Origin: Rhodopseudomonas julia
Lineage (GTDB): Bacteria; Pseudomonadota; Alphaproteobacteria; Rhizobiales; Afifellaceae
NCBI RefSeq assembly: GCF_030813515.1
Contig: NZ_JAUSUK010000002.1
Coordinates: 1,240,001-1,304,000 of the forward strand
Direction: 5' to 3'
Length of the DNA: 64,000 bases
The notes under the pieces are model-generated. The model searched no databases. It saw only the letters and a list, made by a program, of their open reading frames with translations, and was not told the origin of the DNA. Of the stretch, positions 1-64,000 are shown piece by piece (the stretch's first letter is position 1; the number at the start of each line of letters is the position of its first letter). The position numbers and the translations under genes were made by a program.

Positions 1-1
1 C

Positions 2-505
2 CCGGCCGCGGTTAAAGTCCGCTGGGATGAGATCAAGGCTGAGGAAAAAGCCCGGCGCCGCGAAAAGCGGCTGCGTCAGGGTCTTCCCGCCGATCCCGGG
101 CTCTTGGCGGACGTGCCGCGCAGTTTTCCCGGTCTTCTGCAGGCGTTCAAGATGCAGGAGAAAGCCGCGAAGGTCGGTTTTGACTGGCCTGATGTTTCGG
201 GCGCTGTCGACAAGCTCAAGGAAGAGATCGTAGAGGTCGAGGCGGAAATCGCCGCTGATGATCGCGAGCGGCTGGCCGGCGAGATCGGCGACGCCTTGTT
301 CGCTATGGTTAACGTCGCTCGCAAAAGCGGAATCGACCCCGACGCCGCGTTGCGGCGCACGAACGAAAAATTCCGCCGTCGTTTCGAAGCTGTCGAACAC
401 GGGCTGTCGGAGGGCGGCCGATCCATGAAAGACGCCACGCTCGATGAGATGGAAGCGCTGTGGCAGGCCGCGAAATCGCGCGAAGGCGCGCTCGGATCCG
501 ACTAA
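2..505 (+). CDS. mazG: MazG nucleoside triphosphate pyrophosphohydrolase, C-terminal part (5' end outside window)
   Basis: The reading frame is open from base 2, so the start codon and N-terminal MazG repeat lie upstream of the window. MazG hydrolyses (d)NTPs to the monophosphate and pyrophosphate in the cytosol, clearing abnormal nucleotides. The visible part is the second all-alpha MazG domain: KLKEEIVEVEAEI supplies an EExxE metal-binding motif and EIGDALFAMVN the downstream ExxD motif. The basic linker WDEIKAEEKARRREKR is typical of alphaproteobacterial MazG. Its stop overlaps that of convergent hflX by 4 bases. The family call is secure; the full length is unknown. Confidence 0.93.
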   Translation, partial: PAAVKVRWDEIKAEEKARRREKRLRQGLPADPGLLADVPRSFPGLLQAFKMQEKAAKVGFDWPDVSGAVDKLKEEIVEVEAEIAADDRERLAGEIGDALFAMVNVARKSGIDPDAALRRTNEKFRRRFEAVEHGLSEGGRSMKDATLDEMEALWQAAKSREGALGSD

Positions 506-1887
506 GCGGTCTGTGCTTCCTTCGGCACGTTGAGCGTCACGCCGTCGCCTCGCGCACGTTCCTGCAGCTTCTGAAGACGCCCGCTCGGCAGACGCACAAC
601 GAGGCGCGTTTCGCCTGTCTTGGGGTCGTCGGAACGTGAAAGAACTTCGCCGTTGTCATAGAGCCAGGCGGCTTCGCCCGACCGGGCGGCCTGGAAAACC
701 ACCTCAACGACGGCGCGTTCCTTAAACAGGCGCTCTTCCAGCACATGGAGGAGATCGGACAACCCCTCGCCCGTCAGCGCTGAAACAACGACCTTGTCCG
801 TCGCTCCGGCCGCCTTGCGCCTGAGCGCCTCGGCGACATCGGCGTCGAGAAGATCGATCTTGTTCCAGACCTCCACGAGACGCGGGTCGGACCCCGCTTC
901 GATCCCAAGCTCGGACAGCACCTCGTTGACGTCTTCCGCCTCCGCCTGAGCATCCGGCGATGCGATGTCTCTGACATGAACGATGAGGTCGGCGTCGAGG
1001 ACCTCTTCGAGCGTCGCTCGAAACGCTTCCACGAGGGACGTCGGCAGATGCGAGATGAAGCCGACCGTGTCGGAGATGATCAGTGTTTCGCCATGCGGCA
1101 GGCCGACCCGCCGCATTGTCGGATCAAGCGTGGCAAAAAGCTGATCTTCGGCGTGGACCGCGGCACCCGTCAGATGATTGAAGAGCGTCGACTTGCCGGC
1201 ATTGGTGTAGCCGACAAGCGCTGCGACCGGATAAGGCACCCGCTGGCGCTTGGCACGGTGAACGCTGCGCGTATTGCGGACGCTCTCCAGCTGTTTCTCG
1301 ATACGTCGAATGCGGTCCTGGATCTGGCGTCGGTCGGCCTCGATCTGCGTCTCTCCGGGTCCGCCGAGGAAGCCAAAACCGCCGCGCTGACGCTCAAGGT
1401 GCGTCCATGAACGAACGAGCCGGCTCTTCTGGTAATTGAGGTGGGCCAATTCCACCTGCAGCGTGCCTTCCTTGGTGTGAGCACGCTCACCGAAGATTTC
1501 GAGAATGAGGCCGGTTCTGTCGAGGATCTTGACGTTCCACGCCCGCTCCAGATTGCGCTGCTGGATGGGTGTGATCGGATGATCGATGATGACGAGGCCC
1601 GTCGCCAGCGTCCGCACGAGAACGGACAATTCCTCGACCTTGCCCGGGCCGAACAGTGTCGCCGGCGTCGCTTTTCGTAGAGGGACGGCAAGGGCCTCGG
1701 CAACGTCGAGCTTGATTGCTTCGGCCAGGCCGATCGCTTCCGCCCGGCGCGCCTCCGGTGGCCGTTGCTGGGTCGCCTCATCTTCACGCCCGCGCATCTC
1801 CGGTAAAAGTATGAGCGCCCGAGACATGTCGGGCGCATCATCTGGTCCGGTTTCCAGGTCGAGCGTGTTGCGGTCTTTGGGTTGCAA
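502..1887 (-). CDS. hflX: GTPase HflX (ribosome-associated)
   Basis: HflX is an OBG-type GTPase that binds the large ribosomal subunit and splits stalled or heat-damaged 70S ribosomes. The 461-residue protein has the N-terminal HflX domain, a coiled region with GGPGETQIE at about 175-183, and the G domain: Walker A GYTNAGKS at about 226-233, G3 DTVGF near 275 and G4 NKID. The first codon is TTG at 1887, with a GGATAGG stretch just upstream; an ATG at codon 21 is the alternative. It starts 5 bases after the hfq stop, the usual hfq-hflX operon, and ends overlapping convergent mazG. Confidence 0.95.
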   Translation of the reverse strand: MQPKDRNTLDLETGPDDAPDMSRALILLPEMRGREDEATQQRPPEARRAEAIGLAEAIKLDVAEALAVPLRKATPATLFGPGKVEELSVLVRTLATGLVIIDHPITPIQQRNLERAWNVKILDRTGLILEIFGERAHTKEGTLQVELAHLNYQKSRLVRSWTHLERQRGGFGFLGGPGETQIEADRRQIQDRIRRIEKQLESVRNTRSVHRAKRQRVPYPVAALVGYTNAGKSTLFNHLTGAAVHAEDQLFATLDPTMRRVGLPHGETLIISDTVGFISHLPTSLVEAFRATLEEVLDADLIVHVRDIASPDAQAEAEDVNEVLSELGIEAGSDPRLVEVWNKIDLLDADVAEALRRKAAGATDKVVVSALTGEGLSDLLHVLEERLFKERAVVEVVFQAARSGEAAWLYDNGEVLSRSDDPKTGETRLVVRLPSGRLQKLQERARGDGVTLNVPKEAQTA

Positions 1888-1892
1888 ACAGC

Positions 1893-2135
1893 CTATCCGT
1901 TGTCGTCTTCAGGTTCGAACAACTGCACCGGCTGATTGGGCATCACCGTGGAAATCGCATGCTTGTAGACAAGCTGCGAATGCCCATCACGCCTTAGAAG
2001 CAAGCAAAAATTGTCGAACCACGTGACAATTCCCTGCAGCTTGACACCGTTGATGAGAAAAACTGTGAGCGGAGTTTTTGCCTTACGGACGTGGTTCAGA
2101 AATGTATCTTGCAAGTTTTGGTTTTTGTCGCCCAT
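1893..2135 (-). CDS. hfq: RNA chaperone Hfq
   Basis: Hfq forms a hexameric Sm-like ring that helps small RNAs pair with mRNAs. The 80-residue product has the Sm1 segment ([19 protein letters not shown]) and the Sm2 signature YKHAISTV, with the short acidic tail usual in alphaproteobacteria. GGAG lies just before the ATG. The gene sits between the aminotransferase gene (upstream) and hflX (downstream, 5-base gap). The 103-base leader contains a perfect 9-bp inverted repeat, listed separately, which could matter for autoregulation or transcript processing. Confidence 0.98.
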
Positions 2136-2168
2136 TGTCTCCGTCGACCTTTATTGTTGTTGCGCCGC

Positions 2169-2191
2169 GCGAAACAGATTGCCTGTTTCGC
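2169..2191 (-). promoter_or_regulatory. Perfect inverted repeat in the hfq leader
   Basis: GCGAAACAG, 5 bases, then CTGTTTCGC forms a perfect 9-bp stem located 34-56 bases before the hfq ATG and after the upstream aminotransferase stop. No T-run follows, so it does not look like an intrinsic terminator. It could be a dyad operator or an mRNA hairpin. The structure is seen; the role is inference. Confidence 0.35.
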
Positions 2192-2238
2192 TTCGGCCTG
2201 TCACCCCTCAACAAGACCTACCCAGATATAGGTAGCGT

Positions 2239-3102
2239 CTAGTGCGCTTCCAGTTGCGCCACCTCATGAAAACGCTGTCGGAGAGCCGTCGCAATGGAGC
2301 CGGGGCGACCATTGGCCACGCTCTGCCCGTCGATCGCCACGATCGGCATGACGAGGGTCGTCGCTGCCGTCATGAACGCTTCGCGGGCACCCTTGGCTTC
2401 TTCTGGGGTGAATTTTCTTTCTTCAAGCTTCAGCCCGTCGCGTCGGGCAACCTCTTCCACCGTCTGCCGCGTCACTCCCGGCAAGATTCCCGTGCCGTTC
2501 GGACGGGTGACGAGCGCACCGTCCTGCGTGACGATCCAGGCCGTCGTCGAGGATCCCTCGGTGACGTAGCCCTCTCCGTCCACGAACCAGGCTTCTTTGG
2601 CGCCGGCCTCTTTGGCTTTCTGCTTCGCCATCGCATTCGGCAGGAGGCCTACGGTCTTGATGTCGACGCGTTCCCAGCGATTGTCCGGCGTCGTGATGAC
2701 GGCAACCCCCTCCTCGGCCTGTTTGTCGGCCTTGCTGCGGTCAAACGCTTTGGCCGTGATGACCACGGCCGGGCGCGTGCTCGCTGGCGGGAAGATATGT
2801 TCGCGCGGAGCCACGCCGCGCGTGATCTGCAGATAGACCATGCCTTCAGTCACGCGGTTGCGGCGCACGGTTTCGCGCATCACCGCCGTCAGTGCGGCCC
2901 TTGTCATGGGCATGGCGATCGACAATTCACGCAACGAGCGCTCCAGACGATCGAGATGGCCTTTCATATCGACGAGACGGCCATGCCAGATCTCACAGAC
3001 CTCGTAGACGCCGTCGGCGAATTGGTATCCGCGATCCTCCACATGCACCATCGCATGGGCGTGCGGGACATACCGGCCGTTGACATAGGCCACTCTCGAC
3101 AT
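2239..3102 (-). CDS. D-amino acid aminotransferase-like PLP class IV enzyme
   Basis: This is a fold-type IV pyridoxal-phosphate aminotransferase, the family of D-alanine transaminase, branched-chain aminotransferase and aminodeoxychorismate lyase. VNGRYVPHAHAMVHVEDRG at the N-terminus, an internal lysine region (VDIKTVGLLPNAMAKQKA) and the cofactor segment VTEGSSTTAWIV fit the D-amino acid transaminase branch. A longer frame opens at 3120, but GGAGG sits 9 bases before the ATG at 3102, giving 287 residues. It lies between trkA and hfq, its usual place in this order. D-amino acid transamination is the best guess, but exact substrate is not readable from sequence. Confidence 0.88.
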   Translation of the reverse strand: MSRVAYVNGRYVPHAHAMVHVEDRGYQFADGVYEVCEIWHGRLVDMKGHLDRLERSLRELSIAMPMTRAALTAVMRETVRRNRVTEGMVYLQITRGVAPREHIFPPASTRPAVVITAKAFDRSKADKQAEEGVAVITTPDNRWERVDIKTVGLLPNAMAKQKAKEAGAKEAWFVDGEGYVTEGSSTTAWIVTQDGALVTRPNGTGILPGVTRQTVEEVARRDGLKLEERKFTPEEAKGAREAFMTAATTLVMPIVAIDGQSVANGRPGSIATALRQRFHEVAQLEAH

Positions 3103-3221
3103 CGGAAAACTCCTCCACAACGCAGGATTCGTGCGCGCGATTTACGCAACGGCACTAAGCAAGATTAAGGCCGCACGACAAGGCATGTGCCCTTTGACGC
3201 GCAGGTGCCGGCTATGCGCAA

Positions 3222-4598
3222 TCAGAAATACTCGAGGCTCACCCGCGCCATTTGCTCGACGCGATGCACCTGGTTGGCAATCGCAAAGATGACGAGGCGG
3301 TCGCCCTTGCGGATCTGGCTTGCGCCGGTTGGCACGATGACCTCGCCGGCATGTAGAATGGCACCGATCCGGATACCGCCTGGCAGATCGAGCTCGCGCA
3401 AAGGGCGGCCGACAAGCGGCGATGTCTCCAGCGCTTCCGCCTCGATCACTTCGGCCGCGCCGTTCTGGATCGTGTGGACGTTGCGGATACGGCCGCGGCG
3501 GACATGCTGCAGGATGCGGGAAATCGTGACGGCGCGGGGGTCGACGAAAGCATCGATGCCGATTGTGCGCACCAATGGCGGAAAAGCGGAATCGTTGAGG
3601 AGGCTCATCGCCCGTCGGCAGCCAAGCTTCTTCGCCATGACGCAAGAAAGGATGTTGACCTTGTCGTCGTTGGTGAGGGCGAGCATCGTGTCGGCCTCAG
3701 CGATGTCGGCCTCTTTCAGAATGACGTCGTCCATCGCCGAGCCGTGCAGCACGACCGTGCGGTCGAGCGCCTCGGCGATCTCGACCGCGCGATCGCGGTC
3801 CATTTCGATCACCTTGATCTTGGCGCGCGGATTGCGCTTCTCCAGATGGTGCGCGACGTAATGGCCGATATTGCCGCCGCCGCCGATGACGACGCGCGAG
3901 CCGAGCGTCTCCTGCTTGCCGAAAATCGTGAGGGTGCGCTTCACCCTGCCCGTGTCGGTCATCACGTAGACGAGGTCTCCTGCCATCATCTGATCGGCCG
4001 AGCGGGGCACGAACAGGTTTCCGTTGCGAAAGACGCCCACGACGATGGCATTGAGATCGGGAAAGAGCTCGGTCAGCTGACGAAGAGGCGTGTCGATGAC
4101 CGGGCAGTTCTCGTCGCAGACGATGCCGAGGACCGTCACCTTGTCATCGGCAAACGGGATGGTCTCGACGGCACCCGGCTGCGCCAGGCGGCGGAGCACC
4201 ATCTCGCCCACTTCGACCTCGGGTGAAATGATCACGTCGATCGGCAGATGATCGCGTGAGAAGAGGTTGCTCCAGTGCTTGGCGAGATAGGTCTGGGAGC
4301 GGATGCGGGCGATCTTGGTCGGCAGATTGAACAACGAATGGGCAACCTGACAGGCGACCATGTTGACTTCGTCGTACAAGGTGACGGCGATCAGCATGTC
4401 GGCCTCGTCGGCGCCTGCACGCGCCAGAACGTCCGGATGAGATCCGTGGCCGACGAAGCCGCGCACGTCGAGCGTGTCGCGAATGGCATTCACAAGATGC
4501 GGCGAACGATCGATCACCGTGACATCGTTGTTCTCCGTCGCCAGTTTCTCCGCGATGCCGTAGCCGACCTGACCAGCACCGCAAATGATGACGCGCAT
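3222..4598 (-). CDS. trkA: Trk potassium uptake regulator TrkA
   Basis: TrkA is the cytosolic, NAD(H)-binding gating subunit of the Trk/Ktr K+ uptake system. The 458 residues contain two tandem RCK units. The first begins with GAGQVGYGIA near residue 7; the second begins with GGGGNIGHYVA near residue 233. Each is followed by an RCK-C lobe. The transmembrane partner TrkH is not in this window. The gene follows ntrX by 42 bases on the same strand, a conserved placement in Hyphomicrobiales. Confidence 0.95.
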   Translation of the reverse strand: MRVIICGAGQVGYGIAEKLATENNDVTVIDRSPHLVNAIRDTLDVRGFVGHGSHPDVLARAGADEADMLIAVTLYDEVNMVACQVAHSLFNLPTKIARIRSQTYLAKHWSNLFSRDHLPIDVIISPEVEVGEMVLRRLAQPGAVETIPFADDKVTVLGIVCDENCPVIDTPLRQLTELFPDLNAIVVGVFRNGNLFVPRSADQMMAGDLVYVMTDTGRVKRTLTIFGKQETLGSRVVIGGGGNIGHYVAHHLEKRNPRAKIKVIEMDRDRAVEIAEALDRTVVLHGSAMDDVILKEADIAEADTMLALTNDDKVNILSCVMAKKLGCRRAMSLLNDSAFPPLVRTIGIDAFVDPRAVTISRILQHVRRGRIRNVHTIQNGAAEVIEAEALETSPLVGRPLRELDLPGGIRIGAILHAGEVIVPTGASQIRKGDRLVIFAIANQVHRVEQMARVSLEYF

Positions 4599-4640
4599 GA
4601 AATGTCCTTTTTTGCGAGAGTCCTTGGAGACCCTGAGGCT

Positions 4641-6002
4641 CTATACCCCGAGGCTCTTCAGCTTGCGATGCAGTGCCGAGCGCTCCATGCCAACAAATTC
4701 GGCCGTGCGCGAGATATTGCCGCCGAAACGGTTGATCTGCGCCGAAAGATATTCTCGCTCGAACACCTCACGCGCTTCCCGCAAAGGCAGCGACATGATG
4801 TGGGCCGATCCATCGGCGGGGCTCGCAGGCAGGATCTCGCCAATCTCCGGAGGCAGCATGGCGGCCGTCACCATCGCTTCCGCATCTCCCTGGGTCAGGA
4901 TCATCAACCGTTCGACGTTGTTGCGCAGCTGACGGATGTTTCCCGGCCAGTCGTGCGCCTGGAGCACGGCCATCGCATCGTCGGCGATGCGTCTTGTCGG
5001 CAGGCCGGCTGTCTGGGCGATCTGCGCCATGAAATAGTCGACGAGCTCCGGGACGTCTTCGCGCCGCTCCGCCAGTGACGGAACGCGGATCGGAACGACG
5101 CTCAGGCGATGGAAAAGGTCTTCGCGAAACCGCCCCTCTTTGATCTCCGCTTCGAGATCGCGGGCGGTGGAGGAGAGGATTCGGACATCGACCTTGACCT
5201 TCTTGCTGCCCCCAACCCGCTCGAACGTCTGCTCGACGAGAACACGCAGGATCTTGTTCTGCGTCTCGCGCGGCATGTCGGCGACTTCCTCCAGATAGAG
5301 AATGCCGCCATGGGCCTCTTCGAGCGCGCCGACGCGACGATGTTCGCCCTCGATGGCTTCCGTGCCGAAGAGCGCGATTTCCATGTTCTCAGGTGTGATG
5401 GCAGCCGAGCTCAAGACGACAAACGGGCCGTTGGCGCGCCGAGAGGCGGCGTGGATGGCGCGCGCCACGCGTTCCTTTCCCGCTCCGGAAGCCCCAAAAA
5501 TCATCACGCGGCTGTTCGTGGGCGCGACACGTTCGATCGTCTGTCGCAGATGGTGCATGACGGAAGAGGAGCCGACGAGGTCGTTGGTGACACCTGAGCG
5601 CTGCTTCAGCTCGGCCACCTCCTTCTTCAACCGCGACGCTTCCAAGGCACGCTGCGCCACGAGCACGAGGCGGTCCGCCTTGAACGGCTTTTCGATATAG
5701 TCGTAGGCGCCGCGCTTGATGGCCGAGACGGCCGTCTCGATGTTGCCGTGACCGGAAATGATCACCACCGGCAATGCCGGATGCTCGGTGTGGATGGCAT
5801 CGAGAAGCGCCAGACCATCGAGCCGGCTTCCCTGCAGCCAGATGTCGAGAAAGATGAGGCCGGGCCTGCGTTCCGCGATTGCTTCAAGTGCTGCGTCGCT
5901 GTTGGCGGCGGTGCGTGTTCCGTGGCCTTCGTCTTCAAGAATGCCGGCGACGAGTTCGCGGATATCGGCTTCATCATCGACGACAAGGATGTCGGTAGCC
6001 AT
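4641..6002 (-). CDS. ntrX: Nitrogen response regulator NtrX
   Basis: NtrX is the response regulator paired with sensor NtrY. It has a receiver domain with the phosphoacceptor Asp in LIFLDIWLQG (about residue 53), a AAA+ domain with Walker A GASGAGKE, and a C-terminal Fis-type helix-turn-helix. Where sigma-54 activators carry GAFTGA, this protein reads ALFGTEAIEGEHRRVGALEE, so the sigma-54 contact loop is missing. That is known for alphaproteobacterial NtrX and argues for sigma-54-independent action. The ATG at 6002 forms a TGATG junction with the ntrY stop and has AGGAG upstream; a GTG one codon earlier is the alternative. Confidence 0.95.
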   Translation of the reverse strand: MATDILVVDDEADIRELVAGILEDEGHGTRTAANSDAALEAIAERRPGLIFLDIWLQGSRLDGLALLDAIHTEHPALPVVIISGHGNIETAVSAIKRGAYDYIEKPFKADRLVLVAQRALEASRLKKEVAELKQRSGVTNDLVGSSSVMHHLRQTIERVAPTNSRVMIFGASGAGKERVARAIHAASRRANGPFVVLSSAAITPENMEIALFGTEAIEGEHRRVGALEEAHGGILYLEEVADMPRETQNKILRVLVEQTFERVGGSKKVKVDVRILSSTARDLEAEIKEGRFREDLFHRLSVVPIRVPSLAERREDVPELVDYFMAQIAQTAGLPTRRIADDAMAVLQAHDWPGNIRQLRNNVERLMILTQGDAEAMVTAAMLPPEIGEILPASPADGSAHIMSLPLREAREVFEREYLSAQINRFGGNISRTAEFVGMERSALHRKLKSLGV

Positions 6003-8281
6003 CACTTGCTCTCCTGTTCGGCGCGTTCCGTAGGCAACGTGTCTGCCTCGGTCGCGGCCGGATGGTTGCTATGGGGGAAGTTCATTCGAACGCAGGCGCC
6101 GCGTGCATCCACGCCGGCTGCTCGTGCATCGAGAAGTTCAATGGAGCCTCCGTGTTCCTCCATTACCTTGCGTACGATCGCAAGGCCGAGGCCCGTGCCT
6201 TTCTGGCGCGTGGTCATGTAGGGTTCGAGAAGCTTCTCGCGACCCTCCTGTGGCAGACCCTTGCCGTTGTCGATCACATCGACGATGGCGTGATCGACAT
6301 CGTCGCGCACGCGCACGCGGATTTCGCCGCTCACGTGTTCATCCTCCGGAACGGCCTCGATCGCCTCTGTGGCGTTCTTGACGATATTGGTGAGCGCCTG
6401 CGTGACCAGGCGATGATCGACCGGCGCCTCGACGGGCGTTTCCGGCAGATCGAGTGCAAAGCTGATGTTCGGATTGCCGACTTCCTGAAGGAAGACCGCT
6501 TCGCGGATGAGTTCGCGCAGATCGCGCGCTTCCATGACCGGCTTCGGCATCCGCGCAAAGGCAGAAAACTCGTCCACCATGCGTCGGATATCTCCGACCT
6601 GGCGAATGATCGTCTCCGTGCACTGATCGAAGACGACGCGATCTTTCTCTTCGTCGATCCTCGGTCCGAAGCGGCGCCGGATGCGCTCGGCGGAAAGCTG
6701 GATCGGGGTCAGCGGGTTCTTGATCTCATGGGCGATGCGGCGGGCAACGTCGGCCCAGGCAGACCGACGCTGCGCGGCGACGAGGTCGGTAATGTCGTCG
6801 AGCGTGACGACGAAACCGTCGTGTGAGCTGTCGTCGGACTGCTCGATCGTCACCTGCACATTGAGCGTGCGCGGTTCGCCATCGCGCGCAATGATGATCT
6901 GATCGCGTGCAGAACCACGACCGCGGTTGGCGACCTCGTCGAGAACCTCCTGCAATTCCGGTAGAATCTCGTTGACGTGACGGCCGACGATACCGGTCTC
7001 TTCTTCGCCGATCGCTTCGAGCGCCGGATGATTGGCGAGTGTCACGATACGGTCTGCGTTGAGACCGATGACGCCCGCCGAGACGCCCGACAGCACGGCC
7101 TCGGTGAAGCGGCGCCGCTCGTCGAGCTGGCTGTTGGCGGCAAGCAGCGCATTGCGCTGTGATCGCAGCTGGCCCGCCATTCGGTTGAAGGTTGCGGACA
7201 GAATGCCGAGGTCGCCGGCCTTCTCCTGTACCGGCACGCTGACGTCGAGATTGCCGCCCGAAATCTTACTGGCGGCGCCGATCAGATGTCGGATTGGCGC
7301 GACGAGCCCGTTGGCAAAGCCGAGACCGATCCAGATGGCGGACAAAAGCACCACCAACGCCATGCCGACGAAAAGAATGGCAAAGGCGATCTGCACCCCG
7401 AAGCGGTTTTCCTGCAATTGGCCGTATTCGGCGGCGCTCTCCTCCGTGAGCCGGACTTGTCGGGTCACCTTGGGGTCGAGCGGGCGCGCCAGATAGAGAT
7501 AGACGTCATCGAGGCTGGTGATCTTCAACACACCGCCGACGAGATTGGTGGTGCCCGGCGCGATCAAGGCCGGGCGGCCTTCATCGGCATCTTCGAAGAC
7601 CTGCTGCGGCGGCGGCGGGACCTTGAGGTTCGTGGAGGTCTTGCCCTCCACGATCACGGATCTGTCGCGCCGGATGAGTGCGATTGCAGACAGGCCGCGC
7701 AGCTGTGCCTGATTGGAAAGATAGGCGGCAATCGCCTTTTTGTTGAGCTCCAGATCCGGCGCGACGCGGTTGAACTCGCTTGCGATCGCCAGAAGATCGA
7801 TCGCGAGGATGCGGCTGTGCTCCTGCACGTAGGCCTGAGCCACTTCCCGCGAATTCTCGATGATCGCTTCAGTGCGCTCGGCGAACCAGCGATCGAGGCC
7901 CTTGTTGAGAGTGATGGAGGCGATCCCGGCAGTCAGGATCGCCGGCAGAGCCGCGATGATCGAAAACAGCGCGACGATACGCACATGCAGCCGAGCGGCT
8001 GCACGTCCGTGTCTGCGCGCGATCCAAAGCCCGGTTGCCTCGAACGCCACCGTCCCGATCAGGAAAAGCACGACGATGCCGTTCAAGAGGCCCGCCGCAC
8101 GCACGACCGCGGGCGTCGGCTCGATGCTGGTTTGTCCGGTCAGGATCAGAAACGTTCCGATGGCGCTCGAAAGCGCCAGCAGAACCGCGAGCAGGCCGAC
8201 CATGCGCGCGATGCGGTTGCGTTCGCCAAAGCCCGGACGGATGCGTTCGGGTGGCAGATCAGGGCTAGTGGCGACGGACAT
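6002..8281 (-). CDS. ntrY: Sensor histidine kinase NtrY
   Basis: NtrY is the membrane histidine kinase for NtrX, acting in nitrogen and redox/envelope signalling. The N-terminus has three hydrophobic segments within about residues 20-125, then an extracytoplasmic loop and a fourth segment near 295-325. HAMP, PAS, HisKA and HATPase domains follow. The H-box is [15 protein letters not shown], and ATP-binding boxes include DNGKGLP and GTGLGLAIV. A longer frame starts with GTG at 8323, but AGGA precedes the ATG at 8281, giving 759 residues. The stop overlaps the ntrX start. Confidence 0.95.
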   Translation of the reverse strand: MSVATSPDLPPERIRPGFGERNRIARMVGLLAVLLALSSAIGTFLILTGQTSIEPTPAVVRAAGLLNGIVVLFLIGTVAFEATGLWIARRHGRAAARLHVRIVALFSIIAALPAILTAGIASITLNKGLDRWFAERTEAIIENSREVAQAYVQEHSRILAIDLLAIASEFNRVAPDLELNKKAIAAYLSNQAQLRGLSAIALIRRDRSVIVEGKTSTNLKVPPPPQQVFEDADEGRPALIAPGTTNLVGGVLKITSLDDVYLYLARPLDPKVTRQVRLTEESAAEYGQLQENRFGVQIAFAILFVGMALVVLLSAIWIGLGFANGLVAPIRHLIGAASKISGGNLDVSVPVQEKAGDLGILSATFNRMAGQLRSQRNALLAANSQLDERRRFTEAVLSGVSAGVIGLNADRIVTLANHPALEAIGEEETGIVGRHVNEILPELQEVLDEVANRGRGSARDQIIIARDGEPRTLNVQVTIEQSDDSSHDGFVVTLDDITDLVAAQRRSAWADVARRIAHEIKNPLTPIQLSAERIRRRFGPRIDEEKDRVVFDQCTETIIRQVGDIRRMVDEFSAFARMPKPVMEARDLRELIREAVFLQEVGNPNISFALDLPETPVEAPVDHRLVTQALTNIVKNATEAIEAVPEDEHVSGEIRVRVRDDVDHAIVDVIDNGKGLPQEGREKLLEPYMTTRQKGTGLGLAIVRKVMEEHGGSIELLDARAAGVDARGACVRMNFPHSNHPAATEADTLPTERAEQESK

Positions 8282-8377
8282 GGATCCTACGGTCGATCGG
8301 AGTGATCGCTCATGCGTGGGCACAGAACGTGGCTAATATGTCACAAAAACGGCGCCCGCACAGTGCACGAGCCCCTT

Positions 8378-9817
8378 TTATCTCGGACCGCGCACAACCA
8401 GTATCTGTAGATCACGAATTTTCTTGCGCAGCGTGTTGCGATTGAGCCCCAAAAGCTCGGCGGCACGTATCTGATTGCCGTTCGTGGCGCCCAAAGCCGC
8501 GCCGATCAACGGAACCTCGATCTCGCGCAGCACGCGGTGGTAAAGGCCAGGCGGCGGCAAGGCATCACCGAACTCATTGAAAAGATTCGTCATGTGCCGC
8601 GCGACGGAATTCGAAAGGCTCTCTTCCTCCGCCGGGCGCGTGGATTCCTCCACATCTCCGATCGGATCGAGTTCGTGACGAATCAAGTCCGCGGTGATCG
8701 TCTCCTGCGGATAGAGCGCGGTCAGGCGCCTGATGAGGTTTTCGAGTTCCCGCACATTGCCCGGCCAGCGGTGGCGCTTCAGCACATCGAGTGCTTCATT
8801 TTCCATCGTCTTGACGGGCAGGCCTTCGCGCTCCGCCTGGACAAGGAAGTGGCGAACGAGATCCGGAATGTCGTCGGTGCGCTCGCGCAATGGCGGAAGA
8901 CGGATCGGCACGACGTTGAGGCGGAAGAAGAGATCTTCGCGGAACAGTCCCTGACGAATGAGGTTCTTCAGATCCTTGTTCGTTGCGGCGACGATCCGGA
9001 CATCGGTGCGGATCGGTGTGCGGCCGCCGACGGTCGTGTACTCGCCTTGCTGCAGAACCCGTAGCAATCGTGTCTGTGCGTCCATCGGCATGTCGCCGAT
9101 TTCATCGAGGAAGAGCGTGCCGCCCTCCGCCTGCTCAAAGCGGCCGGCGGAGCGATGTTGAGCGCCAGTGAAGGCGCCGCGTTCATGGCCAAAGAGCTCA
9201 GATTCGATGAGCTCTCTCGGGATTGCGGCCATATTGACGGCGACGAATGGTCCCTTCCGACGCTTGCCGTAATCGTGGAGCGCACGGGCCACCAGCTCCT
9301 TGCCGGTGCCGGATTCACCGAAAATGGTGACGGTCAGGTCCGTCTGCATCAACCTGGCAAGAACGCGGTAGATGTCCTGCATCGCGGGCGAGCGGCCGAC
9401 GAGCGGAATGGCTTCATCTTGCTGATCGTGATCGGCGATCACTTTCGAGCGCGGTTCCGACAACGCCCGCCCGATCGTCGCAATAAGCTCCTTCAGGTCG
9501 AAGGGTTTCGGCAGATAATCATAAGCCCCCCTCTCCGACGCCTTGATCGCGGTCATGAAGGTATTTTGTGCGCTCATGACGATGATCGGGAGCTCGGGCC
9601 GGATCCGCTTGATGCGCGGCAGGAGCTCGAATGCGTTCTCGTCCGGCATGACGATGTCGGTGACGACGAGATCGCCCTCGCCTTCCGCCACCCAGCGCCA
9701 CAGCGTGGCCGCGTTCGATGTCAGTCGGACATTGTATCCGGCGCGCGACAGCGCCTGGTTCAAGACTGTTCGGATCGCCGTATCGTCGTCGGCGACGAGA
9801 ATCGTGCTCTGACTCAC
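8378..9817 (-). CDS. ntrC: Nitrogen regulator NtrC (NR-I), sigma-54 activator
   Basis: NtrC activates sigma-54 promoters for nitrogen assimilation once phosphorylated by NtrB. The receiver domain carries Asp54 ([10 protein letters not shown]); the AAA+ domain has Walker A GESGTGKE and an intact GAFTGA loop ([12 protein letters not shown]); the C-terminus has a Fis-type HTH ([19 protein letters not shown]). The frame runs back to 9913, but the GTG at 9817 has AGGAGG upstream and forms a GTGA overlap with the ntrB stop, giving 479 residues, the normal NtrC length. Confidence 0.97.
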
Positions 9818-10941
9818 GAGGTTCCATCCTCCTTCAGGTCGAGCTCGTCCGACGTCTGTTCGAGCGTCGGCATAAGAATGCGGAAAAGCGTGCGGCGGGG
9901 CTGGGATTCGCACTCGATGATGCCTCCGTGATCGCCGATGATCTTGGCTACGAGCGCCAATCCAAGACCCGTGCCATTCGCCTTTGAGGTGACAAACGGG
10001 TCAAAGAGATGAGGCAGTACGTCGTCGGGCACGCCCGGTCCATTGTCGATGACGGTGAATTCTAGCGGCAGGCTGACACGGCTTTGCGTCCCGGGGACCG
10101 ACAGACGAATCCCAGGCCGGTAGGCCGTTCGGAACGTTATCTCCGAATCTTTTTGATCTGCAAGAGCTTCGGCCGCATTCTTCACTAGATTTATGAAGAC
10201 CTGCAGAAGCTGGTCGCGGTTCGCCAGGACCGGCGGCAGCGATGGATCGTATTCTTCGGTGATGCGGATGCCGCGCGCAAAGCCGGAGGTGGCAAGCGTC
10301 TTCACGCGCTCCAGAACGCGGTGAATGTTGACCGGCTCGCGCTCGATCGGGCGGGCGTCGGTGAAGGTTTCCATCCGATCGACCAAGCCTGCGATGCGGT
10401 CCGTTTCATCGCAGATGAGACGGGTCAGCGGGCGATCTTCGGGGCTTGCAGACGCTTCGAGGAGCTGGGCGGCGCCACGGATGCCGGAAAGTGGGTTCTT
10501 GATCTCGTGCGCCAGCATTGCGGCGAGGCCGGTCACGGTGCGCGCGGCCCCGCGATAGGTGAGCTGTCGATCGATCTTTTCCGTCACCGAACGCGGAAGC
10601 AGGAGGACCGATACACAGGAATCCGTCATGGAGACCGGCGTTGCGTAGATATCGACGAGCTTGTCGGAGCCGATGCGCGGCGAACTCATGTCGACGCGGT
10701 ACTCGGCGATCGCAGCCCCGCGCGCACGCACCTGGTCGAGCAAGGGAAACAGAGGGCTGCCGAAAGGCACGAGGCGTTCGAGGCCGTCGCGATGCATGAC
10801 GGTGGAGCTTGCGCCGAAAAAACTCTCCGCTGCCTGGTTGGCGTTCAAAATGGTGTTGTCTGCATCGACCACGAAAATCGGATGCGGCAAGGCGTTGAGG
10901 ATGGCGAGCGCCGGCACGCCCTCTTCTTCGTAGGGCTTCAT
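9814..10941 (-). CDS. ntrB: Nitrogen sensor kinase/phosphatase NtrB (NR-II)
   Basis: NtrB is the cytosolic bifunctional kinase/phosphatase that sets NtrC phosphorylation in response to PII protein. The 375 residues have no membrane segment. They hold a PAS domain (about 10-115), a HisKA domain with the phosphorylated His145 in [17 protein letters not shown], and a HATPase domain with DNGPGVP and GTGLGLALV. The start ATG overlaps the dusB stop (TGATG) and its stop overlaps the ntrC start (GTGA), so dusB-ntrB-ntrC should be co-transcribed and coupled. Confidence 0.97.
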
Positions 10942-12017
10942 CAGGCGGCCTCGCGCAAGGAGGCGGCATCCGCTCCAAGATCAGGCAAGAGGGCTGCCAG
11001 TTCCGTTTTGACGCGCTGTGGCTCTGTTTCGCGTAGAAGCTTCCCGCGAGCAGCTTGTGCCTGTGCGTCCATCGCAAAATCGTCGAGGTACCAGGCAAGA
11101 TGTTTTCTGGCGATGCGAACGCCTGGAACCGGCCCATAGTGAGCCAGGATCATATCGTAATGCTCCATAATGAGGTCCGCACGCTCTCTCCCGGTCGGAT
11201 CGGGTCGTGGGATTTTGCCTTTAAGGACGTCGCCCGTCTGACCGACGATCCAAGGACGCCCGTAAGCGCCGCGGCCGATCATGACCCCCGCCGCACCCGA
11301 GCGTTGCAGCATTTTCGGCGCATCTTCGGGCCGCGTAAGGTCGCCATTGGCGATGACCGGAATTCTCACCGCTCGGACAACCGGCCGGATGGCGTCCCAA
11401 TCGGCCGCGCCCTTGTAGAACTGGCTGCGCGTGCGTCCGTGGACTGTCACCATGGCAACGCCGACATTTTCCGCTCGCTGCGCCAGCTGTGCCGCGTTGA
11501 GCGACGTGTGGTCCCAGCCGAGCCGCATCTTCAGCGTGACGGGAACTTTGGCGGTCCGGACGGCGGATGCGATCAGACGCTCGGCGATGTCGAGATCGCG
11601 CATGAGATGGGAACCGGCGAAGCCGCCAGTCACGCGTTTGGCCGGGCATCCCATATTGATGTCGATGATTGAAGCGCCTGCTGCTTCGGCAATCCGCACG
11701 CCCTCAGACATGGCCTCTTCGTCGCGCGCGGCGAGCTGCACGACATGCAGGGAAAGTCCCTCGCCTTCCGCACGCAGGCGTGCCTCTTCCGATTGCCGCT
11801 GCACGGCGTCGCAGGCGACCATCTCGGAAACCACGAGCCCCGCGCCGTAACGCGCAGCGAGCCGCCGAAACGGGAGGTCGGAGACCCCCGACATCGGCGC
11901 AAGCAGGGCGCGATTGGGAATCGACAGCCCGGCAATCTTCAAGCTATCGGTGGTGAGATCTGCGTCGGGCAATGATGAAAAATCCGGCAAAACTGCGTTT
12001 GCCGATAATCTAGTCAT
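10941..12017 (-). CDS. dusB: tRNA-dihydrouridine synthase DusB (NifR3 family)
   Basis: DusB is an FMN- and NADPH-dependent enzyme that reduces uridine to dihydrouridine in the tRNA D-loop. Visible features are the TIM-barrel start [18 protein letters not shown], the catalytic cysteine in [18 protein letters not shown], the FMN/tRNA segment [18 protein letters not shown], and GRGAYGRPW. The frame stays open to 12524, but that part lies antisense to ispDF and shows no Dus similarity. The ATG at 12017 gives 358 residues. No strong ribosome site is visible. This gene heads the ntrBC operon (nifR3-ntrB-ntrC). Confidence 0.95.
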
Positions 12018-12059
12018 GTACACGGCTTCGGCAAGTCCGTGAGCGAGGTTTCGGTACAC

Positions 12060-13271
12060 ATGAACGGTCAAGAAGGCAATGTTGCGCCATGCTCGTCCGC
12101 ACGACCCAGATATGCAGCTCTGATCGTGGCAGCAGGGCGGGGTCACAGATCCGGGCTCGGGCTGCCGAAGCAATATGCGCAAATCGGCGGTATGACGGTG
12201 CTGCGTCGAACCTTGCTTGCTTTCCAGAGGGCCGAGGAGATCGACGTCATCCGGTGCGTCATCCATCCAGACGACCGGGCTCTTTACGACGAGGCGGTGG
12301 CGGGTTTGTCCGGCATCGGGGAGCCGATTGCGGGTGGAGCCACGCGACAGATCTCGGTGCGCCTCGGTCTGGAAGCACTTTCGGATGAGCGCCTGGATGT
12401 CGTTCTCATCCACGATGCGGCCCGCGCTTTCGTCTCGCGCGAGTTGATTGCCCGGATGGCCACAGCGACCAACGAAAAGACCGGGGCGGTCCCGACGCTG
12501 GCGCTCTCCGACTCGTTGAAACACGTCGAGAACGACACCGTCTTAGGGACGATCGACAGATCGAGCTGCCGCGCGGTACAGACGCCGCAGGCTTTTCCAT
12601 TCCAACCCATTTTGGAAGCGCACCGGGCCGCCACAGAACGGGACGATCTGACCGACGATGCGGCCGTCGCAGAGGCCGCCGGCCTCCATGTGCGCTCCGT
12701 TGAAGGCGATGAAAGGAACATCAAGCTGACAACTTCCGAAGATTTTGCGCGAGCTGCTGCCCATCTGGCTCCGGCGCGCGAGTTTCGCGCAGGCCAGGGC
12801 TTCGACGTGCACGCCTTTTGTCCGGGCGATCACGTCTTCCTGTGCGGTGTGAAGATCGATCATGACATGGCCTTGGAAGGCCATTCGGATGCCGATGTCG
12901 GGTTGCATGCGCTCACCGACGCCATCTACGGGGCGATCGGAGAAGGCGATATCGGACAGCACTTTCCGCCGAGCGACCCGCAATGGAAGGGCGCGGATTC
13001 AGAGATCTTTTTGAAGGCGGCGGTGGAGCGCGTGGCTGCCCGAGGCGGAGCCATCGTCAATGTCGACGTGACGCTGATTTGCGAAGCACCCAAGGTCGGA
13101 CCGCATCGCGAAGCCATGTCGGAGCGGCTGTCACAGATGCTCGGGATCGCCCGCCATCGAATCAACGTCAAGGCGACGACGAGCGAGAAGCTCGGCTTTA
13201 CCGGCCGCCGCGAGGGCATCGCGGCTCTTGCCGCCGTCAGTGTCGCGCTGCCAGGAGACGGCGATGCATGA
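12060..13271 (+). CDS. ispDF: Bifunctional IspD/IspF, MEP isoprenoid pathway
   Basis: One polypeptide carries two MEP-pathway steps: 2-C-methyl-D-erythritol 4-phosphate cytidylyltransferase (IspD) and 2,4-cyclodiphosphate synthase (IspF). The IspD half begins AALIVAAGRGHRSGLGLPKQY and contains VLIHDAARAFVS. The IspF half begins RAGQGFDVHAF with the metal-binding DxH and continues LEGHSDADVGLHALTDAIYG to KATTSEKLGF. ATG at 12060 has GAGG 11 bases upstream; a GTG at 12039 without a ribosome site would add seven residues. It is divergent from dusB with only about 40 bases between starts, and overlaps the cinA start by 8 bases. Confidence 0.95.
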   Translation: MNGQEGNVAPCSSARPRYAALIVAAGRGHRSGLGLPKQYAQIGGMTVLRRTLLAFQRAEEIDVIRCVIHPDDRALYDEAVAGLSGIGEPIAGGATRQISVRLGLEALSDERLDVVLIHDAARAFVSRELIARMATATNEKTGAVPTLALSDSLKHVENDTVLGTIDRSSCRAVQTPQAFPFQPILEAHRAATERDDLTDDAAVAEAAGLHVRSVEGDERNIKLTTSEDFARAAAHLAPAREFRAGQGFDVHAFCPGDHVFLCGVKIDHDMALEGHSDADVGLHALTDAIYGAIGEGDIGQHFPPSDPQWKGADSEIFLKAAVERVAARGGAIVNVDVTLICEAPKVGPHREAMSERLSQMLGIARHRINVKATTSEKLGFTGRREGIAALAAVSVALPGDGDA

Positions 13272-13764
13272 TCTGGAGAGCAAGGCGATCGAGCTTCTCG
13301 CTCTCTGCAAGGACAAGGGCTTCCGGCTGGCAACGGCGGAATCCTGCACGGGGGGCGGCATCGCGGCCGCCCTTACGGATATCCCCGGCTCATCCTCCGT
13401 CTTCGAGCGCGGCTTCGTAACCTATTCCAACGACTCCAAAGAAGAGCTTCTCGGCGTCCCGAAGACGCTCATCGACATTGAGGGGGCGGTGAGTGAAGCC
13501 GTTGCGCGGGCGATGGCGGAAGGTGCGCTCGCCCATTCGCACGCCGATATGGCCGTTTCAGTCACAGGTGTTGCAGGTCCTGATGGCGGGACGAGCGCAA
13601 AACCGGTCGGGCTTGTCCATTTTGCGGTGGCGCAGCACCATCGGGTGACCGTCCATCGTGAGAGACGGTTCGATCCCCTCCTCGGTCGCGAGGGAATTCG
13701 GCGTGAAAGCGCGATCCTCGCGCTCAACTTTCTCATCGAGACGGTGCAAAACGCGCCGGATTAA
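13264..13764 (+). CDS. CinA C-terminal domain protein (PncC-type nicotinamide-nucleotide amidase)
   Basis: This 166-residue protein is a stand-alone CinA C-terminal domain, the family of PncC, which deamidates nicotinamide mononucleotide in pyridine nucleotide recycling. The hallmark LATAESCTGG lies near residue 22-31, and VSVTGVAGPDGGTSAKPVGLV is the second conserved block. The ATG at 13264 has AGGAG 6 bases upstream and overlaps the ispDF stop by 8 bases, so translation is probably coupled. The N-terminal MoCF-like domain of full-length CinA is absent, as usual in Hyphomicrobiales. Enzymatic activity is inferred from family. Confidence 0.92.
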   Translation: MHDLESKAIELLALCKDKGFRLATAESCTGGGIAAALTDIPGSSSVFERGFVTYSNDSKEELLGVPKTLIDIEGAVSEAVARAMAEGALAHSHADMAVSVTGVAGPDGGTSAKPVGLVHFAVAQHHRVTVHRERRFDPLLGREGIRRESAILALNFLIETVQNAPD

Positions 13765-13786
13765 AAGGCGCAATAAGCGGGTCTGT

Positions 13787-14257
13787 TCAGGCGCGGGAGG
13801 GTGCGCCTTCGGTTCCGTAAAGGACATCAGCGCGGCGTTCGAAGGACGCAGCAAAGGTTCGGAACACGCGGTCGAACATCGCGCCCATCAACGTGGCGAG
13901 CGTCCGGCTCTTGAATTCGTAATCGATACAGAAATGGATCTTCGCCTGGTTTTCCCCGAGGCGCTCGAAAGTCCAGATATTTTCCATCGTACGAAACGGC
14001 CCATCGAGATAATCGGCCCGGATGGACAAATCCTCGCGGTCCAAGGTCACCTTGCTGGTGAAGGTCTCGCGCAGCATCTTGTAGCCGACGGTCATGTCGG
14101 CGACGAGAATCGTGCGGCCCTCGATCTGCTTTCGTCCCCGCACGTTCAGCCTTTCGCAGAAAGGCACGAATTGCGGATATTTCTCCACGTCCGCGACGAG
14201 ATCGAACATCTCCTCCGCGGAATGATTGACGGTACGGGAAGTCTCGTGATGGTGCAT
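13787..14257 (-). CDS. Coq10/RatA-like START-domain protein
   Basis: A polyketide-cyclase/START fold protein of 156 residues. HHETSRTVNHSAEEMFDLVADVEKYPQFVPFC is the recognisable N-terminus of the Coq10/RatA family. Members bind ubiquinone or related lipids (Coq10), and databases often label them type II toxin RatA. No antitoxin partner is present here, so quinone or lipid binding is the better inference. The start at 14257, 4 bases after the lipA stop, places the conserved region at residue 1; a longer frame from 14308 would overlap lipA. Convergent with cinA. Confidence 0.87.
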   Translation of the reverse strand: MHHHETSRTVNHSAEEMFDLVADVEKYPQFVPFCERLNVRGRKQIEGRTILVADMTVGYKMLRETFTSKVTLDREDLSIRADYLDGPFRTMENIWTFERLGENQAKIHFCIDYEFKSRTLATLMGAMFDRVFRTFAASFERRADVLYGTEGAPSRA

Positions 14258-14261
14258 GGGA

Positions 14262-15242
14262 TCAGCTGGCGAGTGCAGCCCGGGCCTTGCGAAGGCGGGC
14301 GAAATCATCTCCGGCGTGGTGGGAAGATCGCGTCAATGGGCTCGCCGACACCATGAGAAAGCCTTTGGCATAGGCGATCGCCTCGTAACTCTTGAAGCCC
14401 TCAGGAGGGACGAACTCTTTCACCGGGTAATGCTTGCGCGAAGGCTGCAGGTACTGGCCCATGGTCAGGAAGTCGACCTCTGCCGTCCTGAGATCGTCCA
14501 TCAGCTGCAGCACTTCGTTGCGTGTTTCCCCAAGGCCGACCATGATCCCGGACTTGGTGAACATCTCCGGATCGAGCTCCTTCACGCGCTGCAAAAGCCG
14601 GATGGAGTGGAAATACCGAGCGCCAGGCCGCACTTTGAGATAAAGCGACGGCACCGTCTCAAGATTATGGTTGAAGACGTCGGGGCGCGCTTCCACGACG
14701 ATCTCGAGTGCGCCCTTTTTGCGAAGGAAATCGGGCGTCAGCACCTCGATCGTGGTCTCCGGCGTCGCCTGTCGAATGGCACGAATGACGGCTGCGAAAT
14801 GTGCCGCCCCCCCATCCTCGAGGTCATCTCGGTCGACCGAGGTCACCACCACATGCTGCAGGCCCATCTGGGCGACGGCATGAGCCAGATTTTCCGGCTC
14901 GGCCGGGTCGACCGGCCCGGGCATGCCCGTGCGGACGTTGCAGAACGCACAGGCGCGGGTGCAGGTCTCGCCCAGGATCATGAACGAGGCGTGCTTCTTT
15001 TCCCAGCACTCGCCGATATTGGGACAGCCCGCTTCCTCGCACACCGTGACGAGTTTGTTCGACCGAACGATGCCGGCCGTATCGCGGTAGCCCTGTGACA
15101 CGGGAGCCTTGACGCGAATCCAGGCGGGTTTGCGCTGGATCGGCGAATCCGGCCTGCGGGCCTTCTCGGGATGGCGCGGCCGGACGGGTGTCTCGGGCGC
15201 GCCATCTTCGGAAGGTTCGAGTGTGTTGATGAGAGTGACCAA
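14262..15242 (-). CDS. lipA: Lipoyl synthase LipA
   Basis: LipA inserts two sulfurs into protein-bound octanoyl groups to make lipoyl cofactors, using radical SAM chemistry. The auxiliary cluster motif Cx4Cx5C is [12 protein letters not shown] and the radical SAM motif Cx3Cx2C is [29 protein letters not shown] and [11 protein letters not shown] are also conserved. At 326 residues it has family length. The product serves the pyruvate and 2-oxoglutarate dehydrogenase E2 proteins, which work with LpdA encoded just upstream; LipB, which makes its substrate, is at 30.4 kb. Confidence 0.98.
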
Positions 15243-15251
15243 AACTCTTGA

Positions 15252-15506
15252 CTATCCGCGGCCGCGAATTGCGCGGTATCCAAAAATGAGGAGGCAGGCG
15301 CCGATCGCAGCTACGACGAGCTGACCGATGAAGCCGCCGAGGGTGGAACCGAACAACCCAACCAGTAAGGCATTCAGGATAACGGCGCCCAGAATGCCCA
15401 AAACGATATTTGTGAGCAGGCCGTGGTCGGCGCTCATAACTTTTTCGGCGATCCAACCGGCGAGACCGCCGATGATGATCGTCATAATCCAACCGAAACC
15501 TTCCAT
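15252..15506 (-). CDS. GlsB/YeaQ/YmgE family small membrane protein
   Basis: An 84-residue inner-membrane protein of the transglycosylase-associated family, named after its similarity to YeaQ/YmgE; molecular function is not established. Three hydrophobic helices are visible: IMTIIIGGLAGWIAEKVM, IVLGILGAVILNALLVGLFG, and IGQLVVAAIGACLLIFGY, with the glycine-rich pattern typical of the family. The ATG at 15506 has AGGAG 7 bases upstream; the frame extends to 15581 without further support. It lies between lpdA and lipA on the same strand. Family members are often stress-induced. Confidence 0.9.
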   Translation of the reverse strand: MEGFGWIMTIIIGGLAGWIAEKVMSADHGLLTNIVLGILGAVILNALLVGLFGSTLGGFIGQLVVAAIGACLLIFGYRAIRGRG

Positions 15507-15549
15507 CCCCGTCTCCTCTAGATTGCTTTCGGCCCTGCCGGGCACGAGT

Positions 15550-16971
15550 TCATACGTGGATAACGCGGTCATACGCGTCAAGAACGCTCTCGTGCATCAT
15601 TTCCGAGAGGGTCGGATGCGGGAACACCGTGTGCATCAACTCTTCTTCCGTCGTTTCGAGGTTCATCGCGACGACGAAGCCTTGGATCAGTTCCGTCACT
15701 TCGGCACCGATCATATGAGCACCCAAAAGCTCCCCTGTCTCTGCGTCAAAGATCGTTTTGACGAGCCCGTCCGGCTCGCCGAGCGCGATGGCCTTGCCGT
15801 TGCCGATGAAGGGGAATCGCCCGACACGAAGCTTGCGTCCGGTTTCCTTGGCTTTAGCTTCGGTCAACCCGACGGAGGCGATCTGCGGATGACAATAGGT
15901 GCAACCCGGGATCTTGAGCTTGTCCATCGGGTGCGGCTGCATGCCTTTGATCGCCTCGATGCAGATGACCCCTTCGTGCTCGGCCTTGTGCGCGAGCATC
16001 GGCGGGCCCGCAACGTCGCCGATCGCATAGACCCCCTCGACGCTCGTCCGACCGTAGGGATCGGCCGAGATCAGCCCCCTCTCCGTCTTTACGCCGAGCT
16101 CTTCCAGGCCGAGACCGTCGATATTGCCAACCACGCCGACAGCCGAGATGACGCGCTCGAAGGTCTTCTTTTCGCTTTTTCCGTCTTTCGTCTCGATCGT
16201 CGCCGTTACGTCGTTCGACCCCTTCTCAAGCTTGGACACTTTCGCCTCGGTGAGAATCTTGATGCCCTGCTTCTCGAAGCGCTTTCTTGCGAGCGATGAG
16301 ATTTCCGCATCCTCTACGGGCAGGATTTGCGGCAGCACCTCGACGACGGTCACGTCGCAGCCGAGCGTGTGGTAAAAGGAGGCAAATTCGATACCGATCG
16401 CGCCAGAGCCGACAACGAGCAGCGATTTCGGCAAACTCTTGGGCGCCATCGCCTCGAAATAGGTCCAGACGAGCTTCTGGTCCGGTTCCAGGCCAGGAAG
16501 AACGCGAGGACGTGCGCCTGTCGCGACGATGATATGCTTGGCGGAGTACTGGCCGGGCTCGAGCGCTCCTTTCGGCGCGGGCTCGTCGCTCGGCGACACG
16601 TCGATCTTGCCCTTGCCTGCGAGTTTCGCCCTCCCCCAGATGACGTCGATCTTGTTCTTCTTCATGAGGAAGCCGACGCCTTGGTTGAGCTGGCTCGCGA
16701 CGCCGCGCGAGCGCTTAACGACGGCGCCCATGTCGAAGCCGATTTTTTCCGCCGACAATCCGTAATCGCCGGCCTTCTGCATGTAATGAAAGATCTCAGC
16801 GGAGCGCAGCAAGGCCTTCGTCGGGATGCAGCCCCAGTTGAGGCAAATGCCCCCGAGATGGCGCGCTTCGACGATGGCGGTCTTAAAGCCAAGCTGCGCG
16901 GAACGGATAGCCGTCACGTAGCCGCCGGGTCCTGCACCAATGACGACTACGTCATAAGATTTATCCGCCAT
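15550..16971 (-). CDS. lpdA: Dihydrolipoyl dehydrogenase (E3)
   Basis: This FAD enzyme reoxidises dihydrolipoyl groups of 2-oxoacid dehydrogenase complexes, passing electrons to NAD+. Features in order: FAD-binding GAGPGGY at about 12-18, redox-active disulfide GGICLNWGCIPTK (Cys43/Cys48), NAD-binding VVGSGAIGIEFASF near 190, FAD motif GVYAIGDVAGPPMLAH, and the C-terminal active-site histidine in HTVFPHPTLSE. Its 473 residues match the family. No E1 or E2 gene lies within the window next to it, so which complex it serves cannot be read here; lipA is two genes downstream. Confidence 0.97.
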   Translation of the reverse strand: MADKSYDVVVIGAGPGGYVTAIRSAQLGFKTAIVEARHLGGICLNWGCIPTKALLRSAEIFHYMQKAGDYGLSAEKIGFDMGAVVKRSRGVASQLNQGVGFLMKKNKIDVIWGRAKLAGKGKIDVSPSDEPAPKGALEPGQYSAKHIIVATGARPRVLPGLEPDQKLVWTYFEAMAPKSLPKSLLVVGSGAIGIEFASFYHTLGCDVTVVEVLPQILPVEDAEISSLARKRFEKQGIKILTEAKVSKLEKGSNDVTATIETKDGKSEKKTFERVISAVGVVGNIDGLGLEELGVKTERGLISADPYGRTSVEGVYAIGDVAGPPMLAHKAEHEGVICIEAIKGMQPHPMDKLKIPGCTYCHPQIASVGLTEAKAKETGRKLRVGRFPFIGNGKAIALGEPDGLVKTIFDAETGELLGAHMIGAEVTELIQGFVVAMNLETTEEELMHTVFPHPTLSEMMHESVLDAYDRVIHV

Positions 16972-17125
16972 TTCGCCTCGCCTGATCCTCTTTTCACATT
17001 CCTGCCGGATCGCTCCGGAGGCTGCAAGGTAATGGCCGCAGCGTTTCGATCAAGCCGGAAGGGGGCGGAAGCTGCCATGCACCGCCCTCTCCTTTTCTCA
17101 AGCTCATCCATCACCGGAGACGAGA

Positions 17126-19486
17126 TCAGTTCGACGGCAGTGCGTAGGCGATGATCGAGTCACCCGTTTTCGTGCCGAGGGATCCGTGACCCCCGGCCAC
17201 CACCAGGAGATACTGTTTCCCGTCAACGGCGTAGGTCATCGGGGTTGCCTGGCCGCCGGCCGGGAGCCGATCGCGCCAGAGCTGCTCGCCGGTCGTCGCG
17301 TCAAAGGCGCGAACATAGTAATCGAGCGAGCCGCTCATGAAGGCGAGATTGCCAGCCGTCAGGATCGGGCCACCGAGATCCGGCACGCCCATCTTGAACG
17401 GCAGTGGGATGGGCGAACGATCACGCACCGTGCCGTTTCGGTGCATGTAGGCGACCTGGCCGGTGGTGAGGTCGGCGCCCGCGACGTAGCCCCAGGGCGG
17501 AGCCTGGCAGGGAAGCCCGATTGGCGATGTGAACGGCTTCAGGCTTACCGCAAACGGTGCCCCGTAGTTCTCGTTGAGCCCCGGCTTGCCCTCCGAAACG
17601 TAGTTCTTTTCCGGATTTTCGCGGGGGATGAGCTTCGAGACGAAGGCGAGATAGGACGGCGTGCCGAAGACGATCTGCCGGACCGGATCGACAGCGACAC
17701 CGCCCCAGTTGAAGACGCCGAAATTGCCCGGATGGACGAGGCTGCCTTCCGTCGAGGGCGGGGTGAAGCGCCCTTCCCAGCGGTACTGGTGGAATTCGAC
17801 GCGGCAGACGAGCTGGTCGAACATGGTCGCGCCCCACAGGTCGTGCTCGGTGAGCCGGGGCGGCTTCAACGAAAGCGCCGAAGTGGGCTGCGTCTTGGCC
17901 GCGTGATCACCCTTCGCGGCGCCTTGAGGTGCAGGCTCTTCGGTGACCGGGAGAATGGGTTCTCCCGTCCGCCTGTCGAGCACGTAGATGTCACCCTGCT
18001 TCGTCGCCTGAACGACGGCCGGAACCGTGTTCCCTCCGATCTGAAGGTCGATCAGGCTCGGCTGCGACGGCACATCCATGTCCCACAGATCGTGATGCAC
18101 GGTCTGGAAGACCCAGCGAAGCTCGCCGGTGACAAGGTCGAGTGCGACAATCGAGGAAGAGAAGCGCTCAGTTTCCGGCGTGCGATTGCCGCCCCATTGG
18201 TCGGGCGGTGCGTTGCCAAGGGGCACGTAGAGCAGACCGAGTCCTGGGTCAGCACTCATGGTCGTCCAGGAATTGGGCGAGTTGGCCGTATAGGTCTCGC
18301 CATCAGCGATCGGCGTCGTCTCGTCCGGCCGACCGGCGTCCCAATTCCAAAGAAGATCGCCCGTGTCGATGTCGTAGGCGCGGATGACACCCGACGGCTC
18401 CGTCGTCGAGACATTGTCGTTGACCGAGCCGCCGACGACCACCAGGCCACGCGCGATGACGGGCGCGGAGGTCGAATAATAGAACCCATTCTGGAGGTTC
18501 GGCATGTTCGCCCAGAGATTGACCTGACCGTCCTCTCCGAAACTCCGGCACACCTCGCCTGTCGCGGCGTTGAGCGCGATCAGTCGGGCATCGGAGGTCG
18601 GCAGATAGATCCGCGCCGGACACTCGGTTGCGGTGGCGCTGTCAGCGCCTTCGGGCGATTGGTAATAGGATACGCCGCGGCAGGTCTGATGCTGGCGGCT
18701 CGCCTCTGTCCCCACCTCGGGATCGTAGCGCCATTTTTCCTCCCCGGTCGCGGCATCAAGAGCGATCGCGAGGTTGTGCGGAGTGCACAGATAGAGCGTG
18801 TCGCCAATCTTGAGTGGCGTGACCTCGTAGGTGGTTTCCTTCGGGTCGCCCTGCCGCCGTGTGTCGCCGGTATGATACTGCCAGGCGACCTTGAGATGCT
18901 CGACATTGCCGGCATGGATCTGGTCGAGCGGGGAGTATTTCTGTCCGAACTCGGTGCGTCCGTAGGCCGGCCAGTCCTCCGCCGGCACCTCAGCCGCTTC
19001 ACCTGAAGGACCGGTCGCAGCATCGGCAACCCGAGCGGCCGGAAGCTGCCCCGGGAGGTCGCTGGAGGGCGTTAAGAGTGCATAGATCGCCACACCGACG
19101 GCAAAAACGAGAGAGAGGCCGAGCGGGATCCCCGCTCCGCGCCAGGCCGCCGGCCGCGGATCAAAAAAATCGCGCTTCAATGAGCGCGTTACGAAAGGCA
19201 GGAGCAGCCAGATACCGATGAGAACGACGATGTCGCCGCGCGGAGCCAATTGCCACCAATCGAAACCCGCCTCCCAGATCGCCCAGATGAGGGTGCCGAG
19301 GACGACGGCAGCGTAGACGTAAAGCGCGGCCGCGCGATGCATGAATAAAAGGATGCCGGTGGCCAAAAAGCCGACAGCGGCAAGAATATAATACCAGGAG
19401 CCACCGAGGGCTGCGAGCCAAACGCCTCCGACAGCGAGGGCGGCTCCCAGCAATGCGATGGCGATGCCAGTGATTGTGGCGACCAA
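17126..19486 (-). CDS. gcd: Membrane-bound PQQ-dependent dehydrogenase, glucose/quinate/shikimate family
   Basis: A quinoprotein that oxidises sugars or polyols in the periplasm and feeds ubiquinone. The first about 130 residues contain roughly five membrane helices (LLGAALAVGGVWLAALGG onward), the anchor that distinguishes mGDH-type enzymes from soluble ones. The rest is the eight-bladed PQQ propeller: WPAYGRTEFGQKYSPLDQI, GNLLW-type repeats, FQTVHHDLWDMDVPSQPSL and DIYVLDRRTGEPILP. The 786-residue length is typical. The first codon is TTG at 19486 with GGAGG just upstream. No pqq synthesis genes are nearby, so the cofactor is made elsewhere or imported. Glucose is likely but quinate or shikimate cannot be excluded. 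Confidence 0.92.
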   Translation of the reverse strand: MVATITGIAIALLGAALAVGGVWLAALGGSWYYILAAVGFLATGILLFMHRAAALYVYAAVVLGTLIWAIWEAGFDWWQLAPRGDIVVLIGIWLLLPFVTRSLKRDFFDPRPAAWRGAGIPLGLSLVFAVGVAIYALLTPSSDLPGQLPAARVADAATGPSGEAAEVPAEDWPAYGRTEFGQKYSPLDQIHAGNVEHLKVAWQYHTGDTRRQGDPKETTYEVTPLKIGDTLYLCTPHNLAIALDAATGEEKWRYDPEVGTEASRQHQTCRGVSYYQSPEGADSATATECPARIYLPTSDARLIALNAATGEVCRSFGEDGQVNLWANMPNLQNGFYYSTSAPVIARGLVVVGGSVNDNVSTTEPSGVIRAYDIDTGDLLWNWDAGRPDETTPIADGETYTANSPNSWTTMSADPGLGLLYVPLGNAPPDQWGGNRTPETERFSSSIVALDLVTGELRWVFQTVHHDLWDMDVPSQPSLIDLQIGGNTVPAVVQATKQGDIYVLDRRTGEPILPVTEEPAPQGAAKGDHAAKTQPTSALSLKPPRLTEHDLWGATMFDQLVCRVEFHQYRWEGRFTPPSTEGSLVHPGNFGVFNWGGVAVDPVRQIVFGTPSYLAFVSKLIPRENPEKNYVSEGKPGLNENYGAPFAVSLKPFTSPIGLPCQAPPWGYVAGADLTTGQVAYMHRNGTVRDRSPIPLPFKMGVPDLGGPILTAGNLAFMSGSLDYYVRAFDATTGEQLWRDRLPAGGQATPMTYAVDGKQYLLVVAGGHGSLGTKTGDSIIAYALPSN

Positions 19487-19615
19487 ATTCTCTCCTCCGG
19501 GATGGTTGATGTCTTACCAACACGGAAGGAGGCTCTCGGTTTCCAGCAGACGCCAGAATCCTTTGCCGGCGGAGATTGCGGGTTGCGACCCGGCGCCGGC
19601 CGACGCCGTTTCAGT

Positions 19616-20041
19616 TCATTTCTTCGGGCTTGGGCGTGCGTCTTCAGTTGGCGATTCAAGCGGCAGCCCGGCCTTCTTCCAGGCCCCGAAGCCGCCCTCG
19701 ATATGAGCGACGGGCTTCAAGCCCATTTCGGCAGCGCGTCCAGCCGCCAGCGCCGAGCGCCAGCCTGCCGCGCAGAAGAAGATGAATGGGCGGTCTTCGG
19801 CGAAGACCGGCTTATGGTAGGGGCTCGCCGGATCGATCCAGAATTCGAGCATCCCTCGCGGGCAATGGATGGCTCCAGGGATCTTTCCCTCACGCTGCAG
19901 CTCTCGGATATCTCGCAAATCCACGAGCACGGCATCGGCCTTGTCGTGTCGCCGTAAAGCCTCATGAGGATCGACGGTTTCGATTGTCGCCTCGGCCTCG
20001 TCGATGAGCTGCCGGTAGCCTTTGACGATTTGCTGCGGCAT
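19616..20041 (-). CDS. Rhodanese-like domain protein
   Basis: A single-domain rhodanese of 141 residues. DAVLVDLRDIRELQREGKIPGAIHCPRG is the classic N-terminal block and FIFFCAAGWRSALAAGRAAEMG the active-site loop with a cysteine (CAAGWRS), so it could carry sulfur as a persulfide. HIEGGFGAWKKAGLPL closes the fold. The ATG at 20041 has AGGAG 6 bases upstream; the open frame continues to 20488 but that stretch is antisense to a small gene and has no rhodanese features. It lies 129 bases upstream of the PQQ dehydrogenase on the same strand; no functional link is evident. Confidence 0.92.
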   Translation of the reverse strand: MPQQIVKGYRQLIDEAEATIETVDPHEALRRHDKADAVLVDLRDIRELQREGKIPGAIHCPRGMLEFWIDPASPYHKPVFAEDRPFIFFCAAGWRSALAAGRAAEMGLKPVAHIEGGFGAWKKAGLPLESPTEDARPSPKK

Positions 20042-20137
20042 TGGTTTCTCCTGTTGCTCCGCCTGCTTAGCAAGGCAGCCTTCAGGACGAAATGCAAACG
20101 CTTCGACGTGGGAGAGCCGCCGCGGCCAATGGCAATA

Positions 20138-20164
20138 AAAAACGCGGGACCTTTCGGCCCCGCG
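20138..20164 (-). terminator. Intrinsic terminator after the 41-residue microprotein gene
   Basis: On the minus strand CGCGGGGCC, loop GAAA, GGTCCCGCG forms a 9-bp stem with one G-T pair, followed at once by TTTTTTATT. It lies 30 bases beyond the stop at 20194 and about 100 bases before the rhodanese start, so it should end the microprotein transcript. Confidence 0.8.
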
Positions 20165-20193
20165 TACTGCGCGATTTCCTAGGATGAATGCGG

Positions 20194-20319
20194 TCAGCTG
20201 ACCGCCACCGTAGTCGCTCCGCCACTGACCACCAGCGAGATCACCAACAGCAGTCCGGCACAGACCACGAAGGTGATCGCCGCCGCCCGCCAGCAGGACG
20301 GCTCGTTCAAATCGGGCAT
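20194..20319 (-). CDS. 41-residue single-span membrane microprotein, unknown function
   Basis: A short frame of 41 codons plus stop. It begins MPDLNEPSCWRAAAITFVV and continues with a strongly hydrophobic stretch, CAGLLLVISLVVSGG, ending TTVAVS, so one membrane-spanning helix is predicted. AAGGGG lies 6 bases before the ATG at 20319, and a good intrinsic terminator follows the stop, so this is a self-contained transcription unit. Upstream at 20402-20431 are two palindromes, one overlapping a possible -35 element. I do not recognise the protein; short proteins of this form are common and unstudied in Hyphomicrobiales. Confidence 0.65.
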   Translation of the reverse strand: MPDLNEPSCWRAAAITFVVCAGLLLVISLVVSGGATTVAVS

Positions 20320-20378
20320 CAAATTCCCCTTTGTCCCCTGGTGTGCAGGGAGTCCTTGGACCCTCCCGACACCGCAAA

Positions 20379-20431
20379 CCGTTACAATTTGCCAAAGGTG
20401 ACTTCAAGCTTGAAGATGGCCAAAATTGGCC
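20379..20431 (-). promoter_or_regulatory. Possible promoter with two adjacent palindromes upstream of the microprotein gene
   Basis: CTTCAAGCTTGAAG at 20402-20415 is a perfect 14-base palindrome, and GGCCAAAATTGGCC at 20418-20431 is a near-perfect one (6-bp arms, AA/TT core). Read on the minus strand, TTGAAG inside the first palindrome sits 17 bases before TAACGG (20379-20384), a weak -35/-10 pair about 60 bases before the microprotein start. Dyads at this position could be operator sites. The palindromes are seen; promoter and operator roles are inference. Confidence 0.35.
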
Positions 20432-20735
20432 ACTCTTTCGCCTCAATCGCGCCTGGCATCCACCTTTCCCGCCGTCGCCAAAGATCAACGCATGCTCTGC
20501 TTACGCGAGGCCTGCGCCGATGAAAAAGCGTTCGCGGCTAGAAAAGTTGGGCGGTCCACTTCATCCTTCGTTCCCGCCGGTCCGCCCCTGCGCAAGCTAC
20601 GCTGCAGGGGCGTTCGAGGGTGACCGAGAGGCTGATGGCCTGGGGCCGATCAGCGGCGGGAATGTGGCGATGAGCGCGAGAGAAAGCAAGTCTTAATAGA
20701 GGTTAACGGCTGCGTCATCCACATAGCAGCCATAC

Positions 20736-20772
20736 ATAAGACGCTGGGCTTCTTTCTCCCTATAAGACGCTG
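20736..20772. repeat. 11-base direct repeat downstream of mscS
   Basis: ATAAGACGCTG occurs at 20736-20746 and again at 20762-20772, 26 bases start to start, just past the mscS stop at 20786. Two copies only and no known element recognised. Confidence 0.4.
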
Positions 20773-20785
20773 AAACTTAACATGT

Positions 20786-22183
20786 TTAGAGTGGCGCCTT
20801 GGGGTCGGCATGTGCCCTCTCGCCGCCCCTCTCCCCGGTCGAGCGCTCTTTGTCCTTCGGCTGGCTCCCCGCGCTCGGGGGCTGTGAAACACGCACTTCG
20901 ACGGGCTCACTCAAGATGACCTGCCGATGTGGGAACGGAATCGAGACGCCCGCTTCCTTGAACGCGTCCCAGCAGGCGAGAAGCACCTTGCCGCGCACAT
21001 TGGTCAGGCCGTTCTGAGGGTCGCGAATCCAGAAACGAAGAATGAAATCGATGGAGGATTCGCCGAAACCCGTCAGCCAGCAAACCGGCGGAGGTGCCTG
21101 ATGAACCCGCTCGACGGATTTTGCAGCGTCGATGGCGAGCCGGCTCACCTGGTGCGGATCGGAGCTGTACGCGACCCCGAAATGCACATCGAGACGAATC
21201 AAAGTGTCGGTGAAAGACCAGTTCACCACCTGCTGGGTGATGAAGTCCTCGTTTGGGATGAGGAATTCCTTGCCGTCGCGGGTGACGACGGACACGAAGC
21301 GCGCCCGCAGCTCTCGGATCCAGCCAAACGTCTCACCGAGCGAGATCGTGTCCCCCGGTTTGATCGACTTGTCGAGAAGGATGATCATGCCGCTGATGAA
21401 GTTCGACACGACCTTCTGAAGGCCGAAGCCAATGCCGACGCCGACCGCGCCGGAGAAGACGGTGAGCGCCGTCAGATCCACTCCGACGGCAGAGAGAGCC
21501 GTTGCCGCCGCCGCGACGATGAGCGCGAATTTGACGACTTTTCCGAGAAGCACGCGGATCGTGGGCGTCAGATCGCTCGCCCGGTCGAGCCGCTGCTCCA
21601 CGAAATTGCCGAAGGTGATGGCGAGCCATAAAAGCCCACTCAAAAGCAGCACGGCCTGGATCAGGAAGAGCAGCGACAGCCGAAAGGAGCCGATCTGAAG
21701 GGCGGCGGCATCGAGCAATGCGGTCGCCTCATCGAGGAGACCCGTGATGCGCAAGGCTACGAAAGCCCAGGCCAGGATGGCCACGATCCGGGCTACCGGC
21801 CGATTGCGGATGAGCTTCGAGATGACCGAGATCAGAACCCAGGCGGCCACGAGCGAGGTTGCGATCGCCAAGAGGTAAGTACGGCTTGGCCAGGTCATCG
21901 TCCGCATGACGGTCAAAACCGCCAACAAGACGAGAGAAAGAACGATCCAGTTGGTGCGCCGTAGGAGCAGCGCGAGGAACCGCAGAAGCCGAGGCTGTCC
22001 TCGGATCGCCCTCACCCGAGGTTCGAGACGCGCTTCAGTGAAGCGCCCGACGACGAGACTGAAAAGGACGGCGGCGACGATGATGGCGACCTGGATCAGC
22101 ATCCAAGGGCGCATGACCATGTCGACGAAAGCCATAAGGCCCGTCTCCGCATCGCCGAGCAAAGCGGCGAAATTCGCGTCCAT
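20786..22183 (-). CDS. Mechanosensitive ion channel, MscS family
   Basis: A small-conductance mechanosensitive channel that opens under membrane tension to release solutes. About five hydrophobic helices precede the pore helix, and the MscS signature VGVGIGFGLQKVVSNFISGM is followed by ILLDKSIKPGDTISLGETFG, the beginning of the cytosolic beta domain. At 465 residues it is larger than E. coli MscS because of extra N-terminal helices. The C-terminal tail (SAGSQPKDKERSTGERGG) is polar and disordered. ATG at 22183 has a GGACGAG stretch upstream; a TTG at 22201 would add six residues. Confidence 0.92.
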   Translation of the reverse strand: MDANFAALLGDAETGLMAFVDMVMRPWMLIQVAIIVAAVLFSLVVGRFTEARLEPRVRAIRGQPRLLRFLALLLRRTNWIVLSLVLLAVLTVMRTMTWPSRTYLLAIATSLVAAWVLISVISKLIRNRPVARIVAILAWAFVALRITGLLDEATALLDAAALQIGSFRLSLLFLIQAVLLLSGLLWLAITFGNFVEQRLDRASDLTPTIRVLLGKVVKFALIVAAAATALSAVGVDLTALTVFSGAVGVGIGFGLQKVVSNFISGMIILLDKSIKPGDTISLGETFGWIRELRARFVSVVTRDGKEFLIPNEDFITQQVVNWSFTDTLIRLDVHFGVAYSSDPHQVSRLAIDAAKSVERVHQAPPPVCWLTGFGESSIDFILRFWIRDPQNGLTNVRGKVLLACWDAFKEAGVSIPFPHRQVILSEPVEVRVSQPPSAGSQPKDKERSTGERGGERAHADPKAPL

Positions 22184-22273
22184 CAACTCGTCCAAGGGCA
22201 AGACCTTCCGCTGTCGACGAGGTTCTTAACGCAGCCAACCTCGCAGACGATCCGTTGCAGGATAAGCGAAAAC

Positions 22274-23077
22274 CTAGGTGCGAGGTGCTGGAAAGAGCGT
22301 GTCGATGCGCCCCGTCCAGTAATAGGCAAGCAGCCCGACCCATTCGCGAAACGCGATATCGGTCCGCCGCAATCCTTCGCTGATGCTGGCGAAGGGGCGC
22401 AGCCAGTCATCCGGCGCTGCCCGAAAATCCACCGGATAGGCCGTGACCGGAAAGCCGGCCGCCCGAAACACGCCGACAGCACGCGGCATGTGATAGGCCG
22501 AGGTCACCAGCCACCAGGCTTCATCCGGTTGAGGCTTGGCAAGTTCCTTGGAGAAACGAGCGTTTTCAGCCGTATTGCGCGATTGGGACTCGATCGTCAC
22601 ACGCTCCGGCGAGAGGCCGAAGCGCTCGATCGCCTCTCCGACGAATTCGCCCTCAGTCTTTCTGGCGCCGCCGGTCAAAGCATTGCTGCCACCCGTGAAG
22701 ACGATGCGGGCCTGCGGATAGGCCCTCGCAAGGCGCAAAAGAGCGAGAATGCGGTCCCCAGCTTCGGTCAGCTCAAGTCCGGCATCGCGCGCTCCGCTCA
22801 CCCGATCAGAGAGCGCACCTCCCAAGACGATGATGCCGTCGGGTGCGGCTTTATCCGGTAATGGCTGTTCGAAACGGTTTTCCAGCGGCAGGATCAACCA
22901 GTTGGCTACCGGGCCGAGACCGCAGGCCAGAATGCCGACGAGCCCGGCCGCTGCCACAATGCTGCCGACGCGAAACGACCACAGCATCTGAAGCAGGAAG
23001 CCGCAGATCGTCAGAATGACGAGGGCGTTCGACGGCGCGAGGAAGAACCCCGCGACCTTTGAGATTATGAAGAACAT
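22274..23077 (-). CDS. YdcF/ElyC-like DUF218 membrane protein
   Basis: DUF218 (YdcF-like) protein of 267 residues. Two N-terminal helices (about 15-60) are followed by the DUF218 domain: GIIVLGGALSDRVSGAR, IVFTGGSN, ESQSRNTAENARFS and WWLVTSAYHMPRAVGVF. The family includes SanA, YdcF and ElyC, linked to envelope barrier function and peptidoglycan or lipid-carrier metabolism, but the chemical activity is not settled. AGGA lies 4 bases before the ATG. It sits 90 bases upstream of mscS on the same strand, so an envelope-stress theme is possible. Confidence 0.88.
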   Translation of the reverse strand: MFFIISKVAGFFLAPSNALVILTICGFLLQMLWSFRVGSIVAAAGLVGILACGLGPVANWLILPLENRFEQPLPDKAAPDGIIVLGGALSDRVSGARDAGLELTEAGDRILALLRLARAYPQARIVFTGGSNALTGGARKTEGEFVGEAIERFGLSPERVTIESQSRNTAENARFSKELAKPQPDEAWWLVTSAYHMPRAVGVFRAAGFPVTAYPVDFRAAPDDWLRPFASISEGLRRTDIAFREWVGLLAYYWTGRIDTLFPAPRT

Positions 23078-23173
23078 GTTTCCTGCCCGCTCGGGGAATC
23101 ATCTCCGGCATGGCCGAAGATGATTGCTCATATCACGGGAAGGCGCAGACGGAGGGTCCCGTCATGCGTTGTC

Positions 23174-24007
23174 TCAAGCTGCCTCGTCCCATTCCGGCGC
23201 CCAGTCCGGATCGATGGTGCGGCCATCGGGACGTGCGAGCGCCGAGATACGCCCCATTTCATCGGGAGTTAGAGCAAAGTCATAAATGTCGTTGTTTTCA
23301 TTTACTCTTTCTGCCTTTGATGAACGCGGTATCGCGATCACACCTTCCTGCTGGATATGCCAGCGGAGGATGACCTGGGCGGGTGTCCGGCCCTTTTCCT
23401 GAGCAATTTCCCGTACAATCTCTTCATCCAAGACCGCGCCGCGAGCGATCGGCGCATAAGCCGTCAGGGCAAGGCCATGCTTGCGGCAGGCGGCATGGAC
23501 GATGCTCTGATTGAGATAGGGGTGATATTCGACCTGGTTTGCGACGATCGGCTCGTCCGCATGGCGCATGGCGGCTTCGATGAGAGCCGCAGGGAAATTC
23601 GAGACGCCGATATGTTTGGTCAGTCCCTGTTTCTTGGCCTTGCACAGGCTTTGGATCTGTTCGTCAAACGGGATCGAAGGGCTCGGCCAGTGGATCAATA
23701 CAAGGTCGGCCTGGTCGATTTGGAGACGCTTGAGGCTCCCTTCGACAGATTTCTGGAAATCGCCGTCACGAAGGTTCTCGTGCCACACTTTGGTGGTGAC
23801 GAAGATGTCGTCGCGCGGCGTGACGTGGTTGGCGAGCGCGTCTCCGACCGCTTCTTCGTTATCGTAGGCTTCGGCGGTGTCGATGTGACGATAGCCGGCA
23901 TCGAGCGCGACCTCCACCATATGGCGGCAGACATCGTCCCGCAGCCGCCAGGTCCCGAAGCCGAGCGCCGGAATCTCTGCGCCGTTCGCCGTGACGGTGA
24001 GTGTCAT
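23174..24007 (-). CDS. Aldo/keto reductase, 2,5-diketo-D-gluconate reductase-like
   Basis: An NADPH-dependent aldo/keto reductase with the (beta/alpha)8 barrel, 277 residues. Catalytic tetrad segments are visible: GYRHIDTAEAYDNEEAVG (Asp, Tyr), VTTKVWHEN (Lys) and LVLIHWPSP (His). The NADPH site is IAIPRSSKAERVNEN. AAGGAG lies 6 bases before the ATG. The closest known type is the AKR5/2,5-diketogluconate or methylglyoxal reductase group; the real substrate is not readable. A sugar-acid role would be compatible with the PQQ dehydrogenase 4 kb away, but nothing links them directly. Confidence 0.93.
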   Translation of the reverse strand: MTLTVTANGAEIPALGFGTWRLRDDVCRHMVEVALDAGYRHIDTAEAYDNEEAVGDALANHVTPRDDIFVTTKVWHENLRDGDFQKSVEGSLKRLQIDQADLVLIHWPSPSIPFDEQIQSLCKAKKQGLTKHIGVSNFPAALIEAAMRHADEPIVANQVEYHPYLNQSIVHAACRKHGLALTAYAPIARGAVLDEEIVREIAQEKGRTPAQVILRWHIQQEGVIAIPRSSKAERVNENNDIYDFALTPDEMGRISALARPDGRTIDPDWAPEWDEAA

Positions 24008-24087
24008 ATCGTGCTCCTTTGTTTCTTGTTGGAGCCGAAACTGGCGCGGTCAGGGCTTGCTTCAAGCGATTTGGAGCACGCGGATAT

Positions 24088-25455
24088 TCAGCTCTCGTCC
24101 GTGGAGCGGTGGCTTTTGCGTTCGCGCTCGATCTTCTCACCTTCCGCGCCTCGTTCCTGAAAGCGCTGTAGCAGCGAATGGATGATGTCGCGCTCTTCAT
24201 CCTGAAGATCAGTCATAAGCGCGCTCTCAGCCACGAGGTGTGCGTGGTGTTCATAGAGCTCGCGCAATTCGGTGTTCACCGAGGACGCAGCGAGGTCTCC
24301 CAATGTGCGCAAAAGAGCCTCGTTCATGACGAAGACCTCCTTGGCGGCCAGGCGCAACGGGCTGATGACCGCATTGACCAAATCCGCAAAGTGCATCGAT
24401 TGTGGCACCAGGATCACGTCGCGCTCTTCGTTCCAGTGAATTGCCGGGGTTAAGTCGCGCCCGTCCAGGACAGCAAGCGATGCTGCAATGTGGTTGGCGC
24501 AGGCGACTGCCGTGAAGACGTCGTTGACGCCGGGTGACAGGGCACGCAGAGCGATCTCGACCAGAAGCCTGAAGCGTGCTGGGAGATCCTGAAAATAGGT
24601 GCGGGACGAACCGAGAATGATCGCATCACGCAGGAGACTGGCGAACCCATCCGGCATCTCCTCGCAATCGATACGCGCCAAAGGCTTGCGCTTGATCACG
24701 AAGTCACCGGGCTGCACGAGCAGCTCGATCACGCGGATGTCTCTGTGGGCACCATCGACGATCGATGAATAGCTGATGGACGAAACGTAGCCTTCGGAAT
24801 CGGCGAAAATGATCGCACCATTGGCAGCCACCGGTGCCGGCAAGGTGAGAGCTTCCATCGATTTCGCATCTTTCAGATGAGTCAGAAGTGCGCTCTGAAG
24901 ATTGCCGGCGACCCGCGCGACGATGTGATCGACGCTGACCTGGTCGGTGATGTGATTGACGAAGACGACGAGGAACGACAACGCGACGATGACGAGCAGA
25001 ATCGCCAAGCCGATCGATATGGTGCGGGTCTCAATGAAGGTGCCGACGTAATAGAGGATCGTCAGACTGTAGGTGAAAACGGAAAGCTGTATCCCCAGCG
25101 TCAACCGGGTCAGCCGGTCTTGCCTCAAATCCTGAACGAGCCTCGGTCCGAGAGACGTGGCCGCGAGGTTCCGGATAAGGAGAGACAGCGAATAGACGAT
25201 CGAGGTTGCCGAAATCGTCGCCGCGGCGATCGTGCTCAAAATCGATCGAGCCGTGTCCGGCTGGATCTCACGAAAAAAGTGATCCCCGAGCAATTGCTGC
25301 AGGGATCGCCACTGATCGAGCTCGAGCGAGATCAGAGCCCCAACCCATCCAGCCGCACCGATGACGAGGGGGATGAACCAGAAGCTCGTCAAAATATTCT
25401 GCAGGCGGAGGCGCCATCGCTCCAAACGCAGGAGGCCGCGAATATCTAAAAACAA
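24088..25455 (-). CDS. DUF2254 family membrane protein
   Basis: Predicted inner-membrane protein of 455 residues matching DUF2254. Four hydrophobic helices are visible: ILTSFWFIPLVIGAAGWVGALI, STIAAATISATSIVYSLSLLI, LSVFTYSLTILYYVGTFIETR and IGLAILLVIVALSFLVVFVNHI. They are followed by a large soluble domain with the conserved ALRALSPGVNDVFTAVAC. Function is unknown. The start is TTG at 25455 with AGG 6 bases upstream, so the precise N-terminus is uncertain. Confidence 0.85.
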   Translation of the reverse strand: MFLDIRGLLRLERWRLRLQNILTSFWFIPLVIGAAGWVGALISLELDQWRSLQQLLGDHFFREIQPDTARSILSTIAAATISATSIVYSLSLLIRNLAATSLGPRLVQDLRQDRLTRLTLGIQLSVFTYSLTILYYVGTFIETRTISIGLAILLVIVALSFLVVFVNHITDQVSVDHIVARVAGNLQSALLTHLKDAKSMEALTLPAPVAANGAIIFADSEGYVSSISYSSIVDGAHRDIRVIELLVQPGDFVIKRKPLARIDCEEMPDGFASLLRDAIILGSSRTYFQDLPARFRLLVEIALRALSPGVNDVFTAVACANHIAASLAVLDGRDLTPAIHWNEERDVILVPQSMHFADLVNAVISPLRLAAKEVFVMNEALLRTLGDLAASSVNTELRELYEHHAHLVAESALMTDLQDEERDIIHSLLQRFQERGAEGEKIERERKSHRSTDES

Positions 25456-25499
25456 GGTCGGCCTACACTTTCCGTCCCATGACCGGACGCTTCACGAGT

Positions 25500-26120
25500 T
25501 CAGCTCAAGGGCAGAACAAGCGCCTTCCGTGCTGCGGGACGCTCCATGATCCGCGCGCAATAGGCCTCAACGTTCGGCGCCGGCGTGCGTTCGAGCGGCA
25601 GGTTAAGCCAGCGCAAGACGATCGCACCTATGGCGATGTCGCCCATGGTGAACGTTTCCCCGCTGACGTACGGCCGGTCGCCCAGCCATTTCTCGAGAAT
25701 CGCAGCGCAGGCTTCACCCTTCTTCTGGCTGGCCGAGACGGCCGCATGGTCACGCGCATCCTCGGGCTGACGAACGAGATTGTAGAATGCGGGGCCGATC
25801 GCCGGACCGAACGTCGTCGTCTGCCAGTCCATCCACCGGTCCGCATCGGCGCGAACTCTGAGGTCGTTCGGCCACAACGCGCCTGCGCTGTGTTGCGCGC
25901 AAAGATAGCGAACGATCGCATTTGATTCCCACAGGACGAAACCATCATCCACCAGAACGGGGACGAGGCCGTTGGGATTCATTTTGCGGTATTCGGGGGT
26001 GTCGACATGTCCGTGCTGGCGTCCCGCCAAAACGAGATCGTAGCTGAGACCGATCTCGTCCAGACAGAAGATCACCTTCTGGACATTGATCGAATTGGGG
26101 CGGCCATAGATTTTGAGCAT
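25500..26120 (-). CDS. Glutathione S-transferase family protein
   Basis: A cytosolic GST-fold protein of about 206 residues. The thioredoxin-like N-terminal domain runs from MLKIYGRPNSINVQKVIFC and contains the glutathione-contact motif NPNGLVPVLVDDGFVLWESNAIVRYL (Pro-cis loop and E-S pair). The helical C-terminal domain contains VSGETFTMGDIAIGAIVLRW, the capping-box region. Start chosen at the ATG at 26120, where the conserved fold begins; an ATG at 26159 would add 13 residues. Neither has a good ribosome site. Substrate not assignable. Confidence 0.92.
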   Translation of the reverse strand: MLKIYGRPNSINVQKVIFCLDEIGLSYDLVLAGRQHGHVDTPEYRKMNPNGLVPVLVDDGFVLWESNAIVRYLCAQHSAGALWPNDLRVRADADRWMDWQTTTFGPAIGPAFYNLVRQPEDARDHAAVSASQKKGEACAAILEKWLGDRPYVSGETFTMGDIAIGAIVLRWLNLPLERTPAPNVEAYCARIMERPAARKALVLPLS

Positions 26121-26366
26121 GCTGGAAGATGCGTCGCCGCGCAGTGATCCGTCAATCATCGCGTAGGCTGATGTTCGAAATGTCCGGCCAGGAGCGTAGG
26201 CTCCCCCTTTCCCGCATCTCCGTATTCGGTGCGCCAGACCGGAGAACGCAGCGGATTACGTCGCAGCCGGGACGCCTTGGACGAACGCAAGTCTAATTGC
26301 AGGCAAGACTGCCTTGAGGCACCACGTAACCGTAGTTGGCGACCATAAGCCTAAATTGGGGGCACC

Positions 26367-26846
26367 GTGGAAAACGACTCAAACAAGCAAATCGCGCCGA
26401 GCTCACTCCCCTGGCCACCGATCATCGTGGCAGGATCGCTTTTTCTCGGGCTGATCCTTGCCTATATCGCGCCCCTTCCCTGGCCCGATGCCGACGGCAC
26501 CCTGCGCGGGTTGGGAGGCTTGATCGTTCTTGCAGCTCTCGGGATCGACCTTTGGGGCTATCGGACCTTCGAGCCACACAAGACGACCTTGCGGCCCGAT
26601 CGGGCAGCCTCGGCGCTCGTGACCGAAGGTCCATTTCGTTATTCCCGCAATCCGTTTTACGTCGGCAACGTCATGCTCGTTTTCGGCCTTGGGCTCGCCT
26701 TTGCCAATTGGTGGCTGGTGTTGCTCGCGCCGGTCGCATTTGTGTTGATGGATCGTCTCGCCGCGCGCCCCGAAGAAAAGCACCTCGAAGACCGTTTCGG
26801 GGCCGAATATCTCGCCTACAAAGCGCGTGTCGGCCGCTGGCTTTAA
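26367..26846 (+). CDS. Isoprenylcysteine carboxyl methyltransferase-like membrane methyltransferase
   Basis: A 159-residue membrane protein of the ICMT/phospholipid methyltransferase superfamily. Several helices precede the C-terminal SAM-binding signature TEGPFRYSRNPFYVGNVML and the terminal block EEKHLEDRFGAEYLAYKARVGRW, which is diagnostic of the family. The first codon is GTG at 26367 after a GGGGG stretch. Bacterial members have largely unknown substrates, small lipids or prenyl compounds being likely. Divergent from the GST gene and convergent with the VOC gene (30-base gap). Confidence 0.87.
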   Translation: MENDSNKQIAPSSLPWPPIIVAGSLFLGLILAYIAPLPWPDADGTLRGLGGLIVLAALGIDLWGYRTFEPHKTTLRPDRAASALVTEGPFRYSRNPFYVGNVMLVFGLGLAFANWWLVLLAPVAFVLMDRLAARPEEKHLEDRFGAEYLAYKARVGRWL

Positions 26847-26876
26847 GCGACGCAGCGGCCGCGAAACTCGCGACGT

Positions 26877-27320
26877 TCAGAAATTTGGCCAAAGCCCACG
26901 AGTTGCGAGTTCAACGACGTTGCCATCCGGATCTCGGAAATACAGGCTGCGCCCGCCGCGTGGCCAGCTGACTTCGCTGAGGATGGCGATGTCTTTCGCC
27001 TGCAGGTGCCGCTTCCACTTACCGTAGCTGTCGGTGGCGATGCGGAAGGCGAAATGTGCCGGGCCCTCAGAATGATGGCCGGGAATCATTCCGCCCGCCG
27101 TCTTGGTGTCTTCCAACGTATCGCCACGATGAAAGACGAGGAGAACCTCTGATGGTCCCGCCGCGTAGGTCATCATCCGTGACGTGCCGGTCATACGCTC
27201 CAAACCGAGCGCTTCGCCGTAGAAGGCATGGGCTGCCGCCAAATCCGTGACATAGACGGCGGTTTCCAGGATGCCCTCGATCTTTGGGGCCGCAGCTTTC
27301 TCAACGTTCGTATCTGACAT
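26877..27320 (-). CDS. VOC family (glyoxalase/bleomycin resistance-like) protein
   Basis: A 147-residue protein with two beta-alpha-beta-beta-beta modules of the vicinal oxygen chelate fold. The first begins ILETAVYVTDLAAAHAFYGE; the second includes GPAHFAFRIA and ends SLYFRDPDGNVVELATRG, which supplies a metal-ligand histidine and glutamate. The family covers glyoxalases, extradiol dioxygenases and drug-binding proteins; I cannot choose among them. The ATG lies inside the end of the upstream GNAT gene (20-base overlap) with no ribosome site of its own, suggesting coupled translation. Confidence 0.9.
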   Translation of the reverse strand: MSDTNVEKAAAPKIEGILETAVYVTDLAAAHAFYGEALGLERMTGTSRMMTYAAGPSEVLLVFHRGDTLEDTKTAGGMIPGHHSEGPAHFAFRIATDSYGKWKRHLQAKDIAILSEVSWPRGGRSLYFRDPDGNVVELATRGLWPNF

Positions 27321-27738
27321 AGGCGGTCAATTTTCCAACTTGGTCATAAAGGGCACGTGCGCGTCGGTTCGAAGCCTCTGTCTGCCAGTAAACCTTGTCG
27401 GCATTCTGTGCTTCCGCTTCGGCGAAAACGGCGTCCATCAAAGCTCGGCCGGCACCGAGCCCGCGCGCATCCGCTGCCACGAAGAGGTCTTCGAGATATA
27501 GCCGATCGGCGATCGCCCAAGTTGCCGGATGAAGGAGGCAATGGGCAAAACCGACAAGCCGGTCGGCATCGTAGGCGCCAAGCGCGAACATCGCGCCCTT
27601 TTCCAGGACCAGCCGACGCCACGTCACATCGCACACTTCCGGCGCGAGATCGACATCATAGAAGGTGAGATAGGCCTGCCACAGAGGCTCCCAGGAGGAA
27701 CGGTCGGCGGCCTCCAATCTGCGGATATTGACCGCCAT
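27301..27738 (-). CDS. GNAT family N-acetyltransferase
   Basis: A 145-residue acetyl-CoA-dependent acetyltransferase. IRRLEAADRSSWEPLWQAYL starts the fold; LYLEDLFVAADARGLGAGRALMD contains the acetyl-CoA pyrophosphate loop (R-G-x-G-A-G/A, here ARGLGAGRA), and VYWQTEASNRRARALYDQVG is the C-terminal strand-helix block. It starts 4 bases after the GH25 stop and overlaps the VOC gene by 20 bases, so the three form a small minus-strand operon. Substrate unknown. Confidence 0.92.
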   Translation of the reverse strand: MAVNIRRLEAADRSSWEPLWQAYLTFYDVDLAPEVCDVTWRRLVLEKGAMFALGAYDADRLVGFAHCLLHPATWAIADRLYLEDLFVAADARGLGAGRALMDAVFAEAEAQNADKVYWQTEASNRRARALYDQVGKLTAYVRYER

Positions 27739-27742
27739 CGGA

Positions 27743-28516
27743 TCAAAGCCCCGTCTGACTTTTCAACCAGCGTCTCCAGTCCTTTTCGTCGCCGTTGAAG
27801 GCGTTTCGGTCAACAGCGCCTTTGATTCCGTCGACACGACCGGTGGCCGTAAACTGCCAGAACAGGAACGGGCGGTTCTTGAAGCGCTCCTTCGGCTCGG
27901 CAGCTACGCTGCGCAGCCAGAAGGGGTAATCCTTGTACCGTCCTTCCAGGATGTCCTTATGGAAGTTGATGTCGGTGTAGATGATCGGCTTCTTGCCGGT
28001 GTGTTCCTCCATCGCTTTCAGGATCACGTCGATCTTTGCAAGCGCCTCTTCCTTGGAGATCTTGTGCGGACAGCTGCGCGACTGATGGTTCCATTCGAGG
28101 TCGAGAACGGGAGGAAGCTGGGTCTTATCCTGCGGAACGGCGAGCTGGTACCACAAGGCCTGTTCGGCAGCTGTGCGGCACCAATACATGAAATGGTAGG
28201 CGCCGCGCGGCACGCCTGCGCGGGCTGCGGCTTCCCAGTTGTCGTAGAAATTCTCGTCGACGTGATCGCCGCCCTCCGACACCTTGATGTAGGCGAAGCG
28301 GATGCCATCGGCGCGGACCCGATTCCAGTCGATATCTCCTTGATATTTGGAGATGTCGATGCCCTGAACGGGCATCGCATGGGCACGCGCCACCCCCGGA
28401 TGCGGGTCTGAGTCCGGCAGATATTTGATTGCCGCTCCGCCGCAGCCGGTAAGCAAGAGGGCCGCGAGAACAACAGGTGCCAGCCTGTGGCAGGAAAAGG
28501 GATATGCGCGCGTCAT
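27743..28516 (-). CDS. GH25 lysozyme-like lipoprotein
   Basis: A predicted exported lipoprotein with a glycoside hydrolase family 25 (N-acetylmuramidase) domain. The signal peptide ends in LLLTGC, a lipobox. The catalytic barrel begins VQGIDISKYQGDIDWNRV; PPVLDLEWN holds the acidic pair and KKPIIYTDINFH, FLFWQFTATGRVDGIKGAVDRN the later strands. The ATG at 28516 is chosen because it places a normal signal peptide at the N-terminus; an ATG at 28546 would add ten residues. No phage genes surround it, so a role in host cell-wall remodelling is more likely than phage lysis. Confidence 0.9.
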   Translation of the reverse strand: MTRAYPFSCHRLAPVVLAALLLTGCGGAAIKYLPDSDPHPGVARAHAMPVQGIDISKYQGDIDWNRVRADGIRFAYIKVSEGGDHVDENFYDNWEAAARAGVPRGAYHFMYWCRTAAEQALWYQLAVPQDKTQLPPVLDLEWNHQSRSCPHKISKEEALAKIDVILKAMEEHTGKKPIIYTDINFHKDILEGRYKDYPFWLRSVAAEPKERFKNRPFLFWQFTATGRVDGIKGAVDRNAFNGDEKDWRRWLKSQTGL

Positions 28517-28634
28517 GTAAGCCGTCCCCAAGGATCGGCCCTTCATGGACGGTTAGCCTTTATCGGTCGTTAATGCCGCACCCTGGAAGCCCGGCCTCGC
28601 AGCAATCTTTTTTTTCTGCGTGGCCGCCGCGCCG

Positions 28635-30044
28635 TCACGAAATCGCAAACCACCATGCGGCGAGGCCTAGAAATGCGAAAAAGCCCACCACGTCGGTGAC
28701 GGTGGTGACGAAGACGGAAGACGCGATCGCGGGGTCGGCCCCGGCTTTTTCCAAGGCAAGCGGAATGAGAATCCCGGCAAGCCCCGCAGCCACCATGTTG
28801 ATGACCATGGCGACGGCGATAATACCGCCCAGTTGGGTGCTGGAGAACCACAACGTCGCCACAACGCCTATGATGATTGCGAAGAGCACGCCATTGGCGA
28901 GACCCACGAGAGCTTCCCTCGAGATGAAGCGGATCGGGTTGATGGTTTCGATGTCACGTGTCGCCAGCGCCCGGACGGCCACCGTCATCGTCTGAGTGCC
29001 GGCATTGCCGCCCATCGAGGCGACGATCGGCATGAGCACGGCCAGTGCCACCATCTGCGAAATCGTGCCATCGAAAAGACCGATCACCATCGAAGCAAGC
29101 AAGGCTGTCCCAAGATTGAGGAGGAGCCAGATGAAGCGCGAACGCACGGCACTGACGAAGGTGTCCGTCAGCTCTTCATCGCCGACACCCGCCAGCCGCT
29201 TGATATCTTCGTCGGCCTCCTCCTCGATCACGTCGACGATATCGTCAATCGTGATGACGCCGACGAGCCGATCGCTTTCGTCAACGACGCCGACGGACAG
29301 GAGGTTGTAGCGCTCGAACAGACGAGCGACCTCTTCCTGGTCGTCAGTCGCGGAGACCGAATGGGTGACCTCGCCCATGATGTCTTCGATGCGCACGGGT
29401 CGCTTGGTGCGCAGCAGGCGATCGAGAGGAACCGTCCCAAGGAAACAGAAGCGTGGATCGACGACAAACACCTCGGTGAAATCGTCGGGAAGTCGATCGT
29501 CCTCCCGCAGGAAGTCGATGGTCTGTCCCACAGTCCAAAAGGGCGGCACGGCTATGAAGCGCGTTGTCATCCGCCGCCCGGCGGACTCCTCCGGGTAGTC
29601 GAAGCTTCGCTCGAGTTTGATGCGTTCCGCGAGCGGCAGGGCCGCGAGGATTTCTTCGCGATCCTCGTCCGCCAGATCTTCAAGAATGCCAATCGCGTCG
29701 TCCGAATCGAGCTCGCGGACGGCTTCGGCGATCGCTGTATTGGGGATCGTTTCGAGAATCTCGTCGCGGACGGTTTCGTCGACCTCGGTCAGTGCCGTCC
29801 AGTCGAAATCGCCGCCCATGAGGGCGATCAGCGCCTCGCGTTCTTCGCGGCTGATCGCCTGCAGAACGTCGCCGAGATCTGATTCGTGCAGATCGCCGAT
29901 CAGAATGTGCAGCCGCTCGGCGTCGCTCGTCTCGATCGCTTCAGAGACCGCTGCGAGGTAAGCGCCGTTCAGCGAGCCTTCCTCGTCGCGAACTTGCGGA
30001 AGCACCGTCTCTTCGTCTTCGCGTGGGAGCGTATCTGTCTGCAT
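28635..30044 (-). CDS. mgtE: Magnesium transporter MgtE
   Basis: MgtE is a dimeric Mg2+ channel gated by cytosolic Mg2+. The 469 residues show the three parts of the family: an acidic N domain (about 30-150), a tandem CBS pair (about 150-280; LLSVGVVDESDRLVGVITIDD), and a C-terminal membrane domain of five helices with the conserved MPIVASMGGNAGTQTMTVAVRALA. Length and order match known MgtE proteins. It precedes the GH25 gene on the same strand with a gap of about 90-120 bases and follows the tRNA-Leu terminator. Confidence 0.96.
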   Translation of the reverse strand: MQTDTLPREDEETVLPQVRDEEGSLNGAYLAAVSEAIETSDAERLHILIGDLHESDLGDVLQAISREEREALIALMGGDFDWTALTEVDETVRDEILETIPNTAIAEAVRELDSDDAIGILEDLADEDREEILAALPLAERIKLERSFDYPEESAGRRMTTRFIAVPPFWTVGQTIDFLREDDRLPDDFTEVFVVDPRFCFLGTVPLDRLLRTKRPVRIEDIMGEVTHSVSATDDQEEVARLFERYNLLSVGVVDESDRLVGVITIDDIVDVIEEEADEDIKRLAGVGDEELTDTFVSAVRSRFIWLLLNLGTALLASMVIGLFDGTISQMVALAVLMPIVASMGGNAGTQTMTVAVRALATRDIETINPIRFISREALVGLANGVLFAIIIGVVATLWFSSTQLGGIIAVAMVINMVAAGLAGILIPLALEKAGADPAIASSVFVTTVTDVVGFFAFLGLAAWWFAIS

Positions 30045-30114
30045 CGCACGTCTTTAGGGCTGCGGCCCTGCCGGGTCCAGCGGAGCCGGCCAGAAACGCC
30101 GATGTTACAGACAA

Positions 30115-30139
30115 TAAAAAAGGTGGCCGAAGCCACCTT
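30115..30139 (-). terminator. Intrinsic terminator of tRNA-Leu
   Basis: On the minus strand AAGGTGGC, loop TTCG, GCCACCTT forms an 8-bp stem with a stable UUCG-type loop, followed by TTTTATT. It begins 6 bases past the tRNA CCA end. Confidence 0.88.
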
Positions 30140-30145
30140 TTGAAT

Positions 30146-30230
30146 TGGTGCGGTCGAGAGGACTCGAACCTCCACGGGTTGCCCCACAGCGACCTCAACG
30201 CTGCGCGTCTACCAGTTCCGCCACGACCGC
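30146..30230 (-). tRNA. tRNA-Leu (anticodon GAG)
   Basis: An 85-base class II tRNA. Acceptor arms GCGGTCG and CGACCGC pair; the D arm contains AACTGGTAGA; the anticodon stem CAGCG/CGCTG encloses the loop TTGAGGT, anticodon GAG, which reads CUC and CUU leucine codons. A long variable arm (GGGGCAACCC) follows, as in tRNA-Leu, then the T arm with GGTTCGAGTCC. CCA is encoded. A terminator follows directly. Confidence 0.97.
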
Positions 30231-30415
30231 GAAATGCTGCGCCGGTCAAGCCAGCGCGCGGTCATGTAGCAAATGGTCGGAGCCGAAACAAGGCCAGTCT
30301 CGCTACAAGATGCGCTTTCCCAAAATGACGCGGCCTGGGAGCCCGGATAGGCCTGCGCGTGCGACGCGGTCGTCGCCCCTCGCCTTTGTCTGCGCCGAGG
30401 ATTATGTGAACCGCC

Positions 30416-31177
30416 ATGACGTCATTGCCTGAAGCCCCCGCGTGGGGCATCGATTCTCCTGCTGAACGCGAGAAACCGAGTGAAAGCCTGTGGCCCGAGC
30501 CGGCAGATACGCCGGTCGAGTTGCGGATTTCACATGAACCGATTCCGTACGAGGACGCGCTTATCTTCATGGATGAGCGCGCTGCCGCGATTCGTGCCGG
30601 AGAGGCTCCCGAATGCCTGTGGCTTCTCGAACATCCCCCCCTTTACACCGCGGGAACGAGCGCTCGCGCTCAGGACCTGCTGACGCCTGAGCGTTTTCCG
30701 GTCTTCAAGACCGGCAGGGGCGGACAATACACGTATCACGGCCCGGGTCAGAGGGTCGCCTATGTGATGCTCGACCTGGAAAGGCGGCAAAGGGATATCC
30801 GAGTCTACGTACGCAGCCTGGAGGCGTGGTTGATCTCGGCGCTGGCGCGTTTCGGCGTCAACGGAGAACGCCGGGACGGGCGCGTCGGAATCTGGGTTCA
30901 AAGGCCGGACAGGCCGCCGCTCTTTGACGGTTCACCGGCCGAAGACAAAATCGCGGCACTGGGCGTGCGGGTCCGCCGCTGGGTTACCTTTCACGGCATA
31001 TCGCTCAACGTGGCGCCAGACCTTGAGCACTTCTCCGGAATCGTACCTTGCGGCATCACGGGTTACGGCGTGACGAGCCTGAAGGATCTCGGCATGTCTG
31101 CGAATATGGCTGACGCAGATCGGGCTCTCATCGAGGCCTTCGAGGAGGTTTTCGGCCCCCTCGCCCGCACCCCGTAA
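30416..31177 (+). CDS. lipB: Lipoyl(octanoyl) transferase LipB
   Basis: LipB moves octanoate from acyl-carrier protein to the lipoyl domains of E2 and GcvH proteins, giving the substrate for LipA. Conserved blocks are [37 protein letters not shown], the lysine region [19 protein letters not shown], and the catalytic cysteine in [14 protein letters not shown]. The 253-residue protein has an N-terminal extension of about 35 residues, common in this order. It is convergent with the exported-protein gene at 31195. Confidence 0.96.
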
Positions 31178-31194
31178 AGAGGAAGCGACGCGGT

Positions 31195-31626
31195 TTACGG
31201 TGAAGCCATGACCGTCCAGGTCTCGGCGGTCTTGCGAATGTAGAGGTAGGTGCGGCTTTGCACTCGCTCGGCTCCTGATGGCGCCAGTTGCACCGTCACG
31301 GACACCCGCGTCAGGTCACTTGGCAATCCCGGCTCCTTAAGCGTCGCCAAAAAGGCCTGTTGCACAGCCTGACGCGCTTCAAAAAAAGTCAGCGGACGGC
31401 TTTCCGGTGTCAGGAGGACTTTCACATGCCCGTCGCGGGGATCGTCCTCTGGCATGAAATGCAGGCGCACATTGGCAATTCTGTCGCTGGAATGATCCGC
31501 GGCGAGCATTGCATTCTGGCCGTCCAATGGTCTGCCGAACGCCACACCAGATGTCGCGACTGTACCAATCGCGAGGCCAAAGAAGAGCGCCAAACGCAGC
31601 CGTGGGCCTGTAGAAGACGGCATCAT
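31195..31626 (-). CDS. Exported protein of unknown function
   Basis: A 143-residue protein with an N-terminal signal peptide (LRLALFFGLAIGTVATSGVAFG, likely cleaved after AFG or nearby). The mature part has no family that I recognise. It has an amphipathic helix (FFEARQAVQQAFLATL) and ends in a beta-rich stretch (SRTYLYIRKTAETWTVMAS). It lies downstream of acyP (75-base gap) on the same strand. Confidence 0.72.
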   Translation of the reverse strand: MMPSSTGPRLRLALFFGLAIGTVATSGVAFGRPLDGQNAMLAADHSSDRIANVRLHFMPEDDPRDGHVKVLLTPESRPLTFFEARQAVQQAFLATLKEPGLPSDLTRVSVTVQLAPSGAERVQSRTYLYIRKTAETWTVMASP

Positions 31627-31701
31627 CCCAACCCGTTCGCCTTGCCGGCGCCAGCATATCTTAACGAAGGGTTGACGCGCTAAATCAACTTTAAATCAAA
31701 G

Positions 31702-31992
31702 TTAACGATCAAGATATTCCACGCGGAAGGGACCGCTCTGTGGCTCCTCCTCGCCAATCACCTGGACGGCATCGACCGAAGCCAGAGCCGGGCCTGAGCG
31801 CAATGCTGCGAGCATCGCGTCCACCTGGTCGACCGAACCCGTGAATACAGCCTCGACCGCTCCGTCGCTCCGATTCGCCACCCAGCCGGAAAGGTCGAGA
31901 TCATTCGCCCTCCCCTTGGTCCACGCCCGGTAAGATACACCCTGAACACGTCCTGTTATCACCACTCGAACGGTCTTTTCTGCCACGGTCAC
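31702..31992 (-). CDS. acyP: Acylphosphatase
   Basis: A small enzyme hydrolysing acyl phosphates. The 96-residue product has the signature VITGRVQGVSYRAWTKGRA, with the catalytic arginine in GRVQGVSYR, and GWVANRSDGAVEAVFTGS carrying the catalytic asparagine and following strand. The frame stays open to 32163 but that part overlaps cfa and has no acylphosphatase similarity. GTG at 31992, 13 bases after the cfa stop and preceded by AAAGG, gives the usual length; a second GTG two codons later is possible. Confidence 0.93.
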   Translation of the reverse strand: MTVAEKTVRVVITGRVQGVSYRAWTKGRANDLDLSGWVANRSDGAVEAVFTGSVDQVDAMLAALRSGPALASVDAVQVIGEEEPQSGPFRVEYLDR

Positions 31993-32005
31993 TGTGCCTT
32001 TGAGG

Positions 32006-33253
32006 TCATTGCGCTGCGTCGACCAAGAGTGAGCCTTGGCGCAGTTGCTTCTCGGTTTCTTCGATCCAATCCCGAACGATCGGCACGGCATCCCTCTGGC
32101 GTGCCAGAATGAGTTGGAAGACCATGTTGGAGCCGTGCACGAAGCCCAGTTCCACCGCCGCAAGATAGAATTCCCACATCCGGACGAAGCGCTCGTCCAT
32201 CAATTCGATCGCCTTGTCGCGGTTGGCCTGGAAGCGATTGTACCATTCTCTGATCGTATACCCGTAGTGGAGACGGAGCACCTCGGCATCGCACACCCAC
32301 AACCTGTTGCGTTCCGTGGCAGCAAAAACTTCCGATATCGCCGGCACATAGCCTCCCGGGAAAATGTACTTGTTGAGGAAGGGGCCCGTTATTCCCGGCG
32401 GTGACATGCGGCCGATGGAGTGCAGCACCATGAAGCCGTCAGGCTTCAACAAGCTGAAGACCTTGCGGAAGTAGGCGTCGTAGAAGCGATACCCGACATG
32501 CTCGAACATTCCGACTGAGACGATGCGGTCAAATTCGCCTTCGATTTCGCGGTAATCCTTCTCCACGAATTTGACGCGGCCGGAGAGGCCTTTTGCTTCA
32601 GCCCATCGGCGCGCCGCCGCGAGCTGCTCCGTTGCCGGATTGACGCCCATGACCTCGACATCGAAGGTTTCGGCCAGAAAGATCGCAAGACCTCCCCATC
32701 CGGAGCCGATATCCAGGACCTTCATTCCGGGCCGGAGCTGAAGTTTCGCTCCGATATGGCGCAGCTTTGCAAGCTGCGCGTCCTCCAACGTTTCGTTCTC
32801 GGGATCACGCCAATAGGCGCAGGAATACTGCATCCGCTCATCGAGAAAGAGGCGGTAGACATCCTCCTTGACGTTGTAATGATGTTTGGCGTTCTGCTTT
32901 GATCGCCCTGGCATGTTGTTCTGATGCCAGCGTCTCAGAGCGCGATAGCCCGTATTGACAACCGTCTGTGCCGGATGGGCCGAGAGGTAATCCTGGTTGA
33001 TCGAGAAGAGCCTCAAGAATTCATGGACGGTGGCGCCGTTTTCGAATGTCAGCGTCCCGTCCATGTAGGCTTCCGGAGCAACGAGCTCCGGATTCATCGC
33101 TAGCTGCCAATGGAGTTTCGGATCATGCAGGCGCATGGTCACAACCGGGCCGGGCTTCTTGCCGCCAAAAAGATGCTCGCGACCTTCTGCGTCGATCAGA
33201 GTGAGCCGACCATTGCGCACGAATTGTCGAAGGATGCTTTTCAGGAGCCACAT
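32006..33253 (-). CDS. cfa: Cyclopropane-fatty-acyl-phospholipid synthase family protein
   Basis: Adds a methylene from S-adenosylmethionine across double bonds of membrane phospholipid acyl chains. At 415 residues it has an N-terminal lipid-binding domain and a Rossmann methyltransferase domain with motif I KVLDIGSGWGGLAIFLAE. HYNVKEDVYRLFLDERMQYSCAYW and FVEKDYREIEGEFDRIVSVGMFEHVG are strongly conserved in CFA synthases. The product would stabilise membranes under acid or stationary-phase stress. Related methyltransferases acting on other lipids exist, so substrate is inferred. Confidence 0.93.
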   Translation of the reverse strand: MWLLKSILRQFVRNGRLTLIDAEGREHLFGGKKPGPVVTMRLHDPKLHWQLAMNPELVAPEAYMDGTLTFENGATVHEFLRLFSINQDYLSAHPAQTVVNTGYRALRRWHQNNMPGRSKQNAKHHYNVKEDVYRLFLDERMQYSCAYWRDPENETLEDAQLAKLRHIGAKLQLRPGMKVLDIGSGWGGLAIFLAETFDVEVMGVNPATEQLAAARRWAEAKGLSGRVKFVEKDYREIEGEFDRIVSVGMFEHVGYRFYDAYFRKVFSLLKPDGFMVLHSIGRMSPPGITGPFLNKYIFPGGYVPAISEVFAATERNRLWVCDAEVLRLHYGYTIREWYNRFQANRDKAIELMDERFVRMWEFYLAAVELGFVHGSNMVFQLILARQRDAVPIVRDWIEETEKQLRQGSLLVDAAQ

Positions 33254-33344
33254 CGGGGAAAAGTCTCCCTTTTTGTCACACCCAATTTTATCGCGCGCAA
33301 TCTGACGAGTGAAACCCCCTCCCGGTTGTGATCATTCAGGCGAC

Positions 33345-35369
33345 TTACTCGAACTCGATGAGCACCTGATCGAAGGCCACCACGTCGCCCGGAGCCGCGC
33401 AGATCTTCTTGATGACGACATTACGCTCGGCCCGAAGGACGTTCTCCATCTTCATTGCTTCGACGGTGGCGAGAGTTTCACCGGCCTCGACCTTTTGTCC
33501 CTCTTCAACTGGAAGAGACACAACGATACCCGGCATCGGGCAGGCCAGGCGGTTGTCGAGTTCGCTCACCGCCTTTTCGGGCATATGGCGATAGATCTCG
33601 CCGACGGATGGACGGATAAGCTGGGTCATTCGGGCGACGCCGCGACGCTCGACACGCAAGGCAGCACCCCGGCGTTCGATCTGGGCGAACACCTCCTTGT
33701 CGTCGACGATCCCGTGCCACAGAAGATCACCCGGCTTCCACGCCGTCATCACCCGATGCTCGATGCCGTCGACGATCATTTCGACATCGAACGGAATCGA
33801 GGGCATTCCCGACGTGATGGTGATGTCGACCGCCTCTCCGTCGATCAGGACCACCCAATCCGGGCGAATGGTGCCGGGATGAGGACGCAGGCGGCCCGAG
33901 AGATCGTCCAGGCGAACGCGCTCGATCAATTGAACGCAGGTGGCGATCGCCGCCAGAATCCGCAGATCCTCGTCGCTCGCTTCGGCGCCTTCGAAGTTCT
34001 TGCCATATTCCTCGGCGATGAAAGCGGTGGAGAGATCGCCGCGACGGAAGCGCGGATGCGCCATCAAACCGCTCAAGAATGCGATGTTGTTGCGGATGCC
34101 GGTGATCGTGAACGCATCGAGCGCATCCGACATCACGTCGATCGCCTTTTCGCGAGCGGCCATCCCCTCACCTTCTGCGTAGGTGCAGAGTTTGGCGATC
34201 ATCGGATCGTAAAAGAGAGTGATCTCGGAGCCTTCGACGACACCCGTATCATTTCGGATGATGGTGCCTTCGCGCGCTGCGTCTTCCGGGGGTCGATAGC
34301 GGCGCAGGCGGCCGGTCGATGGGAGAAACCCGCGGAAGGGATCTTCGGCATAGAGACGAGCTTCGATCGCCCACCCCTTCAGAACGACGTCTTTCTGCGC
34401 AAGCGGGAGCTTTTCGCCGTCGGCAATACGGATCATCAACTCGACCAGATCGAGACCCGTGACGAGTTCGGTCACCGGATGTTCCACCTGCAGACGGGTG
34501 TTCATTTCCAAGAAATAGAAGTTGCGGTCGCGGTCGACGATGAACTCGACGGTGCCGGCTGTCTCATAGCCGACGGCGGCGGCGAGGGCACATGCCTGAG
34601 CGCCCATAGCGGCGCGCGTCTCGGGATCAAGGAAGGAAGATGGCGCCTCTTCTATCACCTTCTGGTTGCGCCGCTGAATGGAGCATTCCCGTTCGCCCAG
34701 ATGGATGACATTGCCGTGCTTGTCAGCCAGGACCTGGATCTCAATGTGGCGCGGCTGCTCGACGAACTTCTCGATGAAAATCCGCTCATCGCCGAAGGAG
34801 GACTTGGCTTCGCGCCGCGCGAGATCGAAACCTTCGCGCACTTCCTGCTCGTTCCAGGCGACACGCATTCCCTTGCCGCCGCCGCCGGCAGATGCCTTCA
34901 GCATGACCGGCAGGCCGATCTCGGCAGAGATACGTACGGCCTCATCGCCGCTTTCGATCAGGCCCATATGGCCGGGCACCACACTCACGCCGGCATCCTT
35001 GGCGACTTTTTTGGAGGTGATCTTGTCGCCCATCGCTTCGATCGCGCCGATCGGCGGGCCAATGAAGACGATTCCCGCCTCCGCGAGAGCCTTCGCAAAG
35101 TTCGCATTCTCTGACAGGAAGCCGTAGCCTGGATGAACGGCTTCGGCGCCGGTCTGGCGGCAGGCCTCGATGATCTTGTCGAGCTTCAGGTAGCTTTCAG
35201 CGGCAGGCGCCGGGCCGATCGCGACTTTCTCGTCCGCCATTTCCACATGCAGCGCATTTCGGTCCGCTTCCGAATAGACCGCAACAGTGGCGATTCCCAT
35301 CTTTTGGGCTGAACGAATGATGCGGCAGGCGATCTCGCCGCGATTGGCGATCAATATCTTACGGAACAT
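33345..35369 (-). CDS. pccA: Propionyl-CoA carboxylase alpha subunit (biotin carboxylase + BCCP)
   Basis: The ATP-dependent biotin carboxylase subunit that, with PccB, makes methylmalonyl-CoA from propionyl-CoA. The 674 residues run: biotin carboxylase N domain (FRKILIANRGEIACRI), ATP-grasp domain with the glycine-rich loop KASAGGGGKGMRV, biotin carboxylase C domain, a linker/BT domain, and a biotinyl domain with the biotinylated lysine in EAMKMENVL. Length and linker fit PccA better than acetyl- or methylcrotonyl-CoA carboxylase subunits. pccB is not adjacent in this window. Confidence 0.93.
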   Translation of the reverse strand: MFRKILIANRGEIACRIIRSAQKMGIATVAVYSEADRNALHVEMADEKVAIGPAPAAESYLKLDKIIEACRQTGAEAVHPGYGFLSENANFAKALAEAGIVFIGPPIGAIEAMGDKITSKKVAKDAGVSVVPGHMGLIESGDEAVRISAEIGLPVMLKASAGGGGKGMRVAWNEQEVREGFDLARREAKSSFGDERIFIEKFVEQPRHIEIQVLADKHGNVIHLGERECSIQRRNQKVIEEAPSSFLDPETRAAMGAQACALAAAVGYETAGTVEFIVDRDRNFYFLEMNTRLQVEHPVTELVTGLDLVELMIRIADGEKLPLAQKDVVLKGWAIEARLYAEDPFRGFLPSTGRLRRYRPPEDAAREGTIIRNDTGVVEGSEITLFYDPMIAKLCTYAEGEGMAAREKAIDVMSDALDAFTITGIRNNIAFLSGLMAHPRFRRGDLSTAFIAEEYGKNFEGAEASDEDLRILAAIATCVQLIERVRLDDLSGRLRPHPGTIRPDWVVLIDGEAVDITITSGMPSIPFDVEMIVDGIEHRVMTAWKPGDLLWHGIVDDKEVFAQIERRGAALRVERRGVARMTQLIRPSVGEIYRHMPEKAVSELDNRLACPMPGIVVSLPVEEGQKVEAGETLATVEAMKMENVLRAERNVVIKKICAAPGDVVAFDQVLIEFE

Positions 35370-35565
35370 TCGAAAAAACTTCCCCCCTCTTGCGGTGGTG
35401 CCCGTTTATGTGAGCAAGGCGCGCCTCGACAAGCGAAAAGAGCGCAAGCGTGGCTCCGGGTCAAAGTGGTTTGCGCGCGAAAATGCATGTCATCCATGCG
35501 GCACGGGCTTGTCGTGGCACAATTGCCTCGCAAATGGACCAGCAGACTTTTGAGGAGATCGCAAT

Positions 35566-36693
35566 ATGGATGTGCGCGCCGCGGTGGCCTTCGAGGCCGG
35601 CAAACCACTTGAAATCACGAACGTTCAGCTCGAGGGCCCGAGAGAGGGCGAAGTGCTCGTCGAGGTGAAGGCGACCGGAATTTGCCACACCGACGAATTC
35701 ACTCTGTCGGGCGCCGATCCCGAGGGACTCTTCCCGTCAATTCTGGGGCACGAGGGTGCAGGCGTGGTGGTCGATGTCGGGCCGGGCGTCACAAGCGTCA
35801 AGAAGGGCGACCACGTCATTCCGCTCTATACGCCGGAATGCCGCGAATGCCCCTCCTGCCTGTCCCGCAAGACCAACCTTTGCACGGCGATCCGTTCCAC
35901 GCAGGGCCAGGGATTGATGCCCGACGGCACGTCGCGGTTCTCGATCGATGGCAAGCCACTGCACCACTACATGGGCACGTCCACCTTCGCGAATTTCACG
36001 GTGCTGCCGGAGATTGCGGTCGCGAAGGTGCGCGAGGACGCCCCATTCGACAAGATCTGCTACATCGGCTGCGGGGTGACGACAGGTGTCGGTGCCGTCG
36101 TCAACACGGCGAAAGTCGAGCCCGGCGCTACGGCCATCGTCTTCGGTCTCGGCGGGATCGGCCTCAACGTGATTCAAGGGCTGCGGCTGGTCGGCGCCGA
36201 CATGATCATCGGCGTCGACCTCAACAATTCCAAGAAGGAATGGGGTGAGCGCTTCGGCATGACCCATTTCGTCAATCCGAAGGAGATTGGCGAGGACCTC
36301 GTCCCCTATCTCGTCAACCTGACGAAGCGCGGCGCAGACCAGATCGGCGGGGCCGATTACACCTTCGACTGCACCGGCAACGTCACGGTCATGCGCCAGG
36401 CGCTCGAATCCGCGCATCGTGGCTGGGGTCAGTCGATCGTGATCGGCGTAGCGCCGGCAGGCGCGGAAATTTCTACGCGGCCGTTTCAGCTGGTGACCGG
36501 CCGCACATGGAAAGGCACGGCCTTCGGCGGCGCAAGGGGGCGGACCGATGTTCCCAAAATCGTCGACTGGTACATGGAGGGCAAGATCGACATCGACCCG
36601 ATGATCACCCACCTCTTGTCCCTCGAAGACATCAATCGCGGCTTCGATCTGATGCATGCGGGTGAATCGATTCGCAGCGTCGTCGTCTATTGA
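35566..36693 (+). CDS. frmA: S-(hydroxymethyl)glutathione dehydrogenase (class III alcohol dehydrogenase)
   Basis: Oxidises S-hydroxymethylglutathione (formaldehyde bound to glutathione) to S-formylglutathione with NAD+; also reduces S-nitrosoglutathione. Catalytic zinc ligands are in [14 protein letters not shown] and [11 protein letters not shown]; the four structural-zinc cysteines are in [15 protein letters not shown]; the NAD site is [13 protein letters not shown]. At 375 residues it has class III length. GAGGAG lies 8 bases before the ATG. fghA follows 32 bases downstream and does the next step. Confidence 0.97.
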
Positions 36694-36725
36694 GGCGTTC
36701 GTCGCCGCAGCTAAGGGAGATCTCC

Positions 36726-37559
36726 GTGGAGACCATTTCGACCTGGGCCGCTCATGGCGGCACGCAGGGCGTCTACAGCCATGCCTCTGAAGCGACGGGA
36801 ACCGAGATGACCTTTGCCGTCTTCGTTCCTCCGCAGGCGAAGGTCGCGCCCTGCCCCATCGTCACCTATCTGTCAGGGCTCACCTGCACCCATGCCAACG
36901 TCATGGAGAAGGGCGAATACCGCCGCGCGGCGGCCGAGCACGGCCTGATCGTCGTCTGTCCAGATACGTCGCCCCGAGGAGAGGGCGTCGCTGATGACGA
37001 CGCCTATGACATGGGTCAGGGCGCAGGCTTCTATCTCGACGCGACGGAAGAACCCTGGGCGCAGCATTTCCGCATGGAAAGCTATGTCCGGGACGAACTT
37101 CCGGCGGTGATTGCAGCGAACTTTCCCGTCGATACCGAGCGACAATCGATCTTGGGCCATTCGATGGGCGGGCATGGGGCTTTGACGCTGGCGCTCAAAA
37201 ATCCTGGACGCTACCGAGCATGTTCGGCCTTTGCGCCGATCGTGGCGCCGATCGAGGTGCCATGGGGCCAGAAAGCCTTGCCTACCTATCTCGGGAGCGA
37301 TGAGCAGAGCTGGAGGCCGTATGACGCCTGCGCGTTGATCGCCGACGGCGCGCGCTTTTCAGAATTTCTCGTCGACCAGGGAACGGGTGACAATTTTCTG
37401 GCTGAGCAGCTTAGGCCGGAGCTCTTCGAAAAGGCCTGCGCCGCAGGAGGCATCCCGCTGACGCTTCGTATGCAGCCGGGCTACGATCATTCCTATTATT
37501 TCATCTCCACCTTCATGGAGGATCACCTGACCTGGCATGCCAAGCGCCTGAAGGGCTGA
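36726..37559 (+). CDS. fghA: S-formylglutathione hydrolase
   Basis: Hydrolyses S-formylglutathione to formate and glutathione, completing formaldehyde detoxification begun by FrmA. An alpha/beta hydrolase of the esterase D family, 277 residues. The nucleophile serine is in ILGHSMGGHGALTLAL, the oxyanion region in YLSGLTCTHAN, and the histidine in PGYDHSYYFISTF. The start is GTG at 36726 with AAGGGAG upstream; a TTG frame start at 36690 overlapping frmA is less likely. Gene order frmA-fghA indicates an operon. Confidence 0.96.
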   Translation: METISTWAAHGGTQGVYSHASEATGTEMTFAVFVPPQAKVAPCPIVTYLSGLTCTHANVMEKGEYRRAAAEHGLIVVCPDTSPRGEGVADDDAYDMGQGAGFYLDATEEPWAQHFRMESYVRDELPAVIAANFPVDTERQSILGHSMGGHGALTLALKNPGRYRACSAFAPIVAPIEVPWGQKALPTYLGSDEQSWRPYDACALIADGARFSEFLVDQGTGDNFLAEQLRPELFEKACAAGGIPLTLRMQPGYDHSYYFISTFMEDHLTWHAKRLKG

Positions 37560-37609
37560 GGGCGTGTGCAAACGAGCCCTCTCCTCAATGCGTGCGCATC
37601 TGGCAGCCT

Positions 37610-37933
37610 TTATCGGCAGCCAAGCGCACGCTCGGCGCGAATGATCGCCTCGACGTTCCCTCGCTCGATCGCGCTCATTCTGACGCGGCTTTGATCTCGC
37701 TCCCAGCAGTCAGAATTGTCGAAGTTTACCTGCCCGCGCGCAGTGCGGAAGCAATACCCATTCTCGTCGAAAATCCTGTTGCGGATATACCAGAGATCAC
37801 TGCACCGCATCGAGCGTAAGGCGCCCTGCTCGAAACGATGCGTGTCGGTGCAACCAAGCCCATCGAAGCAATCGGCTCGCGCACCACCGCCGAGTGCGAT
37901 CAGAAACCCTATTGGCAACAGGAACTTCAACAT
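37610..37933 (-). CDS. Small exported YARHG-like domain protein
   Basis: A 107-residue predicted periplasmic protein. The signal peptide is LKFLLPIGFLIALGGGARA. The mature part, CSDLWYIRNRIFDENGYCF followed by RTARGQVNFDNSDCW, matches the pattern of YARHG-type domains, in which an LWYxRNxIF..GYCF block recurs. Six cysteines suggest disulfides in the periplasm. The family is thought to be extracytoplasmic and possibly envelope-associated, without known activity. It is divergent from the radical SAM gene across an AT-rich gap. Confidence 0.8.
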   Translation of the reverse strand: MLKFLLPIGFLIALGGGARADCFDGLGCTDTHRFEQGALRSMRCSDLWYIRNRIFDENGYCFRTARGQVNFDNSDCWERDQSRVRMSAIERGNVEAIIRAERALGCR

Positions 37934-37989
37934 AGACGCGAGCCTCCAACGCGGTTCGTCGAGCGGTCTGAAAAGGCAAATCCTCAGAC

Positions 37990-38147
37990 TGAAACCGCCC
38001 GCCTTTTTTTCTCAAGAACTATTCCGGACTATACAGTACTATAATTTTGAAAACATCTGCGTTTATTGATGCTCTTACTGTCTCTCCACGAGACCGGCAA
38101 ATGATATCATGCTATGTCTTGTGCGAATGTCGTAGAGGGAGGGGCTC
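37990..38147 (+). promoter_or_regulatory. AT-rich divergent promoter region before the radical SAM gene
   Basis: The 214-base gap between the YARHG-like gene and the radical SAM gene has a clear drop in GC near 38000-38090, with a TATAAT at 38040-38045 that could be a -10 element for the plus-strand gene. No good -35 stands 17 bases upstream, so the assignment is weak. GGGAGGGG lies just before the GTG at 38148. Confidence 0.3.
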
Positions 38148-39938
38148 GTGCGCACATTCCATATCGAGATCATCAAGCCGTCGCATTACGATAAGGATGG
38201 TTATGTCATCCAGTGGTGGAAGGCGTGGATTCCATCCAATTCACTCGCCTGCCTCAATGCCATTGCGCGTGCGAGCGCCGAGCAGCAAGTGCTCGGCTCG
38301 GATGTTGCAATTGAGGTGAATGCCTATGACGAGATGAATATCCGGGTGCCGGTGGAGGAAATCTCCGCGAAGATCGGGCAATCGGGGCATTCCGGTCTCG
38401 TCTGTCTCGTCGGCGTGCAGTCCAACCAGTTCCCGCGGGCAATGGCCCTCGCCAGGCGTTTTCGAGCTGCGGGCGTGCCGGTCGCCATCGGTGGCTTTCA
38501 TGTTTCCGGCTCTCTCGCGATGCTGAAGGAATTGTCGCCGGAACTTCAGGAGGCGCTCGATCTCGGCGTCATCCTGTTCGCCGGCGAGGCCGAAGAGCAT
38601 TTCGACAGCTTGCTCTGCGACGTCGATAACGGCGCAGCGCGGCTGATCTACAATTACATGGACGACCTTCCTAATCTGCAGGGCCAGACGACGCCCTATC
38701 TGCCGCAGCGGCTCGTCAAGCGCTATGACGGCGTCGTCTCTTCCTTCGATGCCGGGCGCGGCTGTCCGTTTCAGTGCTCGTTCTGCACGATCATCAACGT
38801 CCAGGGCCGCAAGAGCCGCTGGCGTGACGCCGACGATATCGAAGCGTTCGTGCGGAAGAACCGCGCGGACGGGATCAGGCGCTTCTTCGTCACTGATGAC
38901 AATTTTGCGCGCAACAAGAACTGGGAGGCGATTTTCGATCGCTTGATCGCGCTGCGCGCCGAGGGATGTGGCATAGACTTCCTCATTCAGGTCGACACCT
39001 TGGCGCACAAGATCCCGGGCTTCGTCGAAAAGGCGGCCCGGGCCGGCTGCAGGTTCGTCTTCGTCGGGCTGGAAAGCGTCAATGCCGAAAACCTTCTTCA
39101 GATGAAGAAGAACCAGAACCGGATCACCGAATACCGAAAAATGTTTCAGGCGTGGAAGTCGGCCGGCGTCATCACCTATGCCGGCTATATTATGGGGCTG
39201 CCGGGTGACACGCCCGAGACACTGAAGCGCGATATCGAAATCGTACAGCGCGAGCTGCCGGTCGACGTTCTCGAATTCACCATGCTGACACCGCTGCCAG
39301 GCTCGGAAGATCACAAGAACGGCGTCGAGGCCGGCACCTGGATGGATCCTGACCTCAACAAATACGATCTGGAATCGGTGACTATCGGGCATCCCAGGAT
39401 GAGCGCCGATGAGTGGCAGCGGGCCTATCGCGACATTTGGGACTGGTACTACACAGACGAGCATGTCGAGCGGATCATGCGCCGCAACGTCGCCTACGGC
39501 ATCAAGCCGGTGAAGATCTGGCACTCCGTTCTGCAGGTTTATGGGGCGCCGAAGTTCGAAGGCGTCCATCCGCAGCAATGCGGCTATTTACGCCGCAAGG
39601 ACCGTCTTGAAAGGCGCCCCGACATGCCACGGCCGGCAGCGGCTGTCTTCTATCCTCTCTATCTTGCCGAAAGCGCCGCAAAATATCTGCGCTTCGGCGC
39701 CTATGCCTGGAAGATCCACCGGATGCGCAAACGCATTGCACGTGACCCTGAGGCGAAATCCTACAGCGATCTTGCGATCACGCCGGTCATCGACGCGGAA
39801 ACGGAGACGCTGGAGATGTTCGCGCTCAATGATCAGGCGCGGGCCGCAGTGGAAAAGGCGCGACGGCAGGCGCAGGAACGACGCCAGAGAGACATTCTGG
39901 CATCGAACGAGGCAGACCCGCTGGCGAACACAGGTTGA
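38148..39938 (+). CDS. B12-binding domain radical SAM protein, unknown substrate
   Basis: A class B (cobalamin-dependent) radical SAM protein of 596 residues. Residues about 60-165 look like the B12-binding Rossmann domain, with LVGVQSNQFPRAMAL and VAIGGFHVSG; the DxHxxG motif is not seen, as in BchE-type proteins. The radical SAM Cx3Cx2C motif is RGCPFQCSFC near residue 208, then ADGIRRFFVTDDNFARNK and FVFVGLESVN. A C-terminal extension of about 170 residues is unassigned. Such proteins methylate or rearrange unreactive carbons. No partner gene is adjacent: recJ is convergent. GTG start with a strong GGGAGGGG site. Confidence 0.88.
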   Translation: MRTFHIEIIKPSHYDKDGYVIQWWKAWIPSNSLACLNAIARASAEQQVLGSDVAIEVNAYDEMNIRVPVEEISAKIGQSGHSGLVCLVGVQSNQFPRAMALARRFRAAGVPVAIGGFHVSGSLAMLKELSPELQEALDLGVILFAGEAEEHFDSLLCDVDNGAARLIYNYMDDLPNLQGQTTPYLPQRLVKRYDGVVSSFDAGRGCPFQCSFCTIINVQGRKSRWRDADDIEAFVRKNRADGIRRFFVTDDNFARNKNWEAIFDRLIALRAEGCGIDFLIQVDTLAHKIPGFVEKAARAGCRFVFVGLESVNAENLLQMKKNQNRITEYRKMFQAWKSAGVITYAGYIMGLPGDTPETLKRDIEIVQRELPVDVLEFTMLTPLPGSEDHKNGVEAGTWMDPDLNKYDLESVTIGHPRMSADEWQRAYRDIWDWYYTDEHVERIMRRNVAYGIKPVKIWHSVLQVYGAPKFEGVHPQQCGYLRRKDRLERRPDMPRPAAAVFYPLYLAESAAKYLRFGAYAWKIHRMRKRIARDPEAKSYSDLAITPVIDAETETLEMFALNDQARAAVEKARRQAQERRQRDILASNEADPLANTG

Positions 39939-39954
39939 TCTCGCGCGTTGGCTT

Positions 39955-41772
39955 TTAGGCCGGGGCTGCGTCGAGAAGCTTCATTTCCACCTTCTCTTGT
40001 CCGCCCCAGCGGTTGAGCGAGAGCGTGCCCGCAATGTGCATCGCCTCCCCTCTTGCCGACAGAAGGGCAAGGCCGAGCGGTGTTTCGGCTTCGCGAAACG
40101 CCATCACCTTGATCTTTCCTCCGCCGCCGGAGCGAAGCTCGAGACGGATATGCCCGTTGCCGACGGTGTCGACATAGGCGATGCGATGGGCGGGCAATAC
40201 GAAGACCGGCGACGGGTGCCCGGCACCATAGGGGCCGCATTTTTCAATCTCGGCAAAGAACTCCTGGCTCGCCCCATCGGCGGTGACGAGGCCGTCGATC
40301 TCCAAGCAATCGTCGATGAGGGCTGTTTCGACAGATCTTTCCAACTCTGCAGTCAAAAAGCTCTGTAGCGCGTCAAGCTTTTCCCTGAGAACGGTCACAC
40401 CCGCCGCCATTTTGTGACCACCGCCTTTTTCCAGAAGCCCCGCACCAAGCGCGGCACGAACAGCGGCTCCGAGATCGACGCCCGCGATCGAACGGGCTGA
40501 CCCAGTGCCTTTCCCGCTCGGACCGTCGAAGGTGATGGCGAGGGCTGGGCGTTGGAAACGCTCTTTGAGACGCGAGGCGACCAGACCGACGACGCCCGGA
40601 TGCCAGGTCTCACCGACCACGACGAGAATGGACGGTGTTTCTCCCGTCCGAGCGATGGCCGCGTCCGCTTGCGCGCAGGCGTCAGCGACGGCGTCAGCCT
40701 CGATCGCCTGGCGTTCCGAATTCAGGCGTTCGAGCGTGGCGGCAAGGCTTTCGGCTTCGGCGGCGTCCCGCGTCGTCAGGAGCCGCGCGCCAAGACCGGC
40801 TTCACCGATGCGTCCGCCGGCATTGATGCGCGGTCCGAGGAGAAAGCCGCAATGGCTGGTTTCGACGGGTCCTTTGAGGCGCGCTGCTGCGGCCAGCGCC
40901 TGCAGTCCCGGACGTCCCCCGTGGCGTAACGCGACGAGACCCTTGGTCACGAAGGCCCGGTTGAGACCCGTCAGCGGAACGACGTCACAGATCGTGCCGA
41001 GGGCGACGAGATCGAGGCCAGAAAGGAGATCCGGCAGAGCGCCATTGTAGCGACGGCGGCGCAATTCCCGCAGGAGGGCGACGGAGGTCATGAAGACGAG
41101 ACCGACGGCTGCGAGATGTCCGAGGCCCGACAGACAATCCTGCCGGTTGGGATTGACGAGAGCGACGGCTTTCGGTCGATCGAGCCCCATCTGATGATGG
41201 TCGATAACAACGACATCGACGCTGCGCGCATGTGCGCGCTCCAGAGCTTCAAAGCTCGTCGCGCCACAATCGACCGTGACGATCAGCTCTGCACCGGCAT
41301 CGATAAGACGGTCGATCGCCTCCGGGTTCGGCCCATAGCCTTCGATCAGCCGGTCGGGAATGTAGATCTCGGGCGTGAGCCCCAGCCCGCAGAGCGTGTC
41401 TGAAAGAAGGGCTGCCGAGGTGGCGCCATCCACGTCGTAATCGCCGAAGATTGCCACTTTCTCGCGACGCTCGACGGCATCCGCGAGACGCTTTGCGGCC
41501 AGATCCATATCCATGAGACAGGAGGGGTCCGGCATGTCTGTCTTCAGCGACGGACTCAGAAACGCTTTCGCCCCGTCGTCTGAGATGCCGCGCCCGGCAA
41601 GGACGCGACAGATGCTCTCGGACAAGCCGGTGCGTTGCGCGAGAGCCGTCGCCGCCGCCTCACCACGCGCATCCAAGCGCATGCGCCAGGCCCGCCCCTT
41701 CAGGGACGCTTCGACGCCGAGACAGACCCCCGGCGCTTCAAGGTTACGAGATGATTCGGGTCGACCCCACAT
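39955..41772 (-). CDS. recJ: Single-stranded-DNA-specific exonuclease RecJ
   Basis: RecJ is a 5'-to-3' single-strand exonuclease in recombination and mismatch repair. DHH-domain motifs are KVAIFGDYDVDGATSAALL, LIVTVDCGATSFEALERA and VVVIDHHQMG; the DHHA1 domain carries GGHKMAAGVTV; a C-terminal OB-fold segment follows (HIAGTLSLNRWGGQEKVEM). The ATG at 41772 is chosen because the family N-terminus (LGVEASLKGRAWR) needs the residues it encodes; the frame opens with GTG at 41811. Neither has a good ribosome site. Last gene of the aminotransferase-hom-glpX-recJ run. Confidence 0.95.
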   Translation of the reverse strand: MWGRPESSRNLEAPGVCLGVEASLKGRAWRMRLDARGEAAATALAQRTGLSESICRVLAGRGISDDGAKAFLSPSLKTDMPDPSCLMDMDLAAKRLADAVERREKVAIFGDYDVDGATSAALLSDTLCGLGLTPEIYIPDRLIEGYGPNPEAIDRLIDAGAELIVTVDCGATSFEALERAHARSVDVVVIDHHQMGLDRPKAVALVNPNRQDCLSGLGHLAAVGLVFMTSVALLRELRRRRYNGALPDLLSGLDLVALGTICDVVPLTGLNRAFVTKGLVALRHGGRPGLQALAAAARLKGPVETSHCGFLLGPRINAGGRIGEAGLGARLLTTRDAAEAESLAATLERLNSERQAIEADAVADACAQADAAIARTGETPSILVVVGETWHPGVVGLVASRLKERFQRPALAITFDGPSGKGTGSARSIAGVDLGAAVRAALGAGLLEKGGGHKMAAGVTVLREKLDALQSFLTAELERSVETALIDDCLEIDGLVTADGASQEFFAEIEKCGPYGAGHPSPVFVLPAHRIAYVDTVGNGHIRLELRSGGGGKIKVMAFREAETPLGLALLSARGEAMHIAGTLSLNRWGGQEKVEMKLLDAAPA

Positions 41773-41898
41773 CTGGGCATTATGCGGCAGCAACCGGCCC
41801 CCTACTACCACCGCGCCACGAGGTAGCGACGACGGTCCCCGCCTTTTCTACGGCGACGCAGTGGTCCAGGATCGAAGGTTTCGCGCAAATGCCGTGGA

Positions 41899-42888
41899 TC
41901 AGTCGATGAACTCGAACTTATCTTCCACAATGTGCTTGGCGCGCACCCATCGCTGCGTGCCCGTATGCGAGCGGGTGACGATGGTGTGGGTCATGGCAAC
42001 ACCGCGGCGGAAGCTTACGCCCTGCAGGAGATTGCCATCCGTCACGCCGGTGGCTGCAAACAGAACGTCGCCTGACGCCATATCTAGCTTTGAGTAGATC
42101 CTGCGCGGCTCGCTGATCCCCATGCGTTCGGCTCGTGCGCGCTTCTCGTCCGTATCGAGGGTGAGACGGCCCCAAATCTGTCCGCCCATGCAGCGCAAAG
42201 CGGCTGCGGCCAGAACACCTTCAGGCGCACCGCCTGAGCCGATGTAAAAATCGATCCCGGTCGTCTCCGGATCTGTTGTGTGAATGATGCCCGCCACATC
42301 GCCGTCACCGATCAGGCGGATGGCCACACCCGTATCACGCACCGCCTCGATCAGTTTCTGATGACGCGGCCGGTCGAGAATGCATGCCGTAAGCTCATGC
42401 GGACGGACGTCCTTTTCCTTGGCGATGCGGCGCACGATCTCCGCGGGCGGCATATCGAGCTCAATGAAATCTTCCGGAAAGCCCGGGCCGATGGCGAGCT
42501 TGTCCATGTAGACGTCAGGCGCGTTCAGCAGGCCATTGCGATGCGTGATCGCAATGACGGCGAGAGAGTTGGGAAGATTCTTCGCGCAGATCGTCGTGCC
42601 TTCGAGAGGATCGAGAGCGATGTCCACTTCGGGGCCGTCTCCGTTACCGACCTCTTCACCGATGAAAAGCATCGGCGCCTCGTCGCGTTCGCCCTCTCCG
42701 ATGACGACACGGCCGCGAATAGACAGGCGGTTCAGTTCGTTGCGCATCGCGTCGACAGCAGCCTGATCGGCCGCCTTTTCATCGCCGCGACCACGCATCA
42801 TGGCGGCCGCAACGGCTGCGCGCTCGGTCACGCGCACCAGCTCCAGCGTCAGAACTCGGTCCATCGCGGATAAATCGATATCGGCCAT
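41899..42888 (-). CDS. glpX: Fructose-1,6-bisphosphatase class II
   Basis: Hydrolyses fructose 1,6-bisphosphate (and often sedoheptulose 1,7-bisphosphate) in gluconeogenesis or the Calvin cycle. Conserved blocks: RGDEKAADQAAVDAMR, GEGERDEAPMLFIGEEVG, DPLEGTTICA (metal and phosphate site), and GSGGAPEGVLAAAAL. At 329 residues it has family length. GGGAGGG lies 5 bases before the ATG. It follows hom by 26 bases in the same direction, a conserved neighbourhood in Hyphomicrobiales. Confidence 0.97.
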   Translation of the reverse strand: MADIDLSAMDRVLTLELVRVTERAAVAAAMMRGRGDEKAADQAAVDAMRNELNRLSIRGRVVIGEGERDEAPMLFIGEEVGNGDGPEVDIALDPLEGTTICAKNLPNSLAVIAITHRNGLLNAPDVYMDKLAIGPGFPEDFIELDMPPAEIVRRIAKEKDVRPHELTACILDRPRHQKLIEAVRDTGVAIRLIGDGDVAGIIHTTDPETTGIDFYIGSGGAPEGVLAAAALRCMGGQIWGRLTLDTDEKRARAERMGISEPRRIYSKLDMASGDVLFAATGVTDGNLLQGVSFRRGVAMTHTIVTRSHTGTQRWVRAKHIVEDKFEFID

Positions 42889-42914
42889 TTAGCCCTCCCT
42901 CAAAATGTTGGCGC

Positions 42915-44231
42915 TTAAAGCGCCTCAATCCGGATCATTTGGGGCCGGCCGACGATGTCACCCTCCCCCTCGATACGGCCCAATGCGTCACGCACGGCCT
43001 GCTCGGTCGTATCGTGGGTGATGATGGTCACAGAACGCAGATCGTCGGGGTTGCCGCGTGGCGCAGCGCCCGCAGGCCGATTTCTCTGCACGATTGAATC
43101 GAGCGAGATGCCGCCGTCTGCCATAGCGCGCGCGATCGCGGCGAAGGCGCCGACGCGGTCAGGCACCGACAAGCGCAGATAATAGCCGCCGGCATGGGCC
43201 CGCATCTGGGCCCGCTGATAAGGTTTGAGGCTCGCGACCGGCCGCCCGAAAGGCGGCGCGCGGAAGCCGCGAGCGCAATCGACGATATCGCCGACGACGG
43301 CAGACGCTGTTGCGTCACCACCAGCTCCCGGGCCTGACAGGACGACCTGTCCGATGAAGTCGCCTTCGACGGCGACCGCATTGGTGACGTCGGAGATCCG
43401 CGCGAGCTGCGAGTTTTTCGGCAGCATTGTCGGATGCACGCGCTGCTCGATGCCGCTATCCGTTTCCTGGGCGACGGCGAGAAGCTTGATGCGGTAGCCG
43501 AGCTCTTCAGCGGCTGCGATATCCTCGGCCGTGATCGAGGCGATGCCTTCCACGAAGATCGCGTCTTTGTTGAGCTCCACTCCGAACGCCAGAGAGGTGA
43601 GAATGGCAAGCTTATGCGCCGCGTCCAGACCGTCGATATCGAAGCTCGGGTCGACCTCCGCATAGCCGAGCTCCTGCGCATCGGCGAGACATTGCTCGAA
43701 GCTCAGCCCTTCGGCTTCCATGCGCGTCAGGATGTAGTTGCAGGTGCCGTTCAAGATACCGAAAAGGCGCGTGATGCGATTGCCGGCGAGCGCTTCTCGC
43801 AGCGCCTTGACGATCGGGATGCCCCCGCCGACGGCCGCCTCAAAGGCGAGTACGCCGCCGCCAGTCTCGGCAGCGGCAGCGAGTTCCAGCCCGTGCTTTG
43901 CCAGAAGCGCCTTGTTTGCGGTCACCACCGACTTGCCGGCATCGAGAGCGGCGCGCGTCGCCTCACGGCAGACGCCGTTTTCGCCTCCGATCAACTCGAT
44001 GAAGCAATCGATGTCCGGTGATGACGCCAGCGCGACGGGATCGCTGTGCCAGCTGAGCCCGTCGAGCGAGATGCCTCGGTCCTTGTTCGGGTTGCGCGCG
44101 GAGACGGCGACGAGCCGCAACGGTCGTCCGGCACGGTCCGTCAGCGCCTCTTCATGATCTCGAAGAAGCCGTATGACGGATGTGCCGACCGTGCCCAACC
44201 CGGCCAGTCCGAGCCTGAGCGGCTGATCCAT
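42915..44231 (-). CDS. hom: Homoserine dehydrogenase
   Basis: Reduces aspartate semialdehyde to homoserine with NAD(P)H, a branch point to threonine and methionine. The 438 residues hold a nucleotide-binding domain (LGLAGLGTVGTSVIRLL), the catalytic domain with ELIGGENGVCREATRAAL, VVTANKALLA and the lysine-bearing SFDIDGLDAAHKLAILTSL, and a C-terminal ACT regulatory domain (about 350-430; YYLRLSVPDRVGAFAAIARAM), usual for threonine feedback. It starts 30 bases after the aminotransferase stop. Confidence 0.97.
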   Translation of the reverse strand: MDQPLRLGLAGLGTVGTSVIRLLRDHEEALTDRAGRPLRLVAVSARNPNKDRGISLDGLSWHSDPVALASSPDIDCFIELIGGENGVCREATRAALDAGKSVVTANKALLAKHGLELAAAAETGGGVLAFEAAVGGGIPIVKALREALAGNRITRLFGILNGTCNYILTRMEAEGLSFEQCLADAQELGYAEVDPSFDIDGLDAAHKLAILTSLAFGVELNKDAIFVEGIASITAEDIAAAEELGYRIKLLAVAQETDSGIEQRVHPTMLPKNSQLARISDVTNAVAVEGDFIGQVVLSGPGAGGDATASAVVGDIVDCARGFRAPPFGRPVASLKPYQRAQMRAHAGGYYLRLSVPDRVGAFAAIARAMADGGISLDSIVQRNRPAGAAPRGNPDDLRSVTIITHDTTEQAVRDALGRIEGEGDIVGRPQMIRIEAL

Positions 44232-44261
44232 GGATGCCTTCCCGGAGAGAATTGGTAATTG

Positions 44262-45479
44262 TCAGGCCTTCGCCTTGAGCGGGACGACGTTGTGCAACGT
44301 TTCATCGGCCGTGGCAAGAAAACGCCGAAGGTTTCGCGCCGCCTGACGGATGCGTTGTTCGTTTTCCACGAGTGCGATCCGGACGTGGCCGTCGCCATGT
44401 TCGCCGAACCCGATGCCCGGAGCGACAGCAATATCTGCCTTCTCAATCAAGAGCTTAGAGAATTCGAGTGAACTCACGCCCTGAAAGCGCTCCGGCAAGG
44501 GCGCCCATACGAACATCGATGCCGCAGGCGCCGGAATGTCCCACCCTGCACGCGAGAACGACTCCACGAGGCAATCGCGCCGGCTCTTGTAGATCTCTCG
44601 CGCTTCATCGGCCGGGCTGTCGTCCTCATTGAGCGCTGCTGCCGCAGCCACCTGAATGGGCGTGAACGCACCGTAGTCGAGATAGGACTTCACCCGCGCA
44701 AGCGCTGCAATCAGCCGCTCGTTGCCGACGGCAAAGCCCATTCGCCAGCCGGGCATCGAGAAAGTTTTGGACAGCGACGTGAATTCAACGGTCACATCCA
44801 TCGCCCCCGGCACCTGCAGAACCGACGGCGGCGGATTGTCGTCGAAATAAATCTCCGCATAGGCAAGGTCGGAGAGAACGAAGATGTCGTTGCGGCGAGC
44901 GAAGGCGACGACGTCGCGGTAGAATTCGAGATCCGCGACATGCGCCGTCGGATTGGACGGATAGCAAAGAATGACGGCGATCGGCTTCGGGATGGAATGG
45001 TGCACGGCCCGTTCCAGCGCGTGAAAGAACTCCGGGCCCGGTTCGGCCGGCACGTGACGGATCGCTCCGCCCGCCATCAGGAAGCCGAAGGCGTGAATCG
45101 GATAGCTCGGATTGGGAACGAGAACGACATCGCCCGGCGCGGTAATGGCCTGAGCCATATTGGCGAAGCCTTCCTTGGAGCCAAGAGTCGCCACGACGTG
45201 GCGTTCCGGATCGAGCTTCACACCGAAGCGGCGTTCGTAATAGGCCGCTTGTGCACGTCGAAGTCCCGGAATGCCTTTGGAGGCCGAATAGCGATTGGTG
45301 CGCGGCTTCTGGACGGTCTCAATCAGCTTGTCGATGATGAAGGCCGGCGTCGGAAGGTCCGGATTGCCCATACCAAGATCGATGATGTCGGCGCCGCCGG
45401 CTCGAGCGGCGGCCTTGAGCCTGTTGACCTGCTCGAAAACATAGGGTGGCAACCGCTTGATCTTGTGAAATTCGTCCAT
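44262..45479 (-). CDS. PLP aminotransferase class I/II (alanine / LL-DAP aminotransferase-like)
   Basis: A fold-type I aminotransferase of 405 residues. The Schiff-base lysine is Lys238 in EFTSLSKTFSMPGWRMGF; IDLGMGNPDLPTP is the N-terminal substrate loop, and VILCYPSNPTAH the conserved PLP-contact asparagine. It resembles AlaC-type glutamate-pyruvate aminotransferases and proteins labelled LL-diaminopimelate aminotransferase. Position ahead of hom hints at a role in amino-acid synthesis, but the substrate cannot be fixed. Confidence 0.92.
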   Translation of the reverse strand: MDEFHKIKRLPPYVFEQVNRLKAAARAGGADIIDLGMGNPDLPTPAFIIDKLIETVQKPRTNRYSASKGIPGLRRAQAAYYERRFGVKLDPERHVVATLGSKEGFANMAQAITAPGDVVLVPNPSYPIHAFGFLMAGGAIRHVPAEPGPEFFHALERAVHHSIPKPIAVILCYPSNPTAHVADLEFYRDVVAFARRNDIFVLSDLAYAEIYFDDNPPPSVLQVPGAMDVTVEFTSLSKTFSMPGWRMGFAVGNERLIAALARVKSYLDYGAFTPIQVAAAAALNEDDSPADEAREIYKSRRDCLVESFSRAGWDIPAPAASMFVWAPLPERFQGVSSLEFSKLLIEKADIAVAPGIGFGEHGDGHVRIALVENEQRIRQAARNLRRFLATADETLHNVVPLKAKA

Positions 45480-45540
45480 TGTCCTTCATCCATTTGCAAT
45501 CGAAGACTGGGTTCGCCGTTCCAGCTTCGCTGCCGTCACG

Positions 45541-46017
45541 TTATTGCATGTTTGCAGAGTTTTCGCGAATTTTCTCAGCCGTCTCTTTTTGATTTTGCTG
45601 AACAAGGCGCCGCAATTCCGCTTCGCGGGCAGTGAGTTCTTGCTGCTTGCGGCCATTGGCGCCACGACGCGCGGCAGCAATCTGTTCAAGCTCCGCCTTC
45701 AGCGCGGCGACGTTGCGGGTCGGTCTGACGAGCATCCTCGGCGGCACGGCCGTGTCGAACACACCCGGGAACTCCCGAGGGTTCGCATCTTCGGCGGCAG
45801 CGCGCGCACGGATATCTGCGACGGTGTGATCGAATGCCGCCGCCTTTTGAGGATCGCTCGGCCTTTTCGGCGGCGTGCTGCTCTCTTTGAGTCCCGTGAG
45901 CGCAGGGCTCTCGCAGGCAGTGAGCGCGAAGAGTGCGACGGCAGCAACGCCCAGCCCTCTCCATCCGCCGATCGGACGCAGGCGACTATGACGACAGTTT
46001 TGAGCTAGGAAACGCAA
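45541..46017 (-). CDS. Predicted lipoprotein with C-terminal coiled coil, unknown function
   Basis: A 158-residue protein with signal peptide ending in the lipobox ALTAC, so it should be lipid-anchored. The mature protein is polar; the last about 60 residues (ALKAELEQIAAARRGANGRK and on) have charged heptad-like repeats predicting a coiled coil. I do not recognise a family. The ATG lies 96 bases from divergent phaC. It is 61 bases upstream of the aminotransferase gene and may be co-transcribed with it. Confidence 0.78.
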   Translation of the reverse strand: MRFLAQNCRHSRLRPIGGWRGLGVAAVALFALTACESPALTGLKESSTPPKRPSDPQKAAAFDHTVADIRARAAAEDANPREFPGVFDTAVPPRMLVRPTRNVAALKAELEQIAAARRGANGRKQQELTAREAELRRLVQQNQKETAEKIRENSANMQ

Positions 46018-46113
46018 TTGACGCTCTCGGCCTTGCTGAGTTCGAAGGAGGCGGCTGCTGTGCTATATCGCATAAGGCGCTCGGATCACCCCTAATAAGG
46101 TAATTGTGTCAGG

Positions 46114-47964
46114 ATGGCGGAGAAAAAATCACGCAAAGAGCGGGAGGATGTCACAGAGGAACGGTCGGACAAGCCGCTGCCCACCTCTTACATCGCTGCC
46201 GATCCGGAAGTCTTTGCCCGCAATATGGCTCGCGCCTTCGAGGAGGGCGGAAAGGCGCTCGCGGCCTATCTGCGCCCCCGCGAAACGGGACAGACAGGGG
46301 CCGACCAGCTGGCCGAGCACACGGCTGAGGTGATGAAGACGATCAGCCATGTCGGGCAATATTGGATGTCGGATCCGGCTCGAACCATCGAAGCGCAGAC
46401 CAAGCTCTGGGCACAATATCTGTCGATCTGGAACAACGGCCTGCGCAAAGCCATGGGCGATGGCGCGGAGACGCAGCAAAACGCTGTTCCCGACAAGCGC
46501 TTTGCAGACCCGGACTGGTCGCAGAACCCGATGTTCGACGTCTTGAAACAACTCTACCTTGCGACCTCGCGCTGGGCCGAGGACCTTGTTTCGGATGCCG
46601 AAGACGTCGATCCGCACACACGCCAGAAAGCGCGTTTTTATGTGCAACAGATCGCCAACGCGCTGTCGCCTTCGAATTTCGCCATGACCAATCCCGAGGT
46701 GCTCCGCGCGACCGCAGAGAGCAACGGCGAGAATCTGGTGCGAGGCATGCACATGCTGGCGGAAGATATCGCCGCCGGCAAAGGCGAGCTGCGTGTGCGC
46801 CAGACCGATGCGACAGCATTCAAGATCGGCGAGAACATCGCCACGACGCCTGGGAAGGTCGTTGCCCAGAACGAGCTCTGCCAGGTGATTCAGTACGAGG
46901 CCACGACAAAGAGTGTCTTGAAGCGACCGCTCCTGATCGTGCCGCCATGGATCAACAAATTCTACATCCTCGATCTCAACAGCGAGAAGAGTTTCGTCCG
47001 CTGGGCGGTCGAACAGGGACACACGGTCTTTGTCGTCTCGTGGGTCAATCCCGATCGGCGGCACGCGGACAAGACCTTCGAACATTATATGAAGGAGGGC
47101 ATTTTCTATGCCCTCGACGTCGTCGAACGCGCTACCGGTGAGCGCAAGGTGAATGCGATCGGCTATTGCGTCGGCGGCACCCTTCTCGCAGTCGCCCTCG
47201 CCTACCTCGCAAAGGGACGCAGCAAGCAGCGAATCGCCAGTGCGACGATGTTCGCCGCCCAGGTCGACTTCACCTATTCGGGTGATCTGAAACTGTTTGC
47301 CGACGAAGAGCAAATCGAGACGCTGGAGGAAGACATGGCCGAGCGCGGCTATCTCGACGGCTCGAAGATGGCGACGGCCTTCAATCTTTTGCGATCGAAC
47401 GATCTCATCTGGCGGTATTTCGTGAGCGACTACATGCTCGGCAAAGAGCCGCTGCCTTTCGACCTTCTCTACTGGAATTCCGATTCCACGCGCCTGCCCG
47501 CAGCGAACCACTCCTTCTACCTGCGCAACTGCTATCTTGAGAACAACCTGTCTCAGGGGCGCATGAAGATCGGTGATAAGATGCTCGATCTCAGCCGGGT
47601 GACGATCCCCATCTACAATCTCGCCACCAAAGAGGACCACATCGCGCCGGCACGCTCGGTGTTTTTTGGCAGCCAGTTTTTCGGCGGACCCGTGCGCTTC
47701 GTCCTCACCGGCTCTGGTCATATCGCGGGCGTCATCAACCCGCCGGCGAAGAACAAATATCAATACTGGATCGATGGCGATGCCAATGGCGACATCGAAT
47801 CCTGGATGGAGAAGGCCGAGGAGAAGCCTGGTTCCTGGTGGCCGGATTGGCAGCGCTGGATCGAGACGCTGGACGACAAACGTGTCGACGCCCGCGAGAT
47901 CGGCGGGGGCAAGCTCCAGGCGCTCGAGGACGCTCCGGGCTCCTACGTCAAAATGAAGTGCTGA
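46114..47964 (+). CDS. phaC: Class I poly(3-hydroxyalkanoate) synthase PhaC
   Basis: Polymerises (R)-3-hydroxyacyl-CoA into storage polyester at granule surfaces. At 616 residues it fits class I. The alpha/beta-hydrolase core has the lipase-like box GYCVGGTLLA with nucleophile Cys352, Asp508 in TKEDHIAPA and His536 in GSGHIAGVINPP, the full catalytic triad. LIVPPWINKFYILDLNSEKS is another conserved block. The beta-ketothiolase and reductase genes (phaA, phaB) are not in this window. It is divergent from the lipoprotein gene. Confidence 0.97.
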   Translation: MAEKKSRKEREDVTEERSDKPLPTSYIAADPEVFARNMARAFEEGGKALAAYLRPRETGQTGADQLAEHTAEVMKTISHVGQYWMSDPARTIEAQTKLWAQYLSIWNNGLRKAMGDGAETQQNAVPDKRFADPDWSQNPMFDVLKQLYLATSRWAEDLVSDAEDVDPHTRQKARFYVQQIANALSPSNFAMTNPEVLRATAESNGENLVRGMHMLAEDIAAGKGELRVRQTDATAFKIGENIATTPGKVVAQNELCQVIQYEATTKSVLKRPLLIVPPWINKFYILDLNSEKSFVRWAVEQGHTVFVVSWVNPDRRHADKTFEHYMKEGIFYALDVVERATGERKVNAIGYCVGGTLLAVALAYLAKGRSKQRIASATMFAAQVDFTYSGDLKLFADEEQIETLEEDMAERGYLDGSKMATAFNLLRSNDLIWRYFVSDYMLGKEPLPFDLLYWNSDSTRLPAANHSFYLRNCYLENNLSQGRMKIGDKMLDLSRVTIPIYNLATKEDHIAPARSVFFGSQFFGGPVRFVLTGSGHIAGVINPPAKNKYQYWIDGDANGDIESWMEKAEEKPGSWWPDWQRWIETLDDKRVDAREIGGGKLQALEDAPGSYVKMKC

Positions 47965-48067
47965 CCTTGCCGTATTGTCGTCGCGACCCGATGTGAGAGC
48001 GTGCCCTTGCCCTCGGCAAACGGCGCATCATCATGCGCCGCATGATTCCATACCGCGAAGGACAACT

Positions 48068-49201
48068 ATGCGCGTTCAAACTCCCCTGGTCATCCCGGCG
48101 CTCGCTGCCGGTTTTCTAAGCCTCACCGGCACGGCTTTCGCTCAGGATGCAGAGGCGGTCGCCCGCTCGCTCGAAGCGACCTTGTCACAGGGCGGCAAGA
48201 TGACGGTCTCCCATGAGGGCGAGGTATCGGGCGGTGGCGATGAGGTCGCCATCAACGGCCTCACCCTGACGCCGAAGGACGGCGGCACCGTGATTGCATT
48301 CGATGAGGTGACCCTCACCGGCGTGGCCCAAGAAGACGACGGGTACACGGCCGACGAAATCGTCTTCGACGGCGGCTCTCTCTCCGGCGATGCGACCGGC
48401 ACGATCGGCAATGTGAGGCTAGAAGAAGCAACTTTCGGTGAGAAAGCGGAAGCTGAGCAGGAAACGCCGGGTCTGCTGTTCCATCGCCTCGTCGGCAGCG
48501 ACGTCAGCATTACGCCGGAAGACCGCAGCGAGCCCGTCACGGTGTCAGGCTTCACCATGACGAGCGAGGATATCGTCGACGGCGTGCCGCAGACGAGCCA
48601 GGGCAGCGTCGAGGATCTTATTGTCCCCGGTAGCTATGTTCCGGCCGACCAGAAGATGAAGCCTTCCGATCTCGGCTACGACGAGCTCGCTTTCGACATC
48701 GAATGGGCCGGCTCACGTGATCCTGAAAGCCAGGATTTGAAGCTCGACAAGATGTCACTCACCCTTAAGGACGGTGGCACCTTGATGATCGATGGCAATC
48801 TCGGCAACGTCGCCATGCCTGGGGCGGATGCGGCGGCCCAGCCGATGGCGGGCATTGCCACGATGAATGTGTCTGACTTCACGCTGCGCTACGAAGACGA
48901 TTCGCTGACGGGGCGCATTCTCGACTATTTCGGCAAGCAGCAGGGCATGGACGGCGACAAATATGCTGAGCAGCTGGCTGCCGCGCTCCCCTTCATGCTG
49001 AGCGCCATGCAGAATGCCGATTTCCAGAAAGAGGTCTCTGATGCTGTCAGCACCTTCCTGCGTGATCCGCAGTCGCTGACGGTCGCGATCGCCCCGGATA
49101 AGCCCATGTCCGGTGCCGAGATCCTGCAGATTGCAGGCTCCGCCCCACAGACCCTTCCGGATGTCTTGAACGTCTCGGTCACCGCCAACCAAAACCGCTA
49201 A
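48068..49201 (+). CDS. Exported beta-rich protein of unknown function, paralog of the next gene
   Basis: A 377-residue protein with a clear signal peptide (LVIPALAAGFLSLTGTAFA, cleaved before QDAEA). The mature part is acidic, rich in short alternating hydrophobic strands. Residues about 183-377 resemble residues about 470-681 of the downstream protein: DLIVPGSYV ... DLGYDELAFDI here, DLFVPGTLL ... ELGYDGLHINL there, and the shared end block around DKYAEQLAAALPFML and SLTVAIAPDKPMSGAEI. No known domain recognised. AAGGA lies 6 bases before the ATG at 48068. Distance to phaC is 103 bases, so co-transcription is possible but unproven. Confidence 0.8.
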   Translation: MRVQTPLVIPALAAGFLSLTGTAFAQDAEAVARSLEATLSQGGKMTVSHEGEVSGGGDEVAINGLTLTPKDGGTVIAFDEVTLTGVAQEDDGYTADEIVFDGGSLSGDATGTIGNVRLEEATFGEKAEAEQETPGLLFHRLVGSDVSITPEDRSEPVTVSGFTMTSEDIVDGVPQTSQGSVEDLIVPGSYVPADQKMKPSDLGYDELAFDIEWAGSRDPESQDLKLDKMSLTLKDGGTLMIDGNLGNVAMPGADAAAQPMAGIATMNVSDFTLRYEDDSLTGRILDYFGKQQGMDGDKYAEQLAAALPFMLSAMQNADFQKEVSDAVSTFLRDPQSLTVAIAPDKPMSGAEILQIAGSAPQTLPDVLNVSVTANQNR

Positions 49202-49233
49202 CTCCAGACCCGTCAGAGCCGAGAGACAGTTCT

Positions 49234-51279
49234 ATGCGTTGTTCATTTTCTGTTCGCGCGCCGCTTCTTTTGGCTTTGGCGGTGCTGCCGCCGAGCGGGG
49301 CCGTGGCAGATCCGGTTGGCGAGCAGGTGTTCCGTGACCTCGTGAGCGAGCTCGACGGCGTTCCAGGCTGGAGTGCCAGCGTCGGCAAGATCACGAGCGA
49401 TGACGACGTGGTCGTGGGAACGGATGTGCATTTCGTTCGCACCGAGCCGCCGCTCGACGTCACTTTCGATGAGCTGCGGCTGGACCAGCCCCGCGAGAAT
49501 GCAGGAGGGCTGTCGGCCGATAGCATCCAGGGGTCGGGCCTGAGTGTTGTCGGTGAAGATGTGTCTGTCGATGCACCGGTCCTTTCCGTCACCGGAATTG
49601 ACGTGCCGAGCCTCGCGGATCTGAGTTTTGACCAGGACCGCCCCTTCTCTTCGCTGCGAACGCTGTATCAGCATCTTTCGGAAGTGTCGGTTGAACACGC
49701 CGAGATTCCGAAGCTGCATCAGGTTGTCCTGCCGCGCCTGACGACATCGCGTAAGCAGAGCGTTACCTATGAGGGGCTTGAGCTTCGCGACTGGAAGGAC
49801 GGCGTTATCGCCCATTCGGCGGCAGGTCCGATCACGATGCGCACGGAGGGGGACAATCCGTCCACTGCCCGCGTCGCCTCGGTGCGCGTCGAGGAGACAA
49901 ATTTTAACAGCGTGCTGCGTCTGCTTTCCGATGATGTCACCGGATCAGCCAGCGACGGGTCTGACGAATGGCAGAATGCCTTTGCTGAGATCTCCTATGC
50001 CGGCTTCAGCATCACGACCGAGAAAGGCGTTCGGGTCTCCATTGATGATATGAACCTGGCGGGCATTGAGACCCGGCGTCCGGACCAGCCCTATATCGAG
50101 ACCCTCGAGCAGGCGATGCGAGAGGCGGATCGTGGGACCGACGGCGACACCGACGACCGGCAGGTCATGGAAGCCCTCACGACCTTCTTTGATGCGATGC
50201 GGCTCGGCGAATTCAAGATGCACCGCCTGGTCGCAGAAAAGACCGGAGAAGAGGCGGGGCGCACAGAAATTGCCGAGATCGGTGTGTCGAACCTCACAAG
50301 AGATGGTTTCGAACGAGCCTGGGGAACGGGTCTTCTGTCGGATTTTCCCGGTGCCTACATCAAACTCGACCGCTTTGCGCTCGCAGATCTCGTCTTTCCG
50401 CTGCCAAGCTCGGAGAGTCTTGCCGCCCTGGAAGGGGCCGAGACTGGTTCCCTGACGGAGGAAGAGAGACGGGCTTTTGCCACTCTTCCCTTCCAGATGG
50501 CACCGCAGATCGGCAGCCTCGACATGGAGGGGCTAGTCGTCGGCCAGAGCCGGCTTATGGCTGTCTCTGTCGATCGTATACAAACGAAGAGCGTTCCTTC
50601 GGATCGTCTTCTGCCTGAGCGGGGGGAGTTCAAAATTTCCGATCTTTTCGTGCCGGGCACCCTTTTGCGGCGAGACCCAAAGTCGGCCGTTCTCTTCGAC
50701 GAGCTTGGATATGACGGGCTTCACATCAACCTCGACGGTGCGAGCCAGCTTAGCGAGGATGGAAGCCTTGAGACGACCACAGCCTCAGAGATCGCGGACG
50801 CAGCGGGATTGCAGATCGGGGCGAAGCTTACCGGCATCACCGAGGAGTGGGTCGTCGATCTGATGATGCAGCAGTTCGAGAATGACGATGACCCCGCGCC
50901 GCTTTTCGCGCTTCTGTCGAAATTGCGCCTGGAGCAAATGACCGTCGCGCTCACCGACCACTCCCTGATCGATCGGTCGTTCGCCTTTGCCGCGGAGAAG
51001 CAGGGCCAGCCAGCCGACCAGTACAAAGAGCAAATTGTTGGAGCACTGCCATTCCTGATCGGCACCGCAGCTCCGCCGAAGGTCGCTCAGTTCTTGGCGG
51101 GCCCTCTCAAAGACTTCCTGGAAAATGGGAACACGCTCGTCCTGACGCTGGCACCGCGAGCACCTCTGCCCTTGTCGGCTCTGGTGGACGTAGAAGACGA
51201 TCCAGAAGCCCTACTCAAATTGCTCGGCGCGTCATTGGAGACAAGCGAGACGGCGCCGGAACGCCCACTCATCAAATAG
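49234..51279 (+). CDS. Exported protein of unknown function, longer paralog of the upstream gene
   Basis: A 681-residue protein with signal peptide (RAPLLLALAVLPPSGAVA, before DPVGE). It begins 32 bases after the stop of the 377-residue paralog, so the two form an operon. Repeated beta-rich blocks are followed by the C-terminal module shared with the neighbour (about 470-681), including QYKEQIVGALPFLIGTA and TLVLTLAPRAPLPLSAL. Both proteins are acidic and lack lipobox or C-terminal membrane anchors, so periplasmic location is inferred. I do not recognise a family; the layout recalls E. coli YdgA-like DUF945 proteins only loosely. Confidence 0.8.
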   Translation: MRCSFSVRAPLLLALAVLPPSGAVADPVGEQVFRDLVSELDGVPGWSASVGKITSDDDVVVGTDVHFVRTEPPLDVTFDELRLDQPRENAGGLSADSIQGSGLSVVGEDVSVDAPVLSVTGIDVPSLADLSFDQDRPFSSLRTLYQHLSEVSVEHAEIPKLHQVVLPRLTTSRKQSVTYEGLELRDWKDGVIAHSAAGPITMRTEGDNPSTARVASVRVEETNFNSVLRLLSDDVTGSASDGSDEWQNAFAEISYAGFSITTEKGVRVSIDDMNLAGIETRRPDQPYIETLEQAMREADRGTDGDTDDRQVMEALTTFFDAMRLGEFKMHRLVAEKTGEEAGRTEIAEIGVSNLTRDGFERAWGTGLLSDFPGAYIKLDRFALADLVFPLPSSESLAALEGAETGSLTEEERRAFATLPFQMAPQIGSLDMEGLVVGQSRLMAVSVDRIQTKSVPSDRLLPERGEFKISDLFVPGTLLRRDPKSAVLFDELGYDGLHINLDGASQLSEDGSLETTTASEIADAAGLQIGAKLTGITEEWVVDLMMQQFENDDDPAPLFALLSKLRLEQMTVALTDHSLIDRSFAFAAEKQGQPADQYKEQIVGALPFLIGTAAPPKVAQFLAGPLKDFLENGNTLVLTLAPRAPLPLSALVDVEDDPEALLKLLGASLETSETAPERPLIK

Positions 51280-51368
51280 GTGGACGTCCAGTCAGGATCC
51301 TTTCCGGCCGGCTCATCTGCCTGCGCGAAAGGACCTCCCTAACCTCGGATAATGTTGTGGAGCCGAGA

Positions 51369-51388
51369 GAGCCGCCTTTTGGCGGCTC
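51369..51388. terminator. Hairpin between convergent genes
   Basis: GAGCCGCC, loop TTTT, GGCGGCTC forms an 8-bp perfect stem between the stop of the exported protein (51279) and the aspS stop (51395). A T-run is lacking on both strands, so it may act as a Rho-independent end only weakly, or merely protect 3' ends. Confidence 0.4.
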
Positions 51389-51394
51389 CTGACG

Positions 51395-53179
51395 TCAGTC
51401 CTGCGGCGCAGTTACGCGAATGGAGAGCTCGCGGAGCTGCTTCGGTGTGACGGAGGACGGAGCACCCATCAAGAGATCGAGCGCCTGCTGGTTCATCGGG
51501 AACATCGTCACTTCGCGCAGGTTCTTCGCGCCGACGAGAAGCATCACGATGCGGTCGATGCCTGCCGCCATGCCGCCATGCGGAGGTGCGCCGTACTGGA
51601 GCGCCCGCAGCATGCCGCCGAACTTCTCCTCCAGCACCTCTTCAGGATAACCGGCGATCGCGAAGGCCTTCTTCATGATCTCCGCCTTGTGGTTGCGGAT
51701 CGCGCCAGAGGCGATCTCGTAGCCATTGCAGACGCAGTCATACTGATAGGCCGGGATCGTCAGCGGGTCTTTGGTCTCGAGGGCTTCGAGACCGCCTTGC
51801 GGCATGGAGAACGGGTTGTGCGAGAAGTCGACCTTCTTCTCCTCGTCGTCCCATTCGTACATCGGGAAATCGACGATCCAAGCGAGAGCAAAACGGTTCT
51901 CGTCGATGAGATTGAGCTCACGTCCCGCCCGGTCACGCGCCTTGCCCGCGAAATCCGCGAAGATTTTGGGATTGCCGGCAACGAAGAAGACGGCGTCGCC
52001 CTCTTTGAGGCCGAGCTGGCTGCGGATCGCTTCGGTACGCTCTTCACCGATATTCTTGGCGACCGGGCCGGCACCCGTCAGCTTGTCCGCCTCGTTGCGG
52101 AAGAAGATGTAGCCGAGGCCGGGCTGACCCTCGCCCTGCGCCCAGGAATTCATCCGGTCGCAGAAGGCCCGCGAGCCGCCGCCAGGTGCCGGAATCGCCC
52201 AGACTTCAACCTTCGGGTCACGCTCGATCATGCCGGCGAAAACCTTGAAGCCGGAGCCTGCGAAATGCTCCGTCACCGCCTGCATCTCGATCGGGTTTCT
52301 GAGGTCCGGCTTGTCGGTCCCGTATTTGCGGATGGCATCGGCATAAGGGATCCGCGGAAAGACCTGGGTCACCTCGCGACCGTCAGCGAAGCTCTCGAAG
52401 ATGCCCCGCATCACTGGCTCCATCGCCGCGAAGACATCGTCCTGCGTGACGAAGCTCATCTCGATGTCGAGCTGATAGAACTCGCCCGGTAGACGGTCGG
52501 CGCGCGGATCCTCGTCGCGAAAGCAGGGAGCGATCTGGAAGTAGCGGTCAAAGCCCGCGACCATGATCAGCTGTTTGAACTGCTGCGGCGCCTGGGGCAA
52601 CGCGTAGAACTTGCCCGGATGGATGCGCGACGGCACCAGGAAGTCGCGCGCCCCTTCGGGCGACGAGGCGGTGAGGATCGGCGTCTGGAACTCGTTGAAG
52701 GCTACCCCGCCCATTAGCTCCCGCAGACGCGAGATGACGGCCGAGCGCTTCATGATGTTCTTGTGCAGGGTCTCGCGACGCAGATCGAGAAAACGATAGC
52801 GCAGGCGCGTATCCTCTGGATATTCCGGCTCGCCGAAGACCGGCATCGGCAGCTCCGGCGCTTCGGAGAGGATCTCGATCTCGTTGGCAAAGACCTCGAT
52901 CTCGCCCGTCGGCAGATTTGGATTGACGACTTCCGGGGCGCGCGCCTTCACTTGGCCGTCGATGCGCACGCACCATTCGGCACGCAGTTTTTCAGCGCTC
53001 GTGAAGGCGGGCGAATCGGGATCGGCAACGATCTGCGTCAGACCATAATGATCACGCAGATCCATAAAGAGCAGGCCGCCGTGGTCGCGCACGCGGTGGA
53101 CCCAGCCGGAGAGACGAACATTTTCACCGACATCGCTGGCGCGAAGCGCGCCGCAATGGTGGGAACGATAGCGATGCAT
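51395..53179 (-). CDS. aspS: Aspartyl-tRNA synthetase
   Basis: A class II aminoacyl-tRNA synthetase charging tRNA-Asp. The 594 residues contain the N-terminal anticodon-binding OB domain ([26 protein letters not shown]), motif 1, motif 2 ([39 protein letters not shown]), the bacterial insertion (GAD) domain, and motif 3 ([17 protein letters not shown]). The ATG at 53179 puts [10 protein letters not shown] at the N-terminus, as in other alphaproteobacteria; the frame is open to 53251. It may be non-discriminating (Asp/Asn), as in many alphaproteobacteria, but that cannot be read here. Confidence 0.97.
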
Positions 53180-53415
53180 GTTACCGCTTCTTTCGGGTTT
53201 TGAGACAGTGGTCCGAAACGGACAAATTCGGCCGGAGAAGCACAGAAGCACGGGCGTGTGTCAAGGGAGCGGGCGCTTCAGATTGGCTAGACCGCAGCTG
53301 CGATACGCCCCGCTGGATGGTGGGCTGGAACTGTCCCGCGAACTGCCAAAATCTGCCCAGGTGCGCCACGAAAGCGTGGCGACAGCTGCGTCGAGATTCG
53401 CTATAGAGCAGCGCA

Positions 53416-54606
53416 ATGAGTGCCAAAAACGATTATCAAGTCATCACCGAAAGCGCGCAGCTTGCGGAGATTTGCCGCCGCTTTTCCGACTCGCCTTTTG
53501 TCTCGATCGACACGGAATTCATCCGTGAGACGACCTTCTGGGCTCGCCTTTGCCTGATCCAGATGGCGGATCCAGAAGTCGCGGTCATCGTCGACCCCCT
53601 GGCTGAGGGGCTGGATCTTGCACCCTTCTTCGAGCTGATGCGCAACGAGAAGGTCACCAAGGTCTTCCATGCCGCGCGGCAGGATGTGGAGATCTTCGTC
53701 AAGCTCGACGGCGCGGTCCCACAGCCTCTGTTCGACACCCAGCTTGCGGCCATGGTGTGCGGCTACGGCGATCAGATCAGCTACGATCAGCTCGTCTATC
53801 GCGTCACGGGCGTGCGGATCGACAAATCCTCCCGTTTCACGGATTGGCAACGGCGACCGCTCAGCCAAAAGCAGCTCGATTACGCTGTTTCGGACGTGAC
53901 GCATCTTTGCGACGTCTACCGCTTCCTCAAAGCCAATCTGGAAGAACAGCAGCGAAGCGACTGGGTGGCAGAGGAACTGGCCGTTCTCAACGACATCGAG
54001 ACCTATCGGACGCATCCAGAGAACGCATGGAAGCGGCTGAAGATGCGTGTCAGGAAACCGCGTCAGCTTGCGGTGATGCAAAAGGTTGCCGCCTGGCGGG
54101 AGAAGGAAGCGCAGCTCCGAGACGTTCCGCGTCAACGCGTCCTAAAGGACGAGGCGATCTACGAGATTGCGCTGCAGCAGCCGCGAAACGCCGAACAGAT
54201 GGCACGATTGCGCGCCCTGCCCCGCGGCTTCGAGCGCTCGCACGCCGCTCAGGCGCTGATTGCAGCGGTCGAAGAGGCGCTCGCCGTTCCGGACGCAGAC
54301 CTTCCGTCGATCCCGAAACCGCGCCCGGCCCCTGAGCATGCGAGCGCTTCGGCAGAGCTTCTCAAGGTGCTGCTGAAGATGGTTTCGGAGAAGCACGGTG
54401 TCGCTTCACGGCTTGTTGCGACGGTCGACGAGCTTGAGAAGATCGCCGCAGATGATGATGCCGATGTGCCCGCCATGAAGGGATGGCGGCGGCAGCTCTT
54501 CGGAGAACAGGCGCTCGCGTTGAAGCGTGGAGAAATGGCGCTCTTGCTCGGCAATGGGCGCGTGCGTGCTGTGTCGGTCGAAGATATGCAGATCGCCGCC
54601 GAATAG
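53416..54606 (+). CDS. rnd: Ribonuclease D
   Basis: A 3'-to-5' exoribonuclease trimming tRNA precursors. DEDD-type catalytic motifs are Exo I SIDTEFIRE, Exo II VFHAARQDVEIF and Exo III KQLDYAVSDVTHLCDVYRFL (Tyr and Asp). An HRDC domain follows, about residues 205-285. At 396 residues it has family length. Convergent with ppx, with 4 bases between stops; divergent from aspS over a 236-base gap that shows no other feature. Confidence 0.96.
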   Translation: MSAKNDYQVITESAQLAEICRRFSDSPFVSIDTEFIRETTFWARLCLIQMADPEVAVIVDPLAEGLDLAPFFELMRNEKVTKVFHAARQDVEIFVKLDGAVPQPLFDTQLAAMVCGYGDQISYDQLVYRVTGVRIDKSSRFTDWQRRPLSQKQLDYAVSDVTHLCDVYRFLKANLEEQQRSDWVAEELAVLNDIETYRTHPENAWKRLKMRVRKPRQLAVMQKVAAWREKEAQLRDVPRQRVLKDEAIYEIALQQPRNAEQMARLRALPRGFERSHAAQALIAAVEEALAVPDADLPSIPKPRPAPEHASASAELLKVLLKMVSEKHGVASRLVATVDELEKIAADDDADVPAMKGWRRQLFGEQALALKRGEMALLLGNGRVRAVSVEDMQIAAE

Positions 54607-54610
54607 CAGC

Positions 54611-56128
54611 TCAGCCGTCTGTGACGATGCGGCTCTCCAGTCCAACGAGCGCCGCCAGTTGTTTCAGCCGGGTTTCAAGACGCCCGCCGGCAAGTTCGAT
54701 GAGATCCGGCGGCAAAACGAGTTTCAGCTCATTGTCGGTGCGGCGCAAGGTGGTGCGCGGCACCACACCCGGCATCGAAGCCGAGACGAGATAAGCGACC
54801 CGAAAGATCGCGGCGAGCGCCCTCGCCCGCTCCTTATAGCGCGTCGGAACGATCTCCCGCAGACCCGGCCCGAGTTCATCGTCTGAGAGGCCAGAATGGC
54901 GGTAATAGACCGACAGGCCCAGATAGGCGCGTCCTGGATGATCGACCCCGACGAAGCCCGCATGGGCGATGATATTCAGGCTCTGCTCGCCCCGGTAATC
55001 GGGATGCGCACGCCAGCCGATATCCGCCAGTAGGCAGGACGCAGCGCGCAACCGTTCCTCTTCCTTTGTCTCGTCGATGCCGAGCGCCTTCATCGCATCG
55101 CCTGTCCAGGCGATCAGCTCTTCCGAATGCGCCGGCGAGCGCGAGCGTAGAAAGCAGAGCTCACGAGCGGCGGCGATGAGCGCGTTCTTATCCTGCTCTT
55201 CCGCGGGCAGGCGCGAATAGAGAAAGCCCTCCCGCAGGCCGAGGGCGGAAATGACGATGCGGGCAGGTTTGCCGGCACGCACGAGTTCCGACAAGACAAG
55301 GCCACCATATGCCAGGAGCGGCTGTCGCTGCTTGGAGACGGCATCGATGGAATCAATCGATGCGACCGGCTGGCGGTAAAGGCTTTTCAGGAAATCACGA
55401 CTGCGATCGGTCTCCAGCGTGTAGCCATGCATGACGTGGAGCGGATAGCCGGTCTGGCGCATATGCAGTTTTGCGATCGACCGCCAGGTCCCGCCAATCG
55501 CATAGAAGGTGCGGCCTTCCAGGTGCGGCAGGACCTTGGAGTTCTCCAAGGCCGCACGAGCGATCTTTTTGGCGGCCTTGAGATCGCCCCCTGAATCGTC
55601 CTTGAGACGCAGGCCGCCGAGCGGAAAAGTCTCACCATCGCCGATGCGGCTGCCGCGCACATTGGTGAGTTCGAGACTGCCGCCTCCGAGATCACCCGCG
55701 ACCCCTTCCGGGATCTCAAAGCCGTCGACCACGCCGAGAGCCGCATAGTAGGCTTCTGCAGGGCCGGTGAGCACGGTGACATCACAGCCGCAGATGTCCC
55801 GCACCTTGGCGATGAACTTCGAGCCGTTTTCCGCTTCACGCGTCGCGGCCGTCGCCAGGACGCTGAGTTCCACAACTCCTATCTGGCGACAGAGAGCTGC
55901 AAAGCGCTTGAGTGCGGATAGGGCTTTGTCGACAGACGCATCCGAAAGGCGTCGGGAGGTGGCAACCCCCTCGCCCAACCCCGCGAGAACCTTCTCGTTG
56001 AAGAGAGGCGTCGGTGAACGCGCCATCCTCTCATAGACAACGAGACGCACCGAGTTGGAGCCGATGTCGATAACGGCGACGGGCCCATAGCCGGCGATAC
56101 GGCCGGGCGCATCAGGCTCAATTATCAA
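54611..56128 (-). CDS. ppx: Exopolyphosphatase (Ppx/GppA family)
   Basis: Releases orthophosphate from polyphosphate, or hydrolyses pppGpp. The ASKHA-fold N-terminus has [16 protein letters not shown] and [19 protein letters not shown]; the second phosphate loop is [15 protein letters not shown]. The C-terminal part resembles the HD-like region of Ppx. Start placement is uncertain: TTG at 56128 overlaps the ppk stop by 11 bases and starts just before the conserved region (505 residues); the first ATG, at 56194, would overlap ppk by 77 bases. Order ppk-ppx makes it a polyphosphate turnover pair. Confidence 0.92.
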
Positions 56129-58319
56129 GCCGGTCGGCGAAGGTGCGCGGGGTGTCGGATTTGAGAGATTTTCCACGGCCGGAGAGACTTGCATTGGTCA
56201 TAAAATACCGATGGGCGTTAAAGAGTTCCTCTCCCTCTTCCGGCTCGATGCGCCGGGAGGTGCCGTCGGAGAGGATTTCCCAGCTTTGCTGGTTGTCCTT
56301 GAGGTTGGCGACCATGATCTGGTCCAGGATCTGCATATGCACCGTCGGATTGGTGATCGGCACCATCGTTTCCACGCGCCGGTCGAGATTGCGCGGCATC
56401 AGGTCGGCGGAGCCGATATAAAGGAGCGCCTCATCCGATGGCAGCCCATGGCCGTTGCCGAAACAGAGGATGCGCGAATGCTCCAGAAAACGGCCGACGA
56501 TTGATTTCACCCGGATGTTTTCCGACAGGCCGGGAAGGCCCGGCCGCAGGCAACAAATGCCGCGGATGACGAGTTCGACCTTCACCCCGGCGCCACTCGC
56601 CCGATAAAGCGCGTCGATGATCTGCGGATCGACCAGAGAATTCATCTTCATCCAGATGCGGGCGGGACGCCCTGCAGCCGCGTGACCGATCTCGGCGTCG
56701 ATATGCTCCAGGATGCGAGAGCGCAGCGTGTATGGCGATACGGCGAGACGCACCACGTCCTGCGGCGGAGCATAGCCCGTAATGAAGTTGAAGACGCGGG
56801 CGACGTCGCGGGCGATCGCGGGATCCGCGGTGAAATAGGAAAGGTCGGTGTAAATCTTGGCCGTGATCGGGTGATAATTTCCCGTGCCGATATGCACATA
56901 GCTGACGAGCCCGTTCGGCTCGCGACGCACCACCTGGCTGAGCTTCGCGTGCGTCTTGAGTTCCATGAAACCGTACACGACCTGCGCGCCGGCGCGCTCC
57001 AGATCGCGAGCCCAGCGGATATTGGCTTCCTCGTCGAAGCGTGCCTTGAGCTCGACGAGCGCCGTCACCGACTTGCCCGCCTCGGCCGCTTCCGTCAGCG
57101 CTTTGATGATCGGGCTGTCGTTAGAGGTGCGATAAAGGGTTTGCTTGATCGCCATCACGTCCGGATCGCTCGCTGCCTGGCGCAGGAACTGCACCACGAC
57201 GTCGAAGGATTCGTAGGGGTGATGGACGACGATGTCCTTCTGCTGGATTGCGGCAAAGCAATCGCCCGCGTGCTCGCGTATCCGTTCCGGAAAGCGCGGC
57301 GTGTAAGGCTTGAATTTGAGATCGCGGCGGTCGATCCCGACGAGCTGTTCGAGATCCTTGATCCCGAGCTGACCATGAATGACGTAGACCTCGTCATTGT
57401 CGACGGAAAGCGATTGCTGCACGACCGCGCGCAAATCTTCCGGCATCGAGGATTCGACCTCCAGCCGGATGACCGAGCCACGGCGGCGCTGCTTGAGCGC
57501 GCGCTCGAAGAGACGCGCGAGATCCTCCGCTTCCTCCTCGATCTCGATATCGGAATCGCGAATGACCCGATAGACGCCCTTTCCGACGACCTCATAGCCT
57601 GGAAACAGGCGGTCTATGAAAAGGCCGACGGTTTCTTCCACGCTGATGAAGCGTGTCGGATGCTTCTCGTCTTGGCGCGGCAGACGGATGAAGCGCGCCA
57701 ATGTGTGCGGCATGCGTACCAGCGCACGCATGAAACGATGATGGACCGGATCGGTCAGCGAGAGCGCGAGCGTGAAGCCCAGATTGGGAATAAAGGGAAA
57801 CGGATGGGCGGGATCGATGGCGAGCGGTGTCAGGACCGGGAAAACCGTCTCCATGAAATATTCCGCAAGCCACTCGGCGTCTTCAGACGTCACCTCCTCG
57901 CCACGAACGATCGAGATCCCCTCCTTGTCGAGGAGCTCGCGCAAGACGATCCATTGCGTCTGCTGATCGTTGACGAGCGCTTCGACTTTGCGGTCGATTT
58001 CCGCAAGCTGCTGCGAGGGCGTCAATCCGTCGGCGCTGACGGTTGCAATCTTCTCGCGCTCCTGGCCCTTCAGTCCGGCCACGCGCACCATGAAGAATTC
58101 ATCGAGATTGTTCGCTGAGATCGACAGAAAGCGCAGCCGCTCCAGAAGCGGGTGATTTGGGTTCTCCGATTCCTCGAGCACGCGGCGATTGAATTCCAGC
58201 CACGAGATCTCGCGGTTGATGAAGCGTTTGGGATCACCAAGAAGCTCGCTGGTCGCTACGGCGATCGTCCCATTCTCGGAATCACCAGGATCAGTGGCTA
58301 TCGAGCTCTCTTCCATCAA
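56118..58319 (-). CDS. ppk: Polyphosphate kinase PPK1
   Basis: Makes inorganic polyphosphate from ATP reversibly. The 733 residues have the PPK1 order: N domain ([20 protein letters not shown]), head domain, and two catalytic C domains. The phosphohistidine region is [16 protein letters not shown], and the second conserved histidine lies in [38 protein letters not shown] is strongly conserved. It is followed directly by ppx. Divergent spacing to hdaA (82 bases) on the same strand suggests a shared transcript or a separate promoter there. Confidence 0.97.
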
Positions 58320-58401
58320 TCCTCTCTAGGTCTGCGAACCGCGTTGATCGCAGTGGAGCGTAACACTTGGATGACACCTGCGGAAACCGAGGTCTTGTAT
58401 C

Positions 58402-59094
58402 TCAGGAGCCGGTCGTCTGAATTTCACGTCCCGCAAGAACCTGCGCCACGAGCGGTCGCGTAATGCGCCGCCCTTCACTCAGCGCCTCTTCGTCGATGGC
58501 TGCGACGAGAGCCTGCGCCTCCCGCAGAGAGCGCTCCATCCGGACGACCATGTAGTCGATGACGTTGCGCTCGACCGCGAGCTGGCGGTCGCTGAAAAGC
58601 TTGACCAGGACCTGCCGCAACAAAGGTTCGTCGGGCCGGTCGATGGAAATTGGGACGGCGAGCCGCAGACGCGAGATCAGATCCTTGAGCGACAGCTGCC
58701 AACGCGCAAGCGGTTCGCGCGCCGTAATCAGAATCGTAAAGCCTTCCTCGCGAGCCCGATTGATCAGATGGAAGAGCGCGCGCTCGGGAACGTTGTCGGC
58801 GGCGACATCTTCGACGAGAACGGGACGCGTGGGGCCACCCACCTCGGTTTTCTCGAGCATTGAGCCGGCGACAATTTCGGCGGCTGCTCTTTCCGCCCAA
58901 AGGCCGGCGAGATGCGTTTTGCCGGAGCCTTCCGGCCCGCATAACAGCACGACTGGGGCTGACCAATTCGGCCAGCTCATGATGACGTCGTAGGCCGCGC
59001 GATTCGCATCCGTCACAAGATAGCTGTCACGGTCATAGGCGGCTTCATGGGCGAGCGGGATCGGGATCTGGCGTTGCGAGTTCATGGCGTTCAC
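58402..59094 (-). CDS. hdaA: DnaA regulator HdaA (Hda-like AAA+ protein)
   Basis: A short DnaA-like AAA+ protein that with the beta clamp stimulates ATP hydrolysis by DnaA and so limits re-initiation. The N-terminal RQIPIPLAHEAAYDRDSY includes a clamp-binding-like motif; Walker A is LLCGPEGSGKTHLAGLWA; a short acidic Walker-B-like VLVEDVAAD follows, and the sensor/lid region is VERNVIDYMVVRMERSL. The 230-residue length fits HdaA. The GTG start at 59094 overlaps the permease stop (GTGA); an ATG three codons later is possible. Confidence 0.92.
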   Translation of the reverse strand: MNAMNSQRQIPIPLAHEAAYDRDSYLVTDANRAAYDVIMSWPNWSAPVVLLCGPEGSGKTHLAGLWAERAAAEIVAGSMLEKTEVGGPTRPVLVEDVAADNVPERALFHLINRAREEGFTILITAREPLARWQLSLKDLISRLRLAVPISIDRPDEPLLRQVLVKLFSDRQLAVERNVIDYMVVRMERSLREAQALVAAIDEEALSEGRRITRPLVAQVLAGREIQTTGS

Positions 59095-60176
59095 TGCAAC
59101 TCGCTGGGGGGCGGCGGTGGCGGATCGCCGGTGCCGAGATAAATCCGGCTCTCGCGATATTGTTCAAGTCCGAAGCGGACAAGCACGCCGATCGCGGCCG
59201 TGACAGGGACCGCAACAAGCAGGCCGACGAAGCCAAACAAGGCACCGAAGGCGAACATCGCAAACATCAGCCAGACCGGATGGACACCAACGGAATGGCC
59301 CACAATGCGCGGCTGCAGAAGGTTGCCTTCCACCACCTGTCCGGTGACGAAAACGCCTGCGACCACCACGATCCAGGGCCATTCCGGCCAAAACTGCACG
59401 AGCGCCACGCCGACAGCCAGAATGAAGCCGACCGTTGAGCCGATATAAGGAATAAAGTTGATGACCCCGGCGACGAAACCGATCAGAAGCCCAAAATTCA
59501 GCCCGACCGCTGTCAGGCTGACGACGTAGAAGCCTCCCAGCAGCGTGCAAACGAGACCCTGGCCTCGGAGAAAACCCGACAGCGCCTGATCGATATCTGC
59601 GGCAAGCGCTCGAATGACATCGGCATGCTCGCGCGGAAGATAGCTGTCGACCATCTTCACCATCCGATCCCAATCGTAGAGAAGATAGAAAGCAACGACC
59701 GGGGTCACGATGAACAGGCTGGCGAAGCTGATCAGAGCCTGGCCGCCGGCGAGAATTGAAGAGACCAGACCGCCCATCCAGGTGGCGGCACTCTTCAGAA
59801 GCGGCTCGGCGTTGAACTCTCCGCTGGAGGGCAGATACTTGGCGAGCGGCGATGCGAAGACCTCGCTGCCGAGATGCCGAAGTCGCTCGATGAGATTGGG
59901 CAGCCTGGCGGCAAAATCACTCGCCTGACCGACCAGCGGCGGGATAATCGCAACCAGCACGACGATAAATAGGACGAGCGCAAAGATCAGGATCGCTAGC
60001 GTCGCCAGGAGGCGGTTCATGCCGAGCTTTTCAAGCCAGTCCGCGACTGGGTCGAGAAAATACGCGAGCGCCATGCCAAGCAGGAACGGCAACAGGATGC
60101 CGCTGAAAAGCCAAAGGAAAACGATGAGAGCAGAGAGCGCTCCCAGCCAGAAGATCGCCTGCCGCTGGGCCGACAT
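59091..60176 (-). CDS. AI-2E/PerM family permease
   Basis: A membrane protein of 361 residues in the AI-2E transporter (PerM/YdiK-type) family. Eight or so hydrophobic helices are visible; family blocks are LLPFLLGMALAYFLDPV, GFLRGQGLVCTLLGGFYVVSL, LNFGLLIGFVAGVINFIPYIG and GALFGFVGLLVAVPVTA. The substrate is not established for most members. The ATG at 60176 has GGGAGGAGGG upstream and overlaps the phosphatidyltransferase stop by one base (TGATG); the frame is open to 60773 but that part has no similarity. Its stop overlaps the hdaA start by 4 bases. Confidence 0.92.
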   Translation of the reverse strand: MSAQRQAIFWLGALSALIVFLWLFSGILLPFLLGMALAYFLDPVADWLEKLGMNRLLATLAILIFALVLFIVVLVAIIPPLVGQASDFAARLPNLIERLRHLGSEVFASPLAKYLPSSGEFNAEPLLKSAATWMGGLVSSILAGGQALISFASLFIVTPVVAFYLLYDWDRMVKMVDSYLPREHADVIRALAADIDQALSGFLRGQGLVCTLLGGFYVVSLTAVGLNFGLLIGFVAGVINFIPYIGSTVGFILAVGVALVQFWPEWPWIVVVAGVFVTGQVVEGNLLQPRIVGHSVGVHPVWLMFAMFAFGALFGFVGLLVAVPVTAAIGVLVRFGLEQYRESRIYLGTGDPPPPPPSELQ

Positions 60177-60730
60177 CAACCCTCCTCCCGCCGTGGCTCT
60201 TCGCCGGCCATGTGGCGCAGCCACTCCGCGAGATAGGCACCGGCTGAGCCGACGGTCAAGCCGGCCGTTGTGATGATCATCGGCCAGATTGCGATCGAAA
60301 GCGATTTGATGCCGGCGTGTTCGGCCAGAACCAGCGCGAGGAGAACGATCTGAGAGGTCGTGTTGAACTTCGACACCCATAGCGGCCGCATCGCGATCGG
60401 ATTGACGAGCATCCATGCGAGGATCACGCCGCCGACGATGAGAATGTCCCGGCTGACCACGAGAATAATCAGCCATGGCGGCAGGACTCCCTGGAAGCCG
60501 AGCACCAGAAACAGCGAGACGAGGAGTGCCTTGTCGGCGATCGGATCGAGATAGGCGCCGAGATCGGAAGACGCACCGAAGCGTTTGGCAATCAGGCCGT
60601 CGATGCCATCGCTTATCCCCGCGAGAAGGAACACGATGGTCGCGCCTGTCCAATTCTGGATCACGATCAACCAGACGATCAACGGAACGGAGACGAGCCG
60701 CGCGAGAGTGATGAAATTCGGAAGGGTCAA
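60176..60730 (-). CDS. CDP-alcohol phosphatidyltransferase (PgsA-like)
   Basis: An integral membrane enzyme joining a CDP-activated lipid to an alcohol, the family of phosphatidylglycerophosphate synthase and cardiolipin synthase. The signature DGxxAR...GxxxDxxxD is present as [13 protein letters not shown] ... [12 protein letters not shown], and helices flank it. TTG at 60730 gives 184 residues starting [16 protein letters not shown], the usual family N-terminus; the frame extends to 61066 antisense to purM without support. It is divergent from purM over 90 bases and heads the permease-hdaA operon. Confidence 0.88.
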
Positions 60731-60820
60731 GGAGAACGGTGCCTGGAGCCAAAAACGCAGTGCCAAATGGCACAACGCCGCTTGCAAATTCAGGCTATCG
60801 CCTCTACCCGCTTTCGGGCC

Positions 60821-61891
60821 ATGGGGGAAGACCGCACCACACTCAGCTATCGCCAGGCCGGCGTCGATATCGACGCGGGCGCAGCGCTCGTCGACCGCAT
60901 CAAGCCGCTTGCTGCCAGCACCCAACGTGCCGGTGTCATGGGCGGACTTGGCGGTTTCGGCGCGCTTTTCGATCTCAAAAAGACCGGCTACCGTGATCCG
61001 GTGCTGGTGGCTGCGACCGATGGCGTCGGCACGAAGCTCAAGATTGCCATCGAGAGCGGGCATCACGACACGGTGGGAATCGATCTCGTTGCGATGTGCG
61101 TCAACGATCTCATCGTTCAGGGCGCAGAGCCCCTCTTCTTCCTCGATTATTTCGCTTCCGGAGCCCTCTCGGTCGACGAGGCGGCGTCTGTGGTTTCAGG
61201 CATCGCCGAAGGTTGCCGACAGGCGGGTGCTGCCCTCGTCGGCGGCGAGACGGCGGAACTGCCCGGACTATATGCCGCCGGGGATTATGACCTCGCAGGG
61301 TTCGCCGTTGGCGCCGTCGAGCGGGACGAGATCCTGCCGCGTGCGGTGACGGCGGGAGACGTCGTTATCGGCGTGGCTGCGAGCGGCGTTCATTCGAACG
61401 GCTTTTCGCTGGTGCGCCGGGTGGTCGAGCGAAGCGGTCTCGCCTGGGAGGCTCCGGCGCCGTTTGAACCTGGCAGGAGCCTCGCGCAGGCGCTTCTGGA
61501 GCCAACCCGCATCTATGTCCGCCCTCTCCTTTCGGCGATCCGTGAGACGGGCGCCGTGAAGGCTCTGGCGCATATCACAGGCGGCGGATTGCCGGAGAAC
61601 CTGCCAAGGGTCTTGCCTGACGGGCAAGCGGTTCGCATCCACCTCGACGAGATTCCGCTGCCCCCGGTTTTCTCCTGGCTCGCGAAGAGCGGACCAATCG
61701 AAGAAGCCGAGCTCCTGCGCACATTCAACTGCGGTGTCGGCATGGCCGTCATCGCGGATGCCGATGCTGCCGAACGAATCATGGCGCATCTGACGGCTGC
61801 GGGTGAAAAGAGTTTCCGTCTCGGCGAGATCGAGCCGCGGGAAGACGCGGCCGTCGTGTTCGAAGGCAAGCTCGCGCTGGACGAGAAATAA
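60821..61891 (+). CDS. purM: Phosphoribosylformylglycinamidine cyclo-ligase PurM
   Basis: Closes the imidazole ring to form aminoimidazole ribonucleotide in purine synthesis (AIR synthetase). The 356 residues begin [23 protein letters not shown], then [42 protein letters not shown] and the nucleotide-binding [18 protein letters not shown]. The ATG at 60821 begins the conserved region; a weak frame to 60767 exists. purN follows 2 bases later. Confidence 0.96.
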
Positions 61892-61893
61892 CA

Positions 61894-62550
61894 GTGAAAA
61901 CAGCGATTTTGATTTCCGGGCGCGGCAGCAATATGCGCGCCCTCGTCGATGCGGCGCGAGAGCCCGACTTTCCCGCCTCGATCGAGCTGGTCCTTTCCAA
62001 TCGCGCCGATGCTGCCGGTCTCACCTATGCCGCCGATGCGGGTATTGCGACCGCGGTACTCCCGCATCGCGATTATGAGAGCCGTGAAGCCTTTGAAGCC
62101 GCCCTCGATACGACGCTGCGCGAGGCCGGAATCGAGCTTATCTGTCTTGCCGGCTTCATGCGGCTCCTCTCCGATGAATTCGTCGAGGGATGGCGCAATC
62201 GGGTGATCAACATCCACCCGTCGCTCTTGCCGGCCTTTCGAGGCTTGAGGACGCATGAACGCGCCCTGGCGACAGGCGTGCGCGTGCACGGAGCGACGGT
62301 CCACTACGTCCGGGCCGAAATGGACGATGGACCGATCATCGTTCAAGGCGCCGTGCCGGTCCTTGCGGACGATACCTCAGAAAGCCTCGCGGTACGCGTC
62401 CTGGCAGCAGAGCACCGGATCTACCCGCTCGCTCTTTCCTGGGTCGCGGGACGCAAGGCCCGGGTCGTGGCCGAGAAGGTCATTCTCGAGGGACTGCCGA
62501 CATCGGAGGATGCCGTTTTGATTGTGCCCTCCGGTGAACAGCAGGATTGA
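61894..62550 (+). CDS. purN: Phosphoribosylglycinamide formyltransferase PurN
   Basis: Transfers a formyl group from 10-formyl-tetrahydrofolate to glycinamide ribonucleotide. KTAILISGRGSNMRALV is the N-terminal substrate site; AGFMRLLSDEFVEGWRNRVINIHPSLLPAFRG holds the catalytic Asn, His and the folate loop; GATVHYVRAEMDDGPII supplies the Asp. 218 residues. GTG start only 2 bases after the purM stop: a translationally coupled purMN pair. Confidence 0.97.
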   Translation: MKTAILISGRGSNMRALVDAAREPDFPASIELVLSNRADAAGLTYAADAGIATAVLPHRDYESREAFEAALDTTLREAGIELICLAGFMRLLSDEFVEGWRNRVINIHPSLLPAFRGLRTHERALATGVRVHGATVHYVRAEMDDGPIIVQGAVPVLADDTSESLAVRVLAAEHRIYPLALSWVAGRKARVVAEKVILEGLPTSEDAVLIVPSGEQQD

Positions 62551-62562
62551 GGCTCCATCTCC

Positions 62563-62892
62563 TCAGCGCGTGCAGGCCTCGAAAGCCTGAACGTATTTCG
62601 CCTGTGCCGTCTTCGGAATCTGACCGCTGGTGACGAAGGCTGCGGCTTCGGGTTCGCTCATCTGCGGCTCAAGCCGCTTGGCGAGACACGAACAATCCCT
62701 TGTCACACTCTTCAGCGCGTCCCCTTCCCGCTTGCGCCATTCCGCGTAAACGCATGCGTCGGCCAGACGATTGCGCACCGTCTCATGCGTCATGCCGGCC
62801 GGCAGCGTCGTAGGCGCGGAACCTCCCTGGCAGGCTGCCAGCGTAAGGGTCGCAAAAACGAGGGAAGGAACCGCCGAGAACCGCATCTTCAT
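62563..62892 (-). CDS. Small predicted lipoprotein, unknown function
   Basis: A 109-residue protein with signal peptide FSAVPSLVFATLTLAAC, a good lipobox (LAAC). The mature part carries four cysteines (CVYAEWRK, CSCL, and one near the C-terminus), suggesting disulfides, and is otherwise polar with helix propensity. I do not recognise it. Convergent with purN, 12 bases between stops. Confidence 0.75.
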   Translation of the reverse strand: MKMRFSAVPSLVFATLTLAACQGGSAPTTLPAGMTHETVRNRLADACVYAEWRKREGDALKSVTRDCSCLAKRLEPQMSEPEAAAFVTSGQIPKTAQAKYVQAFEACTR

Positions 62893-62930
62893 CTCCAGAA
62901 AAGAGGCGCGATATTCTCCGCACTCCTCAC

Positions 62931-64000
62931 TCAGTCAAGCTGCACTGGAGCAACACAGGGCGCAATTCGCACCGCATTGTCATGGAAGGCAGCCCCGCCA
63001 TAAGGCGCGACCGCATCGGCGCCCGTCAGTGCGTTGATGCCGCGTCCTCCTTGATGCGCCTTATTCGGCCAGATGCCTTCGGCAATCAGAGTACCGCGCT
63101 GCTGACCATCGCTCAGGCGCACATGCAGCCGACAAGCGCCGCGCCGGCTGGTGAGCTCCACGAAATCCCCATCGTTGAGGCGGACAGCTTCCGCATCGAG
63201 CGGATGCATCATCACCTCGGGGCGTTTCTCGCGCGCCCGACCGGAGGGCGTTTCCGAGAAGGTGGAATTCAAAAATGAGCGTGCCGGCGCGGTGACCAGG
63301 CGGAAGGGATAGTCCTCATCGGCCGTCTCGATCGCCTCCCACTGATCGGGAAATTCGGGGAGAGATTCCCAAGGTCCGAGCGCCTTGCCGTCCTGCGGGC
63401 GGTTCGGAGCGGCAAAGCGGCCCCAATCGGGCGCGAACCGGAACTTGCCATCGGGAAAGCCGAAGCCGTTGAGATAATGCGCCTCCTCGAAGCCCGGCTG
63501 ACAATCGATCCATTTGTTCTTTTCGAGCGTTGCGAGGTCACCCCAGCCGGACGCCTTGAGCAGCCAATCGATATGCTCGCGTGCGCTCATGGCGAAGCCT
63601 GGATGCTCGGCGCCAAGACGCTTAGCGAGGCCCGTCACGACCTGGTGGTTCGTGAGGCAACCCTGCGGCGGCTCGACGAGTTTCGGCCCGAACAGGATGT
63701 TCTGATGGCCGCCGCCTTTGTAGATGTCGTCATGTTCCAGGAACATCGTCGCCGGCAGCACGATGTCGGCCATTTCTGCCGTGTCCGTCATGAACTGCTC
63801 GTGCACGGCGACAAAGAGATCGTCGCGCATGAAGCCGCGCCGCACCTGTTCCTGGTCGGGCGCGACATTCATCGGATTGGTGTTCTGAATGAGCATGGCG
63901 CCTACGGGGGGACCGCCCTTGAGATCGGCGTCATTGCCGCAAAGGATCGGGCCGATGCGCGACTGATCGAGCATGCGCACGGAGGGGTTGAGGCGATCGA
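62931..64000 (-). CDS. Molybdopterin-dependent oxidoreductase, C-terminal part (5' end outside window)
   Basis: The frame is open to the last base, so the N-terminal iron-sulfur and early molybdopterin domains lie outside. The visible part contains a cofactor-binding stretch (GAMLIQNTNPMNVAPDQEQV), MADIVLPATMFLEHDDIYKGGG, and the molybdopterin dinucleotide-binding barrel at the C-terminus (HPLDAEAVRLNDGDFVELTSRRG ... GAVAPYGG-like end). This is the DMSO-reductase superfamily: formate dehydrogenase, nitrate reductase, biotin sulfoxide reductase and relatives. Substrate cannot be assigned from this part. Confidence 0.88.
   Translation of the reverse strand, partial: DRLNPSVRMLDQSRIGPILCGNDADLKGGPPVGAMLIQNTNPMNVAPDQEQVRRGFMRDDLFVAVHEQFMTDTAEMADIVLPATMFLEHDDIYKGGGHQNILFGPKLVEPPQGCLTNHQVVTGLAKRLGAEHPGFAMSAREHIDWLLKASGWGDLATLEKNKWIDCQPGFEEAHYLNGFGFPDGKFRFAPDWGRFAAPNRPQDGKALGPWESLPEFPDQWEAIETADEDYPFRLVTAPARSFLNSTFSETPSGRAREKRPEVMMHPLDAEAVRLNDGDFVELTSRRGACRLHVRLSDGQQRGTLIAEGIWPNKAHQGGRGINALTGADAVAPYGGAAFHDNAVRIAPCVAPVQLD

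Follow-up and report, generated by a model that had tools for sequence, protein, structure and literature searches.

A tandem pair of exported-looking paralogues with predicted beta-trough folds, one short and one lengthened, in Rhodopseudomonas julia and other Hyphomicrobiales

Introduction

The route by which phospholipids get to the outer membrane of diderm bacteria is not settled, and most work on it has dealt with the AsmA-like proteins of E. coli and Pseudomonas. Other described proteins bear on the comparison made here. In LptD and apolipoprotein B100, lipid is bound on beta sheets. JlpA, a surface lipoprotein of Campylobacter (PDB 3uau), is reportedly described as a half-barrel in the paper on its structure. 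DUF945 (PF06097), a family of unknown function, includes E. coli YdgA. The AsmA-like proteins (AsmA, TamB, YhdP) are presented as tube-like with a lateral opening and as carrying an N-terminal transmembrane helix (PMC10900882). The juvenile-hormone-binding family (JHBP) is assigned to the lipid-binding TULIP kind (PMC6791001).

Reported here are the homology, domain layout, conservation, co-location and predicted folds of two adjacent genes, A and B, found in a 64,000 nt stretch of Rhodopseudomonas julia DNA, the whole of which is called the window. The two proteins resemble the AsmA-like proteins in concept, as elongated beta-rich troughs, but their N-termini look cleaved, by motif, whereas the AsmA-like proteins keep a transmembrane helix there. 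The C-terminal end of both models is helical, in contrast to the Lpt bridge proteins, and A and B show no lipobox, in contrast to the lipoprotein JlpA. We regard A and B as representatives of an unnamed, widespread family of predicted periplasmic beta-groove proteins that is common in Hyphomicrobiales.

Results and discussion

The gene pair and its parts

A sequence-only reading of the window had described two tandem genes 32 bases apart. Their positions and spacing are confirmed, and both open reading frames are on the + strand. The features of the locus are as follows.

46114..47964, + strand, phaC, class I PHA synthase (TIGR01838, E = 4.3e-231; synteny)
48068..49201, + strand, gene A, open reading frame of 377 aa, predicted exported beta-trough protein
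48068..48142, + strand, signal-peptide-like segment of A, residues 1–25, ...TAFA before QDAE, read by eye
48101..48442, + strand, N-terminal unit of A common to B (B-family profile, E = 2.2e-11 and 3.8e-15)
48500..49192, + strand, C-terminal module of A common to B (B-family profile, E = 1.2e-57)
49234..51279, + strand, gene B, open reading frame of 681 aa, predicted lengthened exported paralogue of A
49234..49308, + strand, signal-peptide-like segment of B, residues 1–25, ...GAVA before DPVG, read by eye
49252..49656, + strand, N-terminal unit of B common to A (A-family profile, E = 4.1e-14 and 2.1e-17)
49645..50496, + strand, beta-meander insertion of B, about 285 residues, absent from A (gap between the two main A-profile matches; long strands in the model)
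50497..51237, + strand, C-terminal module of B common to A (A-family profile, E = 1.1e-35 and 5e-39)
51395..53251, − strand, aspS (NF001750, E = 5.1e-251 for 51395–53182), convergent neighbour in several families

By eye, the N-termini of A and B both run from a short basic stretch through a hydrophobic core to an AxA-type cut site, which supports the signal peptides proposed in the sequence-only reading. By simple patterns, an AxA-like motif is present in 60 of 61 A-family rows (alignment A3) and in 47 of 56 B-family rows (alignment A4). A lipobox-like motif is found by the same means in none of the 61 A-family rows, in one of the 56 B-family rows and in neither window protein; with none in the A rows, no outer-membrane anchor is evident. 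A and B look exported, as judged from sequence. Within positions 45950–51500 there is no sigma-70-like promoter (shuffles 1.2), and terminator-like sites are at chance level (4 vs 4.2).

The two proteins are clearly paralogous, as had been claimed. A BLASTP comparison of the pair gives 22% identity over 218 residues (E = 5e-13), the A–B match in a search of the R. julia genome shows 25% identity (E = 4.1e-10), and profile-profile comparison gives a probability of 100 over 317 columns (E = 3.1e-55) with a score of 434.6, against 46.4 for the reversed control. Positions 5–133 of the A-family profile match B residues 7–137 (E = 2.1e-17), and profile positions 133–373 match B residues 422–668 (E = 5e-39). 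Thus the N-terminal unit and the C-terminal module of A both recur in B, and B consists of A plus approximately 285 beta-meander residues placed between the same ends. The C-terminal likeness described earlier is therefore real, but the boundaries given to the shared module were too narrow, the N-terminal unit being common as well.

No third copy was found in the R. julia genome, where all three matches to the B-family profile fall in A and B, and an hhalign self-comparison for internal repeats gave no match. When parts of B are compared with one another, the insertion matches the next part of B with a probability of 92 (reversed 35), and the N-terminal unit matches the part after the insertion with a probability of 88 (reversed 60). 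On these matches B may have grown by duplication, though they fall short of proof.

Family membership and spread

Neither A nor B has a match above the curated cut-off in Pfam or NCBIfam; sub-cut-off matches are DUF937 (0.014), TetR_N (0.21) and PRK10642 (0.24). Searches of PHROGs and PADLOC are empty at E ≤ 1. The earlier statement that the pair has no recognisable family thus stands for these four collections. A viral or defence origin is rejected on the PHROGs and PADLOC results and on one viral-contig scan with A peptides, which found no relative. No publication on the family was found among the open-licence papers listed, and there is no name under which to look for it.

Relatives are present in 178 (A profile) and 177 (B profile) of 297 genomes of the order Hyphomicrobiales, and the two profiles cross-match. 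Outside the genus, identities are low, 17–37% to A and 15–28% to B. Matches covering less than 85% of the model were kept out of the deep alignments, as were three N-containing stretches, two of A and one of B; alignments A1 and A2 include L068 rows, one of which has unknown residues.

Relation to DUF945 and other described families

DUF945 is not listed at E ≤ 10 in the Pfam search of A and B, and the R. julia genome has no DUF945 match. A profile built from 30 DUF945 proteins, however, matches seven of the 61 A-family members at E ≤ 1e-3 (best 1.4e-7, Z = 1000) and none of 61 reversed sequences, 61 locally shuffled sequences or 820 other open reading frames. The case for similarity rests on these hmmsearch controls. 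In the reciprocal search 7 of 30 DUF945 proteins are found at E ≤ 0.1 (best 1.1e-4), compared with 3 of 30 when reversed (best 0.033). With Pfam's own DUF945 model, two of these 61 proteins are matched at E ≤ 0.05, the better one at 9.1e-6. For the B family, the DUF945 profile finds 0 of 56 members at E ≤ 0.1 (Z = 1000). In many A-family members the main match holds a similar register, the offset between profile position and residue being 36 to 58, but several of the secondary matches depart from it. A-family members thus share a weak colinear similarity with DUF945, well above controls. The profile-profile match to DUF945 extends over 39 columns with scores of 42.5 and 49.7, which are close to the 46.4 of reversed A against B, and a kinship argued from that comparison alone is not convincing. 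By eye, the DUF945 rows open with a hydrophobic anchor-like segment; A and B show AxA cut-site-like motifs.

Three longer relatives in another order of the class carry the A-profile match at the N-terminus (E = 1.8e-8, 4.7e-7 and 1.4e-6), and these same three match DUF2125 (PF09898) over a later part. DUF2125 is not listed in the Pfam search of A and B. DUF2125 proper is rejected as a relative of the pair: there is no profile-profile relation, and the A profile is matched by one of 30 DUF2125 proteins, at 0.0049. The single DUF2125 match in the R. julia genome is a separate gene on contig C1.

A and B have no AsmA profile match in Pfam. When compared by hhalign with 30 AsmA N-termini, the N-terminal units score no better than their reversed controls (A 1.7, reversed 6.1; B 10.4, reversed 12.3), while the B insertion (4.8, reversed 0.5) and the A C-terminal module (2.3, reversed 0.2) score above theirs but with a probability below 5. 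AsmA kinship is rejected on these values. Fourteen relatives from outside the order give a probability of 50 over 72 columns with the AsmA N-termini, a match discounted because the alignment includes the membrane anchor. The R. julia genome has four AsmA matches, and the one listed is on contig C1.

One of the 56 B-family members matches JHBP at 6.1e-4, the single match among 24736 models.

Predicted folds

The models of A (pLDDT 90.9, pTM 0.85) and B (pLDDT 91.3, pTM 0.85) are both beta-rich. Their C-terminal halves, compared without superposition, show strands and helices in nearly the same order, an outcome in favour of the shared module of the sequence-only reading.

The best solved match to A in Foldseek is JlpA, and it aligns on the module common to A and B. 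Only two Foldseek matches of A reach E ≤ 0.001, both JlpA chains (best E = 5.6e-4, probability 0.99). For B there are nine such matches, six to LptD, two to apolipoprotein B100 and one to JlpA. TM-scores to JlpA are 0.32–0.38 for A and 0.23/0.41 for B. In VIA, A aligns to JlpA with Z = 10.4 (rmsd 5.8, 239 residues aligned, spanning model residues 92–373), which by VIA's rule ties with apolipoprotein B (10.3) and porins (9.5–9.7). B aligns to JlpA with Z = 8.6 (rmsd 6.0, 248 aligned) over residues 356–670, again on the shared module, and here porins lead with Z up to 11.0. Since porins are tied with JlpA for A and ahead of it for B, much of the fold score may reflect a common beta meander.

JlpA and the window proteins share about 10% identity with TM-scores below 0.45. 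LptA and LptC fragments are partial fold matches of A at Z of about 6, and the LptD matches of B are long with TM-scores of about 0.1. When both profiles were searched against PDB sequences (hmmsearch, E ≤ 10), no solved structure was related at a useful E-value, and no sequence relation was found to JlpA, LptA, LptC or LptD. LolA, LolB and solved AsmA-like proteins are not among the fold matches listed for A and B, which excludes none of them.

Overall, hydrophobic and polar residues alternate along the model strands. The lag-2 autocorrelation is 0.235 for A and 0.183 for B, against shuffle means of −0.085 and −0.077, and none of 5000 shuffles reached the observed values. An odd/even-position test shows little, with a mean difference of 1.14 for A (1.13 shuffled) and 1.19 for B (1.03 shuffled, sd 0.17); two of 11 single strands are significant in A and two of 20 in B. 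Such alternation is also found in beta sandwiches and porins.

Proposed role

The sequence-only reading had suggested a beta-rich, lipid-handling function, and the predicted folds are compatible with it. Judged from the fold only, A and B could well be anchor-free periplasmic beta-troughs for the binding or handing on of hydrophobic molecules, a role to which we assign a likelihood a little short of even. Both would be soluble open beta-sheet troughs in the periplasm, capped by the C-terminal helical part, with A as the short form and B as A lengthened by extra beta-meander units. The concave face would most likely be hydrophobic and accommodate a lipid's acyl chains or some other hydrophobic molecule. 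A may then carry or receive the molecule, and B may offer a longer trough that bridges some of the distance between the two membranes; on its own, B seems too short to cross the whole periplasm. The hydrophobic inner face, the ligand, the transfer direction and a possible A–B contact are all inferred.

A more specific proposal, which we consider possible but doubtful, takes A and B as the type pair of a periplasmic beta-trough system of Hyphomicrobiales that is unnamed, lacks an anchor, comes in two lengths and is probably related to DUF945. In this system B, grown from A by beta-meander insertion, would carry lipids over some of the periplasm, alongside the AsmA-like and Lpt routes. A soluble trough family widespread in Hyphomicrobiales, whose members in the window escape the Pfam and NCBIfam models, would offer a concrete new candidate for the phospholipid route. 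It would also provide DUF945 with a relative that has a genetic partner and whose predicted fold is confident.

Strands could also be taken up by an open amphipathic beta edge. The troughs might then act as chaperones or assembly scaffolds, with lipoproteins or outer-membrane proteins in an unfolded or partly folded state as their ligands instead of free lipids. Porin, BamA, TamA and SAM chains do occur among the fold matches of A and B, but as generic beta meanders with large rmsd, and we consider this function unlikely. Similarly improbable is that A and B are structural or surface-exposed parts, e.g. spacers or adhesin-like proteins, with no small ligand. JlpA is classed as a cell-adhesion protein (PMC7857515), and the low identities outside the genus point to fast sequence divergence, but the A family shows neither a lipobox-like motif nor an evident outer-membrane anchor, and A and B are retained in many families of the order.

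Gene neighbourhood

The sequence-only reading had placed the pair downstream of phaC. A starts 103 bases downstream of phaC on the same strand. phaC adjoins A in the window and in all nine A loci fetched from the same family, but in none of 71 other fetched loci, as judged by tblastn (E 1e-15) of each fetched stretch. Thus the association stands within the family and not beyond it, and a general link of A and B to polyesters (PHA) is rejected. PHA synthase is cytoplasmic. That the pair acts with phaC in polyhydroxyalkanoate metabolism is very improbable, for all their closeness on the same strand, as A and B look exported and phaC stays near them only in the one family.

The A–B tandem, by match coordinates, is present in 9 of 11 genomes of the family but in 3 of 10 loci from other families that were not chosen as pairs, a mixed outcome for conservation of the pair. 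It occurs in 35 of the 80 fetched loci, a count that is not a frequency because 20 loci were picked mostly as pairs and further ones by hand. Neighbouring genes were compared only with seven window genes, and the wide fetched stretches leave out the loci of genomes G002, G032 and G034 and the second A locus of G033. aspS lies beside the A/B genes in 49 of the 80 fetched loci, on the opposite strand in all 49. Thus aspS, not phaC, is the neighbour common across families.

Arrangement of the gene pair

A and B were described in the sequence-only reading as tandem genes 32 bases apart with signal-peptide-like starts, and both reading frames are present with that spacing. By eye, each start ends in an AxA motif, in A as TAFA followed by QDAE and in B as GAVA followed by DPVG.

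Features of the region (window positions)
48068-49201, forward strand: A, reading frame of 377 aa
49234-51279, forward strand: B, reading frame of 681 aa
5′ of A, forward strand, as A and B: phaC, class I PHA synthase (TIGR01838, E = 4.3e-231)
51395-53251, reverse strand, opposite to A and B, 3′ of B: aspS, gene neighbour
Beyond aspS, on the downstream side of the pair: rnd, gene neighbour

The source genome consists of 3.79 Mb in 5 contigs. A small open reading frame divergent from phaC (45541-46017, reverse strand) displays a lipobox-like LTAC motif and is without an NCBIfam family; it changes fast, with 86% identity to one congener and 35–36% to two others. In the AspRS of two loci from the same genus, L063 (genome G003, about 5600–5900) and L064 (genome G004), YIFWRE is separated from a 10-residue sequence by an in-frame stretch of about 90 residues; the window AspRS has about 8 residues there.

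Homology of A and B

BLASTP aligns 218 residues of A and B at 22% identity (E = 5e-13). Profiles were then made for the A family (61 sequences) and the B family (56 sequences). A positions 5–133 match B 7–137 (E = 2.1e-17) and A positions 133–373 match B 422–668 (E = 5e-39); a further match between these two is marginal (0.011). All are in order, and the B profile gives a mirrored pattern on A. Thus B is A with an insertion of about 285 residues between the N-terminal unit and the C-terminal module. The homology proposed earlier for a shared C-terminal module is real, but its extent was drawn too narrowly, as the N-terminal unit is common to both proteins too.

Profile-profile comparison of A with B gives a probability of 100 (E = 3.1e-55, 317 columns) and pairs A 60–385 with B 331–664. 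As the early strands of A pair with the end of the insertion, and the insertion is similar to the part of B that follows it (probability 92, reversed control 35), the sequences suggest that B grew through duplication of beta-meander units. A search of the same genome with the B-family profile showed no further copy.

Predicted structures

AlphaFold2 models were made from the deep alignments for A (pLDDT 90.9, pTM 0.85) and B (pLDDT 91.3, pTM 0.85). Both display an N-terminal helix followed by long beta strands; A has 16 strands and B has 27. From A 176 and B 463 onward the predicted order of elements is identical except at two places (one helix in A, two in B). The order from A 176 is strand, helix, three strands, helix, strand, three helices, strand, two helices, strand.

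A Foldseek search with A (E ≤ 0.001) gives two matches, both to JlpA (3uau; E = 5.6e-4, probability 0.99, TM 0.32–0.38). With VIA, JlpA aligns to A at Z = 10.4 (rmsd 5.8, 239 aligned), tied by the rule of the tool with apolipoprotein B100 (10.3) and porins (9.5–9.7), and LptC/LptA score about 6. For B, nine Foldseek matches at the same threshold comprise LptD, apolipoprotein B100 and JlpA, with a query TM of 0.09 to 0.23; VIA places porins at the top (Z up to 11.0) and aligns JlpA to residues 356–670 (Z = 8.6, rmsd 6.0, 248 aligned). JlpA aligns to the same module in both models, and this is the informative part of the fold matches, whereas the porin matches show that an open beta meander by itself earns much of the score.

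Family and distribution

As first read, A and B have no recognisable family: neither exceeds the cut-off in Pfam or NCBIfam. Among the 61 A-family members, Pfam at E ≤ 0.05 gives DUF945 in two (best 9.1e-6), DUF937 in two, BigA_N in two, and eleven other families in one member each. The 56 B-family members hit five families, one member each, the best being JHBP (6.1e-4).

Within the order, the A1 profile (A family) finds relatives in 178 of 297 genomes and 66 of 122 genera, and the A2 profile (B family) in 177 genomes and 67 genera, counts that are not independent because the profiles have modules in common. In some genomes 4 to 6 places are matched, perhaps as pieces of a single gene. Relatives become sparser beyond the order: 46 of 249 genomes of the phylum match (29 belong to the order, 11 to other orders within the class and 6 to other classes), as do 45 of 289 genomes of the class. 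Named relatives from one scan are Afifella sp. IM 167, Afifella pfennigii, Faunimonas pinastri, Propylenella binzhouense and two Afifellaceae assemblies. A and B, which look like an ordinary hypothetical pair, represent in this genome an unnamed family that is widespread and whose predicted fold is confident and suggestive.

In locus L163 (genome G102) an in-frame stop divides the B homologue into two reading frames, and the gene may be decaying. Two relatives from outside the order (G331 and G479; L257, L258) carry an anchor-like hydrophobic start resembling that of DUF945 and the A/B module at the end.

Gene neighbourhood

In the Afifellaceae, match coordinates place A next to B in 9 of 11 genomes (G005 is without a full B, and in G009 B is on another contig). 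In other families, a tandem is present in 3 of 10 loci fetched regardless of pairing. All 80 fetched loci, hand-picked ones included, give 35 tandems, 31 A-B and 4 B-A. Proximity to phaC is confined to the Afifellaceae: phaC adjoins A in the window and in all nine other loci of this family, and is near the pair in none of the 71 remaining loci. aspS is found in 49 of the 80, downstream on the opposite strand in the locus maps. Therefore aspS is the cross-family neighbour and phaC a local one. Loci L179 and L180 (genomes G088 and G151, family f40) show two A genes, then B, beside aspS; each genome has 4 to 6 matched places.

Relation to other domain families

At E ≤ 1e-3 (Z 1000), a DUF945 profile of 30 proteins hits 7 of the 61 A-family members and nothing in three control sets, namely 61 reversed sequences, 61 locally shuffled sequences and 820 other reading frames. 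With the threshold at E ≤ 0.1, the profile hits 17 of 61 versus 2 of 61 reversed, and the reciprocal search hits 7 of 30 DUF945 proteins (best 1.1e-4) versus 3 of 30 reversed (best 0.033). In many members the register of the main matches is similar (profile position minus residue 36 to 58); some secondary matches are out of register. None of the 56 B-family members is hit, and profile-profile comparison alone is weak. A and DUF945 are likely, though not proven, to share a distant origin. DUF945 is found in 51 genomes of the 249-genome draw, 49 of them in other classes, and not in the genome studied here.

Against AsmA, the N-terminal units of A and B score no better than controls, and the other parts stay below a probability of 5. 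In profile-profile comparison DUF2125 proper is unrelated to both proteins. Three long relatives of A (L274, L275, L276), which belong to a different order within the class, match the A profile at the N-terminus and carry DUF2125 in the later part; a second open reading frame of L275 weakly matches the A profile (2.7e-4). A separate DUF2125 gene of the source genome (C1:1716206-1717102) lies on a different contig from the pair.

Proposed function

Homology, layout, conservation and a predicted fold are demonstrated for A and B. Both proteins would be exported, the inner face of the trough would be hydrophobic, the ligand would be a lipid or other hydrophobic molecule, and labour would be divided between the short trough (A) and the long trough (B). 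A lipid function is a reasonable hypothesis, its chances falling just short of even; the pair is unlikely to take part in polyester metabolism.

Along the strands, hydrophobicity has a lag-2 autocorrelation of 0.235 in A and 0.183 in B, as high in none of 5000 shuffles. However, an odd/even alternation test shows no excess in A (1.14 versus 1.13; 2 of 11 strands significant) and little in B (1.19 versus 1.03, sd 0.17; 2 of 20 strands), a disagreement that may be due to shifts of phase within long strands. Beta sheets that have a single apolar face share such alternation. From an approximate count of strands, B would span about half of the periplasm, a length at which B alone would form no bridge.
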